A stretch of DNA of 64,000 nucleotides from Gammaproteobacteria bacterium RIFCSPHIGHO2_12_FULL_63_22 (GTDB lineage Bacteria > Pseudomonadota > Gammaproteobacteria > Xanthomonadales > Xanthomonadaceae), in contig MGYJ01000002.1 in NCBI GenBank assembly GCA_001801685.1, positions 38,216 to 102,215 of the forward strand, given 5' to 3'. Shown one piece after another: positions 1-64,000 of this stretch. Below the pieces are notes generated by a model. That model had not been told where the DNA came from. It ran no database searches and saw nothing but the letters and a program-made list of their open reading frames with translations. The translations under genes were made by a program, and so were the position numbers. The first letter of the stretch is position 1. The number at the start of each line of letters is the position of its first letter.

Positions 1-11
1 AGCGCTCCAGT

Positions 12-776
12 TCATGCGACCGGACGTGGTCGTCGCGCGCGGGTCCACAGCCAGTACACCGGCCCGGACAGCGCGTAGGCAACGGCAACGGCCAGCAACA
101 CGCGCGGCGTGTCGATCAGCAGCGCCACCAGGAAGATCACGATCAGCAACATGACCCAGAACGGCACGCGTTCGTTTTTCTTTTCACCCTTGAAGCTGGT
201 GTAGCGGATGCGGCTGACCATCAGCAATCCGCAGACCACCGTCAGCCCGGCCGCCAGGTAGCGAAACTCGACGCCGCTGTAGCCAAAGTCGCTCATCGAC
301 CAGACAAAGCCGGTCATCAACGCCGCCGACGAAGGGCTGTTCAAGCCGATGAACCAGCGCTTGTCCACCACGCCGACCTGCGTGTTGAAACGCGCCAGGC
401 GCAGGGCCGCGCAAGCCACGTAAAGGAAGGCCGCGCCCCAGCCGATCTTGGCCGCGAGGTTGCCGTCCACACCCATGCCGGCCAGCGCCCAGTGGTACAT
501 GACCAGGGCCGGCGCCATGCCGAAGCTGACCAGGTCGGCCAGGGAGTCGTACTGCACGCCGAACTCGCTGCTGGTGCCGGTCATGCGCGCCACCCGGCCG
601 TCCACGCCATCGAACAGGCCGGCCACGAAGATGGCCATGCAGGCGTGGTCGAAGTGGCCGCTGGCGGCGGCCAGGATCGCGTAGAAGCCCGAGAACAGCC
701 CGCAGGTCGTCAGCAGGTTCGGCAACAGATAGATATGCCGGTTGCGCGGCGGCTGGACATCGTTGGTGGGTTCCAT
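12..776 (-). CDS. pssA: CDP-diacylglycerol-serine O-phosphatidyltransferase
   Basis: Integral membrane enzyme that makes phosphatidylserine from CDP-diacylglycerol and serine, the first step towards phosphatidylethanolamine. The 254-residue protein carries the complete CDP-alcohol phosphatidyltransferase signature (DGVDGRVAR, then G, D and D spaced as in the family: FGVQYDSLAD) and about six to eight hydrophobic segments. The ATG at 776 (MEPTND...) is preferred to the upstream in-frame start at 872: the family begins just before the NLLT(T)CGL segment, and the extra 32 residues would be arginine-rich filler overlapping the divergent promoter region. Length and order fit PssA of the type II family. 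Confident. Confidence 0.93.
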   Translation of the reverse strand: MEPTNDVQPPRNRHIYLLPNLLTTCGLFSGFYAILAAASGHFDHACMAIFVAGLFDGVDGRVARMTGTSSEFGVQYDSLADLVSFGMAPALVMYHWALAGMGVDGNLAAKIGWGAAFLYVACAALRLARFNTQVGVVDKRWFIGLNSPSSAALMTGFVWSMSDFGYSGVEFRYLAAGLTVVCGLLMVSRIRYTSFKGEKKNERVPFWVMLLIVIFLVALLIDTPRVLLAVAVAYALSGPVYWLWTRARRPRPVA

Positions 777-870
777 CCGGCCAGTGTAGCCGCTGCGGGC
801 CCGCTTGCCAGCCCGCGCCGCGCGCGGTAGAACGCAGCACGAAGCCCTTGCGGGCCGGCGGGAGAATCCC

Positions 871-1164
871 ATGCGTTTGGTCCATGCAGTGCTGGCGGGC
901 CTGGTGGTAGGCGGCGCCGTGGGCTGGTGGCTGCTCGGCCACCCCGGCTACGAAACGTCGCAGCAACGCCAGGAGCGCGCCGCCGCGCAGGCTGAAGCCG
1001 CCGAGCCCAAGATCTATCGCTGGCGCGACGCCCAAGGTGTCCTGCACATCACGGACCAGCCGCCCAAGGGCCACAAGTACGAAGAAGTGGACCTGCGCGA
1101 AGACGTCAACGTGATCCCCATGTCCGAGCCCGCGCCGGCGGAAGGCGAGGCCGCAAAAAAGTAG
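871..1164 (+). CDS. DUF4124 domain protein, membrane-anchored
   Basis: A 97-residue protein with an N-terminal hydrophobic segment (about residues 5-25), then a charged stretch and a DUF4124-type module (IYRWRDAQGVLHITDQPP). DUF4124 modules are common in periplasmic or membrane-anchored proteins of gammaproteobacteria; their function is not established. The ATG at 871 follows a GGAG at 861; an upstream GTG/ATG extension has no ribosome site and would remove the signal-like N-terminus. It lies divergent from pssA and ahead of proS, with no clear functional link to either. Confidence 0.8.
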   Translation: MRLVHAVLAGLVVGGAVGWWLLGHPGYETSQQRQERAAAQAEAAEPKIYRWRDAQGVLHITDQPPKGHKYEEVDLREDVNVIPMSEPAPAEGEAAKK

Positions 1165-1218
1165 GCCGCGCAGGCGGGATTCGAAGGCAGGCCGGGTCGT
1201 TCCGGCATGGGTGGCCGG

Positions 1219-1224
1219 TACAAT
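1219..1224 (+). promoter_or_regulatory. Possible -10 element of proS
   Basis: TACAAT lies 34 bp before the proS ATG. The same arrangement (TACAAT or TAAAAT 30-40 bp before a start codon) recurs at 14161 and 59893. No good -35 hexamer is visible at 17 bp, so this is a weak call. Confidence 0.35.
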
Positions 1225-1252
1225 GGCCTTCTTTGCCCAGTGAAGTCCCCCG

Positions 1253-2950
1253 ATGCGCCTGTCACGCTTCCACCTCAACACCTCCAAGGAAACCCCCGGC
1301 GACGCCGAGATCAGCAGCCATCGGCTGATGCTGCGCGCGGGCATGATCCGCAAGCTGGCCGCAGGCCTTTACACCTGGTCGCCGCTGGGCTTGCGTGTGC
1401 TGCGCAAGGTTGAGCAAGTGGTGCGCGAGGAAATGGATCGCGCCGGCGCGCTCGAGATGACCATGCCCACCGTGCAGCCGCGCGAGTTGTGGGAAGAGAC
1501 CGGACGCTGGGAAAAATTCGGCGGCCAGTTGCTGAAGATCAAGGACCGCAAGGAAGCCGAATACGCCTACGGCCCAACCGCCGAGGAAGTCATCACCGAC
1601 TTCGCGCGCCAGGAATTGCGCAGCTACAAGCAGCTGCCGCTGAATTTCTACCAGATCCAGACCAAGTTCCGCGACGAGATCCGGCCGCGCTTCGGCGTGA
1701 TGCGCGCGCGCGAATTCCTGATGAAGGATGCCTACAGCTTCCATCTCGACGAAGCGTCGATGGCCGAGACCTACCAGGCCATGTACGACGCCTACACTCG
1801 CATCTTCGAACGCCTCGGATTGAAGTTCCGCGCCGTGGCGGCCGACCCCGGCGCGATCGGCGGCAGCGCCTCGCACGAGTTCCATGTACTCGCCGATTCG
1901 GGCGAAGACGCCATCGCGTTTTCCGACAAATCGCAATATGCCGCCAACGTGGAGATGGCCGAAGCCATCGCGCCGGCCGCGCCGCGCGCCGCGCCTGCGG
2001 AAGAAATGCGCAAGGTGGAAACGCCGTGGCAGCGCACCTGCGAGGAAGTAGCCAAGCTGCTCGGCATCGATCTGTCGCGCACGGTCAAGTCGGTCGCGCT
2101 GGTCGGCGAACAGGGCTTCGTGCTCGCGCTCGTGCGCGGCGACCACATGGTCAACGAGATCAAGCTCGCCAAGCTGCCGGGCCTCGCCGAGTACCGCCTG
2201 GCGACCGAAGCGGAAATCCTCGAGCACCTCGGCAGCGAGCCGGGTTTCCTCGGCCCGGTCAATCCGAAGAAGGCAATCCAAGTCATCGCCGACCGCAGCG
2301 TCGCGGCGATGTCCGATTTCGTGGTCGGTGCGAATGAAAAAGGCTTCCACCTGGCGGGCGTCAACTGGGCGCGCGACTTGCCTGAAGCCGCGATCGTCGC
2401 CGACATCCGCAACGTGCTGGCCGGCGATCCGTCGCCCGATGGCCAGGGCACGCTGACCATCGGCCGCGGCATCGAAGTAGGCCATGTCTTCCAGCTGGGC
2501 CAGAAATATGCCGAAGCCATGGGCGCGACCGTGCTCGATGCCGAAGGCAAGGCGCAGGTCATGCACATGGGCTGTTACGGCGTCGGCGTCAGCCGCATCG
2601 TGGCCGCGGCGATCGAACAGAATTTCGACGCCAACGGCATCATCTGGCCGACGCCGATGGCGCCCTGGCAGATCGTGGTCTGCGTGATCAGCGCCAAGGG
2701 CGACACGGTCGTGCCGGCTGCTGCGGTGGAGTTGTACGAGCAACTCACCGCGCGCGGCATCGAGGCCTGCCTGGACGATCGCGGGCTTCGCCCCGGCGGC
2801 ATGTTCGCCGACATGGAGCTGATCGGCATCCCGCATCGCGTGGTGGTGTCCGAACGCGGCCTGGCGGCTGGCAGCTTCGAGTACCGCGGCCGTCGTGACA
2901 GCGAAAGCCGACAGCTCAGCCGCGACGAAGTGTTCGCACTATTCAGCTGA
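1253..2950 (+). CDS. proS: Prolyl-tRNA synthetase (bacterial, with editing domain)
   Basis: Class II aminoacyl-tRNA synthetase that charges tRNA-Pro in the cytoplasm. The 565 residues show the bacterial ProS layout: N-terminal catalytic half with motif 2 ([17 protein letters not shown], around residues 140-160), an inserted YbaK-like cis-editing domain that removes Ala-tRNA-Pro (roughly 225-400), motif 3 with the [14 protein letters not shown] segment, and a C-terminal anticodon-binding domain ending in a VFALFS tail. Length is that of E. coli ProS (572). The start gives the family N-terminus MRLSRF..NTSKE. Transcribed alone from the spacer after the DUF4124 gene. Confidence 0.98.
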
Positions 2951-3125
2951 GCTTCGCGCAGTGGCGACGACGATGGTCGCCGGGGCGTCGTGCATACGCC
3001 CGCGCATAGTCTTGTGCAATCAAGACATTAGCACCGACGCCCTGCCCTGCAGTCGCGTCGGGTGCGTGGTTTCGGAAACAATGCACACGTAAGCGCCCGC
3101 CCGGGCGTCTCCAGGATTGTTTGCC

Positions 3126-3635
3126 ATGCTCGAGTCCTTTACCCGCGACCAGTTGCTGTCCTGCGCCAGGGGCGAGATGTTCGGCCCCGAGAACGGCAAG
3201 CTGCCGCTGCCCAACATGCTGATGATGGATCGCATCACCCATATCAGCGACGACGGCGGCGCGCACGGCAAGGGACGCATCGAGGCGGAACTCGACATCA
3301 CGCCGGACCTCTGGTTCTTCCAGTGCCATTTCGTCGGTGACCCGGTCATGCCCGGCTGCCTGGGACTGGATGCAATGTGGCAGCTGGTCGGTTTCTTCCT
3401 GGTCTGGAAGCGCAATCCCGGCCGCGGCCGGGCGCTTGGCGTCGGGGAAGTCAAGTTTGCGGGCCAAGTACTGCCCACTGCCAAACTCGTGCGCTACGAA
3501 ATCGACATCAAACGCATTGTCGAAAGAAAGCTTGTCCTGGCGATTGCAGATGCGAAGATGTTCGTGGACGGTCGCGAGATCTACTCGGCCACCGACCTGC
3601 GCGTCGGCCTGTTCACTTCCACCGATTCACTGTGA
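3126..3635 (+). CDS. fabA: 3-hydroxydecanoyl-ACP dehydratase/isomerase
   Basis: Bifunctional enzyme that dehydrates 3-hydroxydecanoyl-ACP and isomerises trans-2- to cis-3-decenoyl-ACP, the branch point of anaerobic unsaturated fatty acid synthesis. The 169-residue protein matches E. coli FabA throughout (GELFG-like [42 protein letters not shown]). Catalytic His68 and Asp82 are present. The ATG at 3126 gives [11 protein letters not shown], as in the family; an in-frame TTG nine bases upstream is less likely. It is followed after 21 bp by fabB, the usual gammaproteobacterial pair. Confidence 0.98.
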
Positions 3636-3656
3636 ATCACAGAACCTGAGGTTGTC

Positions 3657-4868
3657 ATGAAACGCGTCGTCATCACCGGCATGGGCCTGGTTTCCTGTCT
3701 TGGCAACGATCGAAGCAGCGTCGCGCAGTCACTGCGCGAATCGCGATCCGGCATCCGCGCCATTCCCGAGTACGCCGAGCTTGGCTTTCGCAGCCAGGTC
3801 GGCGGCATGCCCGACATCGACCTGGATGCATTGATCGATCGCAAGCAGCGCCGCTTCATGGGCGACGCATCGGCCTTTGCCCACGTGAGCATGGCGGACG
3901 CGATCAAGGACGCTGGCCTCTCGGCCGACGCGGTCGCGGATCCGCGCATCGGCGTGATCGCCGGCTCCGGCGGCGGCTCCTGCGCCAACCAGGTCGAGGC
4001 AGCCGATTTGTTGCGCGCGAAAGGCGTGCGCCGTGTCGGCCCCTACATGGTCACGCGCACGATGTGCTCGACGGTGTCGGCCAACCTCGCTACCGCCTTC
4101 CACATTCGCGGCCTGAACTATTCCATCTCGTCGGCCTGCGCCACGTCTGCCCATTGCATCGGCGCGGCGATGGAACAGATCCAGCTGGGCAAGCAGGACA
4201 TCGTGTTCGCCGGCGGCGGCGAAGAACTGCACTGGGCGCAGACGATGCTGTTCGATGCCATGGGCGCCCTGTCGTCCAAGTACAACGACACGCCCACGCT
4301 TGCGTCCCGCGCCTACGACGCCGACCGCGATGGCTTCGTCATCTCCGGTGGCGGCGGCATGGTGGTGGTCGAATCGCTCGAGCACGCCCAGGCCCGCGGC
4401 GCGCGCATCCTGGCCGAGATCGTCGGCTATGGCGCAACGTCCGATGGCGCCGACATGGTCGCGCCGTCCGGCGAAGGCGCAGCGCGCTGCATGCGCCAGG
4501 CCCTGGCCACCGTCGAGGGAAAAATCGACTACCTCAACACCCACGGCACTTCGACGCCGGTCGGCGACGTGGCCGAGCTGGGCGCGATGCGCGAAGTGTT
4601 CGGCAGCGACGTGCCGGCGTTTTCGTCCACGAAGTCCCTGTCGGGCCATTCGCTGGGCGCGGCGGGCGTGCAGGAAGCGATCTATTGCCTGCTGATGATG
4701 GAGCAGGGCTTCATCGCCGGCTCGGCGAATATCGCCAACCTCGATCCGGCTGCCGAAGGCATGCCCATCGTCCGCCAGTCGCGCGATGCAAAGCTGGACA
4801 CGGTGATGTCAAACAGCTTTGGATTCGGCGGAACCAACGCCAGCCTCGTGCTGCGTCGCTGGTCCTGA
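3657..4868 (+). CDS. fabB: Beta-ketoacyl-ACP synthase I
   Basis: Condensing enzyme that elongates the cis-unsaturated acyl-ACP made by FabA with malonyl-ACP. The 403 residues contain the KAS triad: Cys161 in [12 protein letters not shown], His296 in [11 protein letters not shown] and His331 in GHSLGAAG. FabB rather than FabF is supported by the length, the [10 protein letters not shown] segment and the direct linkage to fabA, 21 bp upstream. It should be co-transcribed with fabA. A GC-rich inverted repeat follows the stop (about 4888-4912) and could end the transcript, but it has no T-run. Confidence 0.97.
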
Positions 4869-4913
4869 CCGCATTCGCCAGCAATCCGCGCGCTTGTTTG
4901 CGCGCGCTTGCGC

Positions 4914-5165
4914 CTAGTGGCGAACGAAGCGCGTCGCGTCTTCCACCAGCCGGCCGTCCGGATACAGGATGGCAATGCTGTGCTTGTTGGGATCCATCAC
5001 CCCGGCAATGACCTGGCCCGGCGCCACGCGCCGGACGAACTGGATCAGCCAACCGACTTGCTCGAGCAGGGCCAGTTTCTCTTTTTGTTCAGCGCTCAGG
5101 CCGCGCCTGAGCGACCTGGCTTCCGCAGGCGGCGACGTGCGCCGTTCAACCAACTTGCCGTCCAT
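4914..5165 (-). CDS. Small hypothetical protein
   Basis: Unrecognised 83-residue soluble protein with no signal peptide. It has a basic N-terminus, a short helical, possibly coiled stretch (LSAEQKEKLALLEQ) and a C-terminal beta-like half (IAILYPDGRLVEDA). The start is well supported: an AGGAGGT ribosome site sits five bases before the ATG at 5165. It converges on fabB and is transcribed alone. No function is proposed. Confidence 0.65.
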   Translation of the reverse strand: MDGKLVERRTSPPAEARSLRRGLSAEQKEKLALLEQVGWLIQFVRRVAPGQVIAGVMDPNKHSIAILYPDGRLVEDATRFVRH

Positions 5166-5232
5166 CCGGACCTCCTTTCACACCCACATCCAATAGAACG
5201 AAAAAAAGTCGCAATGATCGGACAGCGACAGC

Positions 5233-5261
5233 AAAAAAAAGCCGCCCGGGAGCGGCCTTTT
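5233..5261 (-). terminator. Rho-independent terminator downstream of the ThrE-like exporter
   Basis: On the minus strand, GCCGC and GCGGC pair around a six-base loop and are followed by eight T residues (seen as A at 5233-5240 on the plus strand). The position, about 20 bp after the exporter stop, fits termination of that gene. Confidence 0.75.
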
Positions 5262-5280
5262 CGATCCAGGCAGTCTCGCT

Positions 5281-6555
5281 TCAGAGATTCCGGCGCGGTG
5301 ACACCAGCAAGTTGCCGAACAGGATGCCGGCCACCAACGCAATCAAGGCCGTGATCACGGCAAACGCGGTATCCAGGCTCAGCATCACGTCGCGCTCGAA
5401 CACGAAGTTCAGGCTGCGGAAGCTCAGGCTGCCGGGCACCAGCAGGATGATGCCGGGAACCCGGATAAGCGCGCCGGGCCGATTGAACTTGTGGCCGTAA
5501 AGATTGGCCACGGCCGTCACCACCATGCCGGCCAGGAACACGCCACCCGGCAGGGTGTTCTCGACCATGCCCGGCACCATGTTGGCCAGGCGCGTCACCG
5601 CGTAGCCAAGCCAGACCGAGGCCATCACCAGCAACACGTCGCGGCGCGCAGCCTTGAACAACACCGCGAACGCAAACGAACCGGCAAGCAGCGTGAGCCA
5701 GGGCATCCAGGACGGCAGCGCCTCGCCGGCATTGGGCATCGGCTGCCAGCCAAGCATGTTCACCACCTGCGCCGCGGCGACCGCGCCGAAGGTCAGCTTC
5801 AGCAATACCGTCAAGGCGCCGGCAAAACGTGCCGTGCCCGACACCAGTTGCCGGCTGGTCAATTCCGATACCGCCGTCGTGAGGGTCAGGCCGGGCATCA
5901 GCACGATCAGGGCCGCGATGATCACGCCCTGCAACGACAATGGCGCGATGAAAGTTGCCACCGCCGTCGCCATCAGCGTCACCAGGAAGGCCGACACGGC
6001 TTCGTTGGCATCGCCCCAGCGCGGGTGGTCGCGGCTGAATTCAGCGAGCACGCCGATCAGGGTGCCGAGTATCGCAGCGGTCGCCAGGTCGGCCCATCCG
6101 GTGTTGCGCATCAGGCCAGTTACCGAAGCCGACGCCAGGCCGAAACTGAAAATCGTCCACGGCCGCGCGTAGCGACCCGGCGGGCGGTCCAGCGCGCGCA
6201 TTGCGATCAACCCGTCGGCGATATCCGTGCGCCCGGCCAGCACGTCCTCGGCGATGCCGTCGGACGCCGCGAGGCGGCCGAGGTTTTCTTCACCGGGTTC
6301 CAAGCGGATCAGGCGCGTCATCGAATACGCGGGGCCACGTTCCGGATCCGGAAAGCTCAGGATCATGCCGGTCGGATTCGACCAGACTTCGGCCTCGATA
6401 TGCAGCCGGCGCGCGACCTGGGTAACGGCGCCCTCGAGCCGTTGCGCCGAGGTGCCGTACATGTGCAGGCGCCGCGCCAGTTCGACCAGGAAGTCCACGC
6501 GCACCAGATAGGGCGCGCGGGAGTCGGATTCGTCCAGGAAGTTGGCGTGTGACAT
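5281..6555 (-). CDS. ThrE-family threonine/serine exporter (DUF1212-DUF3815 type)
   Basis: Membrane protein of 424 residues with the two-part ThrE layout: an N-terminal cytoplasmic domain (residues about 1-110; LARRLHMYGTSAQRLE, IEAEVWSNPTGMILSF) followed by about ten hydrophobic segments in two halves. In the family such proteins export threonine and serine by proton antiport; the substrate here is inferred from family only. The ATG at 6555 (MSHANFLDESD) is preferred because the longer version adds 29 residues of poor coding character reaching into the divergent spacer. It is divergent from the DMT transporter and ends at a strong terminator. Confidence 0.82.
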   Translation of the reverse strand: MSHANFLDESDSRAPYLVRVDFLVELARRLHMYGTSAQRLEGAVTQVARRLHIEAEVWSNPTGMILSFPDPERGPAYSMTRLIRLEPGEENLGRLAASDGIAEDVLAGRTDIADGLIAMRALDRPPGRYARPWTIFSFGLASASVTGLMRNTGWADLATAAILGTLIGVLAEFSRDHPRWGDANEAVSAFLVTLMATAVATFIAPLSLQGVIIAALIVLMPGLTLTTAVSELTSRQLVSGTARFAGALTVLLKLTFGAVAAAQVVNMLGWQPMPNAGEALPSWMPWLTLLAGSFAFAVLFKAARRDVLLVMASVWLGYAVTRLANMVPGMVENTLPGGVFLAGMVVTAVANLYGHKFNRPGALIRVPGIILLVPGSLSFRSLNFVFERDVMLSLDTAFAVITALIALVAGILFGNLLVSPRRNL

Positions 6556-6634
6556 CGGCAAAAGGATGGCATGAATTGGCCCGGCAACGGACAATGGCAG
6601 CGATGACCCACCCCCCGTCCCCTGCCCCCAGGCC

Positions 6635-7522
6635 GTGAGCACCGGCTTCGGCGAACTGTGCTCGATCCTCAGCGCCCTGTGCTGGGCGATCGGCCTGATG
6701 TTCTATCGGCAGTTGGGCGCCACCCTGCCCCCGCTGCAGCTCAACTTCCTCAAGAACCTGCTGGTGCTGGGCATGTTGCTGCCCGCCATCCCCTTGCTGC
6801 ATGGCTTCGACGTGCCGCATTTCACGGCGTGGCAGGCGTTTGCCGCCGTCGCCAGCGGCGTGATCGGCATCGGCATCGCGGACACCCTGTACTTCCGCGC
6901 ACTCAATGAACTTGGCGCCGGGCGCATGGGCGTGCTCGGCAATTTCTACAGCCCGTTCGTCATCGTGCTCAGCTTCTTCTTCCTCGATGAAAGCCTGACC
7001 GCATTCCAGCTGCTCGGATTCGTGCTGGTCAGCATCGGTGTATGGATCGCGGCATGGCCGCGCGCGGGCTCCGAACCACGCCCGGCACACGCCATACGCG
7101 GCTTCATGTACGCCATGCTGGCGATCGTGCTGATGGCCGTGTCCATCATCCTGGTCAAGCGCGTGCTCGAGCAACAACCCCTGCTCTGGGTAACGGGGCT
7201 GCGCATGGTCGGCGCCATCGCCGGCATGGTGGTCATCGCCTGGCTTCGCGGCGAATCAGCGCAACTGGCCCCGCCGACGGTCGGCATGCCCTGGCGCAAA
7301 CTGGCCTTTGCGGCCTTCATCGGCCAGTTCCTGGCGATGGTGTTGTGGCTGGCCGGCTACAAGTTCACCCTGGCCTCGGTGGCCGCCATCCTCAACGAGA
7401 CGGCATCCATTTTCATCCTCCTGTTGGCTGCCGTCTGGCTGAAGGAGAAATTAACCCGGCGGGCGATTATCGGCGTGGGGCTGACCCTGACCGGAGTTTC
7501 CGTCATGCTGATGGCCAGATGA
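6635..7522 (+). CDS. EamA/DMT-superfamily transporter
   Basis: A 295-residue inner-membrane protein with ten predicted transmembrane segments in two EamA repeats (approximately residues 1-140 and 155-295), typical of drug/metabolite exporters. The substrate cannot be read from the sequence. It uses a GTG start at 6635; nearby ATGs are out of frame. Its stop overlaps the ATG of the STAS-MlaE-like permease (ATGA), so it is translationally coupled to the phospholipid transport operon, which is an unusual leader gene for such an operon. Confidence 0.85.
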   Translation: MSTGFGELCSILSALCWAIGLMFYRQLGATLPPLQLNFLKNLLVLGMLLPAIPLLHGFDVPHFTAWQAFAAVASGVIGIGIADTLYFRALNELGAGRMGVLGNFYSPFVIVLSFFFLDESLTAFQLLGFVLVSIGVWIAAWPRAGSEPRPAHAIRGFMYAMLAIVLMAVSIILVKRVLEQQPLLWVTGLRMVGAIAGMVVIAWLRGESAQLAPPTVGMPWRKLAFAAFIGQFLAMVLWLAGYKFTLASVAAILNETASIFILLLAAVWLKEKLTRRAIIGVGLTLTGVSVMLMAR

Positions 7523-8628
7523 GCACTGCACCCGCCATAGAACCGAGCCGCAGCGACCCGGAAATCCTCCGCGCCACCGGCGACTGGACCCTGCGCAACG
7601 CCCAGGCCTTGCTGGCGTTCATCGCCAATGCGCCGGACAAGGCCAAGGACATCGACGGCCGCGACATCGGCAAGCTCGACTCGACCGGGGCGATGCTGTT
7701 GTCGCGTTACGCGATGCGGGTTGGGCTGGGTCTGTCCACGGTCGAGGTGCAGCCCAAGTACCAGTCCATGGTCGATTCGGTGCGTGAAATCTGCGAAACG
7801 CCGGCCCGCAGCAAGACCAAGGACCTGGGCTTCAGGCGCATGCTCGAGCGCCTGGGCTATTCGGTCGAAGACTATTCGAAGGAAATCCTGGCGCTGATCG
7901 GTTTTGGCGGCCTGACCCTGCAGACCATGGTGCGCACCTTGTTGCGTCCCGCCAGGATCCGGCTCACCTCCACCGTGCACCACATGGAACAAGTGGGCCT
8001 GGATGCCGTTCCGCTCGTGCTGTTGTTGAGCTTCATGGTGGGCGCCGTCATCGCCTTCCTGGGCGCGACCGTGTTACGCGATTTCGGTGCCGAAATCTTC
8101 GTGGTCGAACTGGTCGGCATCGCCTTCCTGCGCGAATTCGGCGTGTTGCTTACCGCCATCCTGCTGGCGGGCCGCACGGCCAGCGCGTTCACCGCGCAGA
8201 TCGGCGCGATGCAAAGCGGCGAAGAGATCGACGCCATCCGCACCCTCGGCCTGAATCCGATCGAGCTGCTGGTGTTGCCGCGCCTGTTCGCGCTGCTGAT
8301 GATGCTGCCTCTGCTCACCTTCCTGGCCATGATGGCCGGACTGGTCGGCGGCATGGCCGTCTGCGCGGCGAGCCTCGACTTGTCGCCCGAACTTTTCTTC
8401 ACCCGCCTGCATGAAAACATCAGCGTCCGTCACTTCTGGGTAGGTTTGTCCAAGGCGCCGGTGTTCGCGGTGGTGATTGCCTTGATCGGTTGCCTGGAAG
8501 GCTTCCAGACCCAGGGCACCGCGCAGTCGGTCGGCGAGCGCACCACCTCCAGCGTGGTGCAGACCATTTCACTCGTCATCCTGCTCGATGCGGCCGCCGC
8601 GCTGTTCTTCATGGAGATGGACTGGTGA
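7519..8628 (+). CDS. MlaE-like ABC permease with N-terminal STAS domain
   Basis: Inner-membrane permease of an MCE (Mla-type) lipid ABC transporter, 369 residues. Residues 1-100 form a STAS-like domain (DIDGRDIGKLDSTGAMLLSRYA resembles the MlaB phospho-site loop region, here fused in cis). Residues about 115-369 are the MlaE fold with five to six hydrophobic segments and the family segments FLREFGVLLTAILLAGRTASAF and EIDAIRTLGLNP. The separate MlaB of E. coli is therefore replaced by a fusion. The ATG overlaps the DMT transporter stop, and the TGA overlaps the next GTG start. Function in phospholipid traffic between the membranes is inferred from family. Confidence 0.9.
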   Translation: MSTAPAIEPSRSDPEILRATGDWTLRNAQALLAFIANAPDKAKDIDGRDIGKLDSTGAMLLSRYAMRVGLGLSTVEVQPKYQSMVDSVREICETPARSKTKDLGFRRMLERLGYSVEDYSKEILALIGFGGLTLQTMVRTLLRPARIRLTSTVHHMEQVGLDAVPLVLLLSFMVGAVIAFLGATVLRDFGAEIFVVELVGIAFLREFGVLLTAILLAGRTASAFTAQIGAMQSGEEIDAIRTLGLNPIELLVLPRLFALLMMLPLLTFLAMMAGLVGGMAVCAASLDLSPELFFTRLHENISVRHFWVGLSKAPVFAVVIALIGCLEGFQTQGTAQSVGERTTSSVVQTISLVILLDAAAALFFMEMDW

Positions 8629-9431
8629 GCGCGGTCGCGCCCACCGCGCAGCCGACGACGCCGGAACTGGTGGTCCGCGTGCGCGGGCTGTCCAATTCCT
8701 TCGGCAAGCAGGTGGTCCACGAAAACCTGGATCTCGACGTGCATGCCGGCGAGATCATCGGCGTGGTCGGCGGCTCCGGTACCGGCAAGTCGGTGCTGAT
8801 GCGGGCGATCCTCGGCCTGCGCCGGCCGCAGGCGGGACAGATCGAAGTGCTGGGCGTGGACGCGCTGTCGGAAAACACCACCAAACGCCTCGAGATCGAG
8901 CGCAACAGCGGCGTGCTCTACCAGAACGGCGCCTTGTTCTCGTCGCTGACCGTTGCTGAAAACGTGATGGTGCCGCTGAAGGAACACCACGACCTGCCGG
9001 CCGATCTCATCCACGACCTGGCCATCCTCAAGATCCGTTTGTCGGGCCTGCCGGACAATGCCGCCGACAAGTTTCCCTCGCAATTGTCGGGCGGCATGCG
9101 CAAGCGTGCGGCCCTCGCGCGCGCACTGGCGCTGGATCCGGCGCTGCTGTTCCTGGACGAACCCACCGCCGGCCTCGACCCGATCAGTGCAGCGGCGTTC
9201 GACCAGTTGATCCTTTCATTGCAACGGGCGCTCGGACTGACTGTGTTCCTGATCACCCACGACCTCGATACGCTTTACACCATCTGCAACCGCGTGGCCG
9301 TGCTGGCCGACGGCAAGGTGCTGGTGAATGCGCCGCTGGAGGAAGTTGAAAAGTACGACCACCCGTGGGTACAGGAATATTTCCACGGCCCACGGGGTCG
9401 CGCCGCGCAAGTGGCCAAGGAGAAAAGATAA
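8625..9431 (+). CDS. MlaF-like ABC ATPase
   Basis: Cytoplasmic ATPase of the Mla-like transporter, 268 residues. Visible motifs are Walker A GGSGTGKS, signature LSGGMRKRAALARAL (the GGM(R/K)KR form is typical of MlaF/Ttg2A), Walker B LLFLDEPTAGLD and the H-loop LITHDL. The GTG start at 8625 overlaps the permease stop (GTGA), which argues for translational coupling. It should bind the coupling helices of the STAS-permease encoded upstream. Confidence 0.93.
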   Translation: MSAVAPTAQPTTPELVVRVRGLSNSFGKQVVHENLDLDVHAGEIIGVVGGSGTGKSVLMRAILGLRRPQAGQIEVLGVDALSENTTKRLEIERNSGVLYQNGALFSSLTVAENVMVPLKEHHDLPADLIHDLAILKIRLSGLPDNAADKFPSQLSGGMRKRAALARALALDPALLFLDEPTAGLDPISAAAFDQLILSLQRALGLTVFLITHDLDTLYTICNRVAVLADGKVLVNAPLEEVEKYDHPWVQEYFHGPRGRAAQVAKEKR

Positions 9432-10358
9432 ATGGAAACCCGAGCCAATCACGTCCTGATCGGACTGTTCACGATTGCCGTTACCTTGATGGCGGTGTTC
9501 TTTGCGTTGTGGGCGGCCAATTACACGTCCAACCGCAACTGGGACGAATACGACGTCTTCTTCAAGGAGGCCGTTACCGGCCTGGGCACGGGCGGCATCG
9601 TGCAGTACAACGGCATCAATGTGGGCGAGGTCCGCAAGCTCACGCTCGATCCGAAGGATCCGCGTCGTGTCATCGCGCGCATCCGGCTGCAGGCCGACAC
9701 GCCCGTAAAGATCGACACCAAGGCCAAGCTCGCTTTCATCGGCCTGACCGGCGTCGCGCAGATCCAGCTGTCCGGCGGCCTGCCGGAAAGCCCTCGCCTG
9801 TTGCCCACGCCCGATCGCAAGGTGCCGATCATCGCCACCCAGCCGTCTGCCCTGCAAAACGTCGCCGAAGCCGCCAACGACATCGTCGAGCGCCTGCGCA
9901 CCATCCTCAGCGACCAGAACATCGAACGCATCTCCGGCACGCTCGACGACATCCACCAGATCAGCAGCACCGTCGCCGGCCAGAAGGAAGACGTGGCCGC
10001 GCTGATCAAGAACCTTCGCGAGACCAGCGTGCAGCTCAACAACACCCTGGTGAAGGCGCAAGGCAGCCTGGATACCATCGACAAGAATGTCGTGCAGAAC
10101 CTGCCGGAGTTGATGGCCAAGCTCGACCGCACGCTGTCCTCGCTCGAGTCGGCCAGCAAGAACGCCAATGGCGTGATCGCCGACAACCGCGAATCCATCG
10201 CCAATTTCAGCCAGAACGGGCTTGGCCAGGTCGGACCGACCCTGGTCGAACTGCGCGTTTTGATTCGCGACCTGCGCCGCATCACGTCGCGCCTGGACCG
10301 CAACCCCAGTGGCTATGTCACCGGCCGCAATCGTCCCGAGGAGTTCGATCCGAAATGA
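9432..10358 (+). CDS. MlaD-like MCE domain protein
   Basis: Membrane-anchored periplasmic lipid-binding subunit, 308 residues. An N-terminal transmembrane anchor (about residues 8-30) precedes one MCE domain (residues about 40-120, with GIVQYNGINVGEVRKLTLDP and KAKLAFIGLTGVAQIQL), then a long helical C-terminal part (about 150-300) rich in Asn/Gln/Leu. That is longer than E. coli MlaD (183), resembling PqiB/LetB-style or Xanthomonas MCE proteins with a helical needle. It starts directly after the ATPase stop and its own stop overlaps the lipoprotein start. Confidence 0.92.
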   Translation: METRANHVLIGLFTIAVTLMAVFFALWAANYTSNRNWDEYDVFFKEAVTGLGTGGIVQYNGINVGEVRKLTLDPKDPRRVIARIRLQADTPVKIDTKAKLAFIGLTGVAQIQLSGGLPESPRLLPTPDRKVPIIATQPSALQNVAEAANDIVERLRTILSDQNIERISGTLDDIHQISSTVAGQKEDVAALIKNLRETSVQLNNTLVKAQGSLDTIDKNVVQNLPELMAKLDRTLSSLESASKNANGVIADNRESIANFSQNGLGQVGPTLVELRVLIRDLRRITSRLDRNPSGYVTGRNRPEEFDPK

Positions 10359-11005
10359 TCACGACCAAGGCAGTCCCCGCCAAACTCGCGCTCCCGCTTC
10401 TGCTCGCCGTGTTGATGGCCACCAGTTGCAGCATCCTGCCCGAGCGCGAACCCGTCACCATCTACCAGCCGGTGCGCACGGCCACCATCGCCGATCCGCA
10501 GTGGCCCAGCGCGAGCTGGTCACTTTTGATCTCGCGACCCGTCGCCGGCACGCAGATCGACTCGGAGCGCATCAACGTACAGCCTGCGCCGGGCACCGTG
10601 CAGGTCTACAAGTCCGCAGCATGGGCTGACGCCGCGCCCGACCTCTTGCACATGGCGCTGCTGCGAGCCTTCGAGGAATCGCAAAAAATCCTGTCGGTCT
10701 CGCGTTCTGGCGGCGGCGTTCGCGGCCAGTACCAGTTGCTGACCGAGCTGCGCAGTTTCCAGTCCGTGTACTCGCGGCCCGGCCAGCTGGAAGCAGTGGT
10801 CGAGGTGTATGCGCGCCTGGTGCACACCACCGATGGTCGCGTCATCGCCGCGCGCAGTTTCCGCCATGCCGAACCGGCGGCGGGTGAGGAAGTGGGCACG
10901 GTGGTCGAAGCTTTCTCCCGCGCGCTCGATCGCTCGACCGCCGATATCGTCGGCTGGACCCTGCGCAGCGGCAACGAAGTACCGCCCGATTCAGGCAAGC
11001 CCTGA
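10355..11005 (+). CDS. ABC-type transport auxiliary lipoprotein (PqiC-like)
   Basis: Predicted outer-membrane lipoprotein of 216 residues, last gene of the Mla-like operon. The signal sequence ends in a lipobox-like MATSC with Cys at about residue 25. The remainder fits the ABC_trans_aux (DUF330/PqiC) family, which partners MCE transporters. The ATG overlaps the stop of the MCE gene (ATGA). Its last 15 bp overlap the 3' end of the convergent AlkB-like gene. Confidence 0.85.
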   Translation: MITTKAVPAKLALPLLLAVLMATSCSILPEREPVTIYQPVRTATIADPQWPSASWSLLISRPVAGTQIDSERINVQPAPGTVQVYKSAAWADAAPDLLHMALLRAFEESQKILSVSRSGGGVRGQYQLLTELRSFQSVYSRPGQLEAVVEVYARLVHTTDGRVIAARSFRHAEPAAGEEVGTVVEAFSRALDRSTADIVGWTLRSGNEVPPDSGKP

Positions 11006-11599
11006 GCCCGGACTTCCGGCGTGGATGCGCCGGAAGGTCAGGTTGATGCGGTCCGGCACGGCGCGCGCGGTTCGTGGCAGCGCGTGGCGGTAATTCGCCT
11101 GGGTGTCGCCGCGCATCACCAGCAGGCTTCCGTGCGGCAGGTCGATGGCCAATTTTCGCCCGGGGTCGCGACGATGCTTGAACGCAAAGCGCCGCGTGGC
11201 GCCCAGGCTGATCGAAGCGATCACCGGGCACGCGCCCAACTCGCGCTCGTCGTCGCTGTGCCAGCCCATCGCATCGCGCCCTTCGCGATAGCGGTTGGCC
11301 AGCACCGAGTTGAATTCGATGCCCAGCAGGGACTGCAATTCCCGCCGCAGTTGCAGCAGCGCCGGATGCCAGGGCCTCGGCTCGAATCGCGTGCCTGAAT
11401 AGACGTAGCCCGCGCCCGGGTCGCCGATCCAGCTGCTCAACCTCGGTGAGTCCACCATCCGGCCGAACATCCGGATGCGGTGCACTTCCCAATCGATGCC
11501 TTCACGCAGTTCGGCCATCAGCGCGTCCGCGCGGCTCGCTGGCAGCCAACCGGGGTCCATCTGCAGCGAAGCATCGGCAAGGGGCAGGTCGAGCAACAT
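10991..11599 (-). CDS. AlkB-like 2-oxoglutarate/Fe(II) dioxygenase
   Basis: Putative oxidative demethylase of alkylated nucleic acid, 202 residues. The iron ligands His114 and Asp116 (WHSDDE) and His172 (YRHALP) are present, as are the 2-oxoglutarate-binding Arg184 and Arg190 (DRINLTFR). The YVYSGTRFEPRPW and NSVLANRYREG segments match the ALKBH2/3-like bacterial branch. The start at 11599 (MLLDLPLAD) is chosen because upstream sequence in frame belongs to the divergent ETF-QO promoter and lacks family similarity. It converges on the lipoprotein gene. Confidence 0.9.
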   Translation of the reverse strand: MLLDLPLADASLQMDPGWLPASRADALMAELREGIDWEVHRIRMFGRMVDSPRLSSWIGDPGAGYVYSGTRFEPRPWHPALLQLRRELQSLLGIEFNSVLANRYREGRDAMGWHSDDERELGACPVIASISLGATRRFAFKHRRDPGRKLAIDLPHGSLLVMRGDTQANYRHALPRTARAVPDRINLTFRRIHAGSPGSGLA

Positions 11600-11672
11600 G
11601 CGCGGCAGTCTCCCTGATTTGCCGCACCCGCGGCAAACCGCGACAATTGGCCATCCCCACGAGGCAAGCCTG

Positions 11673-13274
11673 ATGACGACGCGCGATGTCATGGAATACG
11701 ACGTGCTGGCAGTTGGTGCCGGGCCGGCCGGCCTGGCCTTTGCCATCCGCCTCAAGCAGCTCAGGCCCGAGCTCAGCGTTTGCGTCATCGAGAAATCCTC
11801 CACCATCGGCGCACACATCCTTTCCGGCGCGGTTATCGAGCCCGGCCCGCTGGACGAACTGCTGCCTGGATGGCGTGATGCACCGCCACCGATCTGCGTT
11901 CCCGCCACCGAGGACGAGTTCTGGATCCTCAGCAAGACCGGCGGCTTCAAGCTGCCGGTGGTGCCGCCGCAGATGTCCAACCACGGCAACTTCATCGTCT
12001 CGCTGGGCGCGATGTGCGCCTGGCTGGCGCCGCAGGCCGAAGCGCTCGGCGTGGAAATCTACCCGGGCTTCGCCGCCGCCGAAATCCTGTTCGACGATGA
12101 TGGCGCCGTGGCGGGCGTAAGCATCGGCGACATGGGCGTGGCGCGCGATGGCTCGCACAAGTCCGGCTACGCGCAGGGCATCGACATCAAGGCACGCATC
12201 ACCGTGCTGGGCGAAGGCGCGCGCGGCCACCTGACCAAGCGACTCGTCAAAAAGTACAAGCTCGATGCGAATAGCGATCCGCAGAATTATTCGATCGGCA
12301 TCAAGGAACTGTGGCAGGTGCCGGCCGGGCGCGTTTCACCCGGAAAGATCGTGCACTCGATGGGCTGGCCGGCCGATCACAAAACCTACGGCGGCAGCTT
12401 CCTGTACCACCTGGACAAGGATCGCATCGCGCTGGGCTACGTGTCCGGCCTCGACTACGTCGATCCGATGTACGAACCCTACGAAGCCTTCCAGCAATGG
12501 AAGAACCACCCGAGCGTGAAGTCCCTGCTGGAAGGCGGCACCATCCTGTCGGCCGGCGCGCGCGCCATCGTCACCGGTGGATTCCAGGCGCTGCCAACCC
12601 TTGAAATGCCTGGCGCCATGCTGATCGGCGACGGTGCAGGACTGTTGAACGTACCCAAGATCAAAGGCACCCACCAGGCCATGCGCTCGGGAATGATGGC
12701 CGCAGAACACATCGCACAAACCGGCGCGCCGATGGGTTGGGATGCGAAATTGCGTGGTTCGGCCGTGATGTCGGAGCTGAGGAAGGTTCGCAACTTCAAG
12801 CCCGGCTTCAAAAAGGGCCGCGTGTTCGGCTTGCTCAATTCGGCGTGGGAAACCGTGACGGCGGGTTACTCGCCCTGGACGATGAAGGTGAAACCCGACT
12901 GGTCGTCATTGCAGAAGATTGCCGACGCCGAACGCCCGAAGCGCGACTACGTCGAGCGCACGCTGGCGCCGCGCGACCGCCTGGCCGGCGTCTACTTCGC
13001 GGCCACCGAGCATGATGAAGACCAGCCGATCCACTTGAAGGTGCTCGACACCAATATCTGCATCGGCGCCTGCGCGGAGGAGTACGCGAATCCCTGCACG
13101 CGCTTCTGCCCGGCAGGCGTGTATGAAATCGTGAAGGACGCCAGCGGTTCGCGCCTGCAGATCAACGCTGCCAACTGCGTGCACTGCAAGACCTGCGACA
13201 TCAAGGACCCGTACCAGATCATCGACTGGGTTACGCCGGAAGGCGGCGCGGGTCCGAATTACCTGAACCTGTAG
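11673..13274 (+). CDS. Electron transfer flavoprotein-ubiquinone oxidoreductase
   Basis: Membrane-associated flavoprotein that passes electrons from ETF (fed by acyl-CoA and other dehydrogenases) to ubiquinone. The 533 residues show the FAD-binding GAGPAGLAFA near the N-terminus, the family IGAHILSGAVIEP segment, and a C-terminal 4Fe-4S site (CPAGVYEI and NCVHCKTCDIKDP). Length equals that of bacterial ETF-QO. The ATG at 11673 follows a GAGG ten bases upstream. A possible -10 (GACAAT, 11642) precedes it. It is divergent from the AlkB-like gene; no etfAB is present in the window. Confidence 0.96.
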   Translation: MTTRDVMEYDVLAVGAGPAGLAFAIRLKQLRPELSVCVIEKSSTIGAHILSGAVIEPGPLDELLPGWRDAPPPICVPATEDEFWILSKTGGFKLPVVPPQMSNHGNFIVSLGAMCAWLAPQAEALGVEIYPGFAAAEILFDDDGAVAGVSIGDMGVARDGSHKSGYAQGIDIKARITVLGEGARGHLTKRLVKKYKLDANSDPQNYSIGIKELWQVPAGRVSPGKIVHSMGWPADHKTYGGSFLYHLDKDRIALGYVSGLDYVDPMYEPYEAFQQWKNHPSVKSLLEGGTILSAGARAIVTGGFQALPTLEMPGAMLIGDGAGLLNVPKIKGTHQAMRSGMMAAEHIAQTGAPMGWDAKLRGSAVMSELRKVRNFKPGFKKGRVFGLLNSAWETVTAGYSPWTMKVKPDWSSLQKIADAERPKRDYVERTLAPRDRLAGVYFAATEHDEDQPIHLKVLDTNICIGACAEEYANPCTRFCPAGVYEIVKDASGSRLQINAANCVHCKTCDIKDPYQIIDWVTPEGGAGPNYLNL

Positions 13275-13295
13275 GGCGCGCCGCTTACGGCCCGA

Positions 13296-14087
13296 TTATT
13301 TCGCCGGCGCAGCCGGGTCGGGGGCCTTGTAGTCGAGCTTGGCCAGCTCGATGTCGGACACTGCCGAGACGGCAGCCATCACCGGCATCGACGCAAGATC
13401 GGGCGATGGCGGCTTTGCGCCTCGTTTCTTTTCGCCTTCCGGCCGCTTGGCCGGACCACCGCCAAACTGGTACGGCAGGCTGAGGCGCGAAGGCACCACC
13501 TGGCCATCCACCTTGTCGAGCTCGAAGCGGCTGCCACGCACTGAAATCGTCACCGCGTCCAGGTAGCGCGCCTCGGCAAACTTGTTGGGTTCGCGCAATT
13601 CGATGCGCTCGGTGGTTTGCGTGGCCGGGTCCGGCGCGCCGTCGGCGCCCACGTTCACCGCAACGACCACCAGCGCACCACCCTGTCGCCCCTGGTATTT
13701 CGGCGGCTCGATCTTGCCCATGTGCAGCAGCCCGGGGCCGTTGAAGGCGCGCTTGAGCCTGGGCGCGAAACGACCTTCGCCGACCGGTTCGAGTGCAATC
13801 GCAAGCGTCAGGTGGGTATCGCTGGGCACCGCCTTGCCGCCCTTGCGGGCTGGGGTGAACACCAGTTTGCGAGCGAACTCTTCCGCGGCGCGGTTCAGGC
13901 CAGGCAGGGCCTGGGCGTCGGACGGCCTGGCCGCCACGACTTTGCCTGCGGCATCCACCGACACCTTCAGGGAAATAATCTGCGGTGGCGTGGGGCCTGC
14001 ACCGGCGGGGGCATCTGCCGCCTGGACGGTGTAGCCGCAGGCGCCAAGCGCCGCAGCCAGAAACAACAATCGCATTCGGGATTTCAT
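13296..14087 (-). CDS. Exported protein with TonB C-terminal-like domain
   Basis: A 263-residue protein with a signal peptide (about residues 1-23, ending QAADA). The region around residues 130-190 (VVVAVNVGADGAPDP...RYLDAVTISVRGSRFE) resembles the TonB-C/energy-transducer fold, but there is no N-terminal membrane anchor and no proline-rich spanning linker. It is therefore unlikely to be a true TonB. The C-terminus is Pro/Lys-rich and disordered. Convergent with ETF-QO, divergent from the Grx4 fusion. Function unknown. Confidence 0.7.
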   Translation of the reverse strand: MKSRMRLLFLAAALGACGYTVQAADAPAGAGPTPPQIISLKVSVDAAGKVVAARPSDAQALPGLNRAAEEFARKLVFTPARKGGKAVPSDTHLTLAIALEPVGEGRFAPRLKRAFNGPGLLHMGKIEPPKYQGRQGGALVVVAVNVGADGAPDPATQTTERIELREPNKFAEARYLDAVTISVRGSRFELDKVDGQVVPSRLSLPYQFGGGPAKRPEGEKKRGAKPPSPDLASMPVMAAVSAVSDIELAKLDYKAPDPAAPAK

Positions 14088-14160
14088 ATGCCGCCCCCTT
14101 TGGTCGCCCCGATTCTAGTCCGAAGCGAAGCCTGTTCACCGTGCCGGAGGCCATGGGCGG

Positions 14161-14166
14161 TAAAAT
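14161..14166 (+). promoter_or_regulatory. Possible -10 element of the Grx4 fusion gene
   Basis: TAAAAT lies 30 bp before the ATG at 14191, in the same arrangement as at proS and the oppA-like gene. No convincing -35 is visible. Confidence 0.35.
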
Positions 14167-14190
14167 GGCCGCAGTCTCCCGGAGTCCGCC

Positions 14191-15120
14191 ATGTCCCTCA
14201 GCCCCGAACTGCGCCAGCGCATCGAAACCACCCTGTCCAGCAACCGCGTCGTGCTTTTCATGAAGGGCGACCCCAGTTCGCCGCGCTGTGGTTTTTCCGC
14301 CAAGGCGGTCGGCATCCTCGATGCGATCTCGCCTGGCTACGCCAGCGTGGACGTGCTTGCCGATCCGGAGATCCGCGAAGGCATCAAGGAATACGGCCAG
14401 TGGCCGACCATTCCCCAGTTGTATGTCGGCGGCGAACTGGTGGGCGGCAGCGACATCATCGAACAGATGCTCAACTCCGGCGAACTGCATGAAGTACTGG
14501 GCGTCGCCGCGCCCGACCGCACCCCGCCGACCCTCACCATCAGCCCCGCCGCCGCCGAAGCCATCCGCCGCGCGCTGGACTCGGCCGACCCGAGCCTGGG
14601 CCTGCACCTGGCCGTGGACCCGCGCTTTGCCTCGCAGTTCCAGCTCAAGCCGATCACCGGCCAGGAGATCGTGGCCGAGGCTTCCGGCATCCGCGTGCAC
14701 CTGGACCTGGCCAGCGCGCCACGCGCCAACGGCATCGCCATAGACTGGGTCGAGGACGTGCGCGGATCGGGCCTGGCCATCACCAATCCCAATGCGCCGC
14801 CGCCAGTGAAGTCCATGACCGTGCAGGAATTGCATGACCGGATCGTCGCCGGCGCCATCGATGTAATCGACGTGCGCCCCGCGCAGGCACGCGCCATCGC
14901 GCCGTTCCCGCAGCCGCACGAGGTGCTGGACGAAGACAGCCACGACCGCCTCGCCGCGCTGCCCAAGGATTTGCCCCTGGCCTTCCTTTGCCACCACGGC
15001 AATTCCAGCCGACAAGCCGCCGAACACTTCCGCGGCCTCGGTTTCCACGACATCTACAACGTCGAAGGCGGCATCGATGCCTGGGCCACGGAAGTCGATC
15101 CCAAGGTGCCGCGTTATTGA
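14191..15120 (+). CDS. Grx4 monothiol glutaredoxin fused to HesB-like and rhodanese domains
   Basis: Three-domain cytoplasmic protein of 309 residues. Residues 1-105 are a monothiol glutaredoxin with the CGFS motif at Cys33, the type that carries [2Fe-2S] clusters. Residues about 110-200 resemble a HesB/IscA fold (TISPAAAEAIRRAL) but lack the family's cysteines. Residues about 210-309 are a rhodanese with the putative active Cys267 in the CHHGNSS loop. This arrangement is known in Xanthomonadales and related gammaproteobacteria and suggests a role in iron-sulfur cluster or sulfur transfer. The start is preceded by GGAG (14181). Confidence 0.9.
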   Translation: MSLSPELRQRIETTLSSNRVVLFMKGDPSSPRCGFSAKAVGILDAISPGYASVDVLADPEIREGIKEYGQWPTIPQLYVGGELVGGSDIIEQMLNSGELHEVLGVAAPDRTPPTLTISPAAAEAIRRALDSADPSLGLHLAVDPRFASQFQLKPITGQEIVAEASGIRVHLDLASAPRANGIAIDWVEDVRGSGLAITNPNAPPPVKSMTVQELHDRIVAGAIDVIDVRPAQARAIAPFPQPHEVLDEDSHDRLAALPKDLPLAFLCHHGNSSRQAAEHFRGLGFHDIYNVEGGIDAWATEVDPKVPRY

Positions 15121-15231
15121 TGTGTGACGCGGGGCTCCGGTACGGTTAGAGTAATTGCGCTAAGTTCACAACGTAATGACCGGCTGGACCTGCACAATTG
15201 CAGGCGCCCGGCACCACCGGGGGGAGGCGTT

Positions 15232-15564
15232 ATGAAACTGACTGCGATCACTTTGTTGTTGATGCTGATGGCGCTGGCGGCGTGTTCGAACAAGGCGGGC
15301 GGCGGAGGCAGCAAGAACGAACTCGCCGCAACCGCTTGCGATGCCTACGCCAAGGGCCAGCTCGAAGACAAGACTTACCAGCTCGACCACGCCGAACTCG
15401 CCAAGAGCATGGCCGACGCCGGTGACGGGGCATCGCTGTTGCGCGGGCCCATCACCATCGAGCCGGGCCTGGCCTCGGAAAGCAAGCAAACCCTGGAATG
15501 CCGGGTGCGCTTCGTCGAAGGCAAGGACACGCCCGACGTCATCAACATGCAATTCATCTGGTAA
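15232..15564 (+). CDS. Small hypothetical lipoprotein
   Basis: A 110-residue predicted lipoprotein. The signal sequence ends in LMALAAC with Cys at about residue 18, followed by a glycine-rich linker. Two further cysteines (DACDAY-like ACDAYAKG and LECRVRF) could form a disulfide. The fold resembles small periplasmic proteins of unknown function. The ATG at 15232 follows a strong GGGGAGG. It is transcribed alone; no specific function is proposed. Confidence 0.75.
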   Translation: MKLTAITLLLMLMALAACSNKAGGGGSKNELAATACDAYAKGQLEDKTYQLDHAELAKSMADAGDGASLLRGPITIEPGLASESKQTLECRVRFVEGKDTPDVINMQFIW

Positions 15565-15598
15565 CCATCGCGAAGTCTTTGAGGCGCGAACGCTTGAC

Positions 15599-15712
15599 GG
15601 CGCCGGGGGGCGGGTCCGCCCTGGTCGCCCCGGCGTAGCCGCTCCATGCGGACTCAGGGTCGACCGGCCGGCCATCCATGGCCGGCCTCCTGCGTAGTCA
15701 GGCCCCCCGTCA
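15599..15712 (+). repeat. Palindromic repeat element, degenerate copy A
   Basis: The core at 15623-15690 matches, in inverted orientation, the core of copy B at 15957-16024 (about 60 of 68 positions by eye). It contains a nested palindrome GGCCGGCCATCC-ATGGCCGGCC type (15664-15688). The outer arms (GGCGCCGGGGGGC and GCCCCCCGTCACCGCC) still pair partly, so this looks like a decayed version of copy B. It starts about 35 bp after the lipoprotein stop. Confidence 0.75.
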
Positions 15713-15921
15713 CCGCCAAGCGTCCGTCAGACACCGTCGCGTGTTTGTGGGGGTCAAGGTCAACGTCAACGTCGATCAAGACTGCAGTCTTGGCGTCGCT
15801 TCGAGTGCGGCGCACTTGGGTTCAACGCGAAAACTCGTGAAACGCTCGATCGCTCGAAACGCTTCTGCACTTTTTTCACTTCGGCTCAAATGCACTTCGT
15901 CGAACACACCACGTCCGTACA
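15713..15921. other. Gene-free spacer between the two repeat copies
   Basis: No frame here has coding character, a ribosome site or family similarity. It holds a short run of hexamer repeats (GTCAAG/GTCAAC, about 15752-15776), a perfect GACTGCAGTC palindrome (15779-15788) and several short inverted TCGAG/CTCGA segments. I see no promoter or gene in it. Confidence 0.6.
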
Positions 15922-16059
15922 CGACGGCTGGTGGCGTCGTGGGGCATGATTCCGGAGGAGGCCGGCCAGGGATGGCCGGCCGCACGCCCCTGAGTCCGCA
16001 GGATGCGGCTACGCCGGGGCGGCCGCAGGAGTCGTGCCCCACGGCGCCGCCAGCCGTCG
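15922..16059 (-). repeat. Palindromic repeat element, intact copy B with 32-bp arms
   Basis: The arms 15922-15953 and 16028-16059 are complementary over all 32 positions: 28 Watson-Crick pairs plus four G-T pairs, every difference being T for C in the left arm. Inside lie two further hairpins, one around GGCCGGCC/GGCCGGCC (about 15961-15982) and one around CGCCCC/GGGGCG (about 15983-16021), giving a three-way-junction shape. It sits 16 bp after the AMP nucleosidase stop and may act as that gene's transcript end. Strand is given as that of the gene it would terminate. It resembles a non-autonomous repeat (MITE/REP-like); no target duplication is obvious. Confidence 0.8.
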
Positions 16060-16075
16060 GCGATAGAAAGCGAAA

Positions 16076-16852
16076 TTATTCGTCGAAGCGCAGGTGCTTG
16101 ACGCTCTTGCCGTGGCGACGGATGAGTTTCAGTGCCTCGATGCCGACGGTGATGTGGGCCTCGACGAATTCCTCGGTGACTTTCTTGTCCGAGGCTTCTG
16201 TCTTTACGCCTTCCGGGATCATCGGCTGGTCGGATACCAGCAGCAGCGCGCCGCAGGGAATGGAGTTCGCGAAGCCGGCGGCGAAGATCGTCGCGGTTTC
16301 CATGTCGATGGCCATGCAGCGCAGTTTGCGCAGGTAGTCCTTGAAGGCTTCGTCGTGTTCCCAGACGCGGCGGTTGGTGGTGTAGACCGTGCCGGTCCAG
16401 TAATCGTGGCCGAGGTCGCGGATCATCGTGGAGATGACGCGTTGCATTGCGAAGGCCGGTAGCGCGGGAACTTCGGCGGGCATGTAGTCGTTCGAGGTGC
16501 CTTCGCCGCGGATCGCCGCGATTGGCAGGATCAAATCGCCCAACTGGTTCTTGCGCTTGAGGCCGCCGCATTTGCCCAGGAACAACACCGCCTTGGGCGG
16601 CAATGCGCTGAGCAGGTCCATCATCGTCGCCGCATTGGCGCTGCCCATGCCGAAGTTGATCATGGTGATGCCGTCGATCGTGGCGCTGGGCATCGGCCGG
16701 TCCAGGCCGACGATCGGCGCGCCGGTCAGGCGCGAGAAGGTATTGAGATAGCCGCCGAAATTGGTCAGCAGGATGTGTTCGCCAAATTGGTCCAGGCCCA
16801 GGCCGGTGTAGCGCGGCAGCCAGTTGCTAACGATCTCGTTCTTGTCCTTCAT
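16076..16852 (-). CDS. AMP nucleosidase (short form)
   Basis: Predicted cytoplasmic hydrolase of AMP to adenine and ribose 5-phosphate, 258 residues, in the purine nucleoside phosphorylase/MTA fold. The segments INFGMGSANAATMMDLL, FLGKCGGL, DMETATIFAAGFAN and LLLVSDQPM match the short AMP nucleosidases well known in Bacteroidetes, which lack the N-terminal regulatory domain of E. coli Amn. The ATG at 16852 has AGGACGG upstream and is preferred to one seven codons earlier. It is divergent from the amidohydrolase pair. The presence of a Bacteroidetes-like short form here may indicate transfer, though I cannot test that. Confidence 0.85.
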   Translation of the reverse strand: MKDKNEIVSNWLPRYTGLGLDQFGEHILLTNFGGYLNTFSRLTGAPIVGLDRPMPSATIDGITMINFGMGSANAATMMDLLSALPPKAVLFLGKCGGLKRKNQLGDLILPIAAIRGEGTSNDYMPAEVPALPAFAMQRVISTMIRDLGHDYWTGTVYTTNRRVWEHDEAFKDYLRKLRCMAIDMETATIFAAGFANSIPCGALLLVSDQPMIPEGVKTEASDKKVTEEFVEAHITVGIEALKLIRRHGKSVKHLRFDE

Positions 16853-16962
16853 CCCGTCCTCCGTTCTCCCCATTTTGACACGAGCCGGCGACCCTGCCGA
16901 AAGTCAGGGTTGGCAGCGCGACGGACTGCCGATAGGGTGGCTGGGTTTCCGGGGAGATAACC

Positions 16963-18387
16963 ATGTCCAGACCAACCATCGCCATCGCCTTGGCGATGCT
17001 CGCGGCAAGCGCCTCCGCGGCGCCGGCAAAGCCCGCCGCCGATCCTTATCCCAGTACCTACCAGCGCATTCCTGCCCCCGCCGTACTCATCCGCAACGCC
17101 ACCGTGCTCACCGGCACCGGCGAACGGCTAGAGGGCAGCGACGTGGTGATGGACCAGGGCCGCATCGTGGCCGTCGGCCAGGGCCTGCAGGCGCCGGAGG
17201 GTGCCCAGGTCATCGACGGCACCGGCAAGTGGGTCACCCCCGGCATCATCGACGTGCATTCGCACCTGGGCGTGTACCCGAGCCCCGGCGTCAGCGCGCA
17301 TGAAGACGGCAACGAGATGTCCAGCCCGGTCACGCCCAACGTGTGGGCCGAGCACGCCCTCTGGCCGCAGGACCCGGGCTTCGGCACCGCGCTGGCTGGC
17401 GGCGTCACTTCGATGCAGATCCTGCCCGGCTCGGGCAACCTGATCGGCGGCCGCGGCGTGACGGTGAAGAATGTTTCCGCCGTCACCTACCAGGCCATGA
17501 AATTCCCGGGCGCACCCTGGGGACTGAAGATGGCCTGCGGTGAAAACCCCAAGCGCGTATATGGCAGCAAGGGCGGCACGCCGATGACCCGAATGGGCAA
17601 CGTCGCCGGCTATCGCACCGCCTTCATCGATGCGCAGGCCTACATGCGCAGCTGGGACAAGTATCTGTCCGGGCAGACGTCCGACGAGACGCCGAAGAAG
17701 AAATCGCGTTGGGGCAAGCAGGACGAGGAGTCAGGTGCGAAAGGCGACGAACCGCCTTCGCGCGACCTCGCCAAGGAAACTCTGATGGGCGCGATGAAGG
17801 GCGACATCCGCGTGCACATCCACTGCTATCGCGCCGACGAGATGGCGATCATGCTCGACCTCGCCAAGGAATTCGGCTTCAAGGTCGCCGCTTTCCACCA
17901 TGGCGTCGAAGCCTACAAGCTGGCCGATCGCCTCGCGGCCGAAGGCGTGTGCGGCGCGCTGTGGGCCGACTGGTGGGGCTTCAAGATGGAAGCCCTGGAC
18001 GGCGTGGAAGAAAACGTGGCGCTGGTCGATCGCCCGGCGAATGGTTGCGCCATCGTGCACTCCGATTCGTCCGAGGGCATCCAGCGGCTCAACCAGGAAG
18101 CGGCGAAGATGATGGCGCACGGACGCGCGGCGGGCATGGATATCCGGCCCGAACGCGCGATCCGCTGGCTTACCGCGAATCCCGCCAAGGCGCTCGGCAT
18201 TGACGGCCAGACCGGCACGCTCGAGTCCGGCAAGATGGCTGACGTCGTGATCTGGAACAGCACGCCCTTCAGCGTCTATGCCCACGCGGAAAAGGTGTTC
18301 GTCGACGGCGCCCTGCTTTACGACCGCGCTGACAAATCGCGCCAGCCCAGATCCGACTTCATGCTGGGCCTGGGGGTGTCGCCATGA
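16963..18387 (+). CDS. Secreted metal-dependent amidohydrolase (first of pair)
   Basis: Exported hydrolase of the amidohydrolase superfamily (imidazolonepropionase-like), 474 residues. Signal peptide about 1-20 (ASASAA/P). Metal ligands are visible: His99 and His101 (IIDVHSH), HIHCYRADE, FHHGVE and the conserved Asp in VHSDSSEG. The usual C-terminal RWLTANPAKALGI...LESGKMADVVIWN closes the beta-sandwich. The substrate is unknown; relatives act on peptides, cyclic amides or imidazolones. A GGGGAGA site precedes the ATG. The stop overlaps the start of the second amidohydrolase (ATGA), so the two are coupled. Confidence 0.88.
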   Translation: MSRPTIAIALAMLAASASAAPAKPAADPYPSTYQRIPAPAVLIRNATVLTGTGERLEGSDVVMDQGRIVAVGQGLQAPEGAQVIDGTGKWVTPGIIDVHSHLGVYPSPGVSAHEDGNEMSSPVTPNVWAEHALWPQDPGFGTALAGGVTSMQILPGSGNLIGGRGVTVKNVSAVTYQAMKFPGAPWGLKMACGENPKRVYGSKGGTPMTRMGNVAGYRTAFIDAQAYMRSWDKYLSGQTSDETPKKKSRWGKQDEESGAKGDEPPSRDLAKETLMGAMKGDIRVHIHCYRADEMAIMLDLAKEFGFKVAAFHHGVEAYKLADRLAAEGVCGALWADWWGFKMEALDGVEENVALVDRPANGCAIVHSDSSEGIQRLNQEAAKMMAHGRAAGMDIRPERAIRWLTANPAKALGIDGQTGTLESGKMADVVIWNSTPFSVYAHAEKVFVDGALLYDRADKSRQPRSDFMLGLGVSP

Positions 18388-19640
18388 AGCGCCTGGTCCT
18401 TTCCCTGTTGCTGGTCGCGGGTAGCGCCACGGCGCAGGACGTATTGATTCGCAACGCCACCGTGCACACCGCCGGCAGCCGCGGCACGATCAAGAATGCC
18501 GACGTGCTGGTGCAGCGCGGCATCATCCGTTCCGTCGGCCCGAAGTTGCTGACGCCGCCCGGCGTGAAAGTTTTCGATGCCAATGGCAAGTCACTCACGC
18601 CCGGCTTGTTCGCCGGCTTCTCCGACATCGGCCTGGAAGAAGTCTCCGCTGAAAAGAGCACCGTCGACAGTTCGATTGAACTGGCCGGCACGGGCGTTCC
18701 GCAGACGCGTCCGGAATTCGACGTCACCATCGCCTACAACCCGGCCTCGATGGTCATACCCGTGGCGCGCATGGGTGGACTTACCTTCACCGCGCTCACC
18801 GCCAACTCGGGTGGCAGCCTGATCGCGGGCCAGGGCGGCGTGGTTCGCCTGGATGGCGATCCGTCGGCGGCGATGACCGGCACGCGACTGTTGTTCGTCA
18901 ACCTCGGCGCGGGCGCGGATGGCATGACCGGCGGTTCGCGTGCCGGCCAGTACATGTTGCTCGACCAGGCGGTGCGCGAGGCACGCGGCCAGGCGCCCTA
19001 CGCCTCACCGTATGTCTTGCTCACGCCCGCAGGCCGCGAAACATTGGCGCGCTACCTGGCCGGCGGCCGCGTGGTATTCAGTGTTGATCGCGCGGCGGAC
19101 ATCCGCCAGTTGCTCAGCTTCTGTCGCAAGCACGGCCTGCCGGTCCTGATCACCGGCGGCGCCGAAGCATGGAAGGTCGCGACCGAGCTGAAGGCCGCCA
19201 ATGCCACCGTCTTCCTGGATGCGCTGCAGAACCTGCCCTCGGGTTTCGACCAACTGGGCTCGCGCCTCGACAACGCCGCGCTGCTGGTTCGTTCGGGAGT
19301 GAAGGTGGCGCTGGTGTCGCCCGACAGCACGCACAACGCGCGCAAGATTCGCCAGGCGGCGGGCAATGCGGTTGCCAATGGCCTGTCGTGGGAAGACGGA
19401 CTCGCCTCGATTACCCGGGTGCCGGCGCAGGCGCTCGGCGTCGGCGACAAGGTCGGTCGCATCGAAGTGGGAATGGAAGCCGACCTCGCGCTTTGGGACG
19501 GCGATCCGCTGGAGGTCAGCACGCTGGCCGAGGCAGTCTGGATGCATGGCACGTCCATGCCGCTGCGCTCGCGCCAGACGCAATTGCGAGACAGATACCT
19601 GCAGGATCCAGGCACCCTGCCCCGCGCTTACTCGCGCTGA
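18384..19640 (+). CDS. Amidohydrolase-like protein lacking metal ligands (second of pair)
   Basis: Exported 418-residue homologue of the preceding protein (signal peptide about 1-17). The superfamily frame is clear (VLIRNATVHTAGSRG, SLTPGLFAGFSDIG, ALGVGDKVGRIEVGMEADLALWDGDPL), but the HxH of strand 1 is replaced: the positions of His99 and His101 in the partner are Phe79 and Asp81 here, and later His ligands are also not evident. It is probably a non-catalytic partner subunit or has a different chemistry. Strict translational coupling with the active-looking homologue supports a heteromeric complex. Confidence 0.85.
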   Translation: MKRLVLSLLLVAGSATAQDVLIRNATVHTAGSRGTIKNADVLVQRGIIRSVGPKLLTPPGVKVFDANGKSLTPGLFAGFSDIGLEEVSAEKSTVDSSIELAGTGVPQTRPEFDVTIAYNPASMVIPVARMGGLTFTALTANSGGSLIAGQGGVVRLDGDPSAAMTGTRLLFVNLGAGADGMTGGSRAGQYMLLDQAVREARGQAPYASPYVLLTPAGRETLARYLAGGRVVFSVDRAADIRQLLSFCRKHGLPVLITGGAEAWKVATELKAANATVFLDALQNLPSGFDQLGSRLDNAALLVRSGVKVALVSPDSTHNARKIRQAAGNAVANGLSWEDGLASITRVPAQALGVGDKVGRIEVGMEADLALWDGDPLEVSTLAEAVWMHGTSMPLRSRQTQLRDRYLQDPGTLPRAYSR

Positions 19641-19646
19641 ACCCAT

Positions 19647-19680
19647 CGCTGCCGGGCGGACGTCGCCCGTCAGCGGTTTT
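19647..19680 (+). terminator. Terminator of the amidohydrolase operon
   Basis: A stem of CGCTG-CGGGCG with CGCCCG-CAGCG (one C/T mismatch, five-base loop) is followed by GTTTT. It overlaps the last codons of the convergent LuxR-type gene. Confidence 0.6.
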
Positions 19681-20359
19681 CCGCGTCCATCGCGCGCAAG
19701 GCCAGCAAGGTCCGGCCGCCCACGCCCACGCGCTCGAAGATGTTGTGCAGGTGGGTCTTGACCGTGGTCGGGCTGATGCCGAGTTGTCGGCCGATCTGCT
19801 TGTTGCTCAAGCCGCGCGCGACACAGGCTGCGATTTCACGCTGGCGTTCGGTCATGCGCTCGCCGCCTTCTTCGTGACGGTGCACGGCCGCATGTACCTG
19901 GACCTGCGCCAGCAAGTGGGTCAACACCTGCGCAAAAAGTTTCCGGCTCAGCCACAACTCGCCCGCGCGCACCGCGCGCACCGCCTGCAGCACCTCCTCC
20001 GGCGCGGAGTCGATCGACAGGCAGCCGCGCACGCCCACCCCGATCGCTGAGAAAACGCCTTCACTGCACAGCTGCTCGAAACGGACGACCAGCTTGGGCG
20101 CAGGGTCGAAATCCGGCGGCACCGGATGGTCGGCCAGGAAGGCCGGCAGCCACGCTTCGTCAATCAACCAGACGCCGCTGCCACAGGTCGAATCCGCCAA
20201 CGCGGAGACATCGTCGATGCACTGGAGCCGGTGCGGCAGGCCGGGCGCGGCATGCTGGAATGCGCCTTCGATGCGCTTTCGCCAATCACGATCCGGGCTG
20301 GCCAGCACCAGTAGATCGGGGGCCGGCTCGGAAACCACCTGTTGCGCCACGGCGTTCAT
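19670..20359 (-). CDS. LuxR-family DNA-binding regulator with degenerate receiver
   Basis: Regulator of 229 residues. The C-terminal 65 residues form a LuxR/FixJ helix-turn-helix (MTERQREIAACVARGLSNKQIGRQLGISP...TVKTHLHNIF). The N-terminal 140 residues look like a receiver fold (LLVLASPDRDWRKR at the start, KLVVRF, ...CLSIDSAPEEVLQAVRAVRAGELWLS), but the acidic pocket is weak and a clear phospho-Asp cannot be assigned. It may be an atypical response regulator. It is divergent from the large exported protein at 20566, with repeats in the spacer that could be its operator. Confidence 0.82.
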   Translation of the reverse strand: MNAVAQQVVSEPAPDLLVLASPDRDWRKRIEGAFQHAAPGLPHRLQCIDDVSALADSTCGSGVWLIDEAWLPAFLADHPVPPDFDPAPKLVVRFEQLCSEGVFSAIGVGVRGCLSIDSAPEEVLQAVRAVRAGELWLSRKLFAQVLTHLLAQVQVHAAVHRHEEGGERMTERQREIAACVARGLSNKQIGRQLGISPTTVKTHLHNIFERVGVGGRTLLALRAMDAENR

Positions 20360-20449
20360 CGATTACCTGTTACCTGCCAAAAAAATTGGCGTTGTGCATC
20401 ACAGCAAACGCAGCCGCCGCACAGATGCGGTCATCGGCATACATCCAAC

Positions 20450-20474
20450 GGCGTATTGCTCCATTTGGCGTATT
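20450..20474. promoter_or_regulatory. Direct repeats, candidate operator of the LuxR-type regulator
   Basis: GGCGTATT occurs at 20450 and again at 20467, 17 bp apart, followed by the inverted repeat CCGCC-TAGC-GGCGG (20475-20488). They lie between the divergent regulator and exported-protein genes. Operator function is inference. Confidence 0.4.
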
Positions 20475-20510
20475 CCGCCTAGCGGCGGCACGGCTGATTC
20501 TTGCCCTCCC

Positions 20511-20531
20511 CCGACAGCGTGGGGCTGTCGG
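20511..20531 (+). promoter_or_regulatory. Leader hairpin before the exported protein gene
   Basis: CCGACAGC and GCTGTCGG pair around a five-base loop, 35 bp before the ATG and about 20 bp before the AAGGAGA ribosome site. It could stabilise the mRNA 5' end or act as an attenuator; it has no T-run immediately after it. Confidence 0.4.
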
Positions 20532-20565
20532 CACTCCGCGAAAAATATCAAAAAGGAGAATCACC

Positions 20566-22290
20566 ATGCGACGAGTACCTGCATCTGCCAGCCGGTGGCG
20601 GTCGCTGCCCCGGGCTGGTCTGTTCGTTTCCCTCCTCCTGGCCTGCGGAGCCGCACTGGCCGGCGCGCCGGTGAAGGATCCCAACGTCTTCGAGCTCGAT
20701 GGCAATGCCCATGACCAGGCGCCCGCGGGCGACGACTGGGAATTGATCGCGCCTGACGGAACCGGCGGAAATGCATTGCGAGGCGTCTTCATTACCGACT
20801 CGGTGACGGGAGACGACAAGATCTTCCACGGCGGCGGTTCGAAAGACGTGCGCGATATCAGCCAATGGGGCGCCACCACGGGTGAACCACCCGACAAGAA
20901 CGATATCGAACACGCCTACGCGGCCGCTTACAACGTCGGCGGCGACCTGGTCATCTATTTTGGCCTGGACCGCTTCTCCACGGACGGCGACTCGGCGATG
21001 GGTTTCTGGTTCTTCAAGAACAACATCGGCACCACCGCCACGGGCTTCAGCGGTGTGCATGCGGTTGGCGACATCCTGGTGACCAGCGACAACGTCACGG
21101 GCGGCACCGTCAGCGTCATCAACGTGTTCAAGTGGGTGGGCGGACAGAATCCGCTGCAACTCCTGGCGTCGTCGACGACGGGCGGTGGCAGTACTGATGG
21201 CGCAGGCGTGTTCTGCCTCACCAACACCTACGCCTGCGCGATACGCAATGCAACGGCGCAACCGGTACCGGCAAGCTGGGGCGGCTACACCTTCAAGGGC
21301 GCGGGCGCGGTCAACGACTTCCCGCCGTTTGCTTTCTATGAGGGCGGCGTCAACATCAGCGCGCTGCTGGGCGGGTCGGAGACACCCTGCTTCAGTTCCT
21401 TCATGGCGATGACGCGCACCTCGGCTTCCGAGACCGCGCAACTCAAGGACTTTGCCCTGGGTGCGTTCCCGCTTTGCGGCATTTCGGTCGGCAAGGCCTG
21501 CGTGGTCGATGCTGACAGCCCGAAGATCAACAGCGATGGCGAAAGCATCCACACCAAGTTCAACATCCCGATCACCAATACGGGCGTCGGCACGGTCTAT
21601 GACCTTTCCATCGAGGAAGACACCGCGCTGCCAGGCAGCTTCGCCACTTCTTGCCATGTCAGCTCGCCGATCGTCTCGGGCAACATGTCCACCGATGGCG
21701 CCGTTGCAGTATTGGCGTCGCTCGGCGCGGGCGCCACGTCGAACATCATCGTGGAATGCGACAGCAAGGCCAATCCACTGGTCAACTCGGTGACGGCACG
21801 CGCGAAGTCCACGCAAGCCCAGGCCAACCGCGACTTGTCGGCTTCGCACACGACAGGATCCGGTGAAACCTGCGCCGTGCAACCCGACCCGGCGATCATC
21901 GTCACCAAGGAATGCGCTCCCTCGACGGGTGCGCCCACGGGCGTCAAGCTAAAGGTGGGCGGTGGTTTCGAGGTCTGCGTGAATATCTCGGTGAAGAATG
22001 ACTCGGTCGAATCGCTCAAGAGCGTCAGCATCACCGACAACCACATCGGTGCATTGCTGACCGGCGGAACGCTGACTCCGGGCCAGACCGTGACGTACAA
22101 CAACCAGTGCTACACGGCGACCAACGCCGATGGCAACGAGACCAATCCGGCTGAGGCCGCATTCAGCGACGAGGTCAACGTGAGTGGCGTCGGTGCGATC
22201 AGCGGCGAACCGGTAGGCGACCCGGCACTGCCGGAAGCCACCGCTACTTGCAAGCTATGCCCTTGCAGCGGACCGAGTTGCGCTCCGTAA
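20566..22290 (+). CDS. Large exported protein with DUF11-like repeats and Cys-rich end
   Basis: A 574-residue secreted protein with an N-terminal signal peptide (about 1-33, ACGAALAGA). The first 330 residues form an unrecognised beta-rich domain (LVIYFGLDRFSTDGDSAMGFWFFKN), seen in bacterial surface proteins before DUF11 modules. Two repeats follow (about 340-460 and 465-570) of the DUF11/Ig-like type, each with paired cysteines and an ITNTGVGTVYDLS- or SVKNDSVESLKSV-type strand. The protein ends in a short CKLCPCSGPSC tail rather than a known sorting signal. The start has a strong AAAAGGAGAA. A perfect terminator follows. Probably a surface or matrix protein. Confidence 0.75.
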   Translation: MRRVPASASRWRSLPRAGLFVSLLLACGAALAGAPVKDPNVFELDGNAHDQAPAGDDWELIAPDGTGGNALRGVFITDSVTGDDKIFHGGGSKDVRDISQWGATTGEPPDKNDIEHAYAAAYNVGGDLVIYFGLDRFSTDGDSAMGFWFFKNNIGTTATGFSGVHAVGDILVTSDNVTGGTVSVINVFKWVGGQNPLQLLASSTTGGGSTDGAGVFCLTNTYACAIRNATAQPVPASWGGYTFKGAGAVNDFPPFAFYEGGVNISALLGGSETPCFSSFMAMTRTSASETAQLKDFALGAFPLCGISVGKACVVDADSPKINSDGESIHTKFNIPITNTGVGTVYDLSIEEDTALPGSFATSCHVSSPIVSGNMSTDGAVAVLASLGAGATSNIIVECDSKANPLVNSVTARAKSTQAQANRDLSASHTTGSGETCAVQPDPAIIVTKECAPSTGAPTGVKLKVGGGFEVCVNISVKNDSVESLKSVSITDNHIGALLTGGTLTPGQTVTYNNQCYTATNADGNETNPAEAAFSDEVNVSGVGAISGEPVGDPALPEATATCKLCPCSGPSCAP

Positions 22291-22310
22291 ACGTGGCAGG
22301 TGGGTAATGG

Positions 22311-22341
22311 AAGGGCGATGGCTTCGGCCATCGCCCTTTTT
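22311..22341 (+). terminator. Strong Rho-independent terminator
   Basis: A perfect 12-bp stem (AAGGGCGATGGC with GCCATCGCCCTT) closes a TTCG tetraloop and runs into a T-tract. It ends transcription of the exported-protein gene and lies 22 bp from the stop of the convergent protease gene. Confidence 0.95.
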
Positions 22342-22362
22342 ATTGCTGCGTCGCTGGCGTGG

Positions 22363-23982
22363 CTACTGCACCGAAAACGTGGTATTCGCCGTGGCTGTCT
22401 GGTTGCCGATCTTGGCTTGCGCGCGCAAGCCATAACCGCCCCGCGCATCCTTCTTGGCCAGCTTGTAGACGGCGCTGGCGGTGCCGTTGCTGCCAGTGAC
22501 AGCGTTGACGCTGACACTGCTGCCGTTCGGGCGGGTGATGGTGAACGTGACGCTGATGCCGACGACCGGAACCCCGTTGTCGAGGACCTGCGAACCCATG
22601 CCAACCGTTTCACCACGAAGATAGGACGCCTTCGACGTCGCCACCGTCTCCGTGAGGTTGCTCGTGCTGCCACCGCCGCCGCCACCACCGGCCTGCATCG
22701 TCACATCGACCACCGCGCCCGTCGCATCGGTGGAAACAACTTTCACTGTGACTTTGGCGACCGAATCGGCATAGGTCGCACCCGCCATCAGCGCGCTGTC
22801 CCACAGATCGACGAAGCCCGAACTGGTATCGCTGTTGGGCGTCATGTCGAGCAGATAGGTGCTGTCGCCATCGCCCTCGGTGGCCGTGCGAACCAGCACG
22901 CCCTTCGACAAGGTCCCGTAATAACCGAGCACGGTATCGAAGCCGGTCGGCTGGCGATATTCCAGGTAGTACCAGGTGGTTGCTCCGCTGGCATCGATGC
23001 CGCGCGGGATGCGCACTGCGCGCGTGCCGCTGGTTCCGGAGTACGGGGCCAGCGTGACGCGGCCGCTCGCCGACATCGTCACCATGCCGGTCGACCAGCC
23101 CAGGCGTTGCTTCTGGAACGCGTTGTAGTGGCCTTCCAGGTTGCCCATGATGTCGGCCGCATCGCCGTAGCTGAGCGGCGTGCAGGTGGTGCCCAGCGGA
23201 CTGAGGTCGCAATCGAGTCCGTGCGAGTGCATCAGGCCCAGGTTGTGGCCGAACTCGTGTCCGAAATTTTCCAGGTCGAACTTGCCATTGAACCAGGCGC
23301 GCGTGTTCGCGCCACCCACGTCGGCCAGGCCGGCCCAGGTGCAGGCGTTTTTCGGGAAGACATAGAACTTGCGCGTGTAGGCGGAAAGATTGTTGCCGGC
23401 CGAAGTCGCGGCCTGGTCGGCGAGCTGGCTGATCTGCGCGGGGTCGCAGGCCGACTTGCTGATCGGCAAGGTGTACCAGCCCATGACGCTGCCCGACAGC
23501 CAGGCCTGGCCGCCGGAGTTTTCGCGAAGGAAGGCATCGGTGGTTCCGAACACGGCCTGCTGCACCGTGGCCGCACTTACCGGCTGGGTCGTGGCATCAC
23601 TGAAGTTGACCAGGATGACGGCCACGTTCTGCACGCCCGTGGCGTACGCCAGCTCGGCTGGGGCAGTGGCGGCGAGTTCGACGGTGCCAGTGCTGTCGAG
23701 CGCCAGCACGTTGCCCAGGCGGCTGCCGCGCGCGCGGACCGTGCTGCCGCTGGTCAGCCGACCACCATTTCGAACGCCTGCCAGCTCCACGCGCCGGGAC
23801 GCCTGGTCCACGAAGTAGCGCTCGACTGCGCGGCCGTTGGCATGATCTTCCACCTGGATTTGCAGCCGGCCCTGCACCAGTCCGACGTTCGCCGACGCTG
23901 GCAGTATCGCCATGGAAACCGCAAGGCCGAAAAGGACAGCGCCGATCCGGCGCACGCGCGTAACTGTGTTGGTTCGAGACAT
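22363..23982 (-). CDS. Secreted zinc metalloprotease, gametolysin (M11)-like
   Basis: Exported protease of 539 residues. Signal peptide about 1-31 (PASANV). The zinc site is HEFGHNLGLMH at residues 242-252, followed by SHG as in peptidase family M11, and a candidate Met-turn (DAADIMGN). Cysteine pairs near the active site (ACDP, NACTW, LDCDL, GTTCT) fit a secreted enzyme. A glycine linker (GGGGGGG, about 440) leads to an Ig-like C-terminal domain (VTFTITRPNGSSVSVNAVTGSNGTASAVY). The N-terminal 110 residues may be a propeptide. Convergent with the exported protein gene. Confidence 0.87.
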   Translation of the reverse strand: MSRTNTVTRVRRIGAVLFGLAVSMAILPASANVGLVQGRLQIQVEDHANGRAVERYFVDQASRRVELAGVRNGGRLTSGSTVRARGSRLGNVLALDSTGTVELAATAPAELAYATGVQNVAVILVNFSDATTQPVSAATVQQAVFGTTDAFLRENSGGQAWLSGSVMGWYTLPISKSACDPAQISQLADQAATSAGNNLSAYTRKFYVFPKNACTWAGLADVGGANTRAWFNGKFDLENFGHEFGHNLGLMHSHGLDCDLSPLGTTCTPLSYGDAADIMGNLEGHYNAFQKQRLGWSTGMVTMSASGRVTLAPYSGTSGTRAVRIPRGIDASGATTWYYLEYRQPTGFDTVLGYYGTLSKGVLVRTATEGDGDSTYLLDMTPNSDTSSGFVDLWDSALMAGATYADSVAKVTVKVVSTDATGAVVDVTMQAGGGGGGGSTSNLTETVATSKASYLRGETVGMGSQVLDNGVPVVGISVTFTITRPNGSSVSVNAVTGSNGTASAVYKLAKKDARGGYGLRAQAKIGNQTATANTTFSVQ

Positions 23983-24204
23983 TCAGGGCACCGTGGAAAT
24001 GGGGGGAGGCGGCCAGGAGGCGGCCGAACTATAGGTGCCCGGTGTCGGCGCAAAATGTAGATGCGGTCTCAGTTTTGACGTTCAGGAAAGCGGCAATTTC
24101 GCCATTCGCAACACGCATCACACGCGTCGCATGTCGTCGCACGCGGTCACAATTGCGATACGCTGCCGGTTGCACGGCAAGCCCGCCGGAATGGAATCCA
24201 GACG

Positions 24205-24549
24205 ATGGCTACGAAATATTTCCTGCGCCTTCCCGAACCCGCCAATGCACGCGGAAACGACATCGACCTCGCGTTCCGCAGCGAGGGCGCGGAGGGGTTG
24301 GCAACCGAGTTCCAGGACGCGCTGCGCAGCGCGGGCTTGTTCGAACGTTGGCGCGCCCGCCAGGAAGATCCCGACGCCGTGGACGTGTCTCTCGGCGCCG
24401 TTGATCCGGCCGCCACCGTGCGCGGCGAACAGAGCGGACTCGCCATCGACCTGGTCGCGACCACGTCCCTGCCCGGCAACGTGTTCAAGCACCGCCTGCG
24501 ACTGCTTGCAGGCAGTGGTTGGGAACTACGCGATGTAACTGCCGGCTAA
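24205..24549 (+). CDS. Hypothetical protein, 114 residues
   Basis: Small soluble acidic protein without signal peptide or membrane segment, unrecognised. It looks compact (FLRLPEPANARGNDIDLAFRSEGAEGLATEFQDAL... predicted alpha/beta) and has no cysteine. The ATG at 24205 is preceded by a weak GACG; an upstream start is not supported. It is divergent from the protease and converges on the coiled-coil protein. Confidence 0.6.
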   Translation: MATKYFLRLPEPANARGNDIDLAFRSEGAEGLATEFQDALRSAGLFERWRARQEDPDAVDVSLGAVDPAATVRGEQSGLAIDLVATTSLPGNVFKHRLRLLAGSGWELRDVTAG

Positions 24550-24568
24550 TTCCCGGCGCGATTCGACC

Positions 24569-25000
24569 CTAGCCGGTGCGCACGCACTGCTGGGCGCCGG
24601 TATCGCAAGTCCAGCCACCTGCGCACATGTCGGACGTCTGGCAACTGGTGCGGCACAACCCGGACACGGGTTCACACAGGTAGCCGCCGCTGTTCCGGCA
24701 ATTGGACTCGGCGCCTGCGGTGTTGCGGCTGGTCTCGGGGTTCGGGCAATAAGCGCGGACCTCACTGCCACCGACGTTGGTCAGATTGTCGACACGCTGC
24801 TTCAGCGCCGCGTTTTCCTCGCGCAGTCGGGCGTTCTCCCGCTCCAGTCGCGCCTTTTCCAGGGCTTCGGTGTTGAGCTGCGTGGCCTGCGTTGCTGGCC
24901 GCGGGGCCATCTGCAACTGCTGGATGGGCACGACGTTCTGGGCCGAGGCGATGGAAGCAGCGAACAGGCACGCAAGCAAGGCGGCAACTTTCGGACTCAT
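24569..25000 (-). CDS. Secreted coiled-coil, cysteine-rich protein
   Basis: A 143-residue exported protein. Signal peptide about 1-20 (ASIASAQ); then a short coiled coil of heptads (EALEKARLERENARLREENAALKQRV, about 42-70 in parts); then a 60-residue cysteine-rich module with eight cysteines (YCPNPET, NCRNSGGYLC, LCRTSCQTSDMCAGGWTC, QCVRTG). The spacing resembles small disulfide-rich domains of secreted proteins. The ATG at 25000 has GGGGAG upstream; the version starting 13 codons earlier would bury the signal peptide. Function unknown. Confidence 0.72.
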   Translation of the reverse strand: MSPKVAALLACLFAASIASAQNVVPIQQLQMAPRPATQATQLNTEALEKARLERENARLREENAALKQRVDNLTNVGGSEVRAYCPNPETSRNTAGAESNCRNSGGYLCEPVSGLCRTSCQTSDMCAGGWTCDTGAQQCVRTG

Positions 25001-25102
25001 GACCCACTCCCCTGGATTGGTGTGAAAATCATACGCCATGGGGCGGGGCTGGCAAGCCGCCCGGGTTTGCGCACAATAGCCACACTCGCCAGGGGAGCGC
25101 GA

Positions 25103-25135
25103 ATGACTATGCCGGACTGGCGCGGCGCGGCCTAG
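25103..25135 (+). other. Possible ten-codon open frame behind promoter-like and ribosome-site sequence
   Basis: ATG at 25103 follows AGGGGAG by six bases and a CACAAT hexamer (25073) by 30 bp, as upstream of real genes in this window, but the frame (MTMPDWRGAA) stops after ten codons inside the 3' end of the convergent DUF1801 gene. It may be a remnant of a lost gene, a leader peptide or chance. Confidence 0.2.
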
Positions 25136-25557
25136 GCCTTGTCCGGATACGTCTTGCGGACGTAGTCAACGCTGGTCCTGACGAGTTTTTCCAGCACCTT
25201 CTGATCAATGTCGGACAATCGCCTTATATACAGACAGGACTTGCCGGTCTTGTACTTTCCCAGCTTGGCCATCAAGGCTTCACTGGCCAGGAATCCCGGC
25301 ACGATGTAGAGGGTCAGGTCGGGCTTGCGCGACGCGAAGCCGGTGATGCAGGCATCGCCCTTGTGGCCGCTTTCGTATTCGTAGTGGTAGTTGCCAAAGC
25401 CGACGATGGTCGGCCCGAACATGTACGGCTTGCAACCCGTGGCCCGCTGCATCATGGCGGCCAGCGCCAGGCAATCCTTGCGGCGATCGTCATCGGCGAT
25501 GGCGGCGATGAAGTCGTCAACGCTTGCCGAGGTGGCGCGTGTCTTGTTCTCGGCCAT
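25132..25557 (-). CDS. DUF1801 protein (YdhG-like)
   Basis: Cytoplasmic protein of 141 residues in the DUF1801 family, an alpha/beta fold of unknown biochemical function (GFGNYHYEYESGHKGDACITGFASRKPDLTLYIVPG and GKSCLYIRRLSDID are typical). The ATG at 25557 follows a clear GGGAGG seven bases upstream and replaces an in-frame start nine codons earlier. It stands alone on the minus strand, 33 bp after the CoA-transferase stop, and could be transcribed separately. Confidence 0.85.
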   Translation of the reverse strand: MAENKTRATSASVDDFIAAIADDDRRKDCLALAAMMQRATGCKPYMFGPTIVGFGNYHYEYESGHKGDACITGFASRKPDLTLYIVPGFLASEALMAKLGKYKTGKSCLYIRRLSDIDQKVLEKLVRTSVDYVRKTYPDKA

Positions 25558-25590
25558 GGCCTTGCCTCCCTGACTCGAAGGCAAACGATA

Positions 25591-26820
25591 TCACCGTTCC
25601 CGGCGCGGCCACGCGGCCTTTCCGCCGCCCTCCTGGGCCGGCGAAAGTTGCGCCGAATCCTGTCCCAGCACCGGCGCCGCAAACGGCGCAGGGCCCGGCG
25701 TGCGGGCGAACTTCAGCGGATGCGCCACGCCGCGATAACGGCCGACCACCGGATGTTCGAGCGTGGCGACCATGCCCTCGGCCAACACCTGCGGGTGGTC
25801 GAACATGTCTTCGATCCGACGCGCAGCGGCGCACGGCACTGCGTCGCCAAATTCGATTTCCCAGTCCATCGCGCTGCGCTGGCCGAGACTGTCGTGCAGG
25901 CGCGGAATGATGTCGGCGGCATGTTCGGCGCGCTTGCGCACCGTGTCGTAGCGCGGATCGTCGGCCAGGTCGGCCATGCCGGTCTTCTCGCACAGCGCCT
26001 TCCAGAATCGCGCCGTGTTTGCCGAAAGATATAGATAGCCGTCGCGCGTCGGATGGATGCCGGTGACGCCGCCCGAACGCATGTCGCGGCCGATATCCAG
26101 GGCCTCGCCTTCGGCCCAGATCATCCGCGCCGATTGCATGGTCAAGGCGCTGCGCAACAACGAAACACCGACGAACTGCCCCAGCCCACTGCGCTCGCGC
26201 TCATACAGCGCGGATGCGACGCCGGCCGCCAACAATGCGGCCGCGTAGTAGTCCACGACCGATCCATAGATGATTTCCGGCGCCTTGCCCGGCTTGCCCT
26301 GCAAGGTGCACATGCCGGTCATCGTCTGCAGCACCTGGTCGTAGCCGGCCTTGTCGCGCAACGGCCCCGTTTCGCCATAACCGGTGACTGCACAGTAGAT
26401 CAGGCGGGGGTTGATCAGGTTCAGACGCTCGTGGTCGATGCCCAGGCGCGGCGGCACGCTCGGCCGGAAGTTGTGCACCAATACGTCGGCCTCGCGCACC
26501 AGCTTGAGCAGCGCGGCGTGGTCCGCAGGCTTCTTGAGGTCGAGCACGATGCCACGCTTGCTGCGGTTCACGCCGAGGAACGCGCGGCTTTCGCTGGGCA
26601 AGGTGGACGGATATTGACGCAGGTTGTCGCCGTCCGGCGGCTCGACCTTGATCACGTCGGCGCCCTGGTCGGCGAGCAGCGTGCAACCGTAGGGCCCGGC
26701 GATGTAGGCGCTCAGGTCGAGCACGCGCACGCCCGCCAGCGGACCGGCGCTGGTCGGGGTGATCGGGGCCTGGCCGGCGTTGCTGCCGGGTGCCGCGGGA
26801 TCGTGCCTGGAGTTATCCAT
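25591..26820 (-). CDS. CaiB/BaiF family III CoA-transferase
   Basis: Transfers CoA between a donor acyl-CoA and an organic acid, cytoplasmic, 409 residues. The family shape is clear: PLAGVRVLDLSAYIAGPYG near the N-terminus, LADQGADVIKVEPPDGD, NRSKRGIVLDLK, the conserved aspartate in AGYDQVLQTMTGM that forms the acyl anhydride intermediate, and the C-terminal HPVVGRYRGVAHPLKF. The substrate cannot be named. The ATG at 26820 is chosen; earlier starts lack family similarity. It lies 126 bp after the GH127-like gene on the same strand and may belong to the same catabolic region. Confidence 0.9.
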   Translation of the reverse strand: MDNSRHDPAAPGSNAGQAPITPTSAGPLAGVRVLDLSAYIAGPYGCTLLADQGADVIKVEPPDGDNLRQYPSTLPSESRAFLGVNRSKRGIVLDLKKPADHAALLKLVREADVLVHNFRPSVPPRLGIDHERLNLINPRLIYCAVTGYGETGPLRDKAGYDQVLQTMTGMCTLQGKPGKAPEIIYGSVVDYYAAALLAAGVASALYERERSGLGQFVGVSLLRSALTMQSARMIWAEGEALDIGRDMRSGGVTGIHPTRDGYLYLSANTARFWKALCEKTGMADLADDPRYDTVRKRAEHAADIIPRLHDSLGQRSAMDWEIEFGDAVPCAAARRIEDMFDHPQVLAEGMVATLEHPVVGRYRGVAHPLKFARTPGPAPFAAPVLGQDSAQLSPAQEGGGKAAWPRRER

Positions 26821-26946
26821 GTCCGTGCGTTTGCGGGTACCGGGTCGGGATGTGGCGACTGTGATGCTTCGACAAGCAAAGAAACAGGCGGGCTTGATAT
26901 GTTCTGGAGCCACAATTTATTGCGTGAGCCATTCGGGCCCCGGTCT

Positions 26947-28797
26947 TCACGGCGGGCTGCCCGCCTCGAGGGTGGGCGCAACGGACAGCCAGGTCAGTCG
27001 CCAGGCGCCATCCTTGCGGCCGCCGGCCTGGAAGTAGGGTTCGAATACGATCGGCTCACGCTGGCCGGTCTGCCACTGGATGCGTGGCGCCGCATCGCCG
27101 GGGACTGTCGCCAGTTCATGCAGGCACGCGTCTGCCTGGCCATCGGGAAGCAACAGCGTCTCGTCGAGCCTGAAGCCGTCGATCAGCCCGGTCGAATACA
27201 CCAGCGGCCCGCGGGTGATGCCGAGGTACTCGAATCGACGGACCTCCTGGCGCACCGTATTGCCGTCCGGCGCCTTCGACTCCTGCACGTTGCAATCGAT
27301 GGCCCGATGCGCGCGCGGCGCCATCGGCAGCGACAAGTGCACGATATCGCCACTGCGCCAGGTGCGGTCGAGACGAAAATGTCCGCCAGCGGACGCGCTG
27401 GCCGCAGCTTCGCCGGACACCGACACGCGCGCGCCCTGGCACCAGGCGGGAATGCGCAATTGCAGGACGAAACGCGCCGGTGCATCGACCTGCACGGCCA
27501 ATTCGACATCGCCGACGTAGGGATAGCCGGTCTTCTGCTCGATCCGTACCTTGCCCGCGCCGACGTGCGTGAACTCCACCGCACCGGGCGAATACAGTTC
27601 CACGCTGATGCCCTCACTGCCCAGCGCGCGGTAGGAAAGCGCCGGTAATTCTTCCAGCGCCATCGCGCCACTCGACTTGCAGCAACGCCAATAGGTCGTA
27701 TGCACCCTGCGCCCGTTGCCGAACGAGTAGTAGCACCAGTCTTCGCCGTCCGGCGCCTGTGCGCCCAGCAAATCGTTGTAGGCGCTGCGCTCGATTTCGT
27801 CGGCAAAGCGGGCCTCACCCGTGATGTCGAGCAACTCGCGGTTCAACTGGATCCAGGCCAGGGTTGAACAGGTTTCGACATAGGCGCGCGGATCGAACAC
27901 GCCGGCCGGATTGAAGGTCTCGCGCGATCGCGATGACGCGCCGCCCCAAGGGCCGCCGCCCAGGCTGAGATGGAACTCGCGGATGTTCTGCCAGATCGCA
28001 ATCGCGGCATCGCGGTAATCATCCAGGCCCGTTGCGCGGAATAGTTTTGCCAGCCCGACCATGTTCCAGATCAACTGGTAGGCCTTTCCGGTGGCAATTT
28101 CGGAAGCATCCTTTCCTTCGAGGGCCGCCGTCAGGAAGGCGCTTTGCGGACGCGCCTCGGCCTGGTCGAGGATCGTTTCTGCGAGCTGCAGGTAGCGACG
28201 TTCACCGGTTGCAAAATGAAGTTCCAGCGCGGGGTCGAGCAACACCGTTGCCGACAGGCCGTGGTGGTTGCCGAGTTCGGTAACGTCGATGCCCTCGTCC
28301 ACCAGCGTTCGCCAGCACAGGTCGCCGATGCGGCGCGCAGCATCGAGGTAGCGCGCATTCGGAAACTGCCGGTGCACTTCAAGCAGCCCGAGCAACAGGT
28401 AGGCGTGGTTCCAGATGTCCCAGGTGCGCACGCTCGGCGCGCCATCCCAGGACCCTGGCTTGGGCGGCTGCCGGCGCATGAAGCGATGGTCACTTGCGTA
28501 GGTGCCGAGGTAACCGTCGGCTTCCTGCACACCGACCAGGTAATCGGCGACGCGCAAGACACTTTTTCGAAGCGTCGCATCGTCGCTGCGCGCCGCCGAC
28601 TTCGCCGCCGCCACCAGCCACTTGCCGGCGTGCTCGCCATACCAGTCGCCTTCGCGGTTTTCCTTGCGCTTTTCCGGCGCGAACAAGGCGATGGCGGGGC
28701 TGTTTTCGCTGACGATGAATTTCGACAGCCGGCCGCGGCGATTGGCATCGAGCGCCGCGCCGAGCAGGCCATCCAGTTGGATTTTCAGGTGGGTCAT
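26947..28797 (-). CDS. GH127-like (DUF1680) glycoside hydrolase
   Basis: Putative cytoplasmic glycosidase of 616 residues, related to beta-L-arabinofuranosidase HypBA1. The unusual cysteine active site is conserved: Glu308 and Cys310 (YVETCS) and the Cys372-Cys373 pair (YWRCCKSSG) correspond to the Glu338, Cys340, Cys417 and Cys418 described for HypBA1, where Cys417 is the nucleophile and zinc is bound. An (alpha/alpha) barrel and a beta-sandwich region follow. There is no signal peptide, so the substrate must be imported. The ATG at 28797 avoids overlap with the upstream gene; a TTG ten codons earlier is possible. Arabinose specificity is not proven. Confidence 0.85.
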   Translation of the reverse strand: MTHLKIQLDGLLGAALDANRRGRLSKFIVSENSPAIALFAPEKRKENREGDWYGEHAGKWLVAAAKSAARSDDATLRKSVLRVADYLVGVQEADGYLGTYASDHRFMRRQPPKPGSWDGAPSVRTWDIWNHAYLLLGLLEVHRQFPNARYLDAARRIGDLCWRTLVDEGIDVTELGNHHGLSATVLLDPALELHFATGERRYLQLAETILDQAEARPQSAFLTAALEGKDASEIATGKAYQLIWNMVGLAKLFRATGLDDYRDAAIAIWQNIREFHLSLGGGPWGGASSRSRETFNPAGVFDPRAYVETCSTLAWIQLNRELLDITGEARFADEIERSAYNDLLGAQAPDGEDWCYYSFGNGRRVHTTYWRCCKSSGAMALEELPALSYRALGSEGISVELYSPGAVEFTHVGAGKVRIEQKTGYPYVGDVELAVQVDAPARFVLQLRIPAWCQGARVSVSGEAAASASAGGHFRLDRTWRSGDIVHLSLPMAPRAHRAIDCNVQESKAPDGNTVRQEVRRFEYLGITRGPLVYSTGLIDGFRLDETLLLPDGQADACLHELATVPGDAAPRIQWQTGQREPIVFEPYFQAGGRKDGAWRLTWLSVAPTLEAGSPP

Positions 28798-28813
28798 CCC
28801 GGATAGTGTGCGT

Positions 28814-30991
28814 TCAAGCGGCGTCAACGACGCAGCGGAAGCCGATGGTGCCGGCGCGGTCCTTGCAGGGCGCCATCAGCAGGTACTTGCCATGCTGGTC
28901 CAGCCGGTATGCCTGCGGAAAATACCAGTGCGACGTTTGCGGCTGGTAGGAACTCCCGCCGCGCAGGATCGCCGCGCGCGTGTGTTCGTCGCGGAATTCA
29001 TCGGTCCATTGCCAGACATTGCCCACCAGGTCCATGACACCGAACGGGCTGGCGCCGGCCGGATGCGCATCCACGTTCGCGGGCGGCGCCAGCCGACGTC
29101 CGCGATTCGTGGCGGGCACGGCATCTTCGCGCCAGTCATCACCCCAGGGATAGACACGACCGTCGCTGCCTTGCGCGGCAAACTGCCACTCCCATTCATG
29201 CGGCAGGCGCTTGCCCGCCCACTGCGCATAGGCGCGCGCGTCTTCGATCGACACCCAGGTAACAGGCTTGTCTTTCCAGCCCGCCGGTGGCGCCCCATCC
29301 ACCCAGTCACGAAGGAAGTGGTGCGAATCTGCAGGTGTGTAGCCGCTGTCGCGAATGAACTGGTGGAATTGCGCATTGGTAACCGGATAGCGGTCGATGT
29401 GATACGGAGCGAGTTGCATGCGCCGGCGATGGCCGCGGCGCGGACAGTCTTCCCACGGGTATTGCACATCCACGCCCGCCCAGGTCTGGCCCTCGATCTC
29501 GATGCCACCGACCACGAACTCGAACTCGCCACCGGGTATCGCGACCATGCCTTCGGGCGCGGTCGCAGCAGGGCGTGTCGTCGTCGGGGCAACTATCGTT
29601 TGTTCGATCGGCTTCCATTCCTTCGACAAGGACTGCAGCGACGTCGTCGCATGCTCGCGCATGAGGGCCAGGAACGATTCCAGGTTCGCCGGCTGCACGC
29701 CGGCTGCGACCGACAGCACCGCGCCGAATCCGCGCGGCTCCAGCGCGAACTCCAGCACCGCCGAACCATCCCGTTCCAGGGCTTGAAGCGGCTGCCCGTT
29801 CCATAAATCGAAGTAGCGAGTGCCTGCGACATGCGCGACGCTGAGTTGCTCGCCGACTACCGTGTATTCATTGCGATTGACCAGCGTCCACGCGCACAGG
29901 CCTTCGCCGGGGAAGCGGCTGGCGAATACGCCTGCCTGCAAGGTCGGCGCGTAGGGCCGCCAGTCCATGCTGACCATCAAGGGCGCGAACTCGCGCTGTA
30001 TCGCCGAGATTCGGCGCAGTGTTTCCGCGTCTCGCGGCGTCAGCTGGTTCCAGATGCCCCAGATGTTTTCCCAGGCGTTGTAGCCAACGCCGTTGAAGAA
30101 GATGTACTGGAAGTCGTTGTTGCGGTCCCTGCCCCAACGGTTCTCGTAGTTGATCATGTGCCGCGGTTCGAGCCATTTGAACTTGGCGACCGAAGGCACC
30201 ACGTCGGTGGGCACTTTCTTGCCCCAGCTCTGCACGTTCCAGATCAATGCTTCCTCGGCGCTGATGGTGGACTCGGGTTGCAACACCACGGCCTTGCCGC
30301 GCGCCAGGCAGGCATCGAAAAACGCGCGCGGCACGCCGTTGTAGGTGTCGCCGTTCACGCCATCCGCGCCCACCGCCTGCACCAGCTCGGCCATCGCTTC
30401 CCAGTCGGATTGCGGATGCTCGCGGGTGCCGTTGTCCCAGGGCATGGTCGGCAGGAACACACGCACGCCGCGCCGATGGAAATCATCCACTGCGCCGCGC
30501 AGGCCTTGCAGGCCGCCGGGCATGTCGGACGCCAACTCGGTCTTGTTGCGGTCGTCGATGCCGATGTTGGGATAGACGAACCAGAGCAGCACACTGTCGA
30601 TGCCGCCGAAGCGCGCCTGCAGGTCGTCGAGGTAGCGATCCACCGTGTAGCGGCCCGCATCGGGATCGTAGAAATAACGATCCTCCACCATCATCTGCGC
30701 GTGCACGAAATTCTTCTGCGCCCACTGCAGGTCGGGCCTGCGGTAGTTAGCATCGTCGTAGCCGATCCGGGTCAGGTGCTCGCGGCGCCAGTCCAGCAGT
30801 TCGGAAATCCAGTCCTCGCTGGTGCCGTTGACATCCATCTTCCAGTGGCCAATCTCGGCGAAGGGCCAGCCCGGCGCCTTGCCCGGTGTTGGCAGGTAGC
30901 GCTGGGTGGTGACATGCGAAAACTTGAATTCGGTTTTCACCGGCCGACGCGGGGCGGTTGGATCGAGGCTATCGTCGTGGTCATCGTTCAT
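28814..30991 (-). CDS. TIM-barrel glycosidase-like domain fused to FGE-sulfatase domain
   Basis: Cytoplasmic 725-residue fusion. Residues about 50-460 look like a glycoside-hydrolase TIM barrel (SVLLWFVYPNIGIDDRN, GVRVFLPTMPWDNGT, VGADGVNGDTYNGVP, VLQPESTISAEEALIW, YIFFNGVGYNAWENIWG) with a following beta domain. Residues about 480-725 are an FGE-sulfatase/EgtB-type module (MVAIPGGEFEF, IDRYPVTNAQFHQFI, LPHEWEWQFAAQG, VYPWGDDW, GVMDLVGNVWQWTDEF, ILRGGSS, IGFRCV). The cysteine pair that binds copper in formylglycine-generating enzymes (after GGSF) is absent; only Cys in APCKD and FRCV remain. The stop is 16 bp before the GH127-like start, and its ATG overlaps the ribokinase stop. Activity is unknown. 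Confidence 0.78.
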   Translation of the reverse strand: MNDDHDDSLDPTAPRRPVKTEFKFSHVTTQRYLPTPGKAPGWPFAEIGHWKMDVNGTSEDWISELLDWRREHLTRIGYDDANYRRPDLQWAQKNFVHAQMMVEDRYFYDPDAGRYTVDRYLDDLQARFGGIDSVLLWFVYPNIGIDDRNKTELASDMPGGLQGLRGAVDDFHRRGVRVFLPTMPWDNGTREHPQSDWEAMAELVQAVGADGVNGDTYNGVPRAFFDACLARGKAVVLQPESTISAEEALIWNVQSWGKKVPTDVVPSVAKFKWLEPRHMINYENRWGRDRNNDFQYIFFNGVGYNAWENIWGIWNQLTPRDAETLRRISAIQREFAPLMVSMDWRPYAPTLQAGVFASRFPGEGLCAWTLVNRNEYTVVGEQLSVAHVAGTRYFDLWNGQPLQALERDGSAVLEFALEPRGFGAVLSVAAGVQPANLESFLALMREHATTSLQSLSKEWKPIEQTIVAPTTTRPAATAPEGMVAIPGGEFEFVVGGIEIEGQTWAGVDVQYPWEDCPRRGHRRRMQLAPYHIDRYPVTNAQFHQFIRDSGYTPADSHHFLRDWVDGAPPAGWKDKPVTWVSIEDARAYAQWAGKRLPHEWEWQFAAQGSDGRVYPWGDDWREDAVPATNRGRRLAPPANVDAHPAGASPFGVMDLVGNVWQWTDEFRDEHTRAAILRGGSSYQPQTSHWYFPQAYRLDQHGKYLLMAPCKDRAGTIGFRCVVDAA

Positions 30992-31890
30992 GGCCTGGCC
31001 CCGTCGGTCGCCAATAATGCTTCCACTTCCATGCGCGTCGGAATCGCCGATTGCGCACCGAGCCGGCTGCAGGCGATGGCCGATGCCGCACTGGCCTCGC
31101 GCAAGGCGCGGGGCAAGGACTCACCGCGGCCCATCGCGGCCACCAGCGTGCCGCAAAACGTATCGCCTGCGCCGGTCGTGTCCACGGCATCAATGGTAAA
31201 GGCTGGCTGCTGCAGCAAGTCGCCCTGGTACCGGGCGACGCAGCCACGCGCACCCATCGTCACGATCACGCAGGGCACGTCGATGCGCGCCAATGCCTGT
31301 GTCACGTCGCCGTGCACACCGCTCACCATCGCCAGTTCACCTTCATTCACGACCAGCACGTCCAACAGTGACAACAACGAGGCGGGGATGCTGCGCGCGG
31401 GTGCAGCGTTCAATACGACCTGCACGCCAGCCGCGTGCGCGGCGCGGGCATAGGCTTCGACCGTTTCAATTGGAGTTTCAAGTTGCAGCAGAAGCGCGCC
31501 GATGCCTGCCAGGTCCGGCAGGTGTTCCGCGCGCAAGCTGGAGTTGGCGCCGGGCGCCACGGTGATCGCGTTTTCGGCATCGTCGGACAGGCAGATGAAG
31601 GCTGTGCCAGTGGGACGTTCCGGGCAACGCACGATATCGAGTTGCACACCCGAGGATCGCAGTGAATTTTCGATCGGCATCGCGAATGGATCCGCACCCA
31701 GCGCCAGCAACATGCGTGTCGGGGCCCCGCCAGCGCGCGCGCAGGCAATGGCCTGGTTGGCGCCCTTGCCGCCGGGAAATGTCGCGAAGTCACGACCAAG
31801 CACCGTCTCGCCCGGCGCCGGCACGTGCGATGCCCGGATCACGAAATCCAGGTTGGCCGAGCCGGCCACCAATACGGTCCTGGCGCTCAT
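30988..31890 (-). CDS. Ribokinase-like PfkB sugar kinase
   Basis: ATP-dependent kinase of 300 residues that in the ribokinase group phosphorylates the 5-hydroxyl of ribose or a similar furanose. It has signature 1 (FPGGKGANQAIACAR) and signature 2 with the catalytic Asp (DTTGAGDTFCG), plus NAAPA in the substrate lid region. Start and stop overlap the neighbours by four bases on both sides (ATGA), so it is tightly coupled to the serine hydrolase and the FGE-fusion genes. No rbs transporter is nearby, so the true substrate may be another pentose. Confidence 0.88.
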   Translation of the reverse strand: MSARTVLVAGSANLDFVIRASHVPAPGETVLGRDFATFPGGKGANQAIACARAGGAPTRMLLALGADPFAMPIENSLRSSGVQLDIVRCPERPTGTAFICLSDDAENAITVAPGANSSLRAEHLPDLAGIGALLLQLETPIETVEAYARAAHAAGVQVVLNAAPARSIPASLLSLLDVLVVNEGELAMVSGVHGDVTQALARIDVPCVIVTMGARGCVARYQGDLLQQPAFTIDAVDTTGAGDTFCGTLVAAMGRGESLPRALREASAASAIACSRLGAQSAIPTRMEVEALLATDGARP

Positions 31891-33197
31891 GGCACCAGCG
31901 CCTGGTAGACCAGCGCCATGATCTTGCGACCGACGCGCGGCAGGTCGCCCGGCTGTTCGTTGGGGATGTGCTGCATCAACGCGATGGCGTACAAGTCTTC
32001 TTCCCGATCAATGAAATAGGTCGTCGACGCCGCACCGGACCAGCCGTACAGTCCCGGCGACACGGCCACGCCCCAGCGCGCGACATCCAGCACCACGTAA
32101 CCGCCCAGGCCGAAGCCTTCGGCCGGGCCGAACTGGTTGACCGGCGGATCGAGCATGGTCAGGTGGTTGCGAAACATCATGTCCACGGTCTTGCGTCCGA
32201 GTATCGACGCGCCGTCGAGTGCGCCGCCGTTCAACAACATCTGGCAGAAGCGCGCGTAATCGGCAGCCGTTGAATACAGGCCGCCGGCGGCGCTCGGATA
32301 GCGGCGCAAGGGCTCGCCCGGCAGCAAGGCGCTTGGGCCATCGGCGATCACAAGCTTGCCCTCGTCTCCCATCGTGGTGATGTCCACGGCGCGGCTGCGT
32401 TTTTCATGCGGCACGCGGAAACCGGTATCCACCATCTTCAGCGGATCGAGGATGCGCGCCTGGAGGAAGGCATCGAAGGGCTGCCCGCTGATCACTTCCA
32501 CGACGCGCGCCGCCACTTCCATCGCCGCGCCGTCGTAGCCGAAACGCGTGCCGGGGTCGGCGGCCAGGGGCACGCTGGCAAACCGGTCGACGAAACCTTT
32601 CAGGTCTTGCGCCGAATACGGATCGGCGCGCTCGAGCAGCACGCCGGCCTCGTCATCACCGTCCAGGCCCGCCGGAAATCCAGCGGTGTGCGTCAGCAAG
32701 TGGCGAATGCGGATCGGGCCCTTGGCCTCGCGCAGCGTGGGTGAATCCGCCGTGCCGCCGGCGAACACCTTCGCGTCCTTGAACGCAGGCAGGAAGCGCG
32801 ACACCGGATCGTCCAGGGTCAGCTTGCCTTCTTCCACCAGCATCATCACCGCGACGGTCGCGACCGTCTTGGTCATCGAATAGATGCGAAAGATGTCATC
32901 GTGCTGCATCGGCTGCGTGCGCGCGATGTCGCGATAGCCGTAGGCCTTCCAGTCGACGATGCGACCATGGCGCGATACCAGCGTCACGCCGCCGAGGTAG
33001 CCCTTGGCGTCAGTGTTGTCGCGCATGAAGCGATGCAGGCGTTGCAGCCGCTCGGCGGAAAATCCGCCGTCGCGTGCTGGCGCGGTGGCCGGGCCAGGCC
33101 TTGGGTTGGCGGGCGATGCGTTGGCGCGCGCCGCATGAGGCAACGCGGCAAGAGCCAGCGCAGCGACCAGCAGGGCAGCGAGTGGGGAGCTCGACAT
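31887..33197 (-). CDS. Exported serine hydrolase, class C beta-lactamase/esterase fold
   Basis: Periplasmic hydrolase of 436 residues with a signal peptide (about 1-25). The SxxK motif is Ser107-Met-Thr-Lys110 (IYSMTKTVA) and the second motif is YDG (FGYDGAAMEV), the form found in EstB-like esterases rather than YxN of true lactamases. A GGLYSTAADYARF segment follows. It is the first gene of the four-gene overlapping set that also codes for the ribokinase, the FGE fusion and the GH127-like enzyme. An esterase or deacylase role on the imported compound is plausible but unproven. Confidence 0.85.
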   Translation of the reverse strand: MSSSPLAALLVAALALAALPHAARANASPANPRPGPATAPARDGGFSAERLQRLHRFMRDNTDAKGYLGGVTLVSRHGRIVDWKAYGYRDIARTQPMQHDDIFRIYSMTKTVATVAVMMLVEEGKLTLDDPVSRFLPAFKDAKVFAGGTADSPTLREAKGPIRIRHLLTHTAGFPAGLDGDDEAGVLLERADPYSAQDLKGFVDRFASVPLAADPGTRFGYDGAAMEVAARVVEVISGQPFDAFLQARILDPLKMVDTGFRVPHEKRSRAVDITTMGDEGKLVIADGPSALLPGEPLRRYPSAAGGLYSTAADYARFCQMLLNGGALDGASILGRKTVDMMFRNHLTMLDPPVNQFGPAEGFGLGGYVVLDVARWGVAVSPGLYGWSGAASTTYFIDREEDLYAIALMQHIPNEQPGDLPRVGRKIMALVYQALVP

Positions 33198-33220
33198 GGG
33201 TCCTATCCTAACCGGACACG

Positions 33221-33276
33221 CGTCGCCCCACGCAGTGCGTGGGGCGACGGTGTCGGCGTGCCGGAGGGGGCACGCC
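33221..33276 (-). terminator. Two tandem hairpins after the TonB-dependent receptor gene
   Basis: Reading the minus strand, an 8-bp stem (GGCGTGCC/GGCACGCC, 33255-33276) is followed by a perfect 13-bp stem with a three-base loop (33221-33249). Neither has a T-run. They separate the receptor from the serine hydrolase gene and may end transcription or protect the mRNA 3' end from exonucleases. Confidence 0.5.
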
Positions 33277-33290
33277 AGCGGAGGGCTGGA

Positions 33291-35546
33291 TCAGAACGTG
33301 TACGAGTAGGTGACGGACGTGAAACGGCCACGACCGGCCCAGTAGTTCTGGAAGAAGTCCACCTGCGACCAGGCCAGGATGTACTGCTTGTTGAAGACAT
33401 TCTCGATGCCGACGGTGACCTTGCCCATGTCTTCGAACTTGTAGTTGACGCTCAGGTCGAACAGCGTGTGGCCGGTGGTTTCTTCATTGAAGACGTCGAC
33501 CGTGGTGCCATTGGACGGCCGGGTCTCCCTGGCATGCAGGCTGCGATCGGCCAGGCGGGTAACGCCGAGCGTCATGTCGCCTTGCGGCAGGAAGTTCCAG
33601 ATCAGGGAAGCGCCGAACTTGTCGGGGCTGATGTCCGCCACGCCCATCGGACGAACCATCGGCCCGCCGTTGTAGAACGAGGTCATGCCAGCGCTATGCG
33701 AATACAGGCCGGTAACTTTCAGGGTCGGGCTGAAGCGCCAGTCGCCACTGAGCTCGAAGCCCTTGATGCGAACCGGGGCGCGAGCCAGGATGTAATCGTT
33801 GGTCGCCGGATCGACCACCAACGATGCGCCAAACGGCGAGCGCGAGTCGTAGTGCGAACCGGCCAGCGAACCCCGGCTGCCGCGCCAGTTGAAGCCGATC
33901 TCGCGGTTCTTGAAGATGATCGGGAACAGGTCGTCGATGCGCTCCACCGACAGGCCGGGCGTGTTGATATTTCGAAGCGGGATACCGATATTCGGCAGTG
34001 TGAAGCCCTCGCCATACGAGGCGAACACCGAGAAGCCGCCGCCAATGCGCCAGATGGCGCCGAAGTTGGTCAGGTTTTCCTTGTACTGGACGTTGCCACC
34101 TTCGACGTCCACGCTGTTGCGGAAGTAGGTGGTGGTGTAGTCATCCACCGTCAACTCGTCGTCCTGGCGACGGAAGCCGCCGCTCAGGGTGACCGGACCG
34201 ATTTCCCAGCTGGCCTGCGTCCAGAACGCCGTGCTGTCGTATTCCATCGGCGGCACCCAGACGCGGTCGGTCAGCGCCAGGCGCTGCTGCGCTTCGTCAT
34301 AGACAAGGTCGACGCCAACCCGAATTTCCAGGCCTTCGATACCGAAGGCTTCCGGGCGTGCCCATGCGGTACGCCAGCCATGCTTCTTCGAGTCGATCTC
34401 GGATTGATCGAAGATGCGCGGCCCGCAGGGAGTCGACGGATTGAAGCACTCCGTCTCTCCTTCATTGGGGACCCGCTCGATCTGCTTGTCATTGCCGTTT
34501 TCCGGCAGGTAGCGCATGGCCTGGTCGGCATTGTAGAAGTCGACGACCAGCGTGCCGCCGAACACATCGGCATGGCTGTACTTGACGGTGAATTGTTCGA
34601 AGTCGTTGAACTCCGCCTTGCTGCCGAAGATGCTGCCGCGCTCGGAGGTGTTGGTGATGGGATCGGCGCAGGTGCCCGGACGGCAACCCAGCACCTGGAT
34701 GTAGTCACCATGGCCCTTGATCTTGAAGTTGCTGTAGCTGGCCTGGATGCGCTGAACGCCGTCCTCGCCAAAATTGAAGCCGCCTTTCAGGAACATGTTG
34801 TCGGCGGTGGAATCGGACACCGAGCCGCTGGTGTTCATGCCGATGCGACGGCCGTCGCCGTCATACGAAATACCGCGCTCGATGCGGGCGATGCTGCCGA
34901 TGAAATCGAAGTCGCCACTCTTGTATGCATGCGTCAGGCCGAGCTTCCAGCCGGAACTGTCGTCCTCGAACTGGCTGCTGTAGCGGGCGACGATCGTGGT
35001 TTCCGGGCCTTCCTTGGTCGGCGATCGCGAGATGTAGTTGATGACGCCACCGGCACCGCCGATGCCCTCCGATGCCGAGGGGCCGTTGATCACTTCGATG
35101 TTTCCGATCACGCCCATGTCGGTGAAGGTGCCGTTGCGGGTGCCTTCGCGAAGCGGAGAACCCTGCGGCACGCCGTCGAACAGGCGCAGCGCAATTCGGC
35201 CGCGCAGGTTTTCGCCGGAGTTGCTCATGGCCTGCGAGGATTCGGCATAACCGGGCACCGTGCGCGACAGCACTGCGGTGGCGTCTTCGGTCACCGCCAG
35301 CGTGTGCGCGACTTCCTCCTGCGATATCACCGTGATGGCGCCGGGAATCTGGTCAACGGCCTTCGGGCTGCGCTGGCCGGTGACGATCACTTCGCCGAGG
35401 GTCTTTACTTCCTCTTTCTTCTTCGCCTCGTCCGTCGCGTCGGCATCGGGCGCGGGTGCGGGGGCGGTTTCTTGCGCATGCACGCTGGCGCTCATGGCGG
35501 ATGCCAGCAGGATGGAACCGATCGCAGCGGATAAGGGTTTGATCAT
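33291..35546 (-). CDS. TonB-dependent outer-membrane receptor
   Basis: Outer-membrane active transporter of 751 residues. Signal peptide about 1-24 (SVHAQ). A TonB box-like stretch (GEVIVTGQR, about 51-59) precedes the plug (ITVISQEEV, NIEVINGPSASEGIGGAGGVINYISR) and a 22-strand barrel ending in the aromatic Phe (TYSYTF). Two cysteine pairs in an extracellular loop (LGCRPGTC and ECFNPSTPC) are visible. The ligand is not evident; the gene lies upstream of the glycosidase-ribokinase genes and downstream of the LysR gene on the same strand, favouring uptake of a small carbohydrate-like molecule over a siderophore, but this is inference. Confidence 0.93.
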   Translation of the reverse strand: MIKPLSAAIGSILLASAMSASVHAQETAPAPAPDADATDEAKKKEEVKTLGEVIVTGQRSPKAVDQIPGAITVISQEEVAHTLAVTEDATAVLSRTVPGYAESSQAMSNSGENLRGRIALRLFDGVPQGSPLREGTRNGTFTDMGVIGNIEVINGPSASEGIGGAGGVINYISRSPTKEGPETTIVARYSSQFEDDSSGWKLGLTHAYKSGDFDFIGSIARIERGISYDGDGRRIGMNTSGSVSDSTADNMFLKGGFNFGEDGVQRIQASYSNFKIKGHGDYIQVLGCRPGTCADPITNTSERGSIFGSKAEFNDFEQFTVKYSHADVFGGTLVVDFYNADQAMRYLPENGNDKQIERVPNEGETECFNPSTPCGPRIFDQSEIDSKKHGWRTAWARPEAFGIEGLEIRVGVDLVYDEAQQRLALTDRVWVPPMEYDSTAFWTQASWEIGPVTLSGGFRRQDDELTVDDYTTTYFRNSVDVEGGNVQYKENLTNFGAIWRIGGGFSVFASYGEGFTLPNIGIPLRNINTPGLSVERIDDLFPIIFKNREIGFNWRGSRGSLAGSHYDSRSPFGASLVVDPATNDYILARAPVRIKGFELSGDWRFSPTLKVTGLYSHSAGMTSFYNGGPMVRPMGVADISPDKFGASLIWNFLPQGDMTLGVTRLADRSLHARETRPSNGTTVDVFNEETTGHTLFDLSVNYKFEDMGKVTVGIENVFNKQYILAWSQVDFFQNYWAGRGRFTSVTYSYTF

Positions 35547-35673
35547 GGCGAGTCTCGATGATTTAGTTATGGGCAGCGGAACCCGACGGGCTCCGGCTCT
35601 GTGCTGCGGATTGCAGACCGCGGCTTATCCGCGTGTCCCCCGACATCGCCCTCCCAGGCGCGGCGTGTTGCAG

Positions 35674-35731
35674 CAGAGCCTATGCTCTAGTGGCCGGGGG
35701 TAGAACCGGCGACGGCTATATTCAGAGCCTA
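35674..35731 (-). promoter_or_regulatory. Repeats upstream of the TonB-dependent receptor gene
   Basis: CAGAGCCTA occurs at 35674-35682 and 35723-35731. The first copy is part of a perfect inverted repeat AGAGC-CTAT-GCTCT (35675-35688). They lie between the LysR gene and the receptor gene and are candidate regulator-binding sites; this is inference. Confidence 0.35.
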
Positions 35732-35744
35732 GGATTTGTATTGA

Positions 35745-36632
35745 TCAGCGGCGGGCGGGCGCGCCCTGCATCGCCTTGCGCGATTCCTGCAGGAAGACCG
35801 ACACCAGCCGTTCGCGCACGCTCGACCGCGACCAGATGATGCCCAGCCGGCGCGGCACCGAGGCATTGGGCACGGGGATCCGGGCCAGGCGCAGGCCCTC
35901 GGGCCAGGGCGGTGCCCAGTCGGGCACCAGCGACACGCCCAAGCCCCGGTCCACCATCACGGCAATGGCATTAAGTGCATTCAATTCAAAGCGTTCGCGC
36001 GGGACGATGCCGGCAGCGCGCAGGTATTCGTCGGCCTGGCGGCCGCCCCACTGGTTGCGGTCGTAGCGGATCAGCGGCTGCGTGGACAGCAGTTCGTGCG
36101 GGTCGCGCCCGGCCATGGATTCAGGCGCGATCACGATCAGGGGTTCTTCGCGCAGCAGCTGCCACTCGCAGGTCTTGGGCAGGGAAAACGGCGCCTGCAG
36201 CACCAGGGCGGCGTCGAGGTCGCCCTGCTCCACGTCCCGGCACAGCTCGGCCGAATAACCGGGCTTGATGAATACGTTTATCAGTGGAAACGTTTCCACC
36301 ATCCGCGCCAGCGTGTCGGGCAGCAAGCCGATCAACGCCGTGGTGCAGGCGCCGAGTCGGAGTTCGCCCGACACCGCGCTGTCGTTGGCCACGCTGCGCA
36401 GGTCGGCCACGTGCCGCAGCAGTTCGCGGGCGCGCTGCAGGATGCGCGAACCTTCTTCGGTGACACTGACGGTGCGGCCGACCCGGGCGATCAGCGGTGC
36501 GCCGATCTCACGTTCGAGGGTGCGGATCTGCTGCGCCACGGCCGCTGGCGTGATGTTCAGCACCCGCGCCGCAGCCGCCATCGAACCCTGGTCCACCACG
36601 ATCACGAAGGTATTGAGGAACTGGGTTTCCAT
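35745..36632 (-). CDS. LysR-family transcriptional regulator
   Basis: Regulator of 295 residues with an N-terminal winged HTH (FLNTFVIVVDQGSMAAAARVLNITPAAVAQQIRTLEREIG) and a C-terminal effector domain (about 90-290). It is related to the CysB/CynR/CbbR group by shape only. All its neighbours on both sides run in the same direction, so it sits inside the transport/catabolic block rather than divergent from a target, and it is the obvious candidate to control the receptor and symporter genes. The effector is unknown. Confidence 0.92.
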   Translation of the reverse strand: METQFLNTFVIVVDQGSMAAAARVLNITPAAVAQQIRTLEREIGAPLIARVGRTVSVTEEGSRILQRARELLRHVADLRSVANDSAVSGELRLGACTTALIGLLPDTLARMVETFPLINVFIKPGYSAELCRDVEQGDLDAALVLQAPFSLPKTCEWQLLREEPLIVIAPESMAGRDPHELLSTQPLIRYDRNQWGGRQADEYLRAAGIVPRERFELNALNAIAVMVDRGLGVSLVPDWAPPWPEGLRLARIPVPNASVPRRLGIIWSRSSVRERLVSVFLQESRKAMQGAPARR

Positions 36633-36704
36633 GGCCGCCCACGTTTTGTCGTGGGCAGACTATACCGGCAAGCCCGGGCTGGCTCCTGCCAAATGGCAGG
36701 GCAC

Positions 36705-39143
36705 TCAGTCGCTGGCGTGGTCCGGATAGATGGTCAGGCCCGCCAGCGAGCGTTTCGGCGCAGGGAAGAAAAGACTCGCCAGGTAGCCGATCACGATGCA
36801 CAGCATGATCGAAATCGCCAGGTAGAAATAAGGGTGCACCAGGTCCATGGACCAGGCGACCAGCGTCAGCACGATGCTCGAGCCGATGCCGATGGCCACG
36901 CCGGCGGAGTTGGCCCGGCGGGTGAACATGCCAAGCGTATAGGCGCCCGCGAAACCGCCACCCAACAAGCCCGCCAGTTCGATGGACACGTCGAACAGGG
37001 AGTGGATGTCGTAAGTGGACAGCAGCAATGCCAGCCCGATGCCAACCAGTCCCACCGCGACCGTCATCCACTCGGCGAACCGGACGCTCTGTTTTGGCGT
37101 CGGGTTCTTCACCAGCTTTTCGTAGAAGTCCACGGATGCAAGCGTGGCGACGCTGTTGATGATGCTCGACAAGGTGGACATCGCCGCTGCGAAGATGCCG
37201 GCGATGATCAGTCCGGTGATTCCCATCGGCAGTTCCGCCGCGATGAACAAGGGGAAGGTCGCATCGATGGGTAGCAAGGGATTCATCCGCTCGGGATTTT
37301 CCTTGTAATAGACGAACAATGCAGTGCCGATGCCGTAGAACACGAAGCCGCCCGGAATCATGATCGCCGCCATGGCCCAGATCGAACGACCTGCTTCCTT
37401 GGCCGACTTGGTGGACAGCACGCGCTGCATCAGCACCTGGTCCTTCGGAAACGTCAGCACGACATCGAACACCACCAGGAAGATGAAGCCCCAGACGGTG
37501 GCCTTGGTCAGGTCGAAGCTGAAGTCCAGCAGGTGGGTCTTGTCTTCCGCCATCGCCGTGGCGACGAACTCGGGCAACCCGCCGTTGATCTGGAACACGA
37601 TGAAGCCGATCGCGAACAAGGCGCCGCCCATCATCACGAACATCTGCACGAAGTCGGTCCAGATGACGGCCTTCATGCCTCCCAGCGCGGTGTACAGGAT
37701 CGTGAAGCCACCCATGATCAGGATGCTCCACACCACGTCGATGCCGGTGATGGTGGCGATGGCCAGCGCCGGCAGGAACAGGATCACGCTCATCCGGCTG
37801 CCGATCTGCATGGCGATGCACAGCGCACTGGCCAGCATGCGGATTGCCGGGTGGAAACGCGTCTCCAGATAGGAAAACACCGACATCAGGTCCAGCCGGC
37901 GCAGCACCGGGACGATCCAGGTCGCCACGAACATCAAGCCGAACACGGCGATCAGGTTGTTGGTCAGGTACTGCCAGTTGGTCTCGAACGCCTTGGCCGG
38001 AATCGCGATGAAGCTGATCGAACTGGTGTTGGTTGCGTACAGGCTGATACCGGCGGCCCAGAACGGAATGCTGCGCCCGCCGACGAAAAAATTGGCGGTG
38101 GAGACATTGCGCCGTTCGCGCAGGTAGAAATACAGGCCGATGCCGATCATGCCGCCGAGGTAGACGATGATCACCACCCAGTCCAGCCAGCCGAGCAGTA
38201 CCTTCGTCGCTTCGATTTGCGCGCTTGAAAACGCGATCCGGCCGGGCGTCGCGCCGACACGCGCCCAGACCAGGCCATCCTTCCAGCCCGACAGTACGAT
38301 CGGGTTGGCGATATCCACGCCTGGCATCGCCGCCCAGGCGCTGGTGATGGTCTGGTAGGTCATCAGGGTGGCCGGCGCGCCGACGGTGCTGCCGGTGGGA
38401 TGCAGTGCGTAGAGGATGTGCGCCTGGCCCGTGGCGCGCGCGGCGTTGGACACCAGCGTGCCGGGCAACGGACCCTTGTCCTTCCAGCCCTCGTCAGCCT
38501 TCCAGCGCAACAGGCCCTGCGCGCCGGACGCCTGCTGCACCACCATGAATACGGCCGCCGTCTGCGCGATCATCGACAGCGGTTGCGCGGCACCGGGCCA
38601 ACCCGGCTTCGCCGACCACTGCGCGTTTTCCTTGTTCAATTCCAGTTGCAGCAGGCGTGGCGCGCCGTTCGTCGCCAGGCCGGCCAGGTAGAGGTTGCCG
38701 CCGAGCACCGTGGCCTGCGCCGATTGCAGGGGCCCTTCCATCGCGGGCAGGCTGCGCAATTGCAAGGCATTGCCGGTGGCGATCATCTCCTGCACGCGCG
38801 ACACGCCGCCATCGCCGTCGCCACTCAACAGGAACGCGCGATTGCCATCGCCGATCGTCGCGACCAAATTCGCCGGCAAGCCGCCATCAGTCACCGCGAG
38901 CTGTGTCCAGCCCGAGTTGTCTTCCTTCAATTGCCAGGCACTGGTCGGCATGACGGCAATCGGCCGCGCCGTCAGGGACACCAGCGCAAGCGGCACTTCC
39001 GTTGTTTCCAGCGCAGGCAGTTCGCCGGCGCGCACTGTCGTCAGCGCCTTCGACCAGGCCAGGCCCATGCCGGCACCAAACACCAGGCAGGCAAGAAGGA
39101 GTTTATGCAACAGCGCCGCCATGCCACGCCGGGCCGGCATCAT
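36705..39143 (-). CDS. SSS-family sodium symporter with N-terminal periplasmic kelch-like domain
   Basis: Inner-membrane symporter of 812 residues. After a signal/anchor (about 8-31), residues about 35-315 form a periplasmic beta-propeller-like region with repeated strands (e.g. NRAFLLSGDGDGG, LGGNLYLAGLATNG, HILYALHPTGSTV). Residues about 320-805 are a full SSS domain with 13 hydrophobic segments (FFVGGRSIPFWAAGISLYATNTSSISF, AALGGMKAVIWTDFVQM-type loop). Propeller-SSS fusions are known near sialic acid and other sugar genes, where the propeller may act as a mutarotase or binding domain. Its ATG overlaps the CitE-like gene stop. Confidence 0.87.
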   Translation of the reverse strand: MMPARRGMAALLHKLLLACLVFGAGMGLAWSKALTTVRAGELPALETTEVPLALVSLTARPIAVMPTSAWQLKEDNSGWTQLAVTDGGLPANLVATIGDGNRAFLLSGDGDGGVSRVQEMIATGNALQLRSLPAMEGPLQSAQATVLGGNLYLAGLATNGAPRLLQLELNKENAQWSAKPGWPGAAQPLSMIAQTAAVFMVVQQASGAQGLLRWKADEGWKDKGPLPGTLVSNAARATGQAHILYALHPTGSTVGAPATLMTYQTITSAWAAMPGVDIANPIVLSGWKDGLVWARVGATPGRIAFSSAQIEATKVLLGWLDWVVIIVYLGGMIGIGLYFYLRERRNVSTANFFVGGRSIPFWAAGISLYATNTSSISFIAIPAKAFETNWQYLTNNLIAVFGLMFVATWIVPVLRRLDLMSVFSYLETRFHPAIRMLASALCIAMQIGSRMSVILFLPALAIATITGIDVVWSILIMGGFTILYTALGGMKAVIWTDFVQMFVMMGGALFAIGFIVFQINGGLPEFVATAMAEDKTHLLDFSFDLTKATVWGFIFLVVFDVVLTFPKDQVLMQRVLSTKSAKEAGRSIWAMAAIMIPGGFVFYGIGTALFVYYKENPERMNPLLPIDATFPLFIAAELPMGITGLIIAGIFAAAMSTLSSIINSVATLASVDFYEKLVKNPTPKQSVRFAEWMTVAVGLVGIGLALLLSTYDIHSLFDVSIELAGLLGGGFAGAYTLGMFTRRANSAGVAIGIGSSIVLTLVAWSMDLVHPYFYLAISIMLCIVIGYLASLFFPAPKRSLAGLTIYPDHASD

Positions 39144-40015
39144 TGCGCCGCCCCGCGAGCCGCGGCCACGATGTCCTGGGCGCGCTTGAGGTAGGGCGGA
39201 TCGATCATGCGCCCGTCCACGGTGAATACCGCCTGCCCGGCCTCGGCCGCGATGCGCGCTGCTTCCACGATGCGCATGGCATCCACCAGTTCGTCGGCGT
39301 CAGGCCCGAAGATGCGGTTGGCCATGCCCACCTGGCGCGGATGGATGCAGCTCTTGCCCAGGTAGCCCAGGCGTCGCGCCATCTGCGCCTCCGCTTCGAA
39401 GCGCGTCGAATCATCGATCGCGGCGAAGGCGCCATCGAGTGCAAACACGCCGGCTTCCGCGGCGGCCATGCGCATCGCGAACATCGCGGCATGCACGTTG
39501 GCCAGGTCGCGGCGGGCAATGCCGTAGGGTTCGAACAGATCGCCCAGGCCCAGCTGCAGGCCTGCCACGCGCGGATGCGCGGCGGCGAGTTCGGCGGCGT
39601 GGCGCAGGCCTTTGGGGGTTTCGATATTCAACAGCAGTGACGTGCTGGCGCCAGCGCCACGCGCGGCTTCGAATTCTTGCAGTCGCCCGGCAACCTCGCG
39701 CACCTGCTCGACGGTTTCCACTTTCGGCAGGTTCAGCAATTCCAGTCCGGCGCCGGACAGGGCCGACAGGTCGCTGGCGAAATGCGCGCTGTCCACCGGG
39801 TTGCAGCGAACGATGATCAGCTTGTTCGTCTGCCGCACGGCGTCACCCTGCAGCAACTTGGCCACCGCACTGCGCGCCTGCGCCTTGCCTTCGGCCGGAA
39901 CGGAATCTTCCAGGTCGAAGGACAAGGCGTCGGCATCGCCGGCCAGCGCCTTGTCGAAAAGTTCGGGTCGTGCGCCGGGCACGAACAGTTTGCTACGCAG
40001 GGGCCGGGTCATCAT
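39140..40015 (-). CDS. HpcH/HpaI or CitE-like aldolase/lyase
   Basis: Cytoplasmic TIM-barrel lyase of 291 residues in the citrate lyase beta/malyl-CoA lyase family (RSKLFVPGARPELFDKALAGDADALSFDLEDSVP, LLNIETPKGL, GLQLGLGDLFEPYG, GKSCIHPRQVGMANRIF). The Glu and Asp that bind Mg are in the IET and LGDL segments. Such single-chain CitE-like enzymes cleave CoA esters such as citramalyl-CoA or malyl-CoA. No citD/citF are present. It is coupled by ATGA to the SSS symporter, suggesting a related substrate. ATG at 40015 or the adjacent one at 40012. Confidence 0.88.
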   Translation of the reverse strand: MMTRPLRSKLFVPGARPELFDKALAGDADALSFDLEDSVPAEGKAQARSAVAKLLQGDAVRQTNKLIIVRCNPVDSAHFASDLSALSGAGLELLNLPKVETVEQVREVAGRLQEFEAARGAGASTSLLLNIETPKGLRHAAELAAAHPRVAGLQLGLGDLFEPYGIARRDLANVHAAMFAMRMAAAEAGVFALDGAFAAIDDSTRFEAEAQMARRLGYLGKSCIHPRQVGMANRIFGPDADELVDAMRIVEAARIAAEAGQAVFTVDGRMIDPPYLKRAQDIVAAARGAAQ

Positions 40016-40099
40016 GGGCCGAAGTGTGCGCCAGGACCTCAGGCGGATTCGATATGCCGGCCAGCTTCAATAGATAGAAATTCTTGTTCCCGCGATGGA

Positions 40100-42868
40100 T
40101 CAACCGGTGTTCTGGATGCCCGCGGCGATGCCGTTCACGGTTGCCACCAGCGCCTGGAACAAGGCCTCGTCCTCGCGCCCCGTGCGGCGCCAGCGCTCCA
40201 GCAAGTCCACTTGCAGCAGGCTGATCGGGTCCACGTACGGGTTGCGCAGGCGGATGGACAGGCGCAGCCGATGGTCGTGCGCCAGCAGGCTGGCCTCCCC
40301 CTTGATGGCGAGGACAGCGGTCCGGGTGCGGTCGAATTCGTCGCGGATCCTTGCGTAGTAGGCCGGATGCAGGTCGCCGGCCAGGCGCGAGTAACGCTCG
40401 AAGATGTCCGGGTCGGATTTCGCCAGCACCATCTCCACATCGTCAACCAGGGTGCCGAAGAAGGGCCAGTCGCGCGCCATTTCCGCCAGGGCTTCCACGC
40501 CATGCGTCCTGATGCCGGCATCGAGCGCGGTGCCGACGCCGTACCAGGCGGTCAGGCCGGCCCGGTTCTGCGACCAGGCGAACACCCAGGGAATCGCGCG
40601 CAGCCGATCGATGCCGGGCACGCCTTCGCCGGCGATGGTACGGCGGCTCGGGCGCGAGCCCAGCCACAGGCGCTCGATCACATCGATCGGTGTCGCGGCG
40701 CGGAAGTAGGTCGGGAAGTTCTTGTCCTCGTGTACGAGGGCGCGATAGCAGGCGCGTGCGTCGGACGCGAGCTGCGTGGTCAGCGGCCGCCAGATGTCCT
40801 CGCGCGGCTCCGGTGGGCGCGGCCGCAGCGTGGCGCGCAAAACGGCGCCGGTGGCTTGTTCCAGGTTGCGCAGCGCGATGGAACGGATGCCGTACTTGCG
40901 ATGGATCACCTCGCCCTGCTCGGTCAGGCGCAACACGCCATCCACCGAACCACGGGGCGCGGCAATCACCGCGCGCTCGGTCTTGCCGCCACCGCGCGAC
41001 GCGGATCCGCCGCGGCCATGGAAGAAAGTGATGCGCACACCGGTCTCGTGCGCCAGCGCCGTCAGCGCAACCTGCGCCTGCTGCAGTGCCCAGCGCGAGG
41101 CAACGATGCCGCCGTCCTTCGCGCTGTCGGAATAGCCGAGCATCGCCACCTGCCGATTGCCACGCGCGGCGAGGTGGGCGCGGTAGACCGGATCGGCGAA
41201 GAGGGACCTCAAGGTATCCGGCGCCGCTTCCAGGTCCGCGACAGTCTCGAACAAGGGCGCCACGTCGAGCGGAATCCTGTCGTTTTCATCGGTGCATCCC
41301 GCCGCGCGGGCCAACGCCAACACGGCCAACGCGTCGGCGGCGCTGCGACTCATGCTGATGATGTACGGCCCGAAAGCGCGTTCGCCGTATCGGGGCCGCA
41401 ACTCACCCACCGTCTGGAATACAGCCAGCGTGGAGTCCGCGATGGCGACCGCAGCCGCACTGTCGTGTGACCGGACCAGCGTGACCGGTTCACCGTTTTC
41501 CAGGAATTCCCGCAATCGCTGCGCGCGGTGCTGCGGACTACGCGACGCCCAGTCCGCATCGCCGAACAGCACCGACAGCGCCACGTCATGCATGGCCGAA
41601 TCCTGGCGCAAGTCCAGCGTGGCCAGATGGAAGCCGAAGGCTTCGATACGGCGACGCAGGCGGCGCAGGGCAAAGCCACCCGCGTGCTCACCGCGATGCG
41701 CCGCCAGGCTGTGCTCGATCAGGGCGATGTCGCCGAGGAATTCGCCGGCATCGGCGTAGCCTTCCGGCTTGTCCAGCAAATTGGCATGCAGCCGCGCCGA
41801 CATCAGCGGCAGCAAGCGGCGATAGGGCATGTCGGCATCGCCGGCCTTCAGGCGCGCCGCAGCACCGGGCAACAGCTGCGAATACTCATCGATGCGCGCC
41901 AGCACGGCAGGATCCACGGCAATGCGCGACAGCGACTGGCTCAACACGTTCGACAAACGGGACAGGTCACGCCGGTAGGCAGCCAGCACCAGCGCGCGTT
42001 GCGCTGACAAGGCGGCGGCAATCGTCTCGGCGCCGACGTTCGGATTGCCATCCATGTCGCCGCCGACCCACGAGCCGAAGCGAAGCAGCGGTGGCAACGT
42101 GACGGACTCACCATGGCTTTCCGCAAGCGCGTCTTCGAAGACTTCGAAGAACACGGGCAGCGCGCGATACAGGACATCAGAAAGATAAAAGCCGACGTGC
42201 TCAAGTTCGTCCGCCACGCTCGGCCGTTCCGGCGGCGCTTCGGCCGTTTGCCATCCGGCGGTCAGCGCCATGCGCATGCGCTCGCGATCGGCGCGGCGCT
42301 CGGCGGGCGTTCGCTCGCGATCGATGTCCGCCACCAGGCTGGCGACGATTTCCTGTTCCTTCTCGAGCAGCACGCGCCGCACCGCTTCCGTGGGATGCGC
42401 GGTGAATACCGGTTCGATGCGCAAGCGCGGCAATAGCTCGACGATCTGCTCCAGCCCGACGCCCTCGTCGCGCAGGCCCTGCAGCACGGCGCGCAAGCCA
42501 CCGGGTTGCGGCGTGGACCCGTTGCGCTCGTAGTCGCGCCGGCGCCGGATGCGATGCACGCGCTCGGCAATATTGATGGCCTGGAAATAAGTGGCGAAGG
42601 CGCGCACCAGTTCGCCTGCGCGTTGCTGCGTGGCGCCCGCGAGGAAGGTCGCCAGTTCGTCAATCTGCGCGCCCGATTCGCGGCGCTTGATGGCGGCGCG
42701 CCGGATCCGCTCGACCTCCGCCAGGAATTCCGGCCCCACCTGTTCGGCCAGGATTTCACCGACCAGCGCGCCGAGTTGTTTCACGTCCTCGCGCAGCAGG
42801 CGGTCGGTAGGCGCGAACTCGAGGTCGCGCAGGGGCTCGTCGGCGGTTTCTGTCAGGGGCGTACTCAT
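40100..42868 (-). CDS. ppc: Phosphoenolpyruvate carboxylase
   Basis: Cytoplasmic anaplerotic enzyme that forms oxaloacetate from phosphoenolpyruvate and bicarbonate, 922 residues. Catalytic motifs are present: VFTAHPTEAVRR with His158, GSWVGGDMDGNPNV, GYSDSAKDGG, FHGRGGSASRGGG, and the conserved C-terminal QNTG. Slightly longer than E. coli Ppc (883) because of extra N-terminal residues. It is divergent from the arsenic operon across a 91-bp spacer; its promoter must lie in that spacer near the ArsR operator, so ArsR binding could affect both. Confidence 0.97.
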   Translation of the reverse strand: MSTPLTETADEPLRDLEFAPTDRLLREDVKQLGALVGEILAEQVGPEFLAEVERIRRAAIKRRESGAQIDELATFLAGATQQRAGELVRAFATYFQAINIAERVHRIRRRRDYERNGSTPQPGGLRAVLQGLRDEGVGLEQIVELLPRLRIEPVFTAHPTEAVRRVLLEKEQEIVASLVADIDRERTPAERRADRERMRMALTAGWQTAEAPPERPSVADELEHVGFYLSDVLYRALPVFFEVFEDALAESHGESVTLPPLLRFGSWVGGDMDGNPNVGAETIAAALSAQRALVLAAYRRDLSRLSNVLSQSLSRIAVDPAVLARIDEYSQLLPGAAARLKAGDADMPYRRLLPLMSARLHANLLDKPEGYADAGEFLGDIALIEHSLAAHRGEHAGGFALRRLRRRIEAFGFHLATLDLRQDSAMHDVALSVLFGDADWASRSPQHRAQRLREFLENGEPVTLVRSHDSAAAVAIADSTLAVFQTVGELRPRYGERAFGPYIISMSRSAADALAVLALARAAGCTDENDRIPLDVAPLFETVADLEAAPDTLRSLFADPVYRAHLAARGNRQVAMLGYSDSAKDGGIVASRWALQQAQVALTALAHETGVRITFFHGRGGSASRGGGKTERAVIAAPRGSVDGVLRLTEQGEVIHRKYGIRSIALRNLEQATGAVLRATLRPRPPEPREDIWRPLTTQLASDARACYRALVHEDKNFPTYFRAATPIDVIERLWLGSRPSRRTIAGEGVPGIDRLRAIPWVFAWSQNRAGLTAWYGVGTALDAGIRTHGVEALAEMARDWPFFGTLVDDVEMVLAKSDPDIFERYSRLAGDLHPAYYARIRDEFDRTRTAVLAIKGEASLLAHDHRLRLSIRLRNPYVDPISLLQVDLLERWRRTGREDEALFQALVATVNGIAAGIQNTG

Positions 42869-42924
42869 CAGCCCAGCCTACCGGAGCTTTTTGAGCTTTC
42901 ACTCTGAATTCCAAAACCGGGGTA

Positions 42925-42953
42925 TTGACATCATTCCATTATTCCGGAATAGT
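42925..42953 (+). promoter_or_regulatory. arsR promoter
   Basis: A perfect -35 TTGACA (42925-42930) is followed at 17 bp by AATAGT (42948-42953, four of six -10 positions). Transcription would start near 42960, which is the A of the arsR ATG, so the mRNA may be leaderless. Confidence 0.65.
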
Positions 42954-42957
42954 GGAA
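42934..42957. promoter_or_regulatory. ArsR operator
   Basis: A near-perfect palindrome with 11 of 12 positions paired per arm, centred on ATTCCGGAAT (42941-42950) with outer TTCCA/TGGAA. It covers the spacer and -10 of the arsR promoter, so a bound repressor would block RNA polymerase directly. Confidence 0.75.
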
Positions 42958-42959
42958 CT

Positions 42960-43301
42960 ATGAAGACCCAAACCGCATTGGCCGCACTCAGCGCCCTCAG
43001 CCACGAATCGCGCCTGGCCGCCTTCCGCAAACTGGTGCAGGCCGGCCCCGACGGCATGTCGGTTGGCGAACTGCGTGAACACCTGGACCTGCCGCCGGCG
43101 ACGCTTAGCGCGCACTTGAACATCCTGCGCGCCGCCGCGCTGGTGCACGACCAGCGCGAGGGCCGGGTCATCCGCGTCCGCGCCAACTACCTGCAGATGA
43201 ACACCCTGCTCGCCTACCTCACCGAAAACTGCTGCGCCGGCACCGCCGAATGCGAACCCGCCAGCACCTGCAAACCACGCAAATCCGGAGCCTCGAAATG
43301 A
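42960..43301 (+). CDS. arsR: ArsR-family arsenic-responsive repressor
   Basis: Winged-helix repressor of 113 residues that releases DNA on binding As(III). The core is typical (LSHESRLAAFRKLVQAG, VGELREHLDLPPATLSAHLNIL, VHDQREGRVIRVRANY). The sensing cysteines are not in the DNA-binding helix but near the C-terminus: Cys91, Cys92 and Cys98, the same spacing as Cys95, Cys96 and Cys102 of Acidithiobacillus ferrooxidans ArsR, plus Cys104. The ATG at 42960 fits the family N-terminus; a weak GTGGA is the only ribosome-site candidate. Its stop overlaps the arsI start (ATGA). Confidence 0.93.
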   Translation: MKTQTALAALSALSHESRLAAFRKLVQAGPDGMSVGELREHLDLPPATLSAHLNILRAAALVHDQREGRVIRVRANYLQMNTLLAYLTENCCAGTAECEPASTCKPRKSGASK

Positions 43302-43786
43302 ATCGATTCCATGTCCACCTCAACGTTGCCGACCTCGCCTCCAGCGTCCGTTTCTATTCCGAATTGTTCGCCAGCCAGCCGACCGTGCTGAAGGACGACT
43401 ACGCCAAGTGGATGCTGGAAGATCCGCGCGTCAACTTCGCGATCTCCAACACGGGCCGCGCCCCCGGCATCGACCACCTGGGAATCCAGGCCGAATCCGG
43501 CGACGAGCTGGCCGAGCTCGGCCATCGCCTCGATGCCGCGGGCGGCAGCTTGGTGCCGGAAGAAGCGACGGTCTGTTGCTACGCGAAGTCCGACAAGCTG
43601 TGGACCGAAGACCCGCAGGGTACGCGCTGGGAAACCTTCCACACGGTCGGTGAAGCGACCTCGTATTACGCAGCCGACAGCGCCTGCGCCACGGATGGCG
43701 CAAGTTGCAGCCCCGACGTGCGCGCGATGAAGCCGAAAGTGGACAAGGGCTCGCCCTGCTGCGCGCCTGCGTCCGGCTGCTGCTGA
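43298..43786 (+). CDS. arsI: ArsI-type C-As lyase (VOC family) with Cys-rich tail
   Basis: Fe(II)-dependent dioxygenase of the vicinal-oxygen-chelate fold that, in characterised ArsI, cleaves the carbon-arsenic bond of trivalent organoarsenicals. The 162-residue protein has the metal ligands His5, His60 and Glu112 and the substrate-binding vicinal pair Cys93-Cys94 (ATVCCYAKSDKLW), which separate ArsI from general glyoxalases. The C-terminus carries seven more cysteines (ACATDGASC, SPCCAPASGCC) absent from a minimal VOC domain. Family members are also labelled CadI. It overlaps arsR and precedes arsC by 25 bp. Confidence 0.9.
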   Translation: MNRFHVHLNVADLASSVRFYSELFASQPTVLKDDYAKWMLEDPRVNFAISNTGRAPGIDHLGIQAESGDELAELGHRLDAAGGSLVPEEATVCCYAKSDKLWTEDPQGTRWETFHTVGEATSYYAADSACATDGASCSPDVRAMKPKVDKGSPCCAPASGCC

Positions 43787-43811
43787 CTTCTGACGAACGG
43801 AACTGATTTCC

Positions 43812-44195
43812 ATGAAACGAGTGTTGTTCGTCTGCGTCGAGAATTCCAACCGCAGCCAGATGGCCGAAGCCTTCGCACACATCCACGGCGGCGACGCCGT
43901 GGAGGCGCTCAGCGCAGGTTCGAAGCCTTCGGGACAGATCAATCCGAAGGCCATTCGCTTCATGGGCGAACTCGGCTACGACCTCAACGCGCATTCATCC
44001 AAGTCACTGGACGACATCGAGGGCGAATTCGACGCCGTGGTGACCATGGGTTGCGGCGACAGCTGCCCCTGGGTCCCCGCGAAGCGGCGCGAGGATTGGG
44101 CGCTGCCTGATCCCAAGCACATGGACGACGAGGCTTATCGCGGCGTGCGCGATGAAATTTCGGCCCGCGTCAAATCCTTGCTCGCGTCCCTGTGA
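43812..44195 (+). CDS. arsC: Arsenate reductase, LMW-phosphatase (thioredoxin-type)
   Basis: Reduces arsenate to arsenite, 127 residues in the low-molecular-weight protein tyrosine phosphatase fold. The P-loop Cys8 lies in CVENSNRS (CX5R); the resolving cysteines are Cys81 and Cys85 (TMGCGDSCPW); ALPDPKH supplies the general-acid Asp. These features are of the thioredoxin-coupled class, not the E. coli R773 glutaredoxin class. The stop overlaps the GTG of the aquaporin gene. Confidence 0.95.
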   Translation: MKRVLFVCVENSNRSQMAEAFAHIHGGDAVEALSAGSKPSGQINPKAIRFMGELGYDLNAHSSKSLDDIEGEFDAVVTMGCGDSCPWVPAKRREDWALPDPKHMDDEAYRGVRDEISARVKSLLASL

Positions 44196-44884
44196 CTTCC
44201 CTCTCGCGCAACTTGCTGGCCGAGTTCATCGGCACGGCCCTGTTGCTGGCCACGGTGGTCGGTTCGGGGGTCATGGGCGTGGCCTTGTCGAACGGGAACG
44301 ACGGCATCGCGCTGCTCGCCAACGCGGCGGCGACGGCGGGCGCGCTGTACGTGCTCATTGTCATCCTGGGACCGATTTCCGGCGCGCACTTCAACCCGGC
44401 GGTGACGCTGGTGATGCGGATGCGCGGCGAGATCGACAATCGGGCTGCCGTGGCCTACGTGCTGGTGCAAGTGGTCGCGGCGATTCTCGGCGTGATGCTG
44501 GCGCATGCCATGTTCGAGCAGGCGCTGATCCAGCCAGGGACCCATGCACGCAGCGGCATCGCGCAGTGGCTCAGCGAATCCGTCGCGACGTTTGGGTTGG
44601 TCCTGACCATCCTGCTGGGCGTTCGCCATCGGCCGGCTGCCGTGCCTGCGCTGGTCGCGAGCTACATTTTCGCGGCCTACTGGTTCACCGCCAGCACGTC
44701 ATTCGCCAATCCAGCCGTCACCCTGGCCCGTTCGCTGACGCAATCCTTCGCCGGCATCCGACCCGAGGATGTGATTGCATTCGTCCTGGCGCAGCTCGTC
44801 GGCATGCTCGCCGCCCATGGGGTCGCCCGCGTGTTGCTTGGCCCGCGCGGCGGCACGCACGGGGACGCTGTCGCAAATCGGTAA
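44192..44884 (+). CDS. aqpS: Aquaglyceroporin of arsenic operon (AqpS-like)
   Basis: MIP channel of 230 residues with six membrane segments and both NPA loops (GAHFNPAVTLVMRM and SFANPAVTLARSLT). In Sinorhizobium meliloti an aquaglyceroporin in the ars operon lets arsenite made by ArsC leave the cell by downhill movement; the same role is inferred here since no ArsB or Acr3 pump is coded in the operon. The GTG start overlaps the arsC stop (GTGA). The NPA context with the short Arg-containing selectivity region (LARS) fits bacterial AqpS/GlpF-type channels. Confidence 0.9.
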   Translation: MTSLSRNLLAEFIGTALLLATVVGSGVMGVALSNGNDGIALLANAAATAGALYVLIVILGPISGAHFNPAVTLVMRMRGEIDNRAAVAYVLVQVVAAILGVMLAHAMFEQALIQPGTHARSGIAQWLSESVATFGLVLTILLGVRHRPAAVPALVASYIFAAYWFTASTSFANPAVTLARSLTQSFAGIRPEDVIAFVLAQLVGMLAAHGVARVLLGPRGGTHGDAVANR

Positions 44885-44908
44885 CCCGGCGCGGCTAATC
44901 TTGCGCGC

Positions 44909-46159
44909 ATGAGAATACTGCTGCTGTCCGACGTGTACTTCCCGCGGGTCAATGGCGTATCCACCTCCATCCGCACTTTCGCCGAATCGCTGGCGCGAAT
45001 GGGCCACGCCGTCACCATCGTCGCGCCCGACTATGGCAGCGCCGGCAAGCAGGCCGAGCATGATGGCGGCGGCGCCTACGAGGTCATCCGGCTGCCCTCG
45101 CGCAAGGTGTTCTTCGACCCCGAAGACCGCCTGATCAAGAACTCGGCCCTGCGCGGCGCACTGGCGCGGCTCGCCCTGCGTCGCTGGGACGTCATCCACA
45201 TCCACACGCCATTCCGCGCGCACGCGCTGGGCGTGCGGCTGGCGAAGATCATCCGCTGCCCGACGGTGGAGACCTATCACACGCATTTCGAGGAATACGT
45301 CGGGCTCTACCTGCCCTGGCTGCCATCGGGCCTGTTGCGCGCGTTTGCGAGGCACATGTCGCGTCGACTCTGCCACCAGGTGGACCACCTGATCGTGCCG
45401 TCGCAACAAATGGTGGCGGTGGTGGAGCGCTACGGCATCCGCACCGCTCTCACCATCCTGCCGACGGGCATCGACCTGGGCGAATTCCAGGGCGGCTCGG
45501 GCATGGCGTTTCGGCGCAAGCATGGCATCGATGCGGGCCGCCCGATACTGGTGACGGTCAGCCGCCTGGCGCGGGAAAAGAACATCGGCTTCCTTATCGA
45601 CGTTACCCAACGGCTGGTAGCGGAATTTCCAAACCTGCTGTTCGTGGTCGCCGGCGAAGGCCCGGACGCTCCGCGCCTGAAGCAACTCAGCGCCAGCCTC
45701 GGCCTGGAAAAAAACCTGAGCTTCTTCGGCAACCTGGATCGGCGCACCGAGTTGCTCGATTGTTACCGGGCCGGCGATATCTTCATCTTCGCCTCGCCGA
45801 CCGAGACGCAGGGCCTGGTGCTGATCGAGGCAATGGCGCTCGGATTGCCGATCGTGTCCACGGCGGTGATGGGCACCGCAACCGTACTCAAGGACGCGGG
45901 CGGCGCGCGCATCAGCGCGGAAGACCCGGCACAATTTGCCGCGCACGCGGCCGAGCTTTTGCGCTCGCCTAGTCAGCGCGAAGCGCTGGGCATGGCCAGC
46001 CTGGTGGATGCCCGCGCCTGGAGCGTGGAAGGCTTGATGCACCGCGTCGTGGACCTGTACGCCCGCCTGGGTTCAGGCGGCCTCGGCGATGCATCGTATC
46101 GGCTGGATTCGGCTGGACAGGCAGGCCAACTCCACGCCGGTGTGCCCAAGCAACTTTAG
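44909..46159 (+). CDS. GT4 glycosyltransferase, diacylglycerol glucosyltransferase-like
   Basis: Membrane-associated GT-B enzyme of 416 residues. The N-terminal DVYFPRVNGVSTSIRT, the acceptor-side VETYHTHFEEYV and IVPSQQMVAVVERYG...LPTGIDLGEF, and the donor-side GEGPDAPRL and SPTETQGLVLIEAMALGLPIV closely resemble alpha-monoglucosyldiacylglycerol synthases (alMGS-type) of GT4. A glycolipid product from diacylglycerol is therefore likely but not proven. It starts 24 bp after aqpS with no terminator between, so read-through from the ars promoter is possible; a TAATCT (44896) could give it a leaderless promoter. Its last 87 bp overlap the convergent phosphoesterase gene. Confidence 0.85.
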   Translation: MRILLLSDVYFPRVNGVSTSIRTFAESLARMGHAVTIVAPDYGSAGKQAEHDGGGAYEVIRLPSRKVFFDPEDRLIKNSALRGALARLALRRWDVIHIHTPFRAHALGVRLAKIIRCPTVETYHTHFEEYVGLYLPWLPSGLLRAFARHMSRRLCHQVDHLIVPSQQMVAVVERYGIRTALTILPTGIDLGEFQGGSGMAFRRKHGIDAGRPILVTVSRLAREKNIGFLIDVTQRLVAEFPNLLFVVAGEGPDAPRLKQLSASLGLEKNLSFFGNLDRRTELLDCYRAGDIFIFASPTETQGLVLIEAMALGLPIVSTAVMGTATVLKDAGGARISAEDPAQFAAHAAELLRSPSQREALGMASLVDARAWSVEGLMHRVVDLYARLGSGGLGDASYRLDSAGQAGQLHAGVPKQL

Positions 46160-46888
46160 GTTGCCCTCGCTGTCTTCGGCCAGCACGCTCAGGCTCTCGA
46201 CCCAGTCGCCGTCGTTCGCGTACACCAGGCCATCCACCACCCGCAGGTCGGCGCGATGGATATGCCCGCAAATGATGCCGTCGAGTCCGCGCCGACGTGC
46301 ATCGTCCAGGCCGGCGCGCACGAATCTTTCGATGTAGTGTTCGGCCGCGCTGCTCTTGCGCTTCAGGAAGTCTGCCAGCGACCAGTAGCGCAATCCCAGC
46401 CGGCGCCGCAGTGCGTTGGTCACTCGATTGCCGCTGAGGATCACGTAGTACAACCAGTTGCCGAAGGCTTCGCGCGCATCGCCGGCCTGCACCGCGCCAT
46501 CGTAGTCGTCGCCGTGGGTGACGAGCAGGCGGCGGCCGTCCAGCATCGTGTGCACGGTGCGGCGCCGGAAACGCATCCTCGGCAACACCAGTCCGCACAG
46601 CTGTCGCATCGGCCGGTCGTGGTTGCCGGGTACGTACACCAGCTCGCAACCCTGCCTGGCCAGTGCGTGCAACGCCGCGATGACACGATGCTGCGGCTCG
46701 CCCCAGGTGGCGCGCTTCTGCGCCAGCCACCACAGGTCGACGATGTCACCGACCAGGTAAAGGCGCTGGCATCGAAGGCCGGACAGGAAGCTGGCCAGTT
46801 CGCTCGCGTGGCAATGGGTGGAGCCCAGGTGCACATCGGAGAGGAACACGGCCCGATGCATGTTCGGGGCATCGGGCCGGGGAGTCAT
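46073..46888 (-). CDS. PlcP-like / UDP-diacylglucosamine diphosphatase-like metallophosphoesterase
   Basis: Calcineurin-fold phosphoesterase of 271 residues with the complete metal site: FLSDVHLG, LVGDIVDLWW, VPGNHDRPM, LVTHGDDYDG and GHIHRAD. The segments GDIVDLWWLAQKRATWG and LRYWSLADFLKRK are those of COG2908 proteins, the group that contains phosphate-starvation phospholipase PlcP, and differ from classical LpxH. In PlcP-containing bacteria the gene neighbours a lipid glycosyltransferase, as here. The ATG at 46888 overlaps the stop of the acyltransferase gene (ATGA). Phospholipid hydrolysis to diacylglycerol is inferred. Confidence 0.82.
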   Translation of the reverse strand: MTPRPDAPNMHRAVFLSDVHLGSTHCHASELASFLSGLRCQRLYLVGDIVDLWWLAQKRATWGEPQHRVIAALHALARQGCELVYVPGNHDRPMRQLCGLVLPRMRFRRRTVHTMLDGRRLLVTHGDDYDGAVQAGDAREAFGNWLYYVILSGNRVTNALRRRLGLRYWSLADFLKRKSSAAEHYIERFVRAGLDDARRRGLDGIICGHIHRADLRVVDGLVYANDGDWVESLSVLAEDSEGNLKLLGHTGVELACLSSRIQPIRCIAEAA

Positions 46889-48606
46889 GCGGATTGCAGT
46901 CCGCGACATGCGATCGCCGGTGCTTCGAGATACCGCACGCGCTTGCGCGGCTTGATCGCGCTCAGGTCCAGCTCGATCAGGCCGTCAACCGCATTCGCGA
47001 AACCCGGATCCACGCCAAAAGCCAGGAAGCGAACGCCGCCAGGCTCGCACAGCTCGGTGTACTGCTTGTACAAGGTCGGCACCTTGGCGCCCAAGCGGTC
47101 GAGGTTGGCCTTGAGGACCTGGAAACTGGCCTCCGCGTCCAGGTCGCCAAAATTCGGCGCAGCGCCCTCAAACTGGAATGGATGCAGGGCCCGCGCCTGT
47201 TCGCTGCGGGCTCCGAAATAGTTCTGGTAATACGCCACCAGCTGGTCACGCGCCGATGCGGGCAAGGCAGCGCTCGCCGACACCGAACCGAACAGGTAAC
47301 GCACCTGCGGATGCTGGCGCAGCCAGGCGCCGACGCCGGTCCACAGGTAGTCGAGGCTGCGCGAGTTCCAGTAGGCCGGCGCCACGAAACTCCGCCCCAG
47401 TTCGACGCCCTGCGCCAGGCGCGGCAACATCGAGCAGTCGAATCGAAACAGCGACGCGGTGTAAAAACCCTCGATGCCACGCTCGGCCAGCACCTGCTCG
47501 CCCAGTGCAACCCGGTAGGCTCCGGCAATTTCGAGCGCCTCCGGGTCCCACAAGACGATGTGCTCGTACCAGCCGTCATACGCGTCCACGTCGAGACGCC
47601 GGCCGGTGCCCTCGCCGACGGCTCGAAAACTCAATTCCCTCAATCGGCCAATCTCGCGCAGCAGCAGCGAATCGGGGTCAAGCCGGCCAGCATGGATGCG
47701 CTTGCCATCCGCAGTGTGGCCGAGTACCGGTAGTGCGCGCAGGGCGGCAAGCAAGGCACTGCGATCGACCGCCGGCACCAGCGCCTCCATGCCGGGCGCG
47801 CGGACTTCCTTGCGCGTTCCGATTGCGTAAAGCGTCTTCCTTACCGTGGCAAGCGCGTCGGCCGGCGCCTGTGTCGTCAGGATCCGCAAGGGATGGCCGA
47901 TGCGCATTTCCAGCCGGGCGCCGCTGCGCATGAAGATTTCGCGTGGCAACAGCAGCGTGCCGAGCGGTTTGAAAAGTGCCGAAGCACCATAGAACAAGGC
48001 GGAATTGCGGGCCTTGATCTTGACCGGCAGCACCGGCGCACCGGATTTCCGGGCAAAGCGCAGGAAGCCACGTCGCCAGCGCGTGTCGGTTATTCCGCGC
48101 CAATGCAGGCGCGACACCTCGCCAGCTGGAAAGACGATCACGCACTGTTCGTCGGCCAGCGCGCGTTCGATCGCTCCGATGCTTTCTCCACCCGGGCCGC
48201 CGCCCATCATTCGAAGCGGCAGCAGGATCGGGCGCAAGCTCTCGATGCGCATCAGCAGGTCATTGCCGACGATCTTGACGTCGCGCCGCAAGCTGCCCAC
48301 CAGATGCAGCAGGGCCAGTGCGTCGTGCGCACCGGCCGGATGGTTTGCCACGATCAACAGACGGCCCGTCCGCGGAATCCGGTCGCGTTCGACCTGGTCA
48401 ACGGTGTAGCGCACGCGCAGGAATTCCAGGGCCGCCTCGACGAACGCGAAGCCCCTCAGGTGTCGATGGCTGTCGAGGAAGGACGCGGCGCGGTCGAGCT
48501 TCGCGAACCGGCCAAAGGTGCGCGCGACCGAACGTGGCCAGGCGCCGCGGGCTCCGGCGAACCAGCGCGGGTGACGTTCGGCGAGAATTCGGTCAAGTTC
48601 GAGCAT
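46885..48606 (-). CDS. OlsF-like two-domain acyltransferase (ornithine lipid synthesis)
   Basis: A 573-residue fusion. The N-terminal half (about 40-290) is a PlsC-type O-acyltransferase with Asn88-His89...Asp95 (ANHPAGAHD, the HX5D form) and VIVFPAGEVSR. The C-terminal half (about 340-540) is a GNAT/hemolysin-type N-acyltransferase like OlsB (REIGRLRELSFRAVGEGTG, EIAGAYRVALG, ELGRSFVAPAYWNSRSLDYLW). This arrangement matches OlsF of Serratia, which makes ornithine lipids: the OlsB half acylates ornithine and the OlsA half adds the second chain. The ATG at 48606 follows no obvious strong ribosome site. It heads a two-gene operon with the PlcP-like gene and diverges from a phosphate-binding protein. 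Confidence 0.83.
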   Translation of the reverse strand: MLELDRILAERHPRWFAGARGAWPRSVARTFGRFAKLDRAASFLDSHRHLRGFAFVEAALEFLRVRYTVDQVERDRIPRTGRLLIVANHPAGAHDALALLHLVGSLRRDVKIVGNDLLMRIESLRPILLPLRMMGGGPGGESIGAIERALADEQCVIVFPAGEVSRLHWRGITDTRWRRGFLRFARKSGAPVLPVKIKARNSALFYGASALFKPLGTLLLPREIFMRSGARLEMRIGHPLRILTTQAPADALATVRKTLYAIGTRKEVRAPGMEALVPAVDRSALLAALRALPVLGHTADGKRIHAGRLDPDSLLLREIGRLRELSFRAVGEGTGRRLDVDAYDGWYEHIVLWDPEALEIAGAYRVALGEQVLAERGIEGFYTASLFRFDCSMLPRLAQGVELGRSFVAPAYWNSRSLDYLWTGVGAWLRQHPQVRYLFGSVSASAALPASARDQLVAYYQNYFGARSEQARALHPFQFEGAAPNFGDLDAEASFQVLKANLDRLGAKVPTLYKQYTELCEPGGVRFLAFGVDPGFANAVDGLIELDLSAIKPRKRVRYLEAPAIACRGLQSA

Positions 48607-48672
48607 GCGCTCAGGTTGGTATGTGCCCAGGCGCAGCCTAAGGCGGTTACGCGACAGGCAAATGGCAGCGCG

Positions 48673-48690
48673 ATGTCGACGCCATGACAA
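48673..48690 (-). promoter_or_regulatory. Pho-box-like site facing the OlsF-PlcP operon
   Basis: On the minus strand TTGTCATGGCGTCGACAT resembles the Pho box (two CTGTCAT units four bases apart): first unit six of seven, second four of seven. It is 67 bp before the OlsF-like start. PhoB control is inference. Confidence 0.5.
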
Positions 48691-48696
48691 CTGCGC

Positions 48697-48714
48697 GTGT
48701 CATACCGCTGCAAT
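48697..48714 (+). promoter_or_regulatory. Pho-box-like site facing the phosphate-binding protein gene
   Basis: GTGTCATACCGCTGCAAT has two CTGTCAT-like units (six and five of seven) four bases apart, 40 bp before the ATG at 48754. With the minus-strand site it forms the inverted repeat ATGACA-N8-TGTCAT (48684-48703). Confidence 0.5.
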
Positions 48715-48753
48715 ACCACCTGCGCATGCTGATTCGCTCTGCGTGGAGGTTCC

Positions 48754-50073
48754 ATGTCCAGCTTTTTTCGCGTGCTCGTCCTTGCCGTCGCATCACTCGC
48801 TTGCCAGTCGGTCGCGGCCCAGGTCGACGACACCGAACGGCTTCGCATCCATGGCTCCAATCTCCTTGGCGCGCGCCTGGTGCCGGCACTGGTCGAAAGC
48901 TGGCTGAAAGACATCGGCTACAGCCAGGTCAAGCGGCGCGATCTCGGCCCGACCCGGACCGAGATTGGCGCCGTGCGCGACGGCGTGCCGCTGATCGTCG
49001 AGATCGACAAGCGCGGCACGGCATCCGGCCTGCAGGCGATCATCGCTGGCGAGGCCGAAATCTGCATGTCGGCGCGACAGCCGAACGCGCAAGAAATTGA
49101 CGATGCCTGGCAGCTGGGTGACTTGAAGTCACCCACCCAGGAGTGGGTGGTTGGGCTGGATGGGCTGGTGTTGCTGGTCTCGCCTGACAACCCTGTCCAG
49201 GCCTTGGGCAAGCAGCAATTGCGCGATGTGCTTGCGGGCAGGATTCGCGATTGGCAGCAACTCGGGGCGACGGCAGGACCCATCGCAGTGCACACCCTGT
49301 CAACGGCCTCCGGCACGCAGGAGGCACTGACACGCATCGTTTTGGCCGGTGACAAGACTATGCCCGGCCTGGTCCGGCATTCCACCCAGGCCAAAGTGCT
49401 CGCTGCCGTGCGAAGCGATCCACGCAGCATCGGCATCATTGGGCTACGCGCCCCGCGCGGCGGCCTTCGCGCGCTCGCGATCAGCACGGGTGGCCGGTCG
49501 ATTTCGCCGGACACCCTTGGCATCGCCTCGGAAGACTATCCCCTGACCCGACGCGTGTATTTCCACACCGGCCAGATGATTACCGCACTGGGTCGCGGCT
49601 TCGCGCAGTGGGTGGTGTCGCCGGCCGGACAAGCTGCCGTCGAACGCTCGCAATTCGTATCCCTGTCGGTTCGGCCGCAAGCGCCGGGCCGCATCGACAG
49701 GGCGCCTGCCGAATACCAGCAGATGGTCTCCAACGCCCAACGCTTGCCCATGACTCTTCGATTTTCCACGGGCCTCGACCTGTTCGACAGCAGGGCGCGA
49801 CAGGACATCGAGCGCCTGGCTGCCTTTATGAAGCGTCCGGAAAACGCCAAGCGGCGCGTTGTGCTGATGGGCTTCGCCAATCCGCAACCGCGCTCGCCCA
49901 TGCAGTCACTCTTCATGAGCCAGGAACGCGCCGACTTGGTGTCCAGCGAAATGCTGGCATTGAACATGAAGGTGGTCACGGTTCGCGGATTCGGCGGCAA
50001 AATGAACCTGCTGGACGCGTCGCAGCCGGCATCGCGCTACTGGAATGATCGGGTCGAGGTCTGGTTGCGATAA
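48754..50073 (+). CDS. Phosphate-binding-protein-like domain fused to OmpA-like domain
   Basis: Exported 439-residue protein. Signal peptide about 1-22 (SVAAQV). Residues about 28-310 resemble a PstS-type periplasmic binding protein (LRIHGSNLLGARLVPALV at the phosphate-loop position, ISAR-like AEICMSARQP, LDGLVLLVSPDNPV, TASGTQEALTR). Residues about 320-439 are an OmpA-like peptidoglycan-binding domain (LRFSTGLDLFDSRARQDIERLAAFM, MSQERADLVSSEML). Such fusions are annotated as phosphate-binding/OmpA proteins; ligand binding is inferred. A GGAGG precedes the ATG. It diverges from the OlsF-like gene across a Pho-box-like region. Confidence 0.87.
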   Translation: MSSFFRVLVLAVASLACQSVAAQVDDTERLRIHGSNLLGARLVPALVESWLKDIGYSQVKRRDLGPTRTEIGAVRDGVPLIVEIDKRGTASGLQAIIAGEAEICMSARQPNAQEIDDAWQLGDLKSPTQEWVVGLDGLVLLVSPDNPVQALGKQQLRDVLAGRIRDWQQLGATAGPIAVHTLSTASGTQEALTRIVLAGDKTMPGLVRHSTQAKVLAAVRSDPRSIGIIGLRAPRGGLRALAISTGGRSISPDTLGIASEDYPLTRRVYFHTGQMITALGRGFAQWVVSPAGQAAVERSQFVSLSVRPQAPGRIDRAPAEYQQMVSNAQRLPMTLRFSTGLDLFDSRARQDIERLAAFMKRPENAKRRVVLMGFANPQPRSPMQSLFMSQERADLVSSEMLALNMKVVTVRGFGGKMNLLDASQPASRYWNDRVEVWLR

Positions 50074-50121
50074 TCTTGGTGGGGCAAATTTTCGGTTTCA
50101 TCCAATCGGGGGAGCAACAAG

Positions 50122-50370
50122 ATGACAAATGTTTCCAGCAACTGGAATGCAATAATGCAGTACTCGTTCATCCGCATCTTCGCCAATGACGGCACGATCG
50201 ATGCCAATGAGTTGGCCATGCTGGAACGATTGGCGATGGCGGATGGACTGATGGACGATCGCGAGCGCAATGTGCTCGCAAGCATCTTCTCGAGGATCAA
50301 CATGGATACCATCTCAGCGGACGTGCTGGAAAGCATCGATCAGTTCAAGGCGCGCCACCAGATTCCCTGA
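50122..50370 (+). CDS. Small helical TerB-like protein
   Basis: A cytoplasmic protein of 82 residues, apparently all alpha-helical and acidic (FANDGTIDANELAMLERLAMADGLMDDRERNVLASIF). The pattern is like one repeat of TerB/DjlA-type domains with acidic loops that could bind metal. The strong GGGGGAG before the ATG supports it. It follows the binding-protein/OmpA gene by 48 bp and may be read through from it. It ends 12 bp from the convergent response-regulator gene. Function unknown. Confidence 0.7.
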   Translation: MTNVSSNWNAIMQYSFIRIFANDGTIDANELAMLERLAMADGLMDDRERNVLASIFSRINMDTISADVLESIDQFKARHQIP

Positions 50371-50382
50371 AGCCAGCCACTT

Positions 50383-51168
50383 CTACATCTGGCGGAAATG
50401 GTGCAAGTAGGTGCGGCTGACGGGCAGCACTTCGGAGCGGCCCTTGAGATGTATATGCGCGGTCTCGTTCTCACCCCGCGTGACGTGGCTGATCGCCCGA
50501 AGGCTGACGACCACGGCACGGTGCACCTGAATAAATTGCGCGGGGTCGAGCTGCGCCAGCAGGTCCTTCAGGGACACGCGGATCAGGGCTTCACCCGGCT
50601 TGCCACCGTCACCGCGCCAGGCGACCAACGTGTATTTTTCGTCGGCACGCAGGTAGTCGATCTCCTCGGCAGGAATCAGGCGTAGCGACTGCCCCACGGA
50701 CGCGCGAATCCAACGCATGGGTTCAGGGCTGGCGCGCTTTTGCAATTGCACAGCCAATTGTTCCAGCAGCGCTTCGCTGGCCGTCGCCGGTTGCACCGCG
50801 CGTAGCCGCTCCTGCAATCGCGCCACCGTGCTGGCAAGACGCGCGGGTTCAACGGGCTTCACCAGGTAATCAAGTGCACCCTGCTCGAAGGCCTGCACCG
50901 CGTACTGGTCGTAGGCGGTGACAAAGACCAAATGCGCGCGCCCCCCGATGTGGCGGGCCGCTTCAACACCCGAAAGGCCGGGCATGTGCACATCGAGAAA
51001 GCACACGTCCGGTTGCAAGGCCTCGAAGCGGTCGACTGCCTCTCGACCGTTGCGCGCCTGCGCCACCACCTCCAATTCGGGCCAGGCTTGCGCCAGGAGT
51101 CGTGTGAGCGCCTTGCGCAGCAGGGGCTCGTCGTCCGCAACCAGGGCCGTGGGACGTCGCGGGGTCAT
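50383..51168 (-). CDS. LytTR-family response regulator
   Basis: Two-domain regulator of 261 residues. The receiver (about 7-125) has the acidic pair Asp12-Asp13, phospho-acceptor Asp59 (FLDVHMPG) and Lys in YLVKPVEP. The C-terminal LytTR DNA-binding domain spans about 160-261 (IPAEEIDYLRADEKYTLV, FIQVHRAVVVSLRAI, LPVSRTYLHHFR). Typical of AlgR/LytR regulators. Its ATG overlaps the stop of the histidine-kinase gene (ATGA), giving a coupled pair. An upstream in-frame extension into the kinase gene is rejected. Confidence 0.95.
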   Translation of the reverse strand: MTPRRPTALVADDEPLLRKALTRLLAQAWPELEVVAQARNGREAVDRFEALQPDVCFLDVHMPGLSGVEAARHIGGRAHLVFVTAYDQYAVQAFEQGALDYLVKPVEPARLASTVARLQERLRAVQPATASEALLEQLAVQLQKRASPEPMRWIRASVGQSLRLIPAEEIDYLRADEKYTLVAWRGDGGKPGEALIRVSLKDLLAQLDPAQFIQVHRAVVVSLRAISHVTRGENETAHIHLKGRSEVLPVSRTYLHHFRQM

Positions 51169-52247
51169 GGCGAACCTTGCGCGGCCGGAAACTCCACTTC
51201 GGCGCAGACCCCATGCGGCGCCAGCGCGGAAAGGCTCAAGCTGGCGTCGCCGTGATACGCCAGTTGCAGACGCTCGCGCAAGTTGGACAGGCCCGTGCCC
51301 AATCCACCACCGGACGCCAGCAGTCCGATGCCGGTGTCGATCACTTCGGCGCGGCAACGACCGTCGCGCAGGCGTACGCGCACTTCGATCCGTCCGCCCT
51401 CCTCGCTCGGGTCGATGCCATGCCTGACGGCGTTCTCGACCAGGGTCAACAGCGTCATGGGCGGGCAATCCATCGGCAAGGCTGCGTCATCGGCTTGCAC
51501 CATGAACTGCAGGCGATCGGGCATGCGCATGTGCATCAGCTCCAGATAAGAACGCACAAGCTCGACCTCTTGCCCAAGCGTGGTGGCCTTCGCATTCAGC
51601 CGCGGCACCGCTGCACGCAGGTAAGCAATCAGGTGGCCCAGCACGGCAGACGCTTTTGGCGATCCCGAATCCACCAGCTCGCGGACATTTGCCAGCGTGT
51701 TGAACAGGAAATGCGGCTCGACCTGCGCCTGCAACAATCGCAGGCGAGTTTCGACGGCATTGCGCTGCAAGTGGCTTCGTTCCAGTTCGAAAGACAGCGC
51801 CTGCCGCTGCGCCGCGCCGCTGATCTGCCGATACAAGGCCGACATCGCGATCCACGGCGACAGCAGGATGCTGATTCCGAAGATCATTCGGAATCCAGAC
51901 ATTCGCAAGGAGTTGCTCGGCCACGGCACGCTGTCGCCGACGGTCGTCACCGAATAGGCGATCGCCAGCGAGAATGGCACGACGACCGCTACCGCCACGA
52001 CTTGCAACACCCAGCGCGCCAGCCAACGCGGCAAACGTGCAGGCCAGCGCTCGAACAGGCCGAATACCAACAACTGGCCAAATCCGACGAACAGCAGGCG
52101 CACCAGGAACACTGCCCATGACGACTTCCAGCTCGGCAGGAAAATCAGGCTCACCAGCACGCTGGTGAACAATACGACCCGCAGGCGCGGCCAGCCGAAC
52201 ATGGGCGCAAAGGCTTGTGGAATGGGTGGAGGGATCGCAGCAGCCAT
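51165..52247 (-). CDS. LytS/YehU-type sensor histidine kinase
   Basis: Membrane sensor kinase of 360 residues. Four hydrophobic segments fill about residues 20-140. The His_kinase domain begins with QAQVEPHFLFNTLANVREL, giving phospho-acceptor His179, followed by an HATPase module (LVENAVRHGI, IDTGIGLLASGGGLGTGLSNLRERL). It pairs with the LytTR regulator encoded immediately downstream. The signal is unknown; no target gene with an obvious LytTR site was identified. It is divergent from the small membrane protein at 52400. Confidence 0.93.
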   Translation of the reverse strand: MAAAIPPPIPQAFAPMFGWPRLRVVLFTSVLVSLIFLPSWKSSWAVFLVRLLFVGFGQLLVFGLFERWPARLPRWLARWVLQVVAVAVVVPFSLAIAYSVTTVGDSVPWPSNSLRMSGFRMIFGISILLSPWIAMSALYRQISGAAQRQALSFELERSHLQRNAVETRLRLLQAQVEPHFLFNTLANVRELVDSGSPKASAVLGHLIAYLRAAVPRLNAKATTLGQEVELVRSYLELMHMRMPDRLQFMVQADDAALPMDCPPMTLLTLVENAVRHGIDPSEEGGRIEVRVRLRDGRCRAEVIDTGIGLLASGGGLGTGLSNLRERLQLAYHGDASLSLSALAPHGVCAEVEFPAAQGSP

Positions 52248-52399
52248 GGCTAGACGATAGCAAGGAACGCCCTGGCAGGAGGCGCGGCCTATCCTGCCAA
52301 TTCGTGGCTCGACCCCATGGGCCCGTTGTCCGTCGCAACCCGCTGGTCGTCGTGCCGCGATTGGGCAATGGTCGGATGAAACCCGGCCGGAGTCCGAAC

Positions 52400-53092
52400 A
52401 TGATCTTGCTACCCGTCCATGTCATGGCAGGCATGCTGGCGTTGGCGTCGGGAGCGGTGGCCATGGCCGTCCTGAAGGGCGGCAGCCTGCATCGCAAGGC
52501 TGGCCGGATTTTCGTGGGCGCCATGTGGTTCATGTCCGCCATCGGTGCCGGAATGGCCGCCGTCAGCGACAAGCGAGGAACAGTGGTAACGGTGTTGGCC
52601 GGACTGTTGACCTTCTATCTTGTCAGCACCGCGTTGCTAACCATGCGCCGCCCTGTGCAGGAAGCGCGGGAGTGGATCACCGGCTTCATGATGATGGGGC
52701 TATCGGTTGGCGTTTCCGCCTTTGGGCTGGGCTTGGCCGCGTTGTCCGGCGTTGGCGGCAGGCTGGATGGACTGCCCCCCGCACTGTATTTCGTGTTCGG
52801 CTTCGTAGCCTTGTCGGCTGCACTGCTCGATGCCCGCATGCTGGCAGTCGGCAGCATCGACGGCGTCCACCGCCTGGCCCGTCACATCTGGCGAATGGAA
52901 TTCGCGATGTTCATTGCCACCGCATCCTTCTTCCTCGGACAGGCCAAGCAATTTCCCGAGCCCATTCGCAAGTCAGGTTTGCTCGCCATTCCAGTGCTGA
53001 TGGTCGTGCTGCACCTGGCCTATTGGCTGGTGCGCGTGCTGATCAAGCGTCGCAACCTCGCGACCGCTGCGCGCAGCAACACACGGGAGTAA
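52400..53092 (+). CDS. DUF2306-like integral membrane protein
   Basis: A 230-residue membrane protein with seven to eight hydrophobic segments and a conserved HRKAGRIFVGAMW loop followed by MEFAMFIATASFF, as seen in DUF2306-like proteins (possible heme or quinone contacts through HxxxGR and late His residues). Function unknown. The ATG at 52400 has GGAG seven bases upstream; an in-frame ATG eight codons earlier is less well placed. It is divergent from the kinase. A second protein with the same HR(W/K)xGRxF motif is coded at 53635. Confidence 0.8.
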   Translation: MILLPVHVMAGMLALASGAVAMAVLKGGSLHRKAGRIFVGAMWFMSAIGAGMAAVSDKRGTVVTVLAGLLTFYLVSTALLTMRRPVQEAREWITGFMMMGLSVGVSAFGLGLAALSGVGGRLDGLPPALYFVFGFVALSAALLDARMLAVGSIDGVHRLARHIWRMEFAMFIATASFFLGQAKQFPEPIRKSGLLAIPVLMVVLHLAYWLVRVLIKRRNLATAARSNTRE

Positions 53093-53175
53093 ATCCCGCC
53101 TCGCGATAGTTTCGCAGCAAGGATTCCTGCGACAACTCGCGAGTCGTGATCGCTGACGTTTCCATGGTGCCGCCC

Positions 53176-53638
53176 TTACCTGGTGGTGCAAGGGGTGGCT
53201 TCCGCCGGTGCTTCCCAAGGCGTGCCGCGCAGGCCATGGCGGGCGCACACGTGTCGGCGGCGGTGTAGGGGCAGCTGAAGGTAGGCGCAATGGGCGGCTT
53301 CGTACCAGGCGCGGCTTGTACGGCCTTGAGCGCGGCGACGTAACGGCCAAGCGCCTCGGCCCGATCGGAAGTTCGGGTGGTGTCACACGCCATGAACCGG
53401 GACTGTTTCGCCGCCGCAACCATCAGCCCGGCGCTGCCCGCCTCGCAGTCGGCGATGACGCGCTCACGCCACATCTGCTGTGAATCGGTCAATTTCGTTT
53501 CGGCGTTGTCGAACTGGGGCCGGCGAGTTCGCATGCCTCGGCGTCTTTTGCCTTCGGATCAACCGCGCAAGGCGCGTGCGCGTGGACGCCGCCAGCCGTG
53601 GCGAACAGTACCAGCGCAAGTAGGAGCTTTTTGGTCAT
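53176..53638 (-). pseudogene. LprI/DUF1311-like exported protein, frameshifted
   Basis: The ATG at 53638 opens a frame with a signal peptide (MTKKLLLALVLFATAGG...HA) and DPKAKDAEACELAGP, then runs into a stop within about 10 codons. One base out of frame, the protein continues sensibly (QFDNAETKLTDSQQMWRER, DCEAGSAG, RFMACDTT, TSDRAEALGRY), a DUF1311/LprI pattern with its Trp and Cys residues. The shift falls at a run of four C (G at 53516-53519). A second change of frame near 53235 would give an end (RGTPWEAPAEATPCTTR) at 53176; this is less certain. Either a broken gene or an indel in the assembly. The start overlaps the upstream DUF2306 gene stop. Confidence 0.65.
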
Positions 53639-54462
53639 GCGCCGCTGATCATCTTTTGCGAAAACTCGCCAAACACGATCATGCCAAGCGTCATGACCAG
53701 CGTGCAGGCGATGACCAGCATCGATACGGCGACCTTCACAGGCCGACGGCCACTGGCCTGTGCGAAGAAGTACAGCTCAAGCACGGCCAGCGGCACGAGG
53801 AAACTTCCGAACTTCCAGAACTGGAAAAATGCGTCGACTGTTCCGGGCCCATGGCCCAGGGCCTTGGCGAGCACGAAGTAGGCAAAGAAGCCGACCCGCA
53901 CGAACCACTGGCCGTTGGACAGCAGGTACAAGCGCAGGGCCCACTTGCGATGCACGCTGGACTTTCGCCTTCGGACGGCCACGAAGGCAGCAGCGCCACA
54001 GGCGAGGATCAACAACCCGTTCAGCGATGTCGCCATTTCTTCAAGTCGGGTCGGCGCGGGGCCGCGTATCCAGACGAGATAGAAGCCGGACAGTACCAGT
54101 CCGAGCACTGTCATCAGGAATAGCCGACCGTTCCACCGATGGAAGACCGGGAACCGATTGCGCACCGCCGGCAGCAACTGCAGTGCGCCCGCGAGCGCAA
54201 TGATCCCTGCGGCCAGCGCGTGGCTGGCGAACGTGAAGTTGCCGACCGAGTCTCCGGCAACATAAGGCGTGCGCCCAAAGGCGATCAGTCGATTCCAGAC
54301 TTCAAGGTCGCCAGTGACCACCGAGGACCCATAGAACGCGGCCAGGTAGTAGAAGAAGGCCCACTGGCCCAGGATCATCGCCAGCAGCCACGCCGCGGCC
54401 GAAAGGCCCAGGACGTCGATCGGGCGCGAACGCGCGGATTCGACCGTTTGCGGATTCAACAT
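53635..54462 (-). CDS. DUF2306-family membrane protein
   Basis: A 275-residue integral membrane protein with seven hydrophobic segments. The HRWNGRLFLMTVLGLVLSGFYL motif and HRKWALRLYLLSNGQWFVRVG are typical of DUF2306 proteins, whose histidines may bind heme; function is not established. The ATG at 54462 has a GGGGGGA ribosome site. The stop overlaps the start of the frameshifted LprI-like gene (ATGA), so the two were made as a coupled pair. It follows the ABC export operon by about 150 bp in opposite reading order on the same strand. Confidence 0.85.
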   Translation of the reverse strand: MLNPQTVESARSRPIDVLGLSAAAWLLAMILGQWAFFYYLAAFYGSSVVTGDLEVWNRLIAFGRTPYVAGDSVGNFTFASHALAAGIIALAGALQLLPAVRNRFPVFHRWNGRLFLMTVLGLVLSGFYLVWIRGPAPTRLEEMATSLNGLLILACGAAAFVAVRRRKSSVHRKWALRLYLLSNGQWFVRVGFFAYFVLAKALGHGPGTVDAFFQFWKFGSFLVPLAVLELYFFAQASGRRPVKVAVSMLVIACTLVMTLGMIVFGEFSQKMISGA

Positions 54463-54616
54463 TTCCCCCCCATGAGCGGGGAAATACTCCCCATGCACTT
54501 GTCAGGGCAGGACCTTCCTCGCCAGCACGTCGCGACGCAATGACGATGCGATGAGCGACGGAATGAGCGGGTTCGGGCACGATCCGCGGACGCAGACGCA
54601 GACGGCCATCGCGCTT

Positions 54617-55833
54617 TTACTCGTAGCGTAGCGCCTCGATCGGATCCAGTCCTGCGGCCTTCGAGGCAGGCATGATGCCGAACACGATGCCGACCAGCGC
54701 GGAAAATCCGGCGGCCGCGAACACTACCCACAGCGGCACCGACGCCGGCGGAAAGTTCGGGATCAATGCGGCGACGCCCATTCCGGTCAGCCAGCCCAGT
54801 ACGATGCCGATCAGTCCGCCGAGCAACGCCAGCAGTCCAGCTTCGGCCAGGAACTGCACGAGGATGTCGCGGCGAGTCGCGCCGAGCGCCTTCAGGATTC
54901 CGATCTCGCGCGTTCGCTCGGTCACCGACACCAGCATTATGTTCATGATGCCGATGCCGCCGACCAGCAGCGAAATGCCGACGATGCCGCCAAGCACCGC
55001 CGTGGTCATCGCCGCGAACTCCTCGAAACTCTTGAGCGCCGATTCCGCGGACTGGATGCGGAAGTCATCCTCCTGCCCCGGCTTGAGCTTGTGCGATTGC
55101 CGGATCGCGCGCTTCACCCGCTCGCGCAGGGCATCAACCTCGGCCAGGTCGCTGGCGGTGAATGAGATGGACATGCGCGGCCGGTTGCTGGCGCCGGTCA
55201 TCGTTCGCCCTACATCGAAGGGAATGACGACGTAGTTGTCCTGGCTCATGCCGAACACTTCGCCGCGGCGTTCCATCACGCCGATCACCTTGAACCAGTC
55301 GCTGCCGATGCGGATGAACTCGCCCACCGGATCGCGCGGCAGTTCCAGTTTCTCGCGCACCTCGGCGCCGATGACGACGACGCGCCGGCGACTCTTGTCG
55401 TCGCTGGCTACGAGGAACCGGCCAACCTCGGGATATAGCGCTTGCACGTCGGTGAATTCCGACGACGTCGCCAGCACCTGCGCCATGGCCGTGCGCCCAC
55501 GCACGGTAATGGCGGGCACCGGCACGGCTGCCGTCGGCACGACCTTGCCAACACCGGCCACGCGGTGACGAAGCACGTCGACGTCCTCGAAGGTCAGGAA
55601 GTTCTCCCTGCCCATCACCGCCTCGTTGAAGGGCGTGTGTGCCTGCAGGGTCAGCGTGCTGCCGCCGATGTCGGCGAACTGCGCGGTGACGAAGGCCGAG
55701 AAGCCCTGGATCAGCGACACCACGGCGATCACCGACGCCGTGCCGATCAGGATGCCAAGCGTGGTCAGGAAGCTGCGCATGCGATGCGCCAGAAGGCTGG
55801 TCAGGGCGGCGCGGAAGGCTTCGAGGTAGGCGG

Positions 55834-55837
<4 letters not shown>
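54617..55837 (-). CDS. ABC transporter permease, MacB/FtsX type
   Basis: Inner-membrane permease of 406 residues with one N-terminal transmembrane helix (about 17-42, [21 protein letters not shown]), a large MacB periplasmic core domain (about 45-275) and three C-terminal helices (about 285-400; [24 protein letters not shown] is the conserved cytoplasmic loop). In E. coli MacB the ATPase is fused to this part; here it is a separate gene whose stop overlaps this start (ATGA). With the adaptor it should form a tripartite exporter; no TolC-like gene is nearby. Confidence 0.93.
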
Positions 55838-56525
<688 letters not shown>

Positions 56526-56529
<4 letters not shown>

Positions 56530-57737
56530 TCGGCGCCGGACTCCGCGTCCTCGTCTTCGTCCTTGCCCTTGGCGTCCGCCGGCCGCTCGCGCACACGGTC
56601 GCCATCGACCAGACCGCGCAAGGTCCGCGCGGGACCGGTGATGACCCGATCACCGGACTTGAGTCCCGCAGTAATCCCTTCCCAACGATCGTCGGACAGC
56701 CCGACCTTGACGACAATACGACGCGCGACGCCGTCGCGCTCGACCCACGCAAAGCGCTCGCTCCTGCCATCTTCCTTCTCGTCGGTGCCCACGGCTTCAA
56801 CCGGAACCGCCAGGCGCGCGTCGCCGCTGCCGAGGAAGATGTCGGCGCGAGCACTCATGCCGGAACGCAGTTCCAGGTCCTTCGGCGGCTTGATCAGCGC
56901 GATCACCTCGTAGGCGCGCGCCTGGTTCTCGAGCGTGGGCGCGAGTGCGATTCGCTGCACCTTGCCCTTCAGCGCGGTTTCCGGAAACGCAGTCGCGTAG
57001 ACATCCACGTCCTGGCCGACAACGATTCGGGCGATGTCGGCCTCGTCGACCTTCAGCTCGGCCTGGATCGCCGAGGTGTCGGCGATCTTCATCAGGTTTG
57101 CGCCGGCCAACGCGTTGGTTGACGGAATAGCCGTCTCGCCAACCTTGATCGGCAGGCTGACGATGGTGCCCGCGATCGGCGAACGGATGTCGGTCTTCTG
57201 CAATTGCTCGCCCGCCTCGCTCAGCACGGCGTCGGCGCGGCGCAAGGCCTCTTCACTGCTGCGCAGCTCGACGCGAGCGAGGTCGCGCGCGTTGCGCAGG
57301 TCGTCGTACTCACTCTGGCCGATCATCTTGCGCTTGAACAACTCGTCGCCGCGCACGAGCCGCTTCTCGGCAAGCGCCAACGCCAGCCGTTGCCGCTCGA
57401 TGCTGATCACGCCCTGTCGCCGGCTGGCTTGTTCGCGTTCGATCGCGTTGCGGTAAGTCTCCGGATCCAGCGTCAGCAGAAGCTGTCCCTTCTGAACGGT
57501 GTCGCCTTCGGCGACGTGGATGTCGCGCACCTTGGCCACCAGTTCGGACGTGAGGTTCACTTCTTCCAGGTAGGCCAGCACGCCCGATGCAAGAATGGTC
57601 GGGCGGATGTCTTGCTCCGCCGCCACGGCGATATCCACTTCCTTGCTGGAGTCGCCGCGGGTTGCCTTGATCAGCAGAGGCACCGCGATCACGGCCACGA
57701 GCAACCCGGCGACAAGAAACTTCCTGTTCAACTTCAT
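56526..57737 (-). CDS. MacA-like periplasmic adaptor (HlyD family)
   Basis: Membrane-anchored adaptor of 403 residues. N-terminal anchor about 7-25 ([17 protein letters not shown]). Lipoyl/barrel-sandwich halves ([16 protein letters not shown] and [18 protein letters not shown]) flank a helical hairpin (about 95-170; [32 protein letters not shown]). The C-terminal part is acidic and charged ([14 protein letters not shown]). The ATG at 57737 is chosen at the anchor. It bridges the permease to an outer-membrane channel. It follows the YIP1-like gene by 13 bp and overlaps the ATPase start by four bases. Confidence 0.92.
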
Positions 57738-57750
57738 CAGGTCGTCCGGC

Positions 57751-58428
57751 TCAGAGTGCTGCGAACAGGGCCATGCCGCCAAAAATCAGCACGAGCGGCA
57801 ACAGGACGACGAAAAACGCCTGGCCCCAGCTGGTGCGGAACCAGGTCTTCCAGCCGAGCGCCGCCAGGAACGAGGTCCAGATGTTGATCAGGCTGAAGCT
57901 CTTGGCCAGCGTTGACCAGTCGTGGTCCATGGGCAGCTGCACCAGCAAGGGATCGACGCTGAGCATTTGCAGGCTCTCGTAGGACGTTTGCGGGGAGCTG
58001 ATGTACGTGCCGATGATCGACACCACCGCGACCACCACCATCGGAAGGCTCGACCAGGTCGTCAGCGCGAGGCCGCGCCGGAAAGTGACGGGGTGCCCGC
58101 CGACCTTGCCCGCCAACAGGTAATACAAAGCCACCAGCGAATAGATGATGGCGAAGGTCAGCAACGTTGTCGCTGCCGTGATCCATGCCAGCGTGCGGGC
58201 GCCCGGCATGAACTTCTGCATCTGGGCGATTTCGCTGGCGCTCATGTCCTTGCCGATCGCCTGGATCTGGTAGTCGGCGAACCAGACCGGGTCGACGTGG
58301 AGGAAGTACAGCACCGCGGCCAGGGTGATTGCGCCCGCCACCACCAGTGCCGGCAGCAGGAAGGTCGGCCGCTCCTTGAGCTGGGTCCAGACTTTCGTCG
58401 GCTCCAGGAAAATATCGATCATCTGCAT
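57751..58428 (-). CDS. YIP1-family membrane protein
   Basis: Inner-membrane protein of 225 residues with five hydrophobic segments. The start MIDIFLEPTKVWTQLKERPT and the FSLINIWTSFLAALGWKTW end are typical of bacterial YIP1-domain proteins that precede MacA/MacB-type operons in Xanthomonadales. Role unknown, perhaps in assembly or membrane placement of the exporter. The ATG at 58428 has GGGGAG upstream. First gene of the operon with the adaptor, ATPase and permease. Confidence 0.85.
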   Translation of the reverse strand: MQMIDIFLEPTKVWTQLKERPTFLLPALVVAGAITLAAVLYFLHVDPVWFADYQIQAIGKDMSASEIAQMQKFMPGARTLAWITAATTLLTFAIIYSLVALYYLLAGKVGGHPVTFRRGLALTTWSSLPMVVVAVVSIIGTYISSPQTSYESLQMLSVDPLLVQLPMDHDWSTLAKSFSLINIWTSFLAALGWKTWFRTSWGQAFFVVLLPLVLIFGGMALFAAL

Positions 58429-58487
58429 TCCAAGCTCCCCTTGTAACCCGTGATCCGGATGTGAAGGATACCCTGTGAACTTGCCGA

Positions 58488-59852
58488 TCAATAGGCAAAC
58501 TCGCGGAATACCGGATCCACCGATCCGTTCCATTCGCCATGGAACAAGGCAAGCTTGCGTTCCGCCGGCGTTTCGTTGGCCAGCGCAAACTCGATCAGCG
58601 GTTCCAGGAAAACCGCCTCGGTCGCGCCCGTCTTGTTCAAGCGCGCGCGGCGCGACAAACCTTGTCCGGCAATCTTCAATGCCTCCAATGCAAGGTCGCG
58701 CACCGTGCCATTGCGGAACGGCAGCTTCAGCGCGTGCTTCGGCACGCCATCGCGCAGGGCATTGCGCTCGACCATCGTGAAATCCTTCACCAGGTCCCAC
58801 GCGGCATCCAGCGCCTCGTCGTCATACAGCAGGCCGACCCAGAACGCCGGCAACGCGCACAGGCGATTCCACGGGCCGCCGTCGGCGCCGCGCATCTCCA
58901 GGTACTTCTTCAGCCGCACTTCCGGGAAGGCCGTGGTCATGTGGTCGGCCCAGTCCTTCATCGTCGGCAACGCGCCCGGCAACACTGGCAACTTGCCCGC
59001 CATGAAATCCTTGAAGCTCAGGCCCGCGCAGTCGATGTACTCGCCACCGCGATAGGTGAAGTACATCGGCACGTCCAGCAGGTAATCAACGTAGCGCTCG
59101 AAGCCGAAGCCGTCCTCGAAAACGAAATCGAGCATGCCGGTGCGATCGGGATCGGTGTCGGTCCAGATGTGCGATCGATAGCTCAGGTAGCCGTTGGGCT
59201 TGCCTTCGGTAAACGGCGAATCGGCAAACAATGCCGTCGCAATCGGCTGCAAGGCCAGCGACACGCGGAATTTCTTCACCATGTCGGCTTCGGACGAAAA
59301 ATCGAGGTTGACCTGCACCGTGCAGGTGCGCGTCATCATGTCCAGGCCCAGGTTGCCGACCTTGGGCATGTAGTCGCGCATGATCTGGTAACGGCCCTTG
59401 GGCATCCAGGGCATGTCCTCGCGCTTCCACTTCGGCTGGAAGCCCATGCCCAGGAAGCCGAGGCCGATTTCTTCAGCGACGGTTTTTACTTCCTTCAGGT
59501 GCGCGGTGGTTTCGCAGCAGGTCTGGTGGATGTTGTCGAGCATCGCGCCCGAGAGTTCGAACTGGCCTGCGGGCTCCAGGGTGATCGATCCGCCATCGCG
59601 CAGCAGGGCGATGACCTTGCCGTGTTCTTCCACCGGCTGCCAGCCAAAGCGGGTCAGGCCACGCAGCATGGCCTCGATGCCTTGCGGGCCTTCGTAGGTG
59701 GGCGGGCGCAGGTCGTCCAGGCGAAAGCCGAACTTCTCGTGCTCGGTGCCGATCTTCCATTGCTCGGGCGGGCGGCTGCCGCTGGCGTGGAACTCGACCA
59801 GCTCGTGACGGCTGGTGATCGGCGAATCCTTGACATTGCTCGGACTGGACAC
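58488..59852 (-). CDS. gshA: Glutamate-cysteine ligase (plant/proteobacterial type)
   Basis: First enzyme of glutathione synthesis, cytoplasmic, 454 residues, of the group shared by plants and many proteobacteria rather than the E. coli GshA type. Visible are [77 protein letters not shown], and [27 protein letters not shown]. The GTG at 59852 with GGGGAAG upstream is the likely start. No gshB is in the window; the Grx4 protein at 14 kb would be a user of glutathione. Confidence 0.96.
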
Positions 59853-59892
59853 GGTGCTTCCCCTTAGTCTCCGCAATCTGGGGGCGAGCCCC

Positions 59893-59898
59893 TACAAT
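59893..59898 (+). promoter_or_regulatory. Possible -10 element of the OppA-like gene
   Basis: TACAAT lies 40 bp before the GTG start at 59933, in the divergent spacer with gshA. The -35 is not convincing. Confidence 0.35.
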
Positions 59899-59932
59899 CG
59901 CAAGTGATGACCTGCCAGTCTAGCCAACCCTC

Positions 59933-61522
59933 GTGAAACCCGCCTTCATCCTGGGCCTGCTGCTGTTGCTTGGCAGCGGCACGACGGCGGCGCGGTCCTC
60001 GCTGGACGACAACGCCCTGCAACGTGGCAACGGGCCGGAGCCGTCCACCCTGGATGCGCATCGCTGCCCTGAAGTGGCCTGCGGCAATATACTGCGCGAC
60101 CTGTATGAAGGCCTGGTGGCAGAAGACGCGCGCGGCCAGGTCATTCCGGGCATGGCGGAACGCTGGGTCGTTTCCGCCGATGGCCGGCAATGGACCTTCC
60201 ACCTGCGTCCCGGCTTGCGCTGGAGCAACGGCCAGCCGCTGACCGCCGGCCAGGTCGTCGCCAGTTTCCGCCGCGCCTTCGAACCGGCCACGGCGGCGCC
60301 CTTCGCCGTGCATTTCGACGCGATAAAAAACGCAACCCGCGTCCTGCGCGGTGAAGCGCCGCCGGGTGCGATCGGCATCGTGGCGCCGGACGAGCGCACC
60401 GTGGTCTTCCGCCTCGATCGCAGCGCGGCCTTGCCGCAGCTGCTGTTGTTGCCGATTGCCTATCCCGTGTACCTGCCCGCGCTGCGCGAGTTCGGCGCAC
60501 AACACACGCGTCCGGGCAAGCTGGTCAGCAATGGCGCCTACCGGCTCGCGCAATGGGCGCCGCAAGCGTCGGTGACGCTGCTGCGCAACCCCCGGTTTCG
60601 CGAGGCGCCCGCCATCGCGCGCATTGATTTCCTGGTGACGGAAGACGCCGCCAGTGAATTGCAGCGCTTCCAGGCCGGCGGCCTGCATATCACCGAAACC
60701 GTGCCACCACAGCCCTTGCCACAATTGCGCAAGCGCTTCGGCGCGCAACTGCGCATCAGCCCGTACCTGGGATCGATGTGGCTCGGCCTGAACCTGGCGC
60801 AGCCGCCGATGCGCGGCAATCCGTCGCTGCGCGAAGCGCTGTCGCTGGCGATCGATCGCGACAAGCTGACGCGCTACATCACCGGCCTGGGCGAAACGCC
60901 AGCCTACGGCGTGGTGCCGCCCGGCGTTGCCGACTACACGCCCGCCGCCCTTCCCTGGTCGCGCAATACGCAAGCCGCGCGTGAAGCCCTGGCGCGGCAA
61001 CGCTACCGCGCGGCCGGTTATTCCGATGCCAAACCCTTGCAGATCGAACTTCGCTACAACACGTCCACGCCGCACCGCCGCCTGAACCTGGCCGTCGCGG
61101 CGATGTGGCGCGAGGTGTTGGGCGCGCGCGTCACGCTGCGCAATGAAGAATGGAAAGTGTTCGTCGGCAATCGCAAGCAACGGGTGATTACCCAGGCCTT
61201 TCGCGGCGGCTGGATCGCCGACGTGAACGATGCGCGCAATTTCCTGGCCAATTTTGAAACCGGCAGCGTCACCAACTGGAGCGGCCTGGCCGATCCGGCC
61301 TTCGATGCCTTGCTGAAGGCCGCGGACAATGCGGCATCGCCTGCGCTTCGATCCGCCGCCTTGCGCCGCGCCGAGGCCCATCTGTTGGCGCGGCATGCCG
61401 TGGTGCCGGTTTATTTCTACACGTCCAAGCACCTGGTTCGCCCCGAGGTCCAAGGCTTCGAGGCCAACCCGCTCGACCACCATCCCAGCCGCTTCCTTTC
61501 CATCCTGCCGGTGGCACGATGA
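59933..61522 (+). CDS. Peptide/oligopeptide ABC transporter substrate-binding protein (OppA-like)
   Basis: Exported extracytoplasmic solute-binding protein of family 5, 529 residues. Signal peptide about 1-20 (GTTAARS). The body is typical (LYEGLVAEDARGQVIPGMAERW, WTFHLRPGLRWSNGQPLTAGQV, YLGSMWLGLNLAQPPM, RDKLTRYITGLGETPAYGVVPPGV, VIPVYF-like VVPVYFYTSKHL). It begins with GTG. It is closest in shape to OppA/MppA. The stop overlaps the ATG of the permease gene (ATGA). No OppC, OppD or OppF gene follows. Confidence 0.92.
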   Translation: MKPAFILGLLLLLGSGTTAARSSLDDNALQRGNGPEPSTLDAHRCPEVACGNILRDLYEGLVAEDARGQVIPGMAERWVVSADGRQWTFHLRPGLRWSNGQPLTAGQVVASFRRAFEPATAAPFAVHFDAIKNATRVLRGEAPPGAIGIVAPDERTVVFRLDRSAALPQLLLLPIAYPVYLPALREFGAQHTRPGKLVSNGAYRLAQWAPQASVTLLRNPRFREAPAIARIDFLVTEDAASELQRFQAGGLHITETVPPQPLPQLRKRFGAQLRISPYLGSMWLGLNLAQPPMRGNPSLREALSLAIDRDKLTRYITGLGETPAYGVVPPGVADYTPAALPWSRNTQAAREALARQRYRAAGYSDAKPLQIELRYNTSTPHRRLNLAVAAMWREVLGARVTLRNEEWKVFVGNRKQRVITQAFRGGWIADVNDARNFLANFETGSVTNWSGLADPAFDALLKAADNAASPALRSAALRRAEAHLLARHAVVPVYFYTSKHLVRPEVQGFEANPLDHHPSRFLSILPVAR

Positions 61523-62436
61523 AATTCTGGCTGGCGCGCATCGGTGAGGCCCTGCTGACACTGTGGTTGTTGGCGACGCTGTGCTTCTTCCTGCTGCGCG
61601 CGGCGCCGGGCGGTCCGTTCGATTCGGAGAAATCCGCGCCGCCGGAAGTGCAGGCCGCCATCGAGGCGCAATACCACTTCGACCAGCCGCTGCTTTCGCA
61701 GTACGGGCATTGGCTGGGTGACGTGGTGCGCGGGAAATTGGGCCCGTCCTTCCAGTATCCCGATTACAGCGTCAACGAACTGATCGCCGCGAGTCTCCCG
61801 GTGTCGCTTCTCAACGGCGGCCTCGCCCTGCTGCTGGCTTTGCTGATCGGCCTGCCCCTGGGTGTGTGGGCGGCGCTGCATTCGGGTAGCTGGACCGATC
61901 GCGTGCTGATGCTGGGTGCGAGCATGGGCCTGGCCATGCCGAAGTTCGTGGTGGCGCCGTTGTTGATCCTGTTGTTCGCGGTCACCCTGCAGTGGCTGCC
62001 GGCCGGCGGCTGGGATGGCAGCTGGCGCAGCGTGATCCTCCCTGTCATCGCGCTGTCGCTGCCCAACCTCGCCTACTGCGCCCGACTCACTCGGGCCAGC
62101 CTGCTGGAAGTGCTGGGGGCGGATTACCTGCAGGCCGCGCGTGGCCGTGGATTGTCGGAGTCGCGGCTTTTGTTCGCACATGCACTGCGCCCCGGATTGC
62201 TGCCGGTCGTAGCCTGGTTGTCGCCCGCGTTGATCAACGTGGTGAGTGGTTCCGCCGTGGTCGAGCAGGTATTCGGCATTCCCGGCGTCGGCCGCTACTT
62301 CGTGCAGGGCGCACTCAATCGCGATTACACCCTGGTGCTCGGCGTGGTGCTGGTGATCGGCGCGGCCATCGTGGTGATCAACGCGCTCGTGGACTGGCTC
62401 CGGTCGGCCATGGATCCGCGCCTGCGCGACGCCTGA
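61519..62436 (+). CDS. Oligopeptide ABC transporter permease (OppB-like)
   Basis: Inner-membrane permease of 305 residues with six hydrophobic segments and the EAA loop (TRASLLEVLGADYLQAARGRGLSESRLLFAHALRP). The N-terminal RIGEALLTLWLLATLCFFLLRAAPGGPFDSE and the VEQVFGIPGVGRYFVQGALNRDY end are OppB features. It needs an OppC partner and ATPases for activity; none is coded in the next 1.5 kb, so these must be elsewhere or the system is incomplete. Confidence 0.93.
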   Translation: MKFWLARIGEALLTLWLLATLCFFLLRAAPGGPFDSEKSAPPEVQAAIEAQYHFDQPLLSQYGHWLGDVVRGKLGPSFQYPDYSVNELIAASLPVSLLNGGLALLLALLIGLPLGVWAALHSGSWTDRVLMLGASMGLAMPKFVVAPLLILLFAVTLQWLPAGGWDGSWRSVILPVIALSLPNLAYCARLTRASLLEVLGADYLQAARGRGLSESRLLFAHALRPGLLPVVAWLSPALINVVSGSAVVEQVFGIPGVGRYFVQGALNRDYTLVLGVVLVIGAAIVVINALVDWLRSAMDPRLRDA

Positions 62437-62482
62437 CCGACACTGGAGTAGGATTGTGCATGAGCGCCAGGGGGACAGGCCG

Positions 62483-62800
62483 ATGAAGCTGCCGTCACGA
62501 ATTCTCATGTCCTTTTCGGTTGGCATGGCGCACTACGCGCTGACGCTGTTTCTCGGACCGCGCCTGGTTTGCGCTTTCGGCGGCGAGTGCATTGACCCGA
62601 TGTCGGGTCAACTCGTGGCGAACAACATTTTCAACTTTCCCCTGTCGGCTGCGCAAACCGCCCTGGTGCCGGTATTCTCGGGAGAATCATTTCCCTTGAA
62701 CGCCGCGATCAACTCACTCGCGTTTGCAGCACTGGTTTGGGCAGTGCTCTTCGTGGTCGCGCGTTTGCGCGCGAAGGCCAAGCCGTCCGTGGACTCGTGA
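62483..62800 (+). CDS. Small hypothetical membrane protein
   Basis: A 105-residue protein with two to three hydrophobic segments (about 8-30 and 78-98) and a central soluble loop with two cysteines (LVCAFGGECIDPM). Unrecognised. The ATG at 62483 has GGGGACAGG upstream; a GTG nine codons earlier is possible. The stop and the GNAT start overlap as TGATG. Nothing ties it to peptide transport except position. Confidence 0.65.
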   Translation: MKLPSRILMSFSVGMAHYALTLFLGPRLVCAFGGECIDPMSGQLVANNIFNFPLSAAQTALVPVFSGESFPLNAAINSLAFAALVWAVLFVVARLRAKAKPSVDS

Positions 62801-63303
62801 TGCCCGGGGTGACGCCGCTGAAAATCCGTGACACTGCCGAGGCCGACTTCGAAAGCATCCTCGGGTTGAACGATGCCGAGGTGCAGCAGACCAGCGCCAT
62901 GGATATGGACAGGTTGCGCGCGCTTCACCGACTGGCCGGCTACCACAAGGTCGCCGACCTTGGCGGACAAGTCGCAGGCTTCCTGCTGGCGATTCCGTCC
63001 GGCGCGGCCTATTCGAACGACAATTTCTCGTGGTTCACCGCGAACGCGAAAACGTTTCTATACGTCGACCGTATCGTCGTCGGCACTGAATTCGCGGGAC
63101 TGAAGATTGGCAGCAGCCTTTACGAAGACCTGTTCACTTTTGCGCGGTCCCAGGGCATCACCTTGATCACCTGCGAGTACAACATCGAACCACCCAACCC
63201 CGCGTCCCGGGCCTTCCACGACAAGTTCGGATTTCGCGAGCTTGGAACACAGTGGGTGGCCGGCGGCAGCAAGCGGGTTTCGTTGCAGGCCGCCACGATC
63301 TAG
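62800..63303 (+). CDS. GNAT-family acetyltransferase
   Basis: Cytoplasmic N-acetyltransferase of 167 residues. The pattern KIRDTAEADFESILGLNDAEVQQTSAM, LYVDRIVVGTEFAGLKIGSSLYEDL (acetyl-CoA loop with (R/Q)xxGxG/A, here GLKIG) and NPASRAFHDKFGFRELG is that of GNAT enzymes. The substrate is not predictable. The ATG at 62800 shares a base with the previous stop (TGATG), which suggests translational coupling with the small membrane protein. Confidence 0.87.
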   Translation: MPGVTPLKIRDTAEADFESILGLNDAEVQQTSAMDMDRLRALHRLAGYHKVADLGGQVAGFLLAIPSGAAYSNDNFSWFTANAKTFLYVDRIVVGTEFAGLKIGSSLYEDLFTFARSQGITLITCEYNIEPPNPASRAFHDKFGFRELGTQWVAGGSKRVSLQAATI

Positions 63304-63342
63304 ACTGGCGGACAACTGTAGAAAGCACTCCAAGGAATCCGT

Positions 63343-63819
63343 ATGAAACTCGCGCCCATCGCCCTGTTGCTGGCTTCACTCGCTTTCGCCGGCCCGGTCT
63401 TCGCGGATGACGCCGGCAAGGAAGAAGCCGCAAAATTGCTCGATGTTCTCGACATGCAGGCAACCATGGACCAGGCCGTCGTGATGTCCTTGGACAGCCA
63501 GCTGAAGGCCAATCCGCAGCTCGTGCCCTACAAGGAAGTAATGCTGGGCTTCCTGCGCAAGCACATGAGTTACGAGTCGTTGAAGCCGGAATTGGTCGAA
63601 CTGTATGCGAGTGAATTCACTGCCGCCGAATTGAAGACGGCGCGGGCGTTCTACTCATCCGACACCGGCAAGAAGTTCATCGCCAGCATGCCGCGGATGA
63701 TGACGCTGGGCGCGGAGATCGGCAGCAAGCAGGTCGAGAAGCATCTGCCGGAGCTGCAGGCGCTGATGGAAAGCGAGGCCGCACGCATTCAGCAATCGCA
63801 GCCGGCGCCGACGCCCTGA
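63343..63819 (+). CDS. DUF2059 exported protein
   Basis: Periplasmic helical protein of 158 residues in the DUF2059 family: signal peptide about 1-21 (GPVFADD), then KLLDVLDMQATMDQAV, LRKHMSYESLKPELVELYASEFTAAELKTARAFYSSDTGKKFI in sections, typical of these small proteins of unknown function. The ATG is preceded by AAGGAA. A GC-rich inverted repeat (GGGGC/GCCCC, about 63830-63844) without T-run lies after the stop, in the spacer with convergent engB. Confidence 0.87.
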   Translation: MKLAPIALLLASLAFAGPVFADDAGKEEAAKLLDVLDMQATMDQAVVMSLDSQLKANPQLVPYKEVMLGFLRKHMSYESLKPELVELYASEFTAAELKTARAFYSSDTGKKFIASMPRMMTLGAEIGSKQVEKHLPELQALMESEAARIQQSQPAPTP

Positions 63820-63876
63820 TTTGGGCGCGGGGGCTCGACGCCCCGACAAATGATTAAACGCTGCGCGCCGCCTCGA

Positions 63877-64000
63877 TCAGCCGTTCAGCCACTTGGTGAC
63901 GACAGCGCGCGCCTCATCGATGCCGAGCTTGGTCTCGCTGGAAAACAACTGCACGCTGGCGATCGACCCGAGGTCCTTGCGCACCGCCAGCAACGTATTG
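63877..64000 (-). CDS. engB: Ribosome biogenesis GTP-binding protein EngB (YihA/YsxC), 3' end
   Basis: Partial at the window edge: only the last 40 or so codons are visible. The minus-strand frame reads NTLLAVRKDLGS..., VQLFSSETKLGIDEARAVV and ends TKWLNG before the TGA at 63877-63879. The VQ(L/T)FSS-K-GIDEAR pattern, with the final W, is the conserved C-terminus of EngB, the essential GTPase of large-subunit assembly. The body of the gene lies beyond the window. Confidence 0.8.
   Translation of the reverse strand, partial: NTLLAVRKDLGSIASVQLFSSETKLGIDEARAVVTKWLNG

Follow-up and report, generated by a model that had tools for sequence, protein, structure and literature searches.

A putative PhoB-controlled lipid-remodelling locus with PlcP-type, OlsF and GT4 genes in a member of the Lysobacteraceae

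The plcP-agt operon is known from Agrobacterium (as agt), SAR11, Pseudomonas aeruginosa (PA3219-PA3218) and Methylosinus (PMC4796936, PMC8528852, PMC9239053), and the Agt1 and Agt2 enzymes have been shown, by expression in E. coli, to form MGDG/GADG-type lipids (PMC8528852). These papers describe a PlcP gene beside that of a GT4 glycosyltransferase, Pho boxes and a logic that leads from phospholipid to glycolipid, all of which have counterparts in the locus analysed here (PMC4796936, PMC8528852, PMC9239053). Unlike in that operon, the GT4 enzyme of the present locus is not an Agt, and its gene converges with plcP and is preceded by a promoter-like box of its own. Phospholipid breakdown by PlcP and ornithine-lipid synthesis also coexist in Pseudomonas, being PhoBR-dependent in P. 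putida BIRD-1, although there the synthase is OlsAB instead of OlsF and the locus tags of plcP and olsAB stand far apart in the protein table (PMC5082522). The same bifunctional two-domain OlsF is described for Serratia, Flavobacterium and Vibrio cholerae (PMC11631085), the last of which produces ornithine lipid when phosphate is scarce (PMC12186959). In these two papers the word plcP is absent, whereas olsF is here ATGA-coupled to plcP. Likewise, plcP is placed with the synthase of a phosphorus-free lipid in the plcP-btaBA arrangement of Phaeobacter MED193, in that case for betaine lipid instead of ornithine lipid (PMC4796936).

Four genes, all of them open reading frames, occupy positions 44909-50073 of the window, i.e., the whole stretch of 64,000 nucleotides that was analysed, whose host is a member of the Lysobacter family (Lysobacteraceae). 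A GT4-family gene, here called GT4-X (44909..46159, plus strand), converges on plcP (46073..46888, minus strand), as reflected in the 87-bp overlap of their 3' ends; plcP is coupled to olsF (46885..48606, minus strand), from which a gene for a PstS-like/OmpA-like protein (48754..50073, plus strand) diverges. This confirms all four genes of the layout proposed in a preliminary description of the same DNA. Upstream, the aquaporin gene of an ars cluster ends 24 bp before the GT4-X start, so that GT4-X may also be transcribed with that cluster.

The phosphoesterase reading frame (46073-46909, minus strand) opens at 46909, and M8, at 46888, is taken as the likely start because its ATG shares with the olsF stop the ATGA at 46885-46888, the very coupling that had been noticed beforehand. 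The protein, with matches to PF12850 and PF00149, scores 306.7 bits against a profile built, after length filters, from 41 Agt-linked PlcPs, on which two LpxH proteins score 33.3 and 31.0. In a tree of 90 rows (window-type rows hand-picked, the others length-filtered with every second kept, plus the 20 class loci; among the 14 named loci of the window type, L149, L151 and L154 duplicate fetched relatives), a 100/100 branch separates the two LpxH, and the clade of the phosphoesterase lies on the PlcP side. Residues D25, H27, D55, N96, H132, H216 and H218, which we take to be the calcineurin-type metal ligands, are invariant in an alignment of 17 PlcPs. An assignment as LpxH was rejected on the family models (39.7 bits versus a cut-off of 134, and 34.5 versus 190.35) as well as on the profile and the tree. 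The possibility raised beforehand as fatal to the PlcP reading, that the protein is the only LpxH of the genome, does not hold either, given a separate LpxH at C47 (316.7 bits). The enzyme thus falls with the validated PlcPs rather than with LpxH, and is a predicted phospholipase C. The PF12850 search of the host genome returned no match although the phosphoesterase protein itself matches PF12850, so such a search can miss members.

The acyltransferase frame opens at 48690, and 48606 is the likely start because the family match begins at residue 29. Its domains (N-terminal PF19576, C-terminal PF13444) and its score on the NCBIfam equivalog NF052615 (695.7 bits, cut-off 620) bear out the OlsF-like layout suggested earlier and predict a bifunctional ornithine-lipid synthase. 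Matches were found in 91 of 120 genomes surveyed, 70 of them (the host included) with matches stronger than LpxH-level hits, and from the 69 others above that level 60 plcP loci were fetched, those left out (G001, G003, G009, G010, G011, G015, G018, G019 and G056) being in many cases fragments or on short contigs. olsF and plcP adjoin in 33 of the 36 fetched relatives' loci whose plcP is at least 55% identical, and of 45 adjacent pairs on the same strand (two of which duplicate others), 35 have a predicted overlap of 4 bp. The pair is an old one, the usual arrangement among the fetched relatives and no peculiarity of this genome.

The diverging gene encodes a PstS-like periplasmic phosphate-binding domain (PF12849, 79.2 bits), as had been claimed, followed by a putative, degenerate C-terminal OmpA-like domain whose PF00691 match is weak (22.4 bits, Pfam cut-off 27.2) and which carries N376 at a position where D is the most frequent residue in 21 aligned rows (48%). 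The cut-off of the PstS family model TIGR02136 is not reached (92 versus 206.6 bits); the best PDB matches are phosphate-binding proteins. PstS-OmpA proteins occur in 31 other relatives, and in five of the 20 loci fetched from these a gene of the phosphate-selective porin cluster is found no more than about 5 kb away.

As for GT4-X (PF13439 and PF00534, with an EX7E motif at residue 299), the resemblance to diacylglycerol glucosyltransferases noted previously stands insofar as its best NCBIfam model is Mgs, the alpha-MGlcDAG synthase (NF049988), but the score of 143 bits is under the cut-off of 400 and the protein lies outside the Agt clade. Agt itself was rejected: against a profile of 40 length-filtered Agt sequences GT4-X scores 119 versus 470 bits, and it forms a separate clade in a tree made by a quick method, of which the GT4-X and Agt groups alone were used, since it contained spurious frames from the host genome with very long branches. 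A second GT4, closer to Agt, is encoded in the same genome outside the window and was counted against the remodelling model. In the class sample, 25 of 29 other genomes with GT4-X also carry plcP (8.2 expected); the two genes lie within about 2.2 kb in 12 of the 29, and of the 25 genomes with both, 12 have them no more than 2.5 kb apart, against some 0.05 expected for an assumed 3.3-Mb genome. The survey of conserved neighbourhood called for in the preliminary description has yielded recurrent links for both pairs, and the gene neighbourhood exceeds chance, with olsF-plcP adjacency conserved and GT4-X near plcP beyond expectation. GT4-X is a candidate diacylglycerol glycosyltransferase. Where its orthologues are distant from plcP, their neighbours (DUF1993, DUF998, MerR, MFS, MOSC and others) gave no functional hint.

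Pho-box-like sites precede all three transcription units, and this lends sequence support to the common control that had been suggested. The site before GT4-X (CTGTCGCaaatCGGTAAC, 44868..44885, plus strand) agrees with the consensus at 9/14 positions, begins 41 bp before the start, an offset matching that in the orthologues, and ranks third in the 64-kb window in a scan with a matrix made from orthologue sites (11 among 17, each with a score of at least 8 at -40 to -42), the window's own site left out; as background, 14 of 1376 genes have at least 9/14 at -40 to -42. A TAATCT hexamer resembling a -10 box follows 10 bp past the site, 7 bp before the ATG, from which a leaderless GT4-X transcript is possible. 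Before olsF-plcP, three half sites spaced 11 bp (48651..48679, minus strand) include a best consensus 18-mer at 48651-48668 (CTGCCATttgcCTGTCGC, 11/14), which ranks merely 73rd by matrix, while 48662-48679 ranks sixth; the olsF orthologues carry box sites in the same upstream region. The site before the PstS-OmpA gene (GTGTCATaccgCTGCAAT, 48697..48714, plus strand) reaches 11/14 and ranks second. With related genomes taken as separate, boxes of at least 10/14 within 150 bp stand before 29 of 39 olsF genes, 12 of 17 GT4-X orthologues and 13 of 20 PstS-OmpA orthologues, the background being 6.7% of 1336 genes, and none of 33 control stretches taken from immediately upstream of plcP, within the neighbouring olsF, has one; outside the genus of the window, such boxes occur at 19 of 28 olsF loci (forward strand, 250 bp). 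The 10 of 39 olsF upstreams short of 10/14, the weak GT4-X box and the 73rd rank of the olsF 18-mer were counted against the remodelling model. In the class sample, only one of the 12 GT4-X genes near plcP has a box of at least 10/14 within 150 bp, a result that speaks against a general rule and was likewise counted against the remodelling model. The genome encodes PhoB (367 bits, cut-off 296.2), and a box before each unit together with PhoB is the sequence pattern expected of a Pho regulon, with the GT4-X box as its weak member.

The sequence shows the identities of the genes, their placement in families, the ATGA coupling, the conservation of linkage, the enrichment of boxes and the presence of PhoB; these agree with the lipid-remodelling interpretation of the preliminary description and make a PhoB-controlled membrane lipid-remodelling locus the probable reading. 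We infer a joint running of the locus in which, under phosphate limitation, PhoB would bind the boxes before olsF-plcP, GT4-X and pstS-ompA; PlcP would remove phospholipid head groups, leaving diacylglycerol and allowing the phosphate to be recycled; GT4-X would turn this diacylglycerol into a glycolipid by attaching a sugar; OlsF would join ornithine and two acyl chains into ornithine lipid, for which no diacylglycerol is needed; and the PstS-like protein would aid periplasmic phosphate capture.

There is a minority chance that olsF-plcP is the sole functional unit, adjoined by chance by GT4-X and pstS-ompA as Pho-regulon or ars-cluster members. The 60 plcP loci that were fetched contain no PstS-OmpA match, the ars aquaporin gene lies just before GT4-X, and among 17 closer relatives with GT4-X (four of which have no plcP-level match) plcP adjoins it in G065 alone; this count and the closeness to the ars aquaporin gene also weigh against the remodelling model. 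However, the proximity of GT4-X to plcP in 12 of 25 class-sample genomes, as well as in L197, L219 and L057, and the promoter-like box at the orthologous offset in the window speak against it. That GT4-X acts during phosphate stress on another acceptor, e.g., phosphatidylglycerol, polyprenol or a surface polysaccharide, is improbable: the 28% identity to Agt1 of P. aeruginosa and the scores far under the cut-offs of Mgs and of GlcN-PG synthase (94.6 bits) leave room for it, but the best model is still an alpha-monoglucosyl-DAG synthase, and in L242, L244, L246, L247, L249 and L250 GT4-X alone, of the two glycosyltransferase kinds sought, fills the place near plcP expected for a user of diacylglycerol.

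The products of the other two enzymes might also differ from those assumed in the remodelling model. Since head-group specificity is not readable from sequence with the methods applied, the two-domain acyltransferase could yield a glycine, lysine or glutamine lipid, which is distinctly improbable with the OlsF cut-off exceeded by 76 bits and the GlsA and GlsB models far under theirs. Very improbable is a shift of the OlsF-linked phosphoesterases, though PlcP-related, to another phosphodiester or pyrophosphate substrate; this would suit their separate clade within the PlcP tree (100/98), their 35-40% identity to two reference PlcPs and a usual partner, OlsF, that does not use diacylglycerol, yet the metal-ligand positions are retained and, in G065, a member of this clade lies 50 bp from GT4-X in a genome where the olsF search gave no match.

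The earlier view that a two-branch locus is not a standard arrangement survives in part. OlsF, PlcP and GT4-X stand together at this locus alone among those surveyed, but plcP also has genes for a glycosyltransferase and for an OlsF or OlsF-like protein beside it in L069, L233, L234, L238 and L239 (in L238/G258 and L239/G330 the OlsF-like gene scores below the OlsF cut-off), two-branch loci with Agt being among them, which rules out uniqueness and weakens the novelty claim. The individual parts are known; a description of this combination was not found in the literature. PlcP has alternative partners (Agt, GT4-X, OlsF), two of which are joined here. Betaine lipid is built on diacylglycerol, whereas ornithine lipid is not. 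It is somewhat favoured, on balance, that PlcP is a partner-exchanging hub, serving Agt, BtaBA and, in Lysobacteraceae and related families, a translationally coupled OlsF; that GT4-X is an undescribed non-Agt GT4 family, recurrently linked to plcP in gammaproteobacteria, and an independent diacylglycerol glycosyltransferase; and that a single locus under Pho control unites, in the present genome, the OlsF branch, the GT4-X branch and an envelope protein that binds phosphate.

GT4-X points to a second family of plcP-linked glycosyltransferases. Many plasmid records with plcP matches are labelled 'UDP-2,3-diacylglucosamine diphosphatase', and a rule built on synteny and Pho boxes is offered for correcting that label. 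If the proposed reading is true, phosphate-stress lipid remodelling, described in the cited sources for alphaproteobacteria, marine bacteria and Pseudomonas, would extend to Lysobacteraceae, in which the breakdown of phospholipids would be coupled, in a conserved manner, to the synthesis of ornithine lipid.

The four genes of the locus lie on contig C2 of a 4.26-Mb draft genome, and their open reading frames confirm the coordinates proposed for them in the preliminary description. The GT4-family glycosyltransferase gene (GT4-X, a name used also for its orthologues; 44909-46159, +) converges on the phosphoesterase gene (ORF 46073-46909, -), with their 3' ends overlapping; the likeliest start of the latter is M8 (46888), whose ATG would share the sequence ATGA with the stop codon of olsF. 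Because the family match covers the olsF ORF only from residue 29 on, the start of olsF is most likely at 48606, 147 bp from the PstS-like gene (start 48754, +), an interval that holds two divergent Pho-box-like sites. OlsF scores above its equivalog cut-off (695.7 vs 620 bits) and has both expected domains. As for the proposed PstS-like/OmpA fusion, the first half of the name is borne out by a PBP_like_2 domain and by phosphate-binding proteins as the best solved relatives, but the OmpA part scores under the Pfam cut-off. PstS-OmpA orthologues (E<=1e-25) occur in 31 of the 119 other relatives; none was found in the 60 plcP loci retrieved from relatives. Of 20 orthologue loci retrieved, 5 have a phosphate-selective-porin cluster gene (assigned by PF07396, checked on the member in locus L069) within ~5 kb. 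On the other side, an arsenic-resistance cluster (42951-44884: ArsR-family regulator, glyoxalase-fold protein, ArsC-type reductase, aquaporin) stops 24 bp before GT4-X. Homologues of arsC were found in 4 of the 60 relatives' plcP loci (L076, L078, L091, L092) and, with arsR, in 2 of 80 named plcP loci (L170, L193), and in none of 20 class loci or of 36 GT4-X and PstS-OmpA loci.

The phosphoesterase could be a PlcP or the LpxH of the genome. Against the two LpxH equivalog models it reaches 39.7 and 34.5 bits, below the cut-offs of 134 and 190.35, and it reads GNHD at the position of GNRD in the LpxH that the genome encodes on contig C47, a clear match of 316.7 bits. Two PlcPs served as references: one from a P. 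aeruginosa plasmid (L230) that carries plcP and agt as a pair, with the glycosyltransferase gene directly after plcP, and an S. meliloti protein adjoining AHL-synthase and LuxR genes (L229), which we take to be SMc00171. At 46.6%, their mutual identity is in line with the published figure for PA3219 and the PlcP of S. meliloti (46%), and PA3219-PA3218 show the same gene order as L230 (available text of PMC8528852). Matches to plcP were present on three P. aeruginosa plasmids; in L230 (pHPA0698-2), plcP and its glycosyltransferase gene sit in a chromosomal-looking stretch. A profile built from 41 Agt-linked PlcPs, excluding the window type (PlcPs of the window's OlsF-linked clade), gave 390-392 bits for the references, 306.7 for the window protein, 33.3 for E. 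coli LpxH and 31.0 for the genome's own LpxH. In a 90-row tree, a 100/100 branch separates the two LpxH, and on its PlcP side the 22 window-type rows form a single clade (100/98). By profile and tree, the phosphoesterase thus groups with PlcPs, apart from LpxH, and it is not the LpxH of its genome.

The association of this PlcP with olsF extends to related genomes. The named loci that match this PlcP best come mostly from Lysobacteraceae (Pseudoxanthomonas, Luteimonas, Lysobacter, Stenotrophomonas, Xanthomonas chitinilytica), to which we assume on that account that the window genome belongs. A plcP at least 55% identical is present in 36 of the 60 fetched relatives' loci, and in 33 of these olsF is its immediate upstream neighbour, in the same orientation. 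The other three are L035 and L057, whose genomes (G036 and G065) gave no olsF match, and L053, with olsF 2.8 kb away on the opposite strand. Among named window-type loci the two genes are adjacent in 11 of 14 (9 of 11 after removing three duplicates of fetched relatives). Around the pair, many relatives have metK, ahcY, metF and a YdjM-type membrane protein gene, all absent in the window; in L033-L062 the YdjM-type gene (PF04307) often follows plcP, and the other three often lie beyond olsF. In the class sample, 31 genomes besides the window's own had an OlsF-profile match (E<=1e-60), 22 of them with plcP; the two were at most 2.5 kb apart in 7, and 5 of these 7 matches fall under the OlsF cut-off. 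One metagenome-assembled genome labelled Rhizobium (L151) is probably mislabelled: its plcP-olsF contig is as long as that of G023, from the window's genus, and encodes the same PlcP.

Among NCBIfam models, the GT4 enzyme, described at first as resembling diacylglycerol glucosyltransferases, matches alpha-monoglucosyl-DAG synthase best, but its 143 bits are far below the cut-off of 400. It is not Agt, the known plcP-linked glycosyltransferase: it is 28% identical to Agt1, scores 119 bits on the Agt profile (Agt1, 470) and is placed in a clade of its own by a tree made with a quick method. A second GT4 of the genome, outside the window (L253, C82:5608-6492), reaches 218.9 bits on that profile and groups with a glycosyltransferase near arsC and plcP in G085. 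Of the 119 other relatives, 17 have a GT4-X orthologue (E<=1e-60); 13 of these also have plcP, which lies alongside only in G065 (L057, 50 bp apart). In the class sample, 25 of the 29 genomes with GT4-X besides the window's own also have plcP (8.2 expected, p ~7e-12), and in 12 the two are within ~2.2 kb (0.05 expected). With both kinds of glycosyltransferase sought, six of these loci have GT4-X without Agt (L242, L244, L246, L247, L249, L250), four have Agt as well (L241, L243, L245, L251) and two a weaker Agt-like match (L248, L252). Because of this proximity, with or without Agt, GT4-X is a plcP-linked family of its own, apparently in place of Agt at some loci and alongside it at others; its acceptor may be diacylglycerol.

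Published contexts of PlcP are a pairing with Agt, a pairing with betaine-lipid genes, and PlcP by itself; in the available part of that source, olsF is not mentioned among the six context types (PMC4796936). In Pseudomonas, PlcP and OlsAB are under PhoBR (excerpts of PMC5082522), and a study of marine metagenomes names OlsF as the aminolipid gene found most often in Gammaproteobacteria and Bacteroidetes (excerpts of PMC6298996). Both gene names, plcP and olsF, occur in PMC9239053, PMC6298996, PMC5082522 and PMC9938194; the olsF-plcP pair is not reported in the available portions of the first three, nor in related titles and abstract openings, including that of the fourth, a scope outside which lie supplements and most subscription journals. 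The view that a locus with both glycolipid and ornithine-lipid branches is not standard has to be narrowed: plcP-agt-olsF occurs in G006, of the window's genus (L069), and L233, L234, L238 and L239 each combine plcP and Agt with an OlsF or OlsF-like gene, but OlsF, PlcP and GT4-X (the queries of the class-sample survey, PstS-OmpA not among them) are together only in the window genome among 120 relatives, 274 class-sample genomes and 80 named loci.

Common control of the locus had also been proposed. Using the consensus CTGTCATNNNNCTGTCAT (as available from PMC8528852) and the best forward site at most 150 bp upstream, at least 10 of 14 positions are matched before olsF in 29 of 39 loci (window counted; Fisher p 1e-24), before GT4-X orthologues in 12 of 17 (7e-11) and before PstS-OmpA orthologues in 13 of 20 (6e-11), against 6.7% of 1336 genes from the same loci, in tests that ignore the relatedness of the genomes. 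With the window's genus left out, this level is reached at 19 of 28 olsF loci. As a control, the 150-bp stretch that precedes plcP within the neighbouring olsF reaches it in 0 of 33 loci; the separated plcP of L053 has its own 10/14 box. In class-sample loci, such a box directly precedes GT4-X in only 1 of 12, which speaks against a wider rule. The window sites score 11 (olsF), 11 (PstS-OmpA) and 9 (GT4-X), the last a weak site but at the orthologous offset of -41, where 14 of 1376 background genes match (-40 to -42). With a matrix of 11 orthologue boxes, window excluded, scanned over all positions of the 64 kb, the PstS-OmpA site ranks 2nd, the GT4-X site 3rd and a half-site-shifted olsF site (48662) 6th, the 48651 register being only 73rd; the top match (60105-60122, -) is inside a predicted gene (59933-61522, +). 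By eye, 9 of the 17 orthologous GT4-X genes, like the window's own, show a TAnnnT hexamer ~10 bp past the box region and only a few bases ahead of the start codon, which suggests leaderless transcripts of these genes. PhoB is encoded in the genome (367 vs 296.2 bits) and, together with the Pho-box-like sites before olsF, GT4-X and PstS-OmpA, supports a probable common Pho control of these genes.
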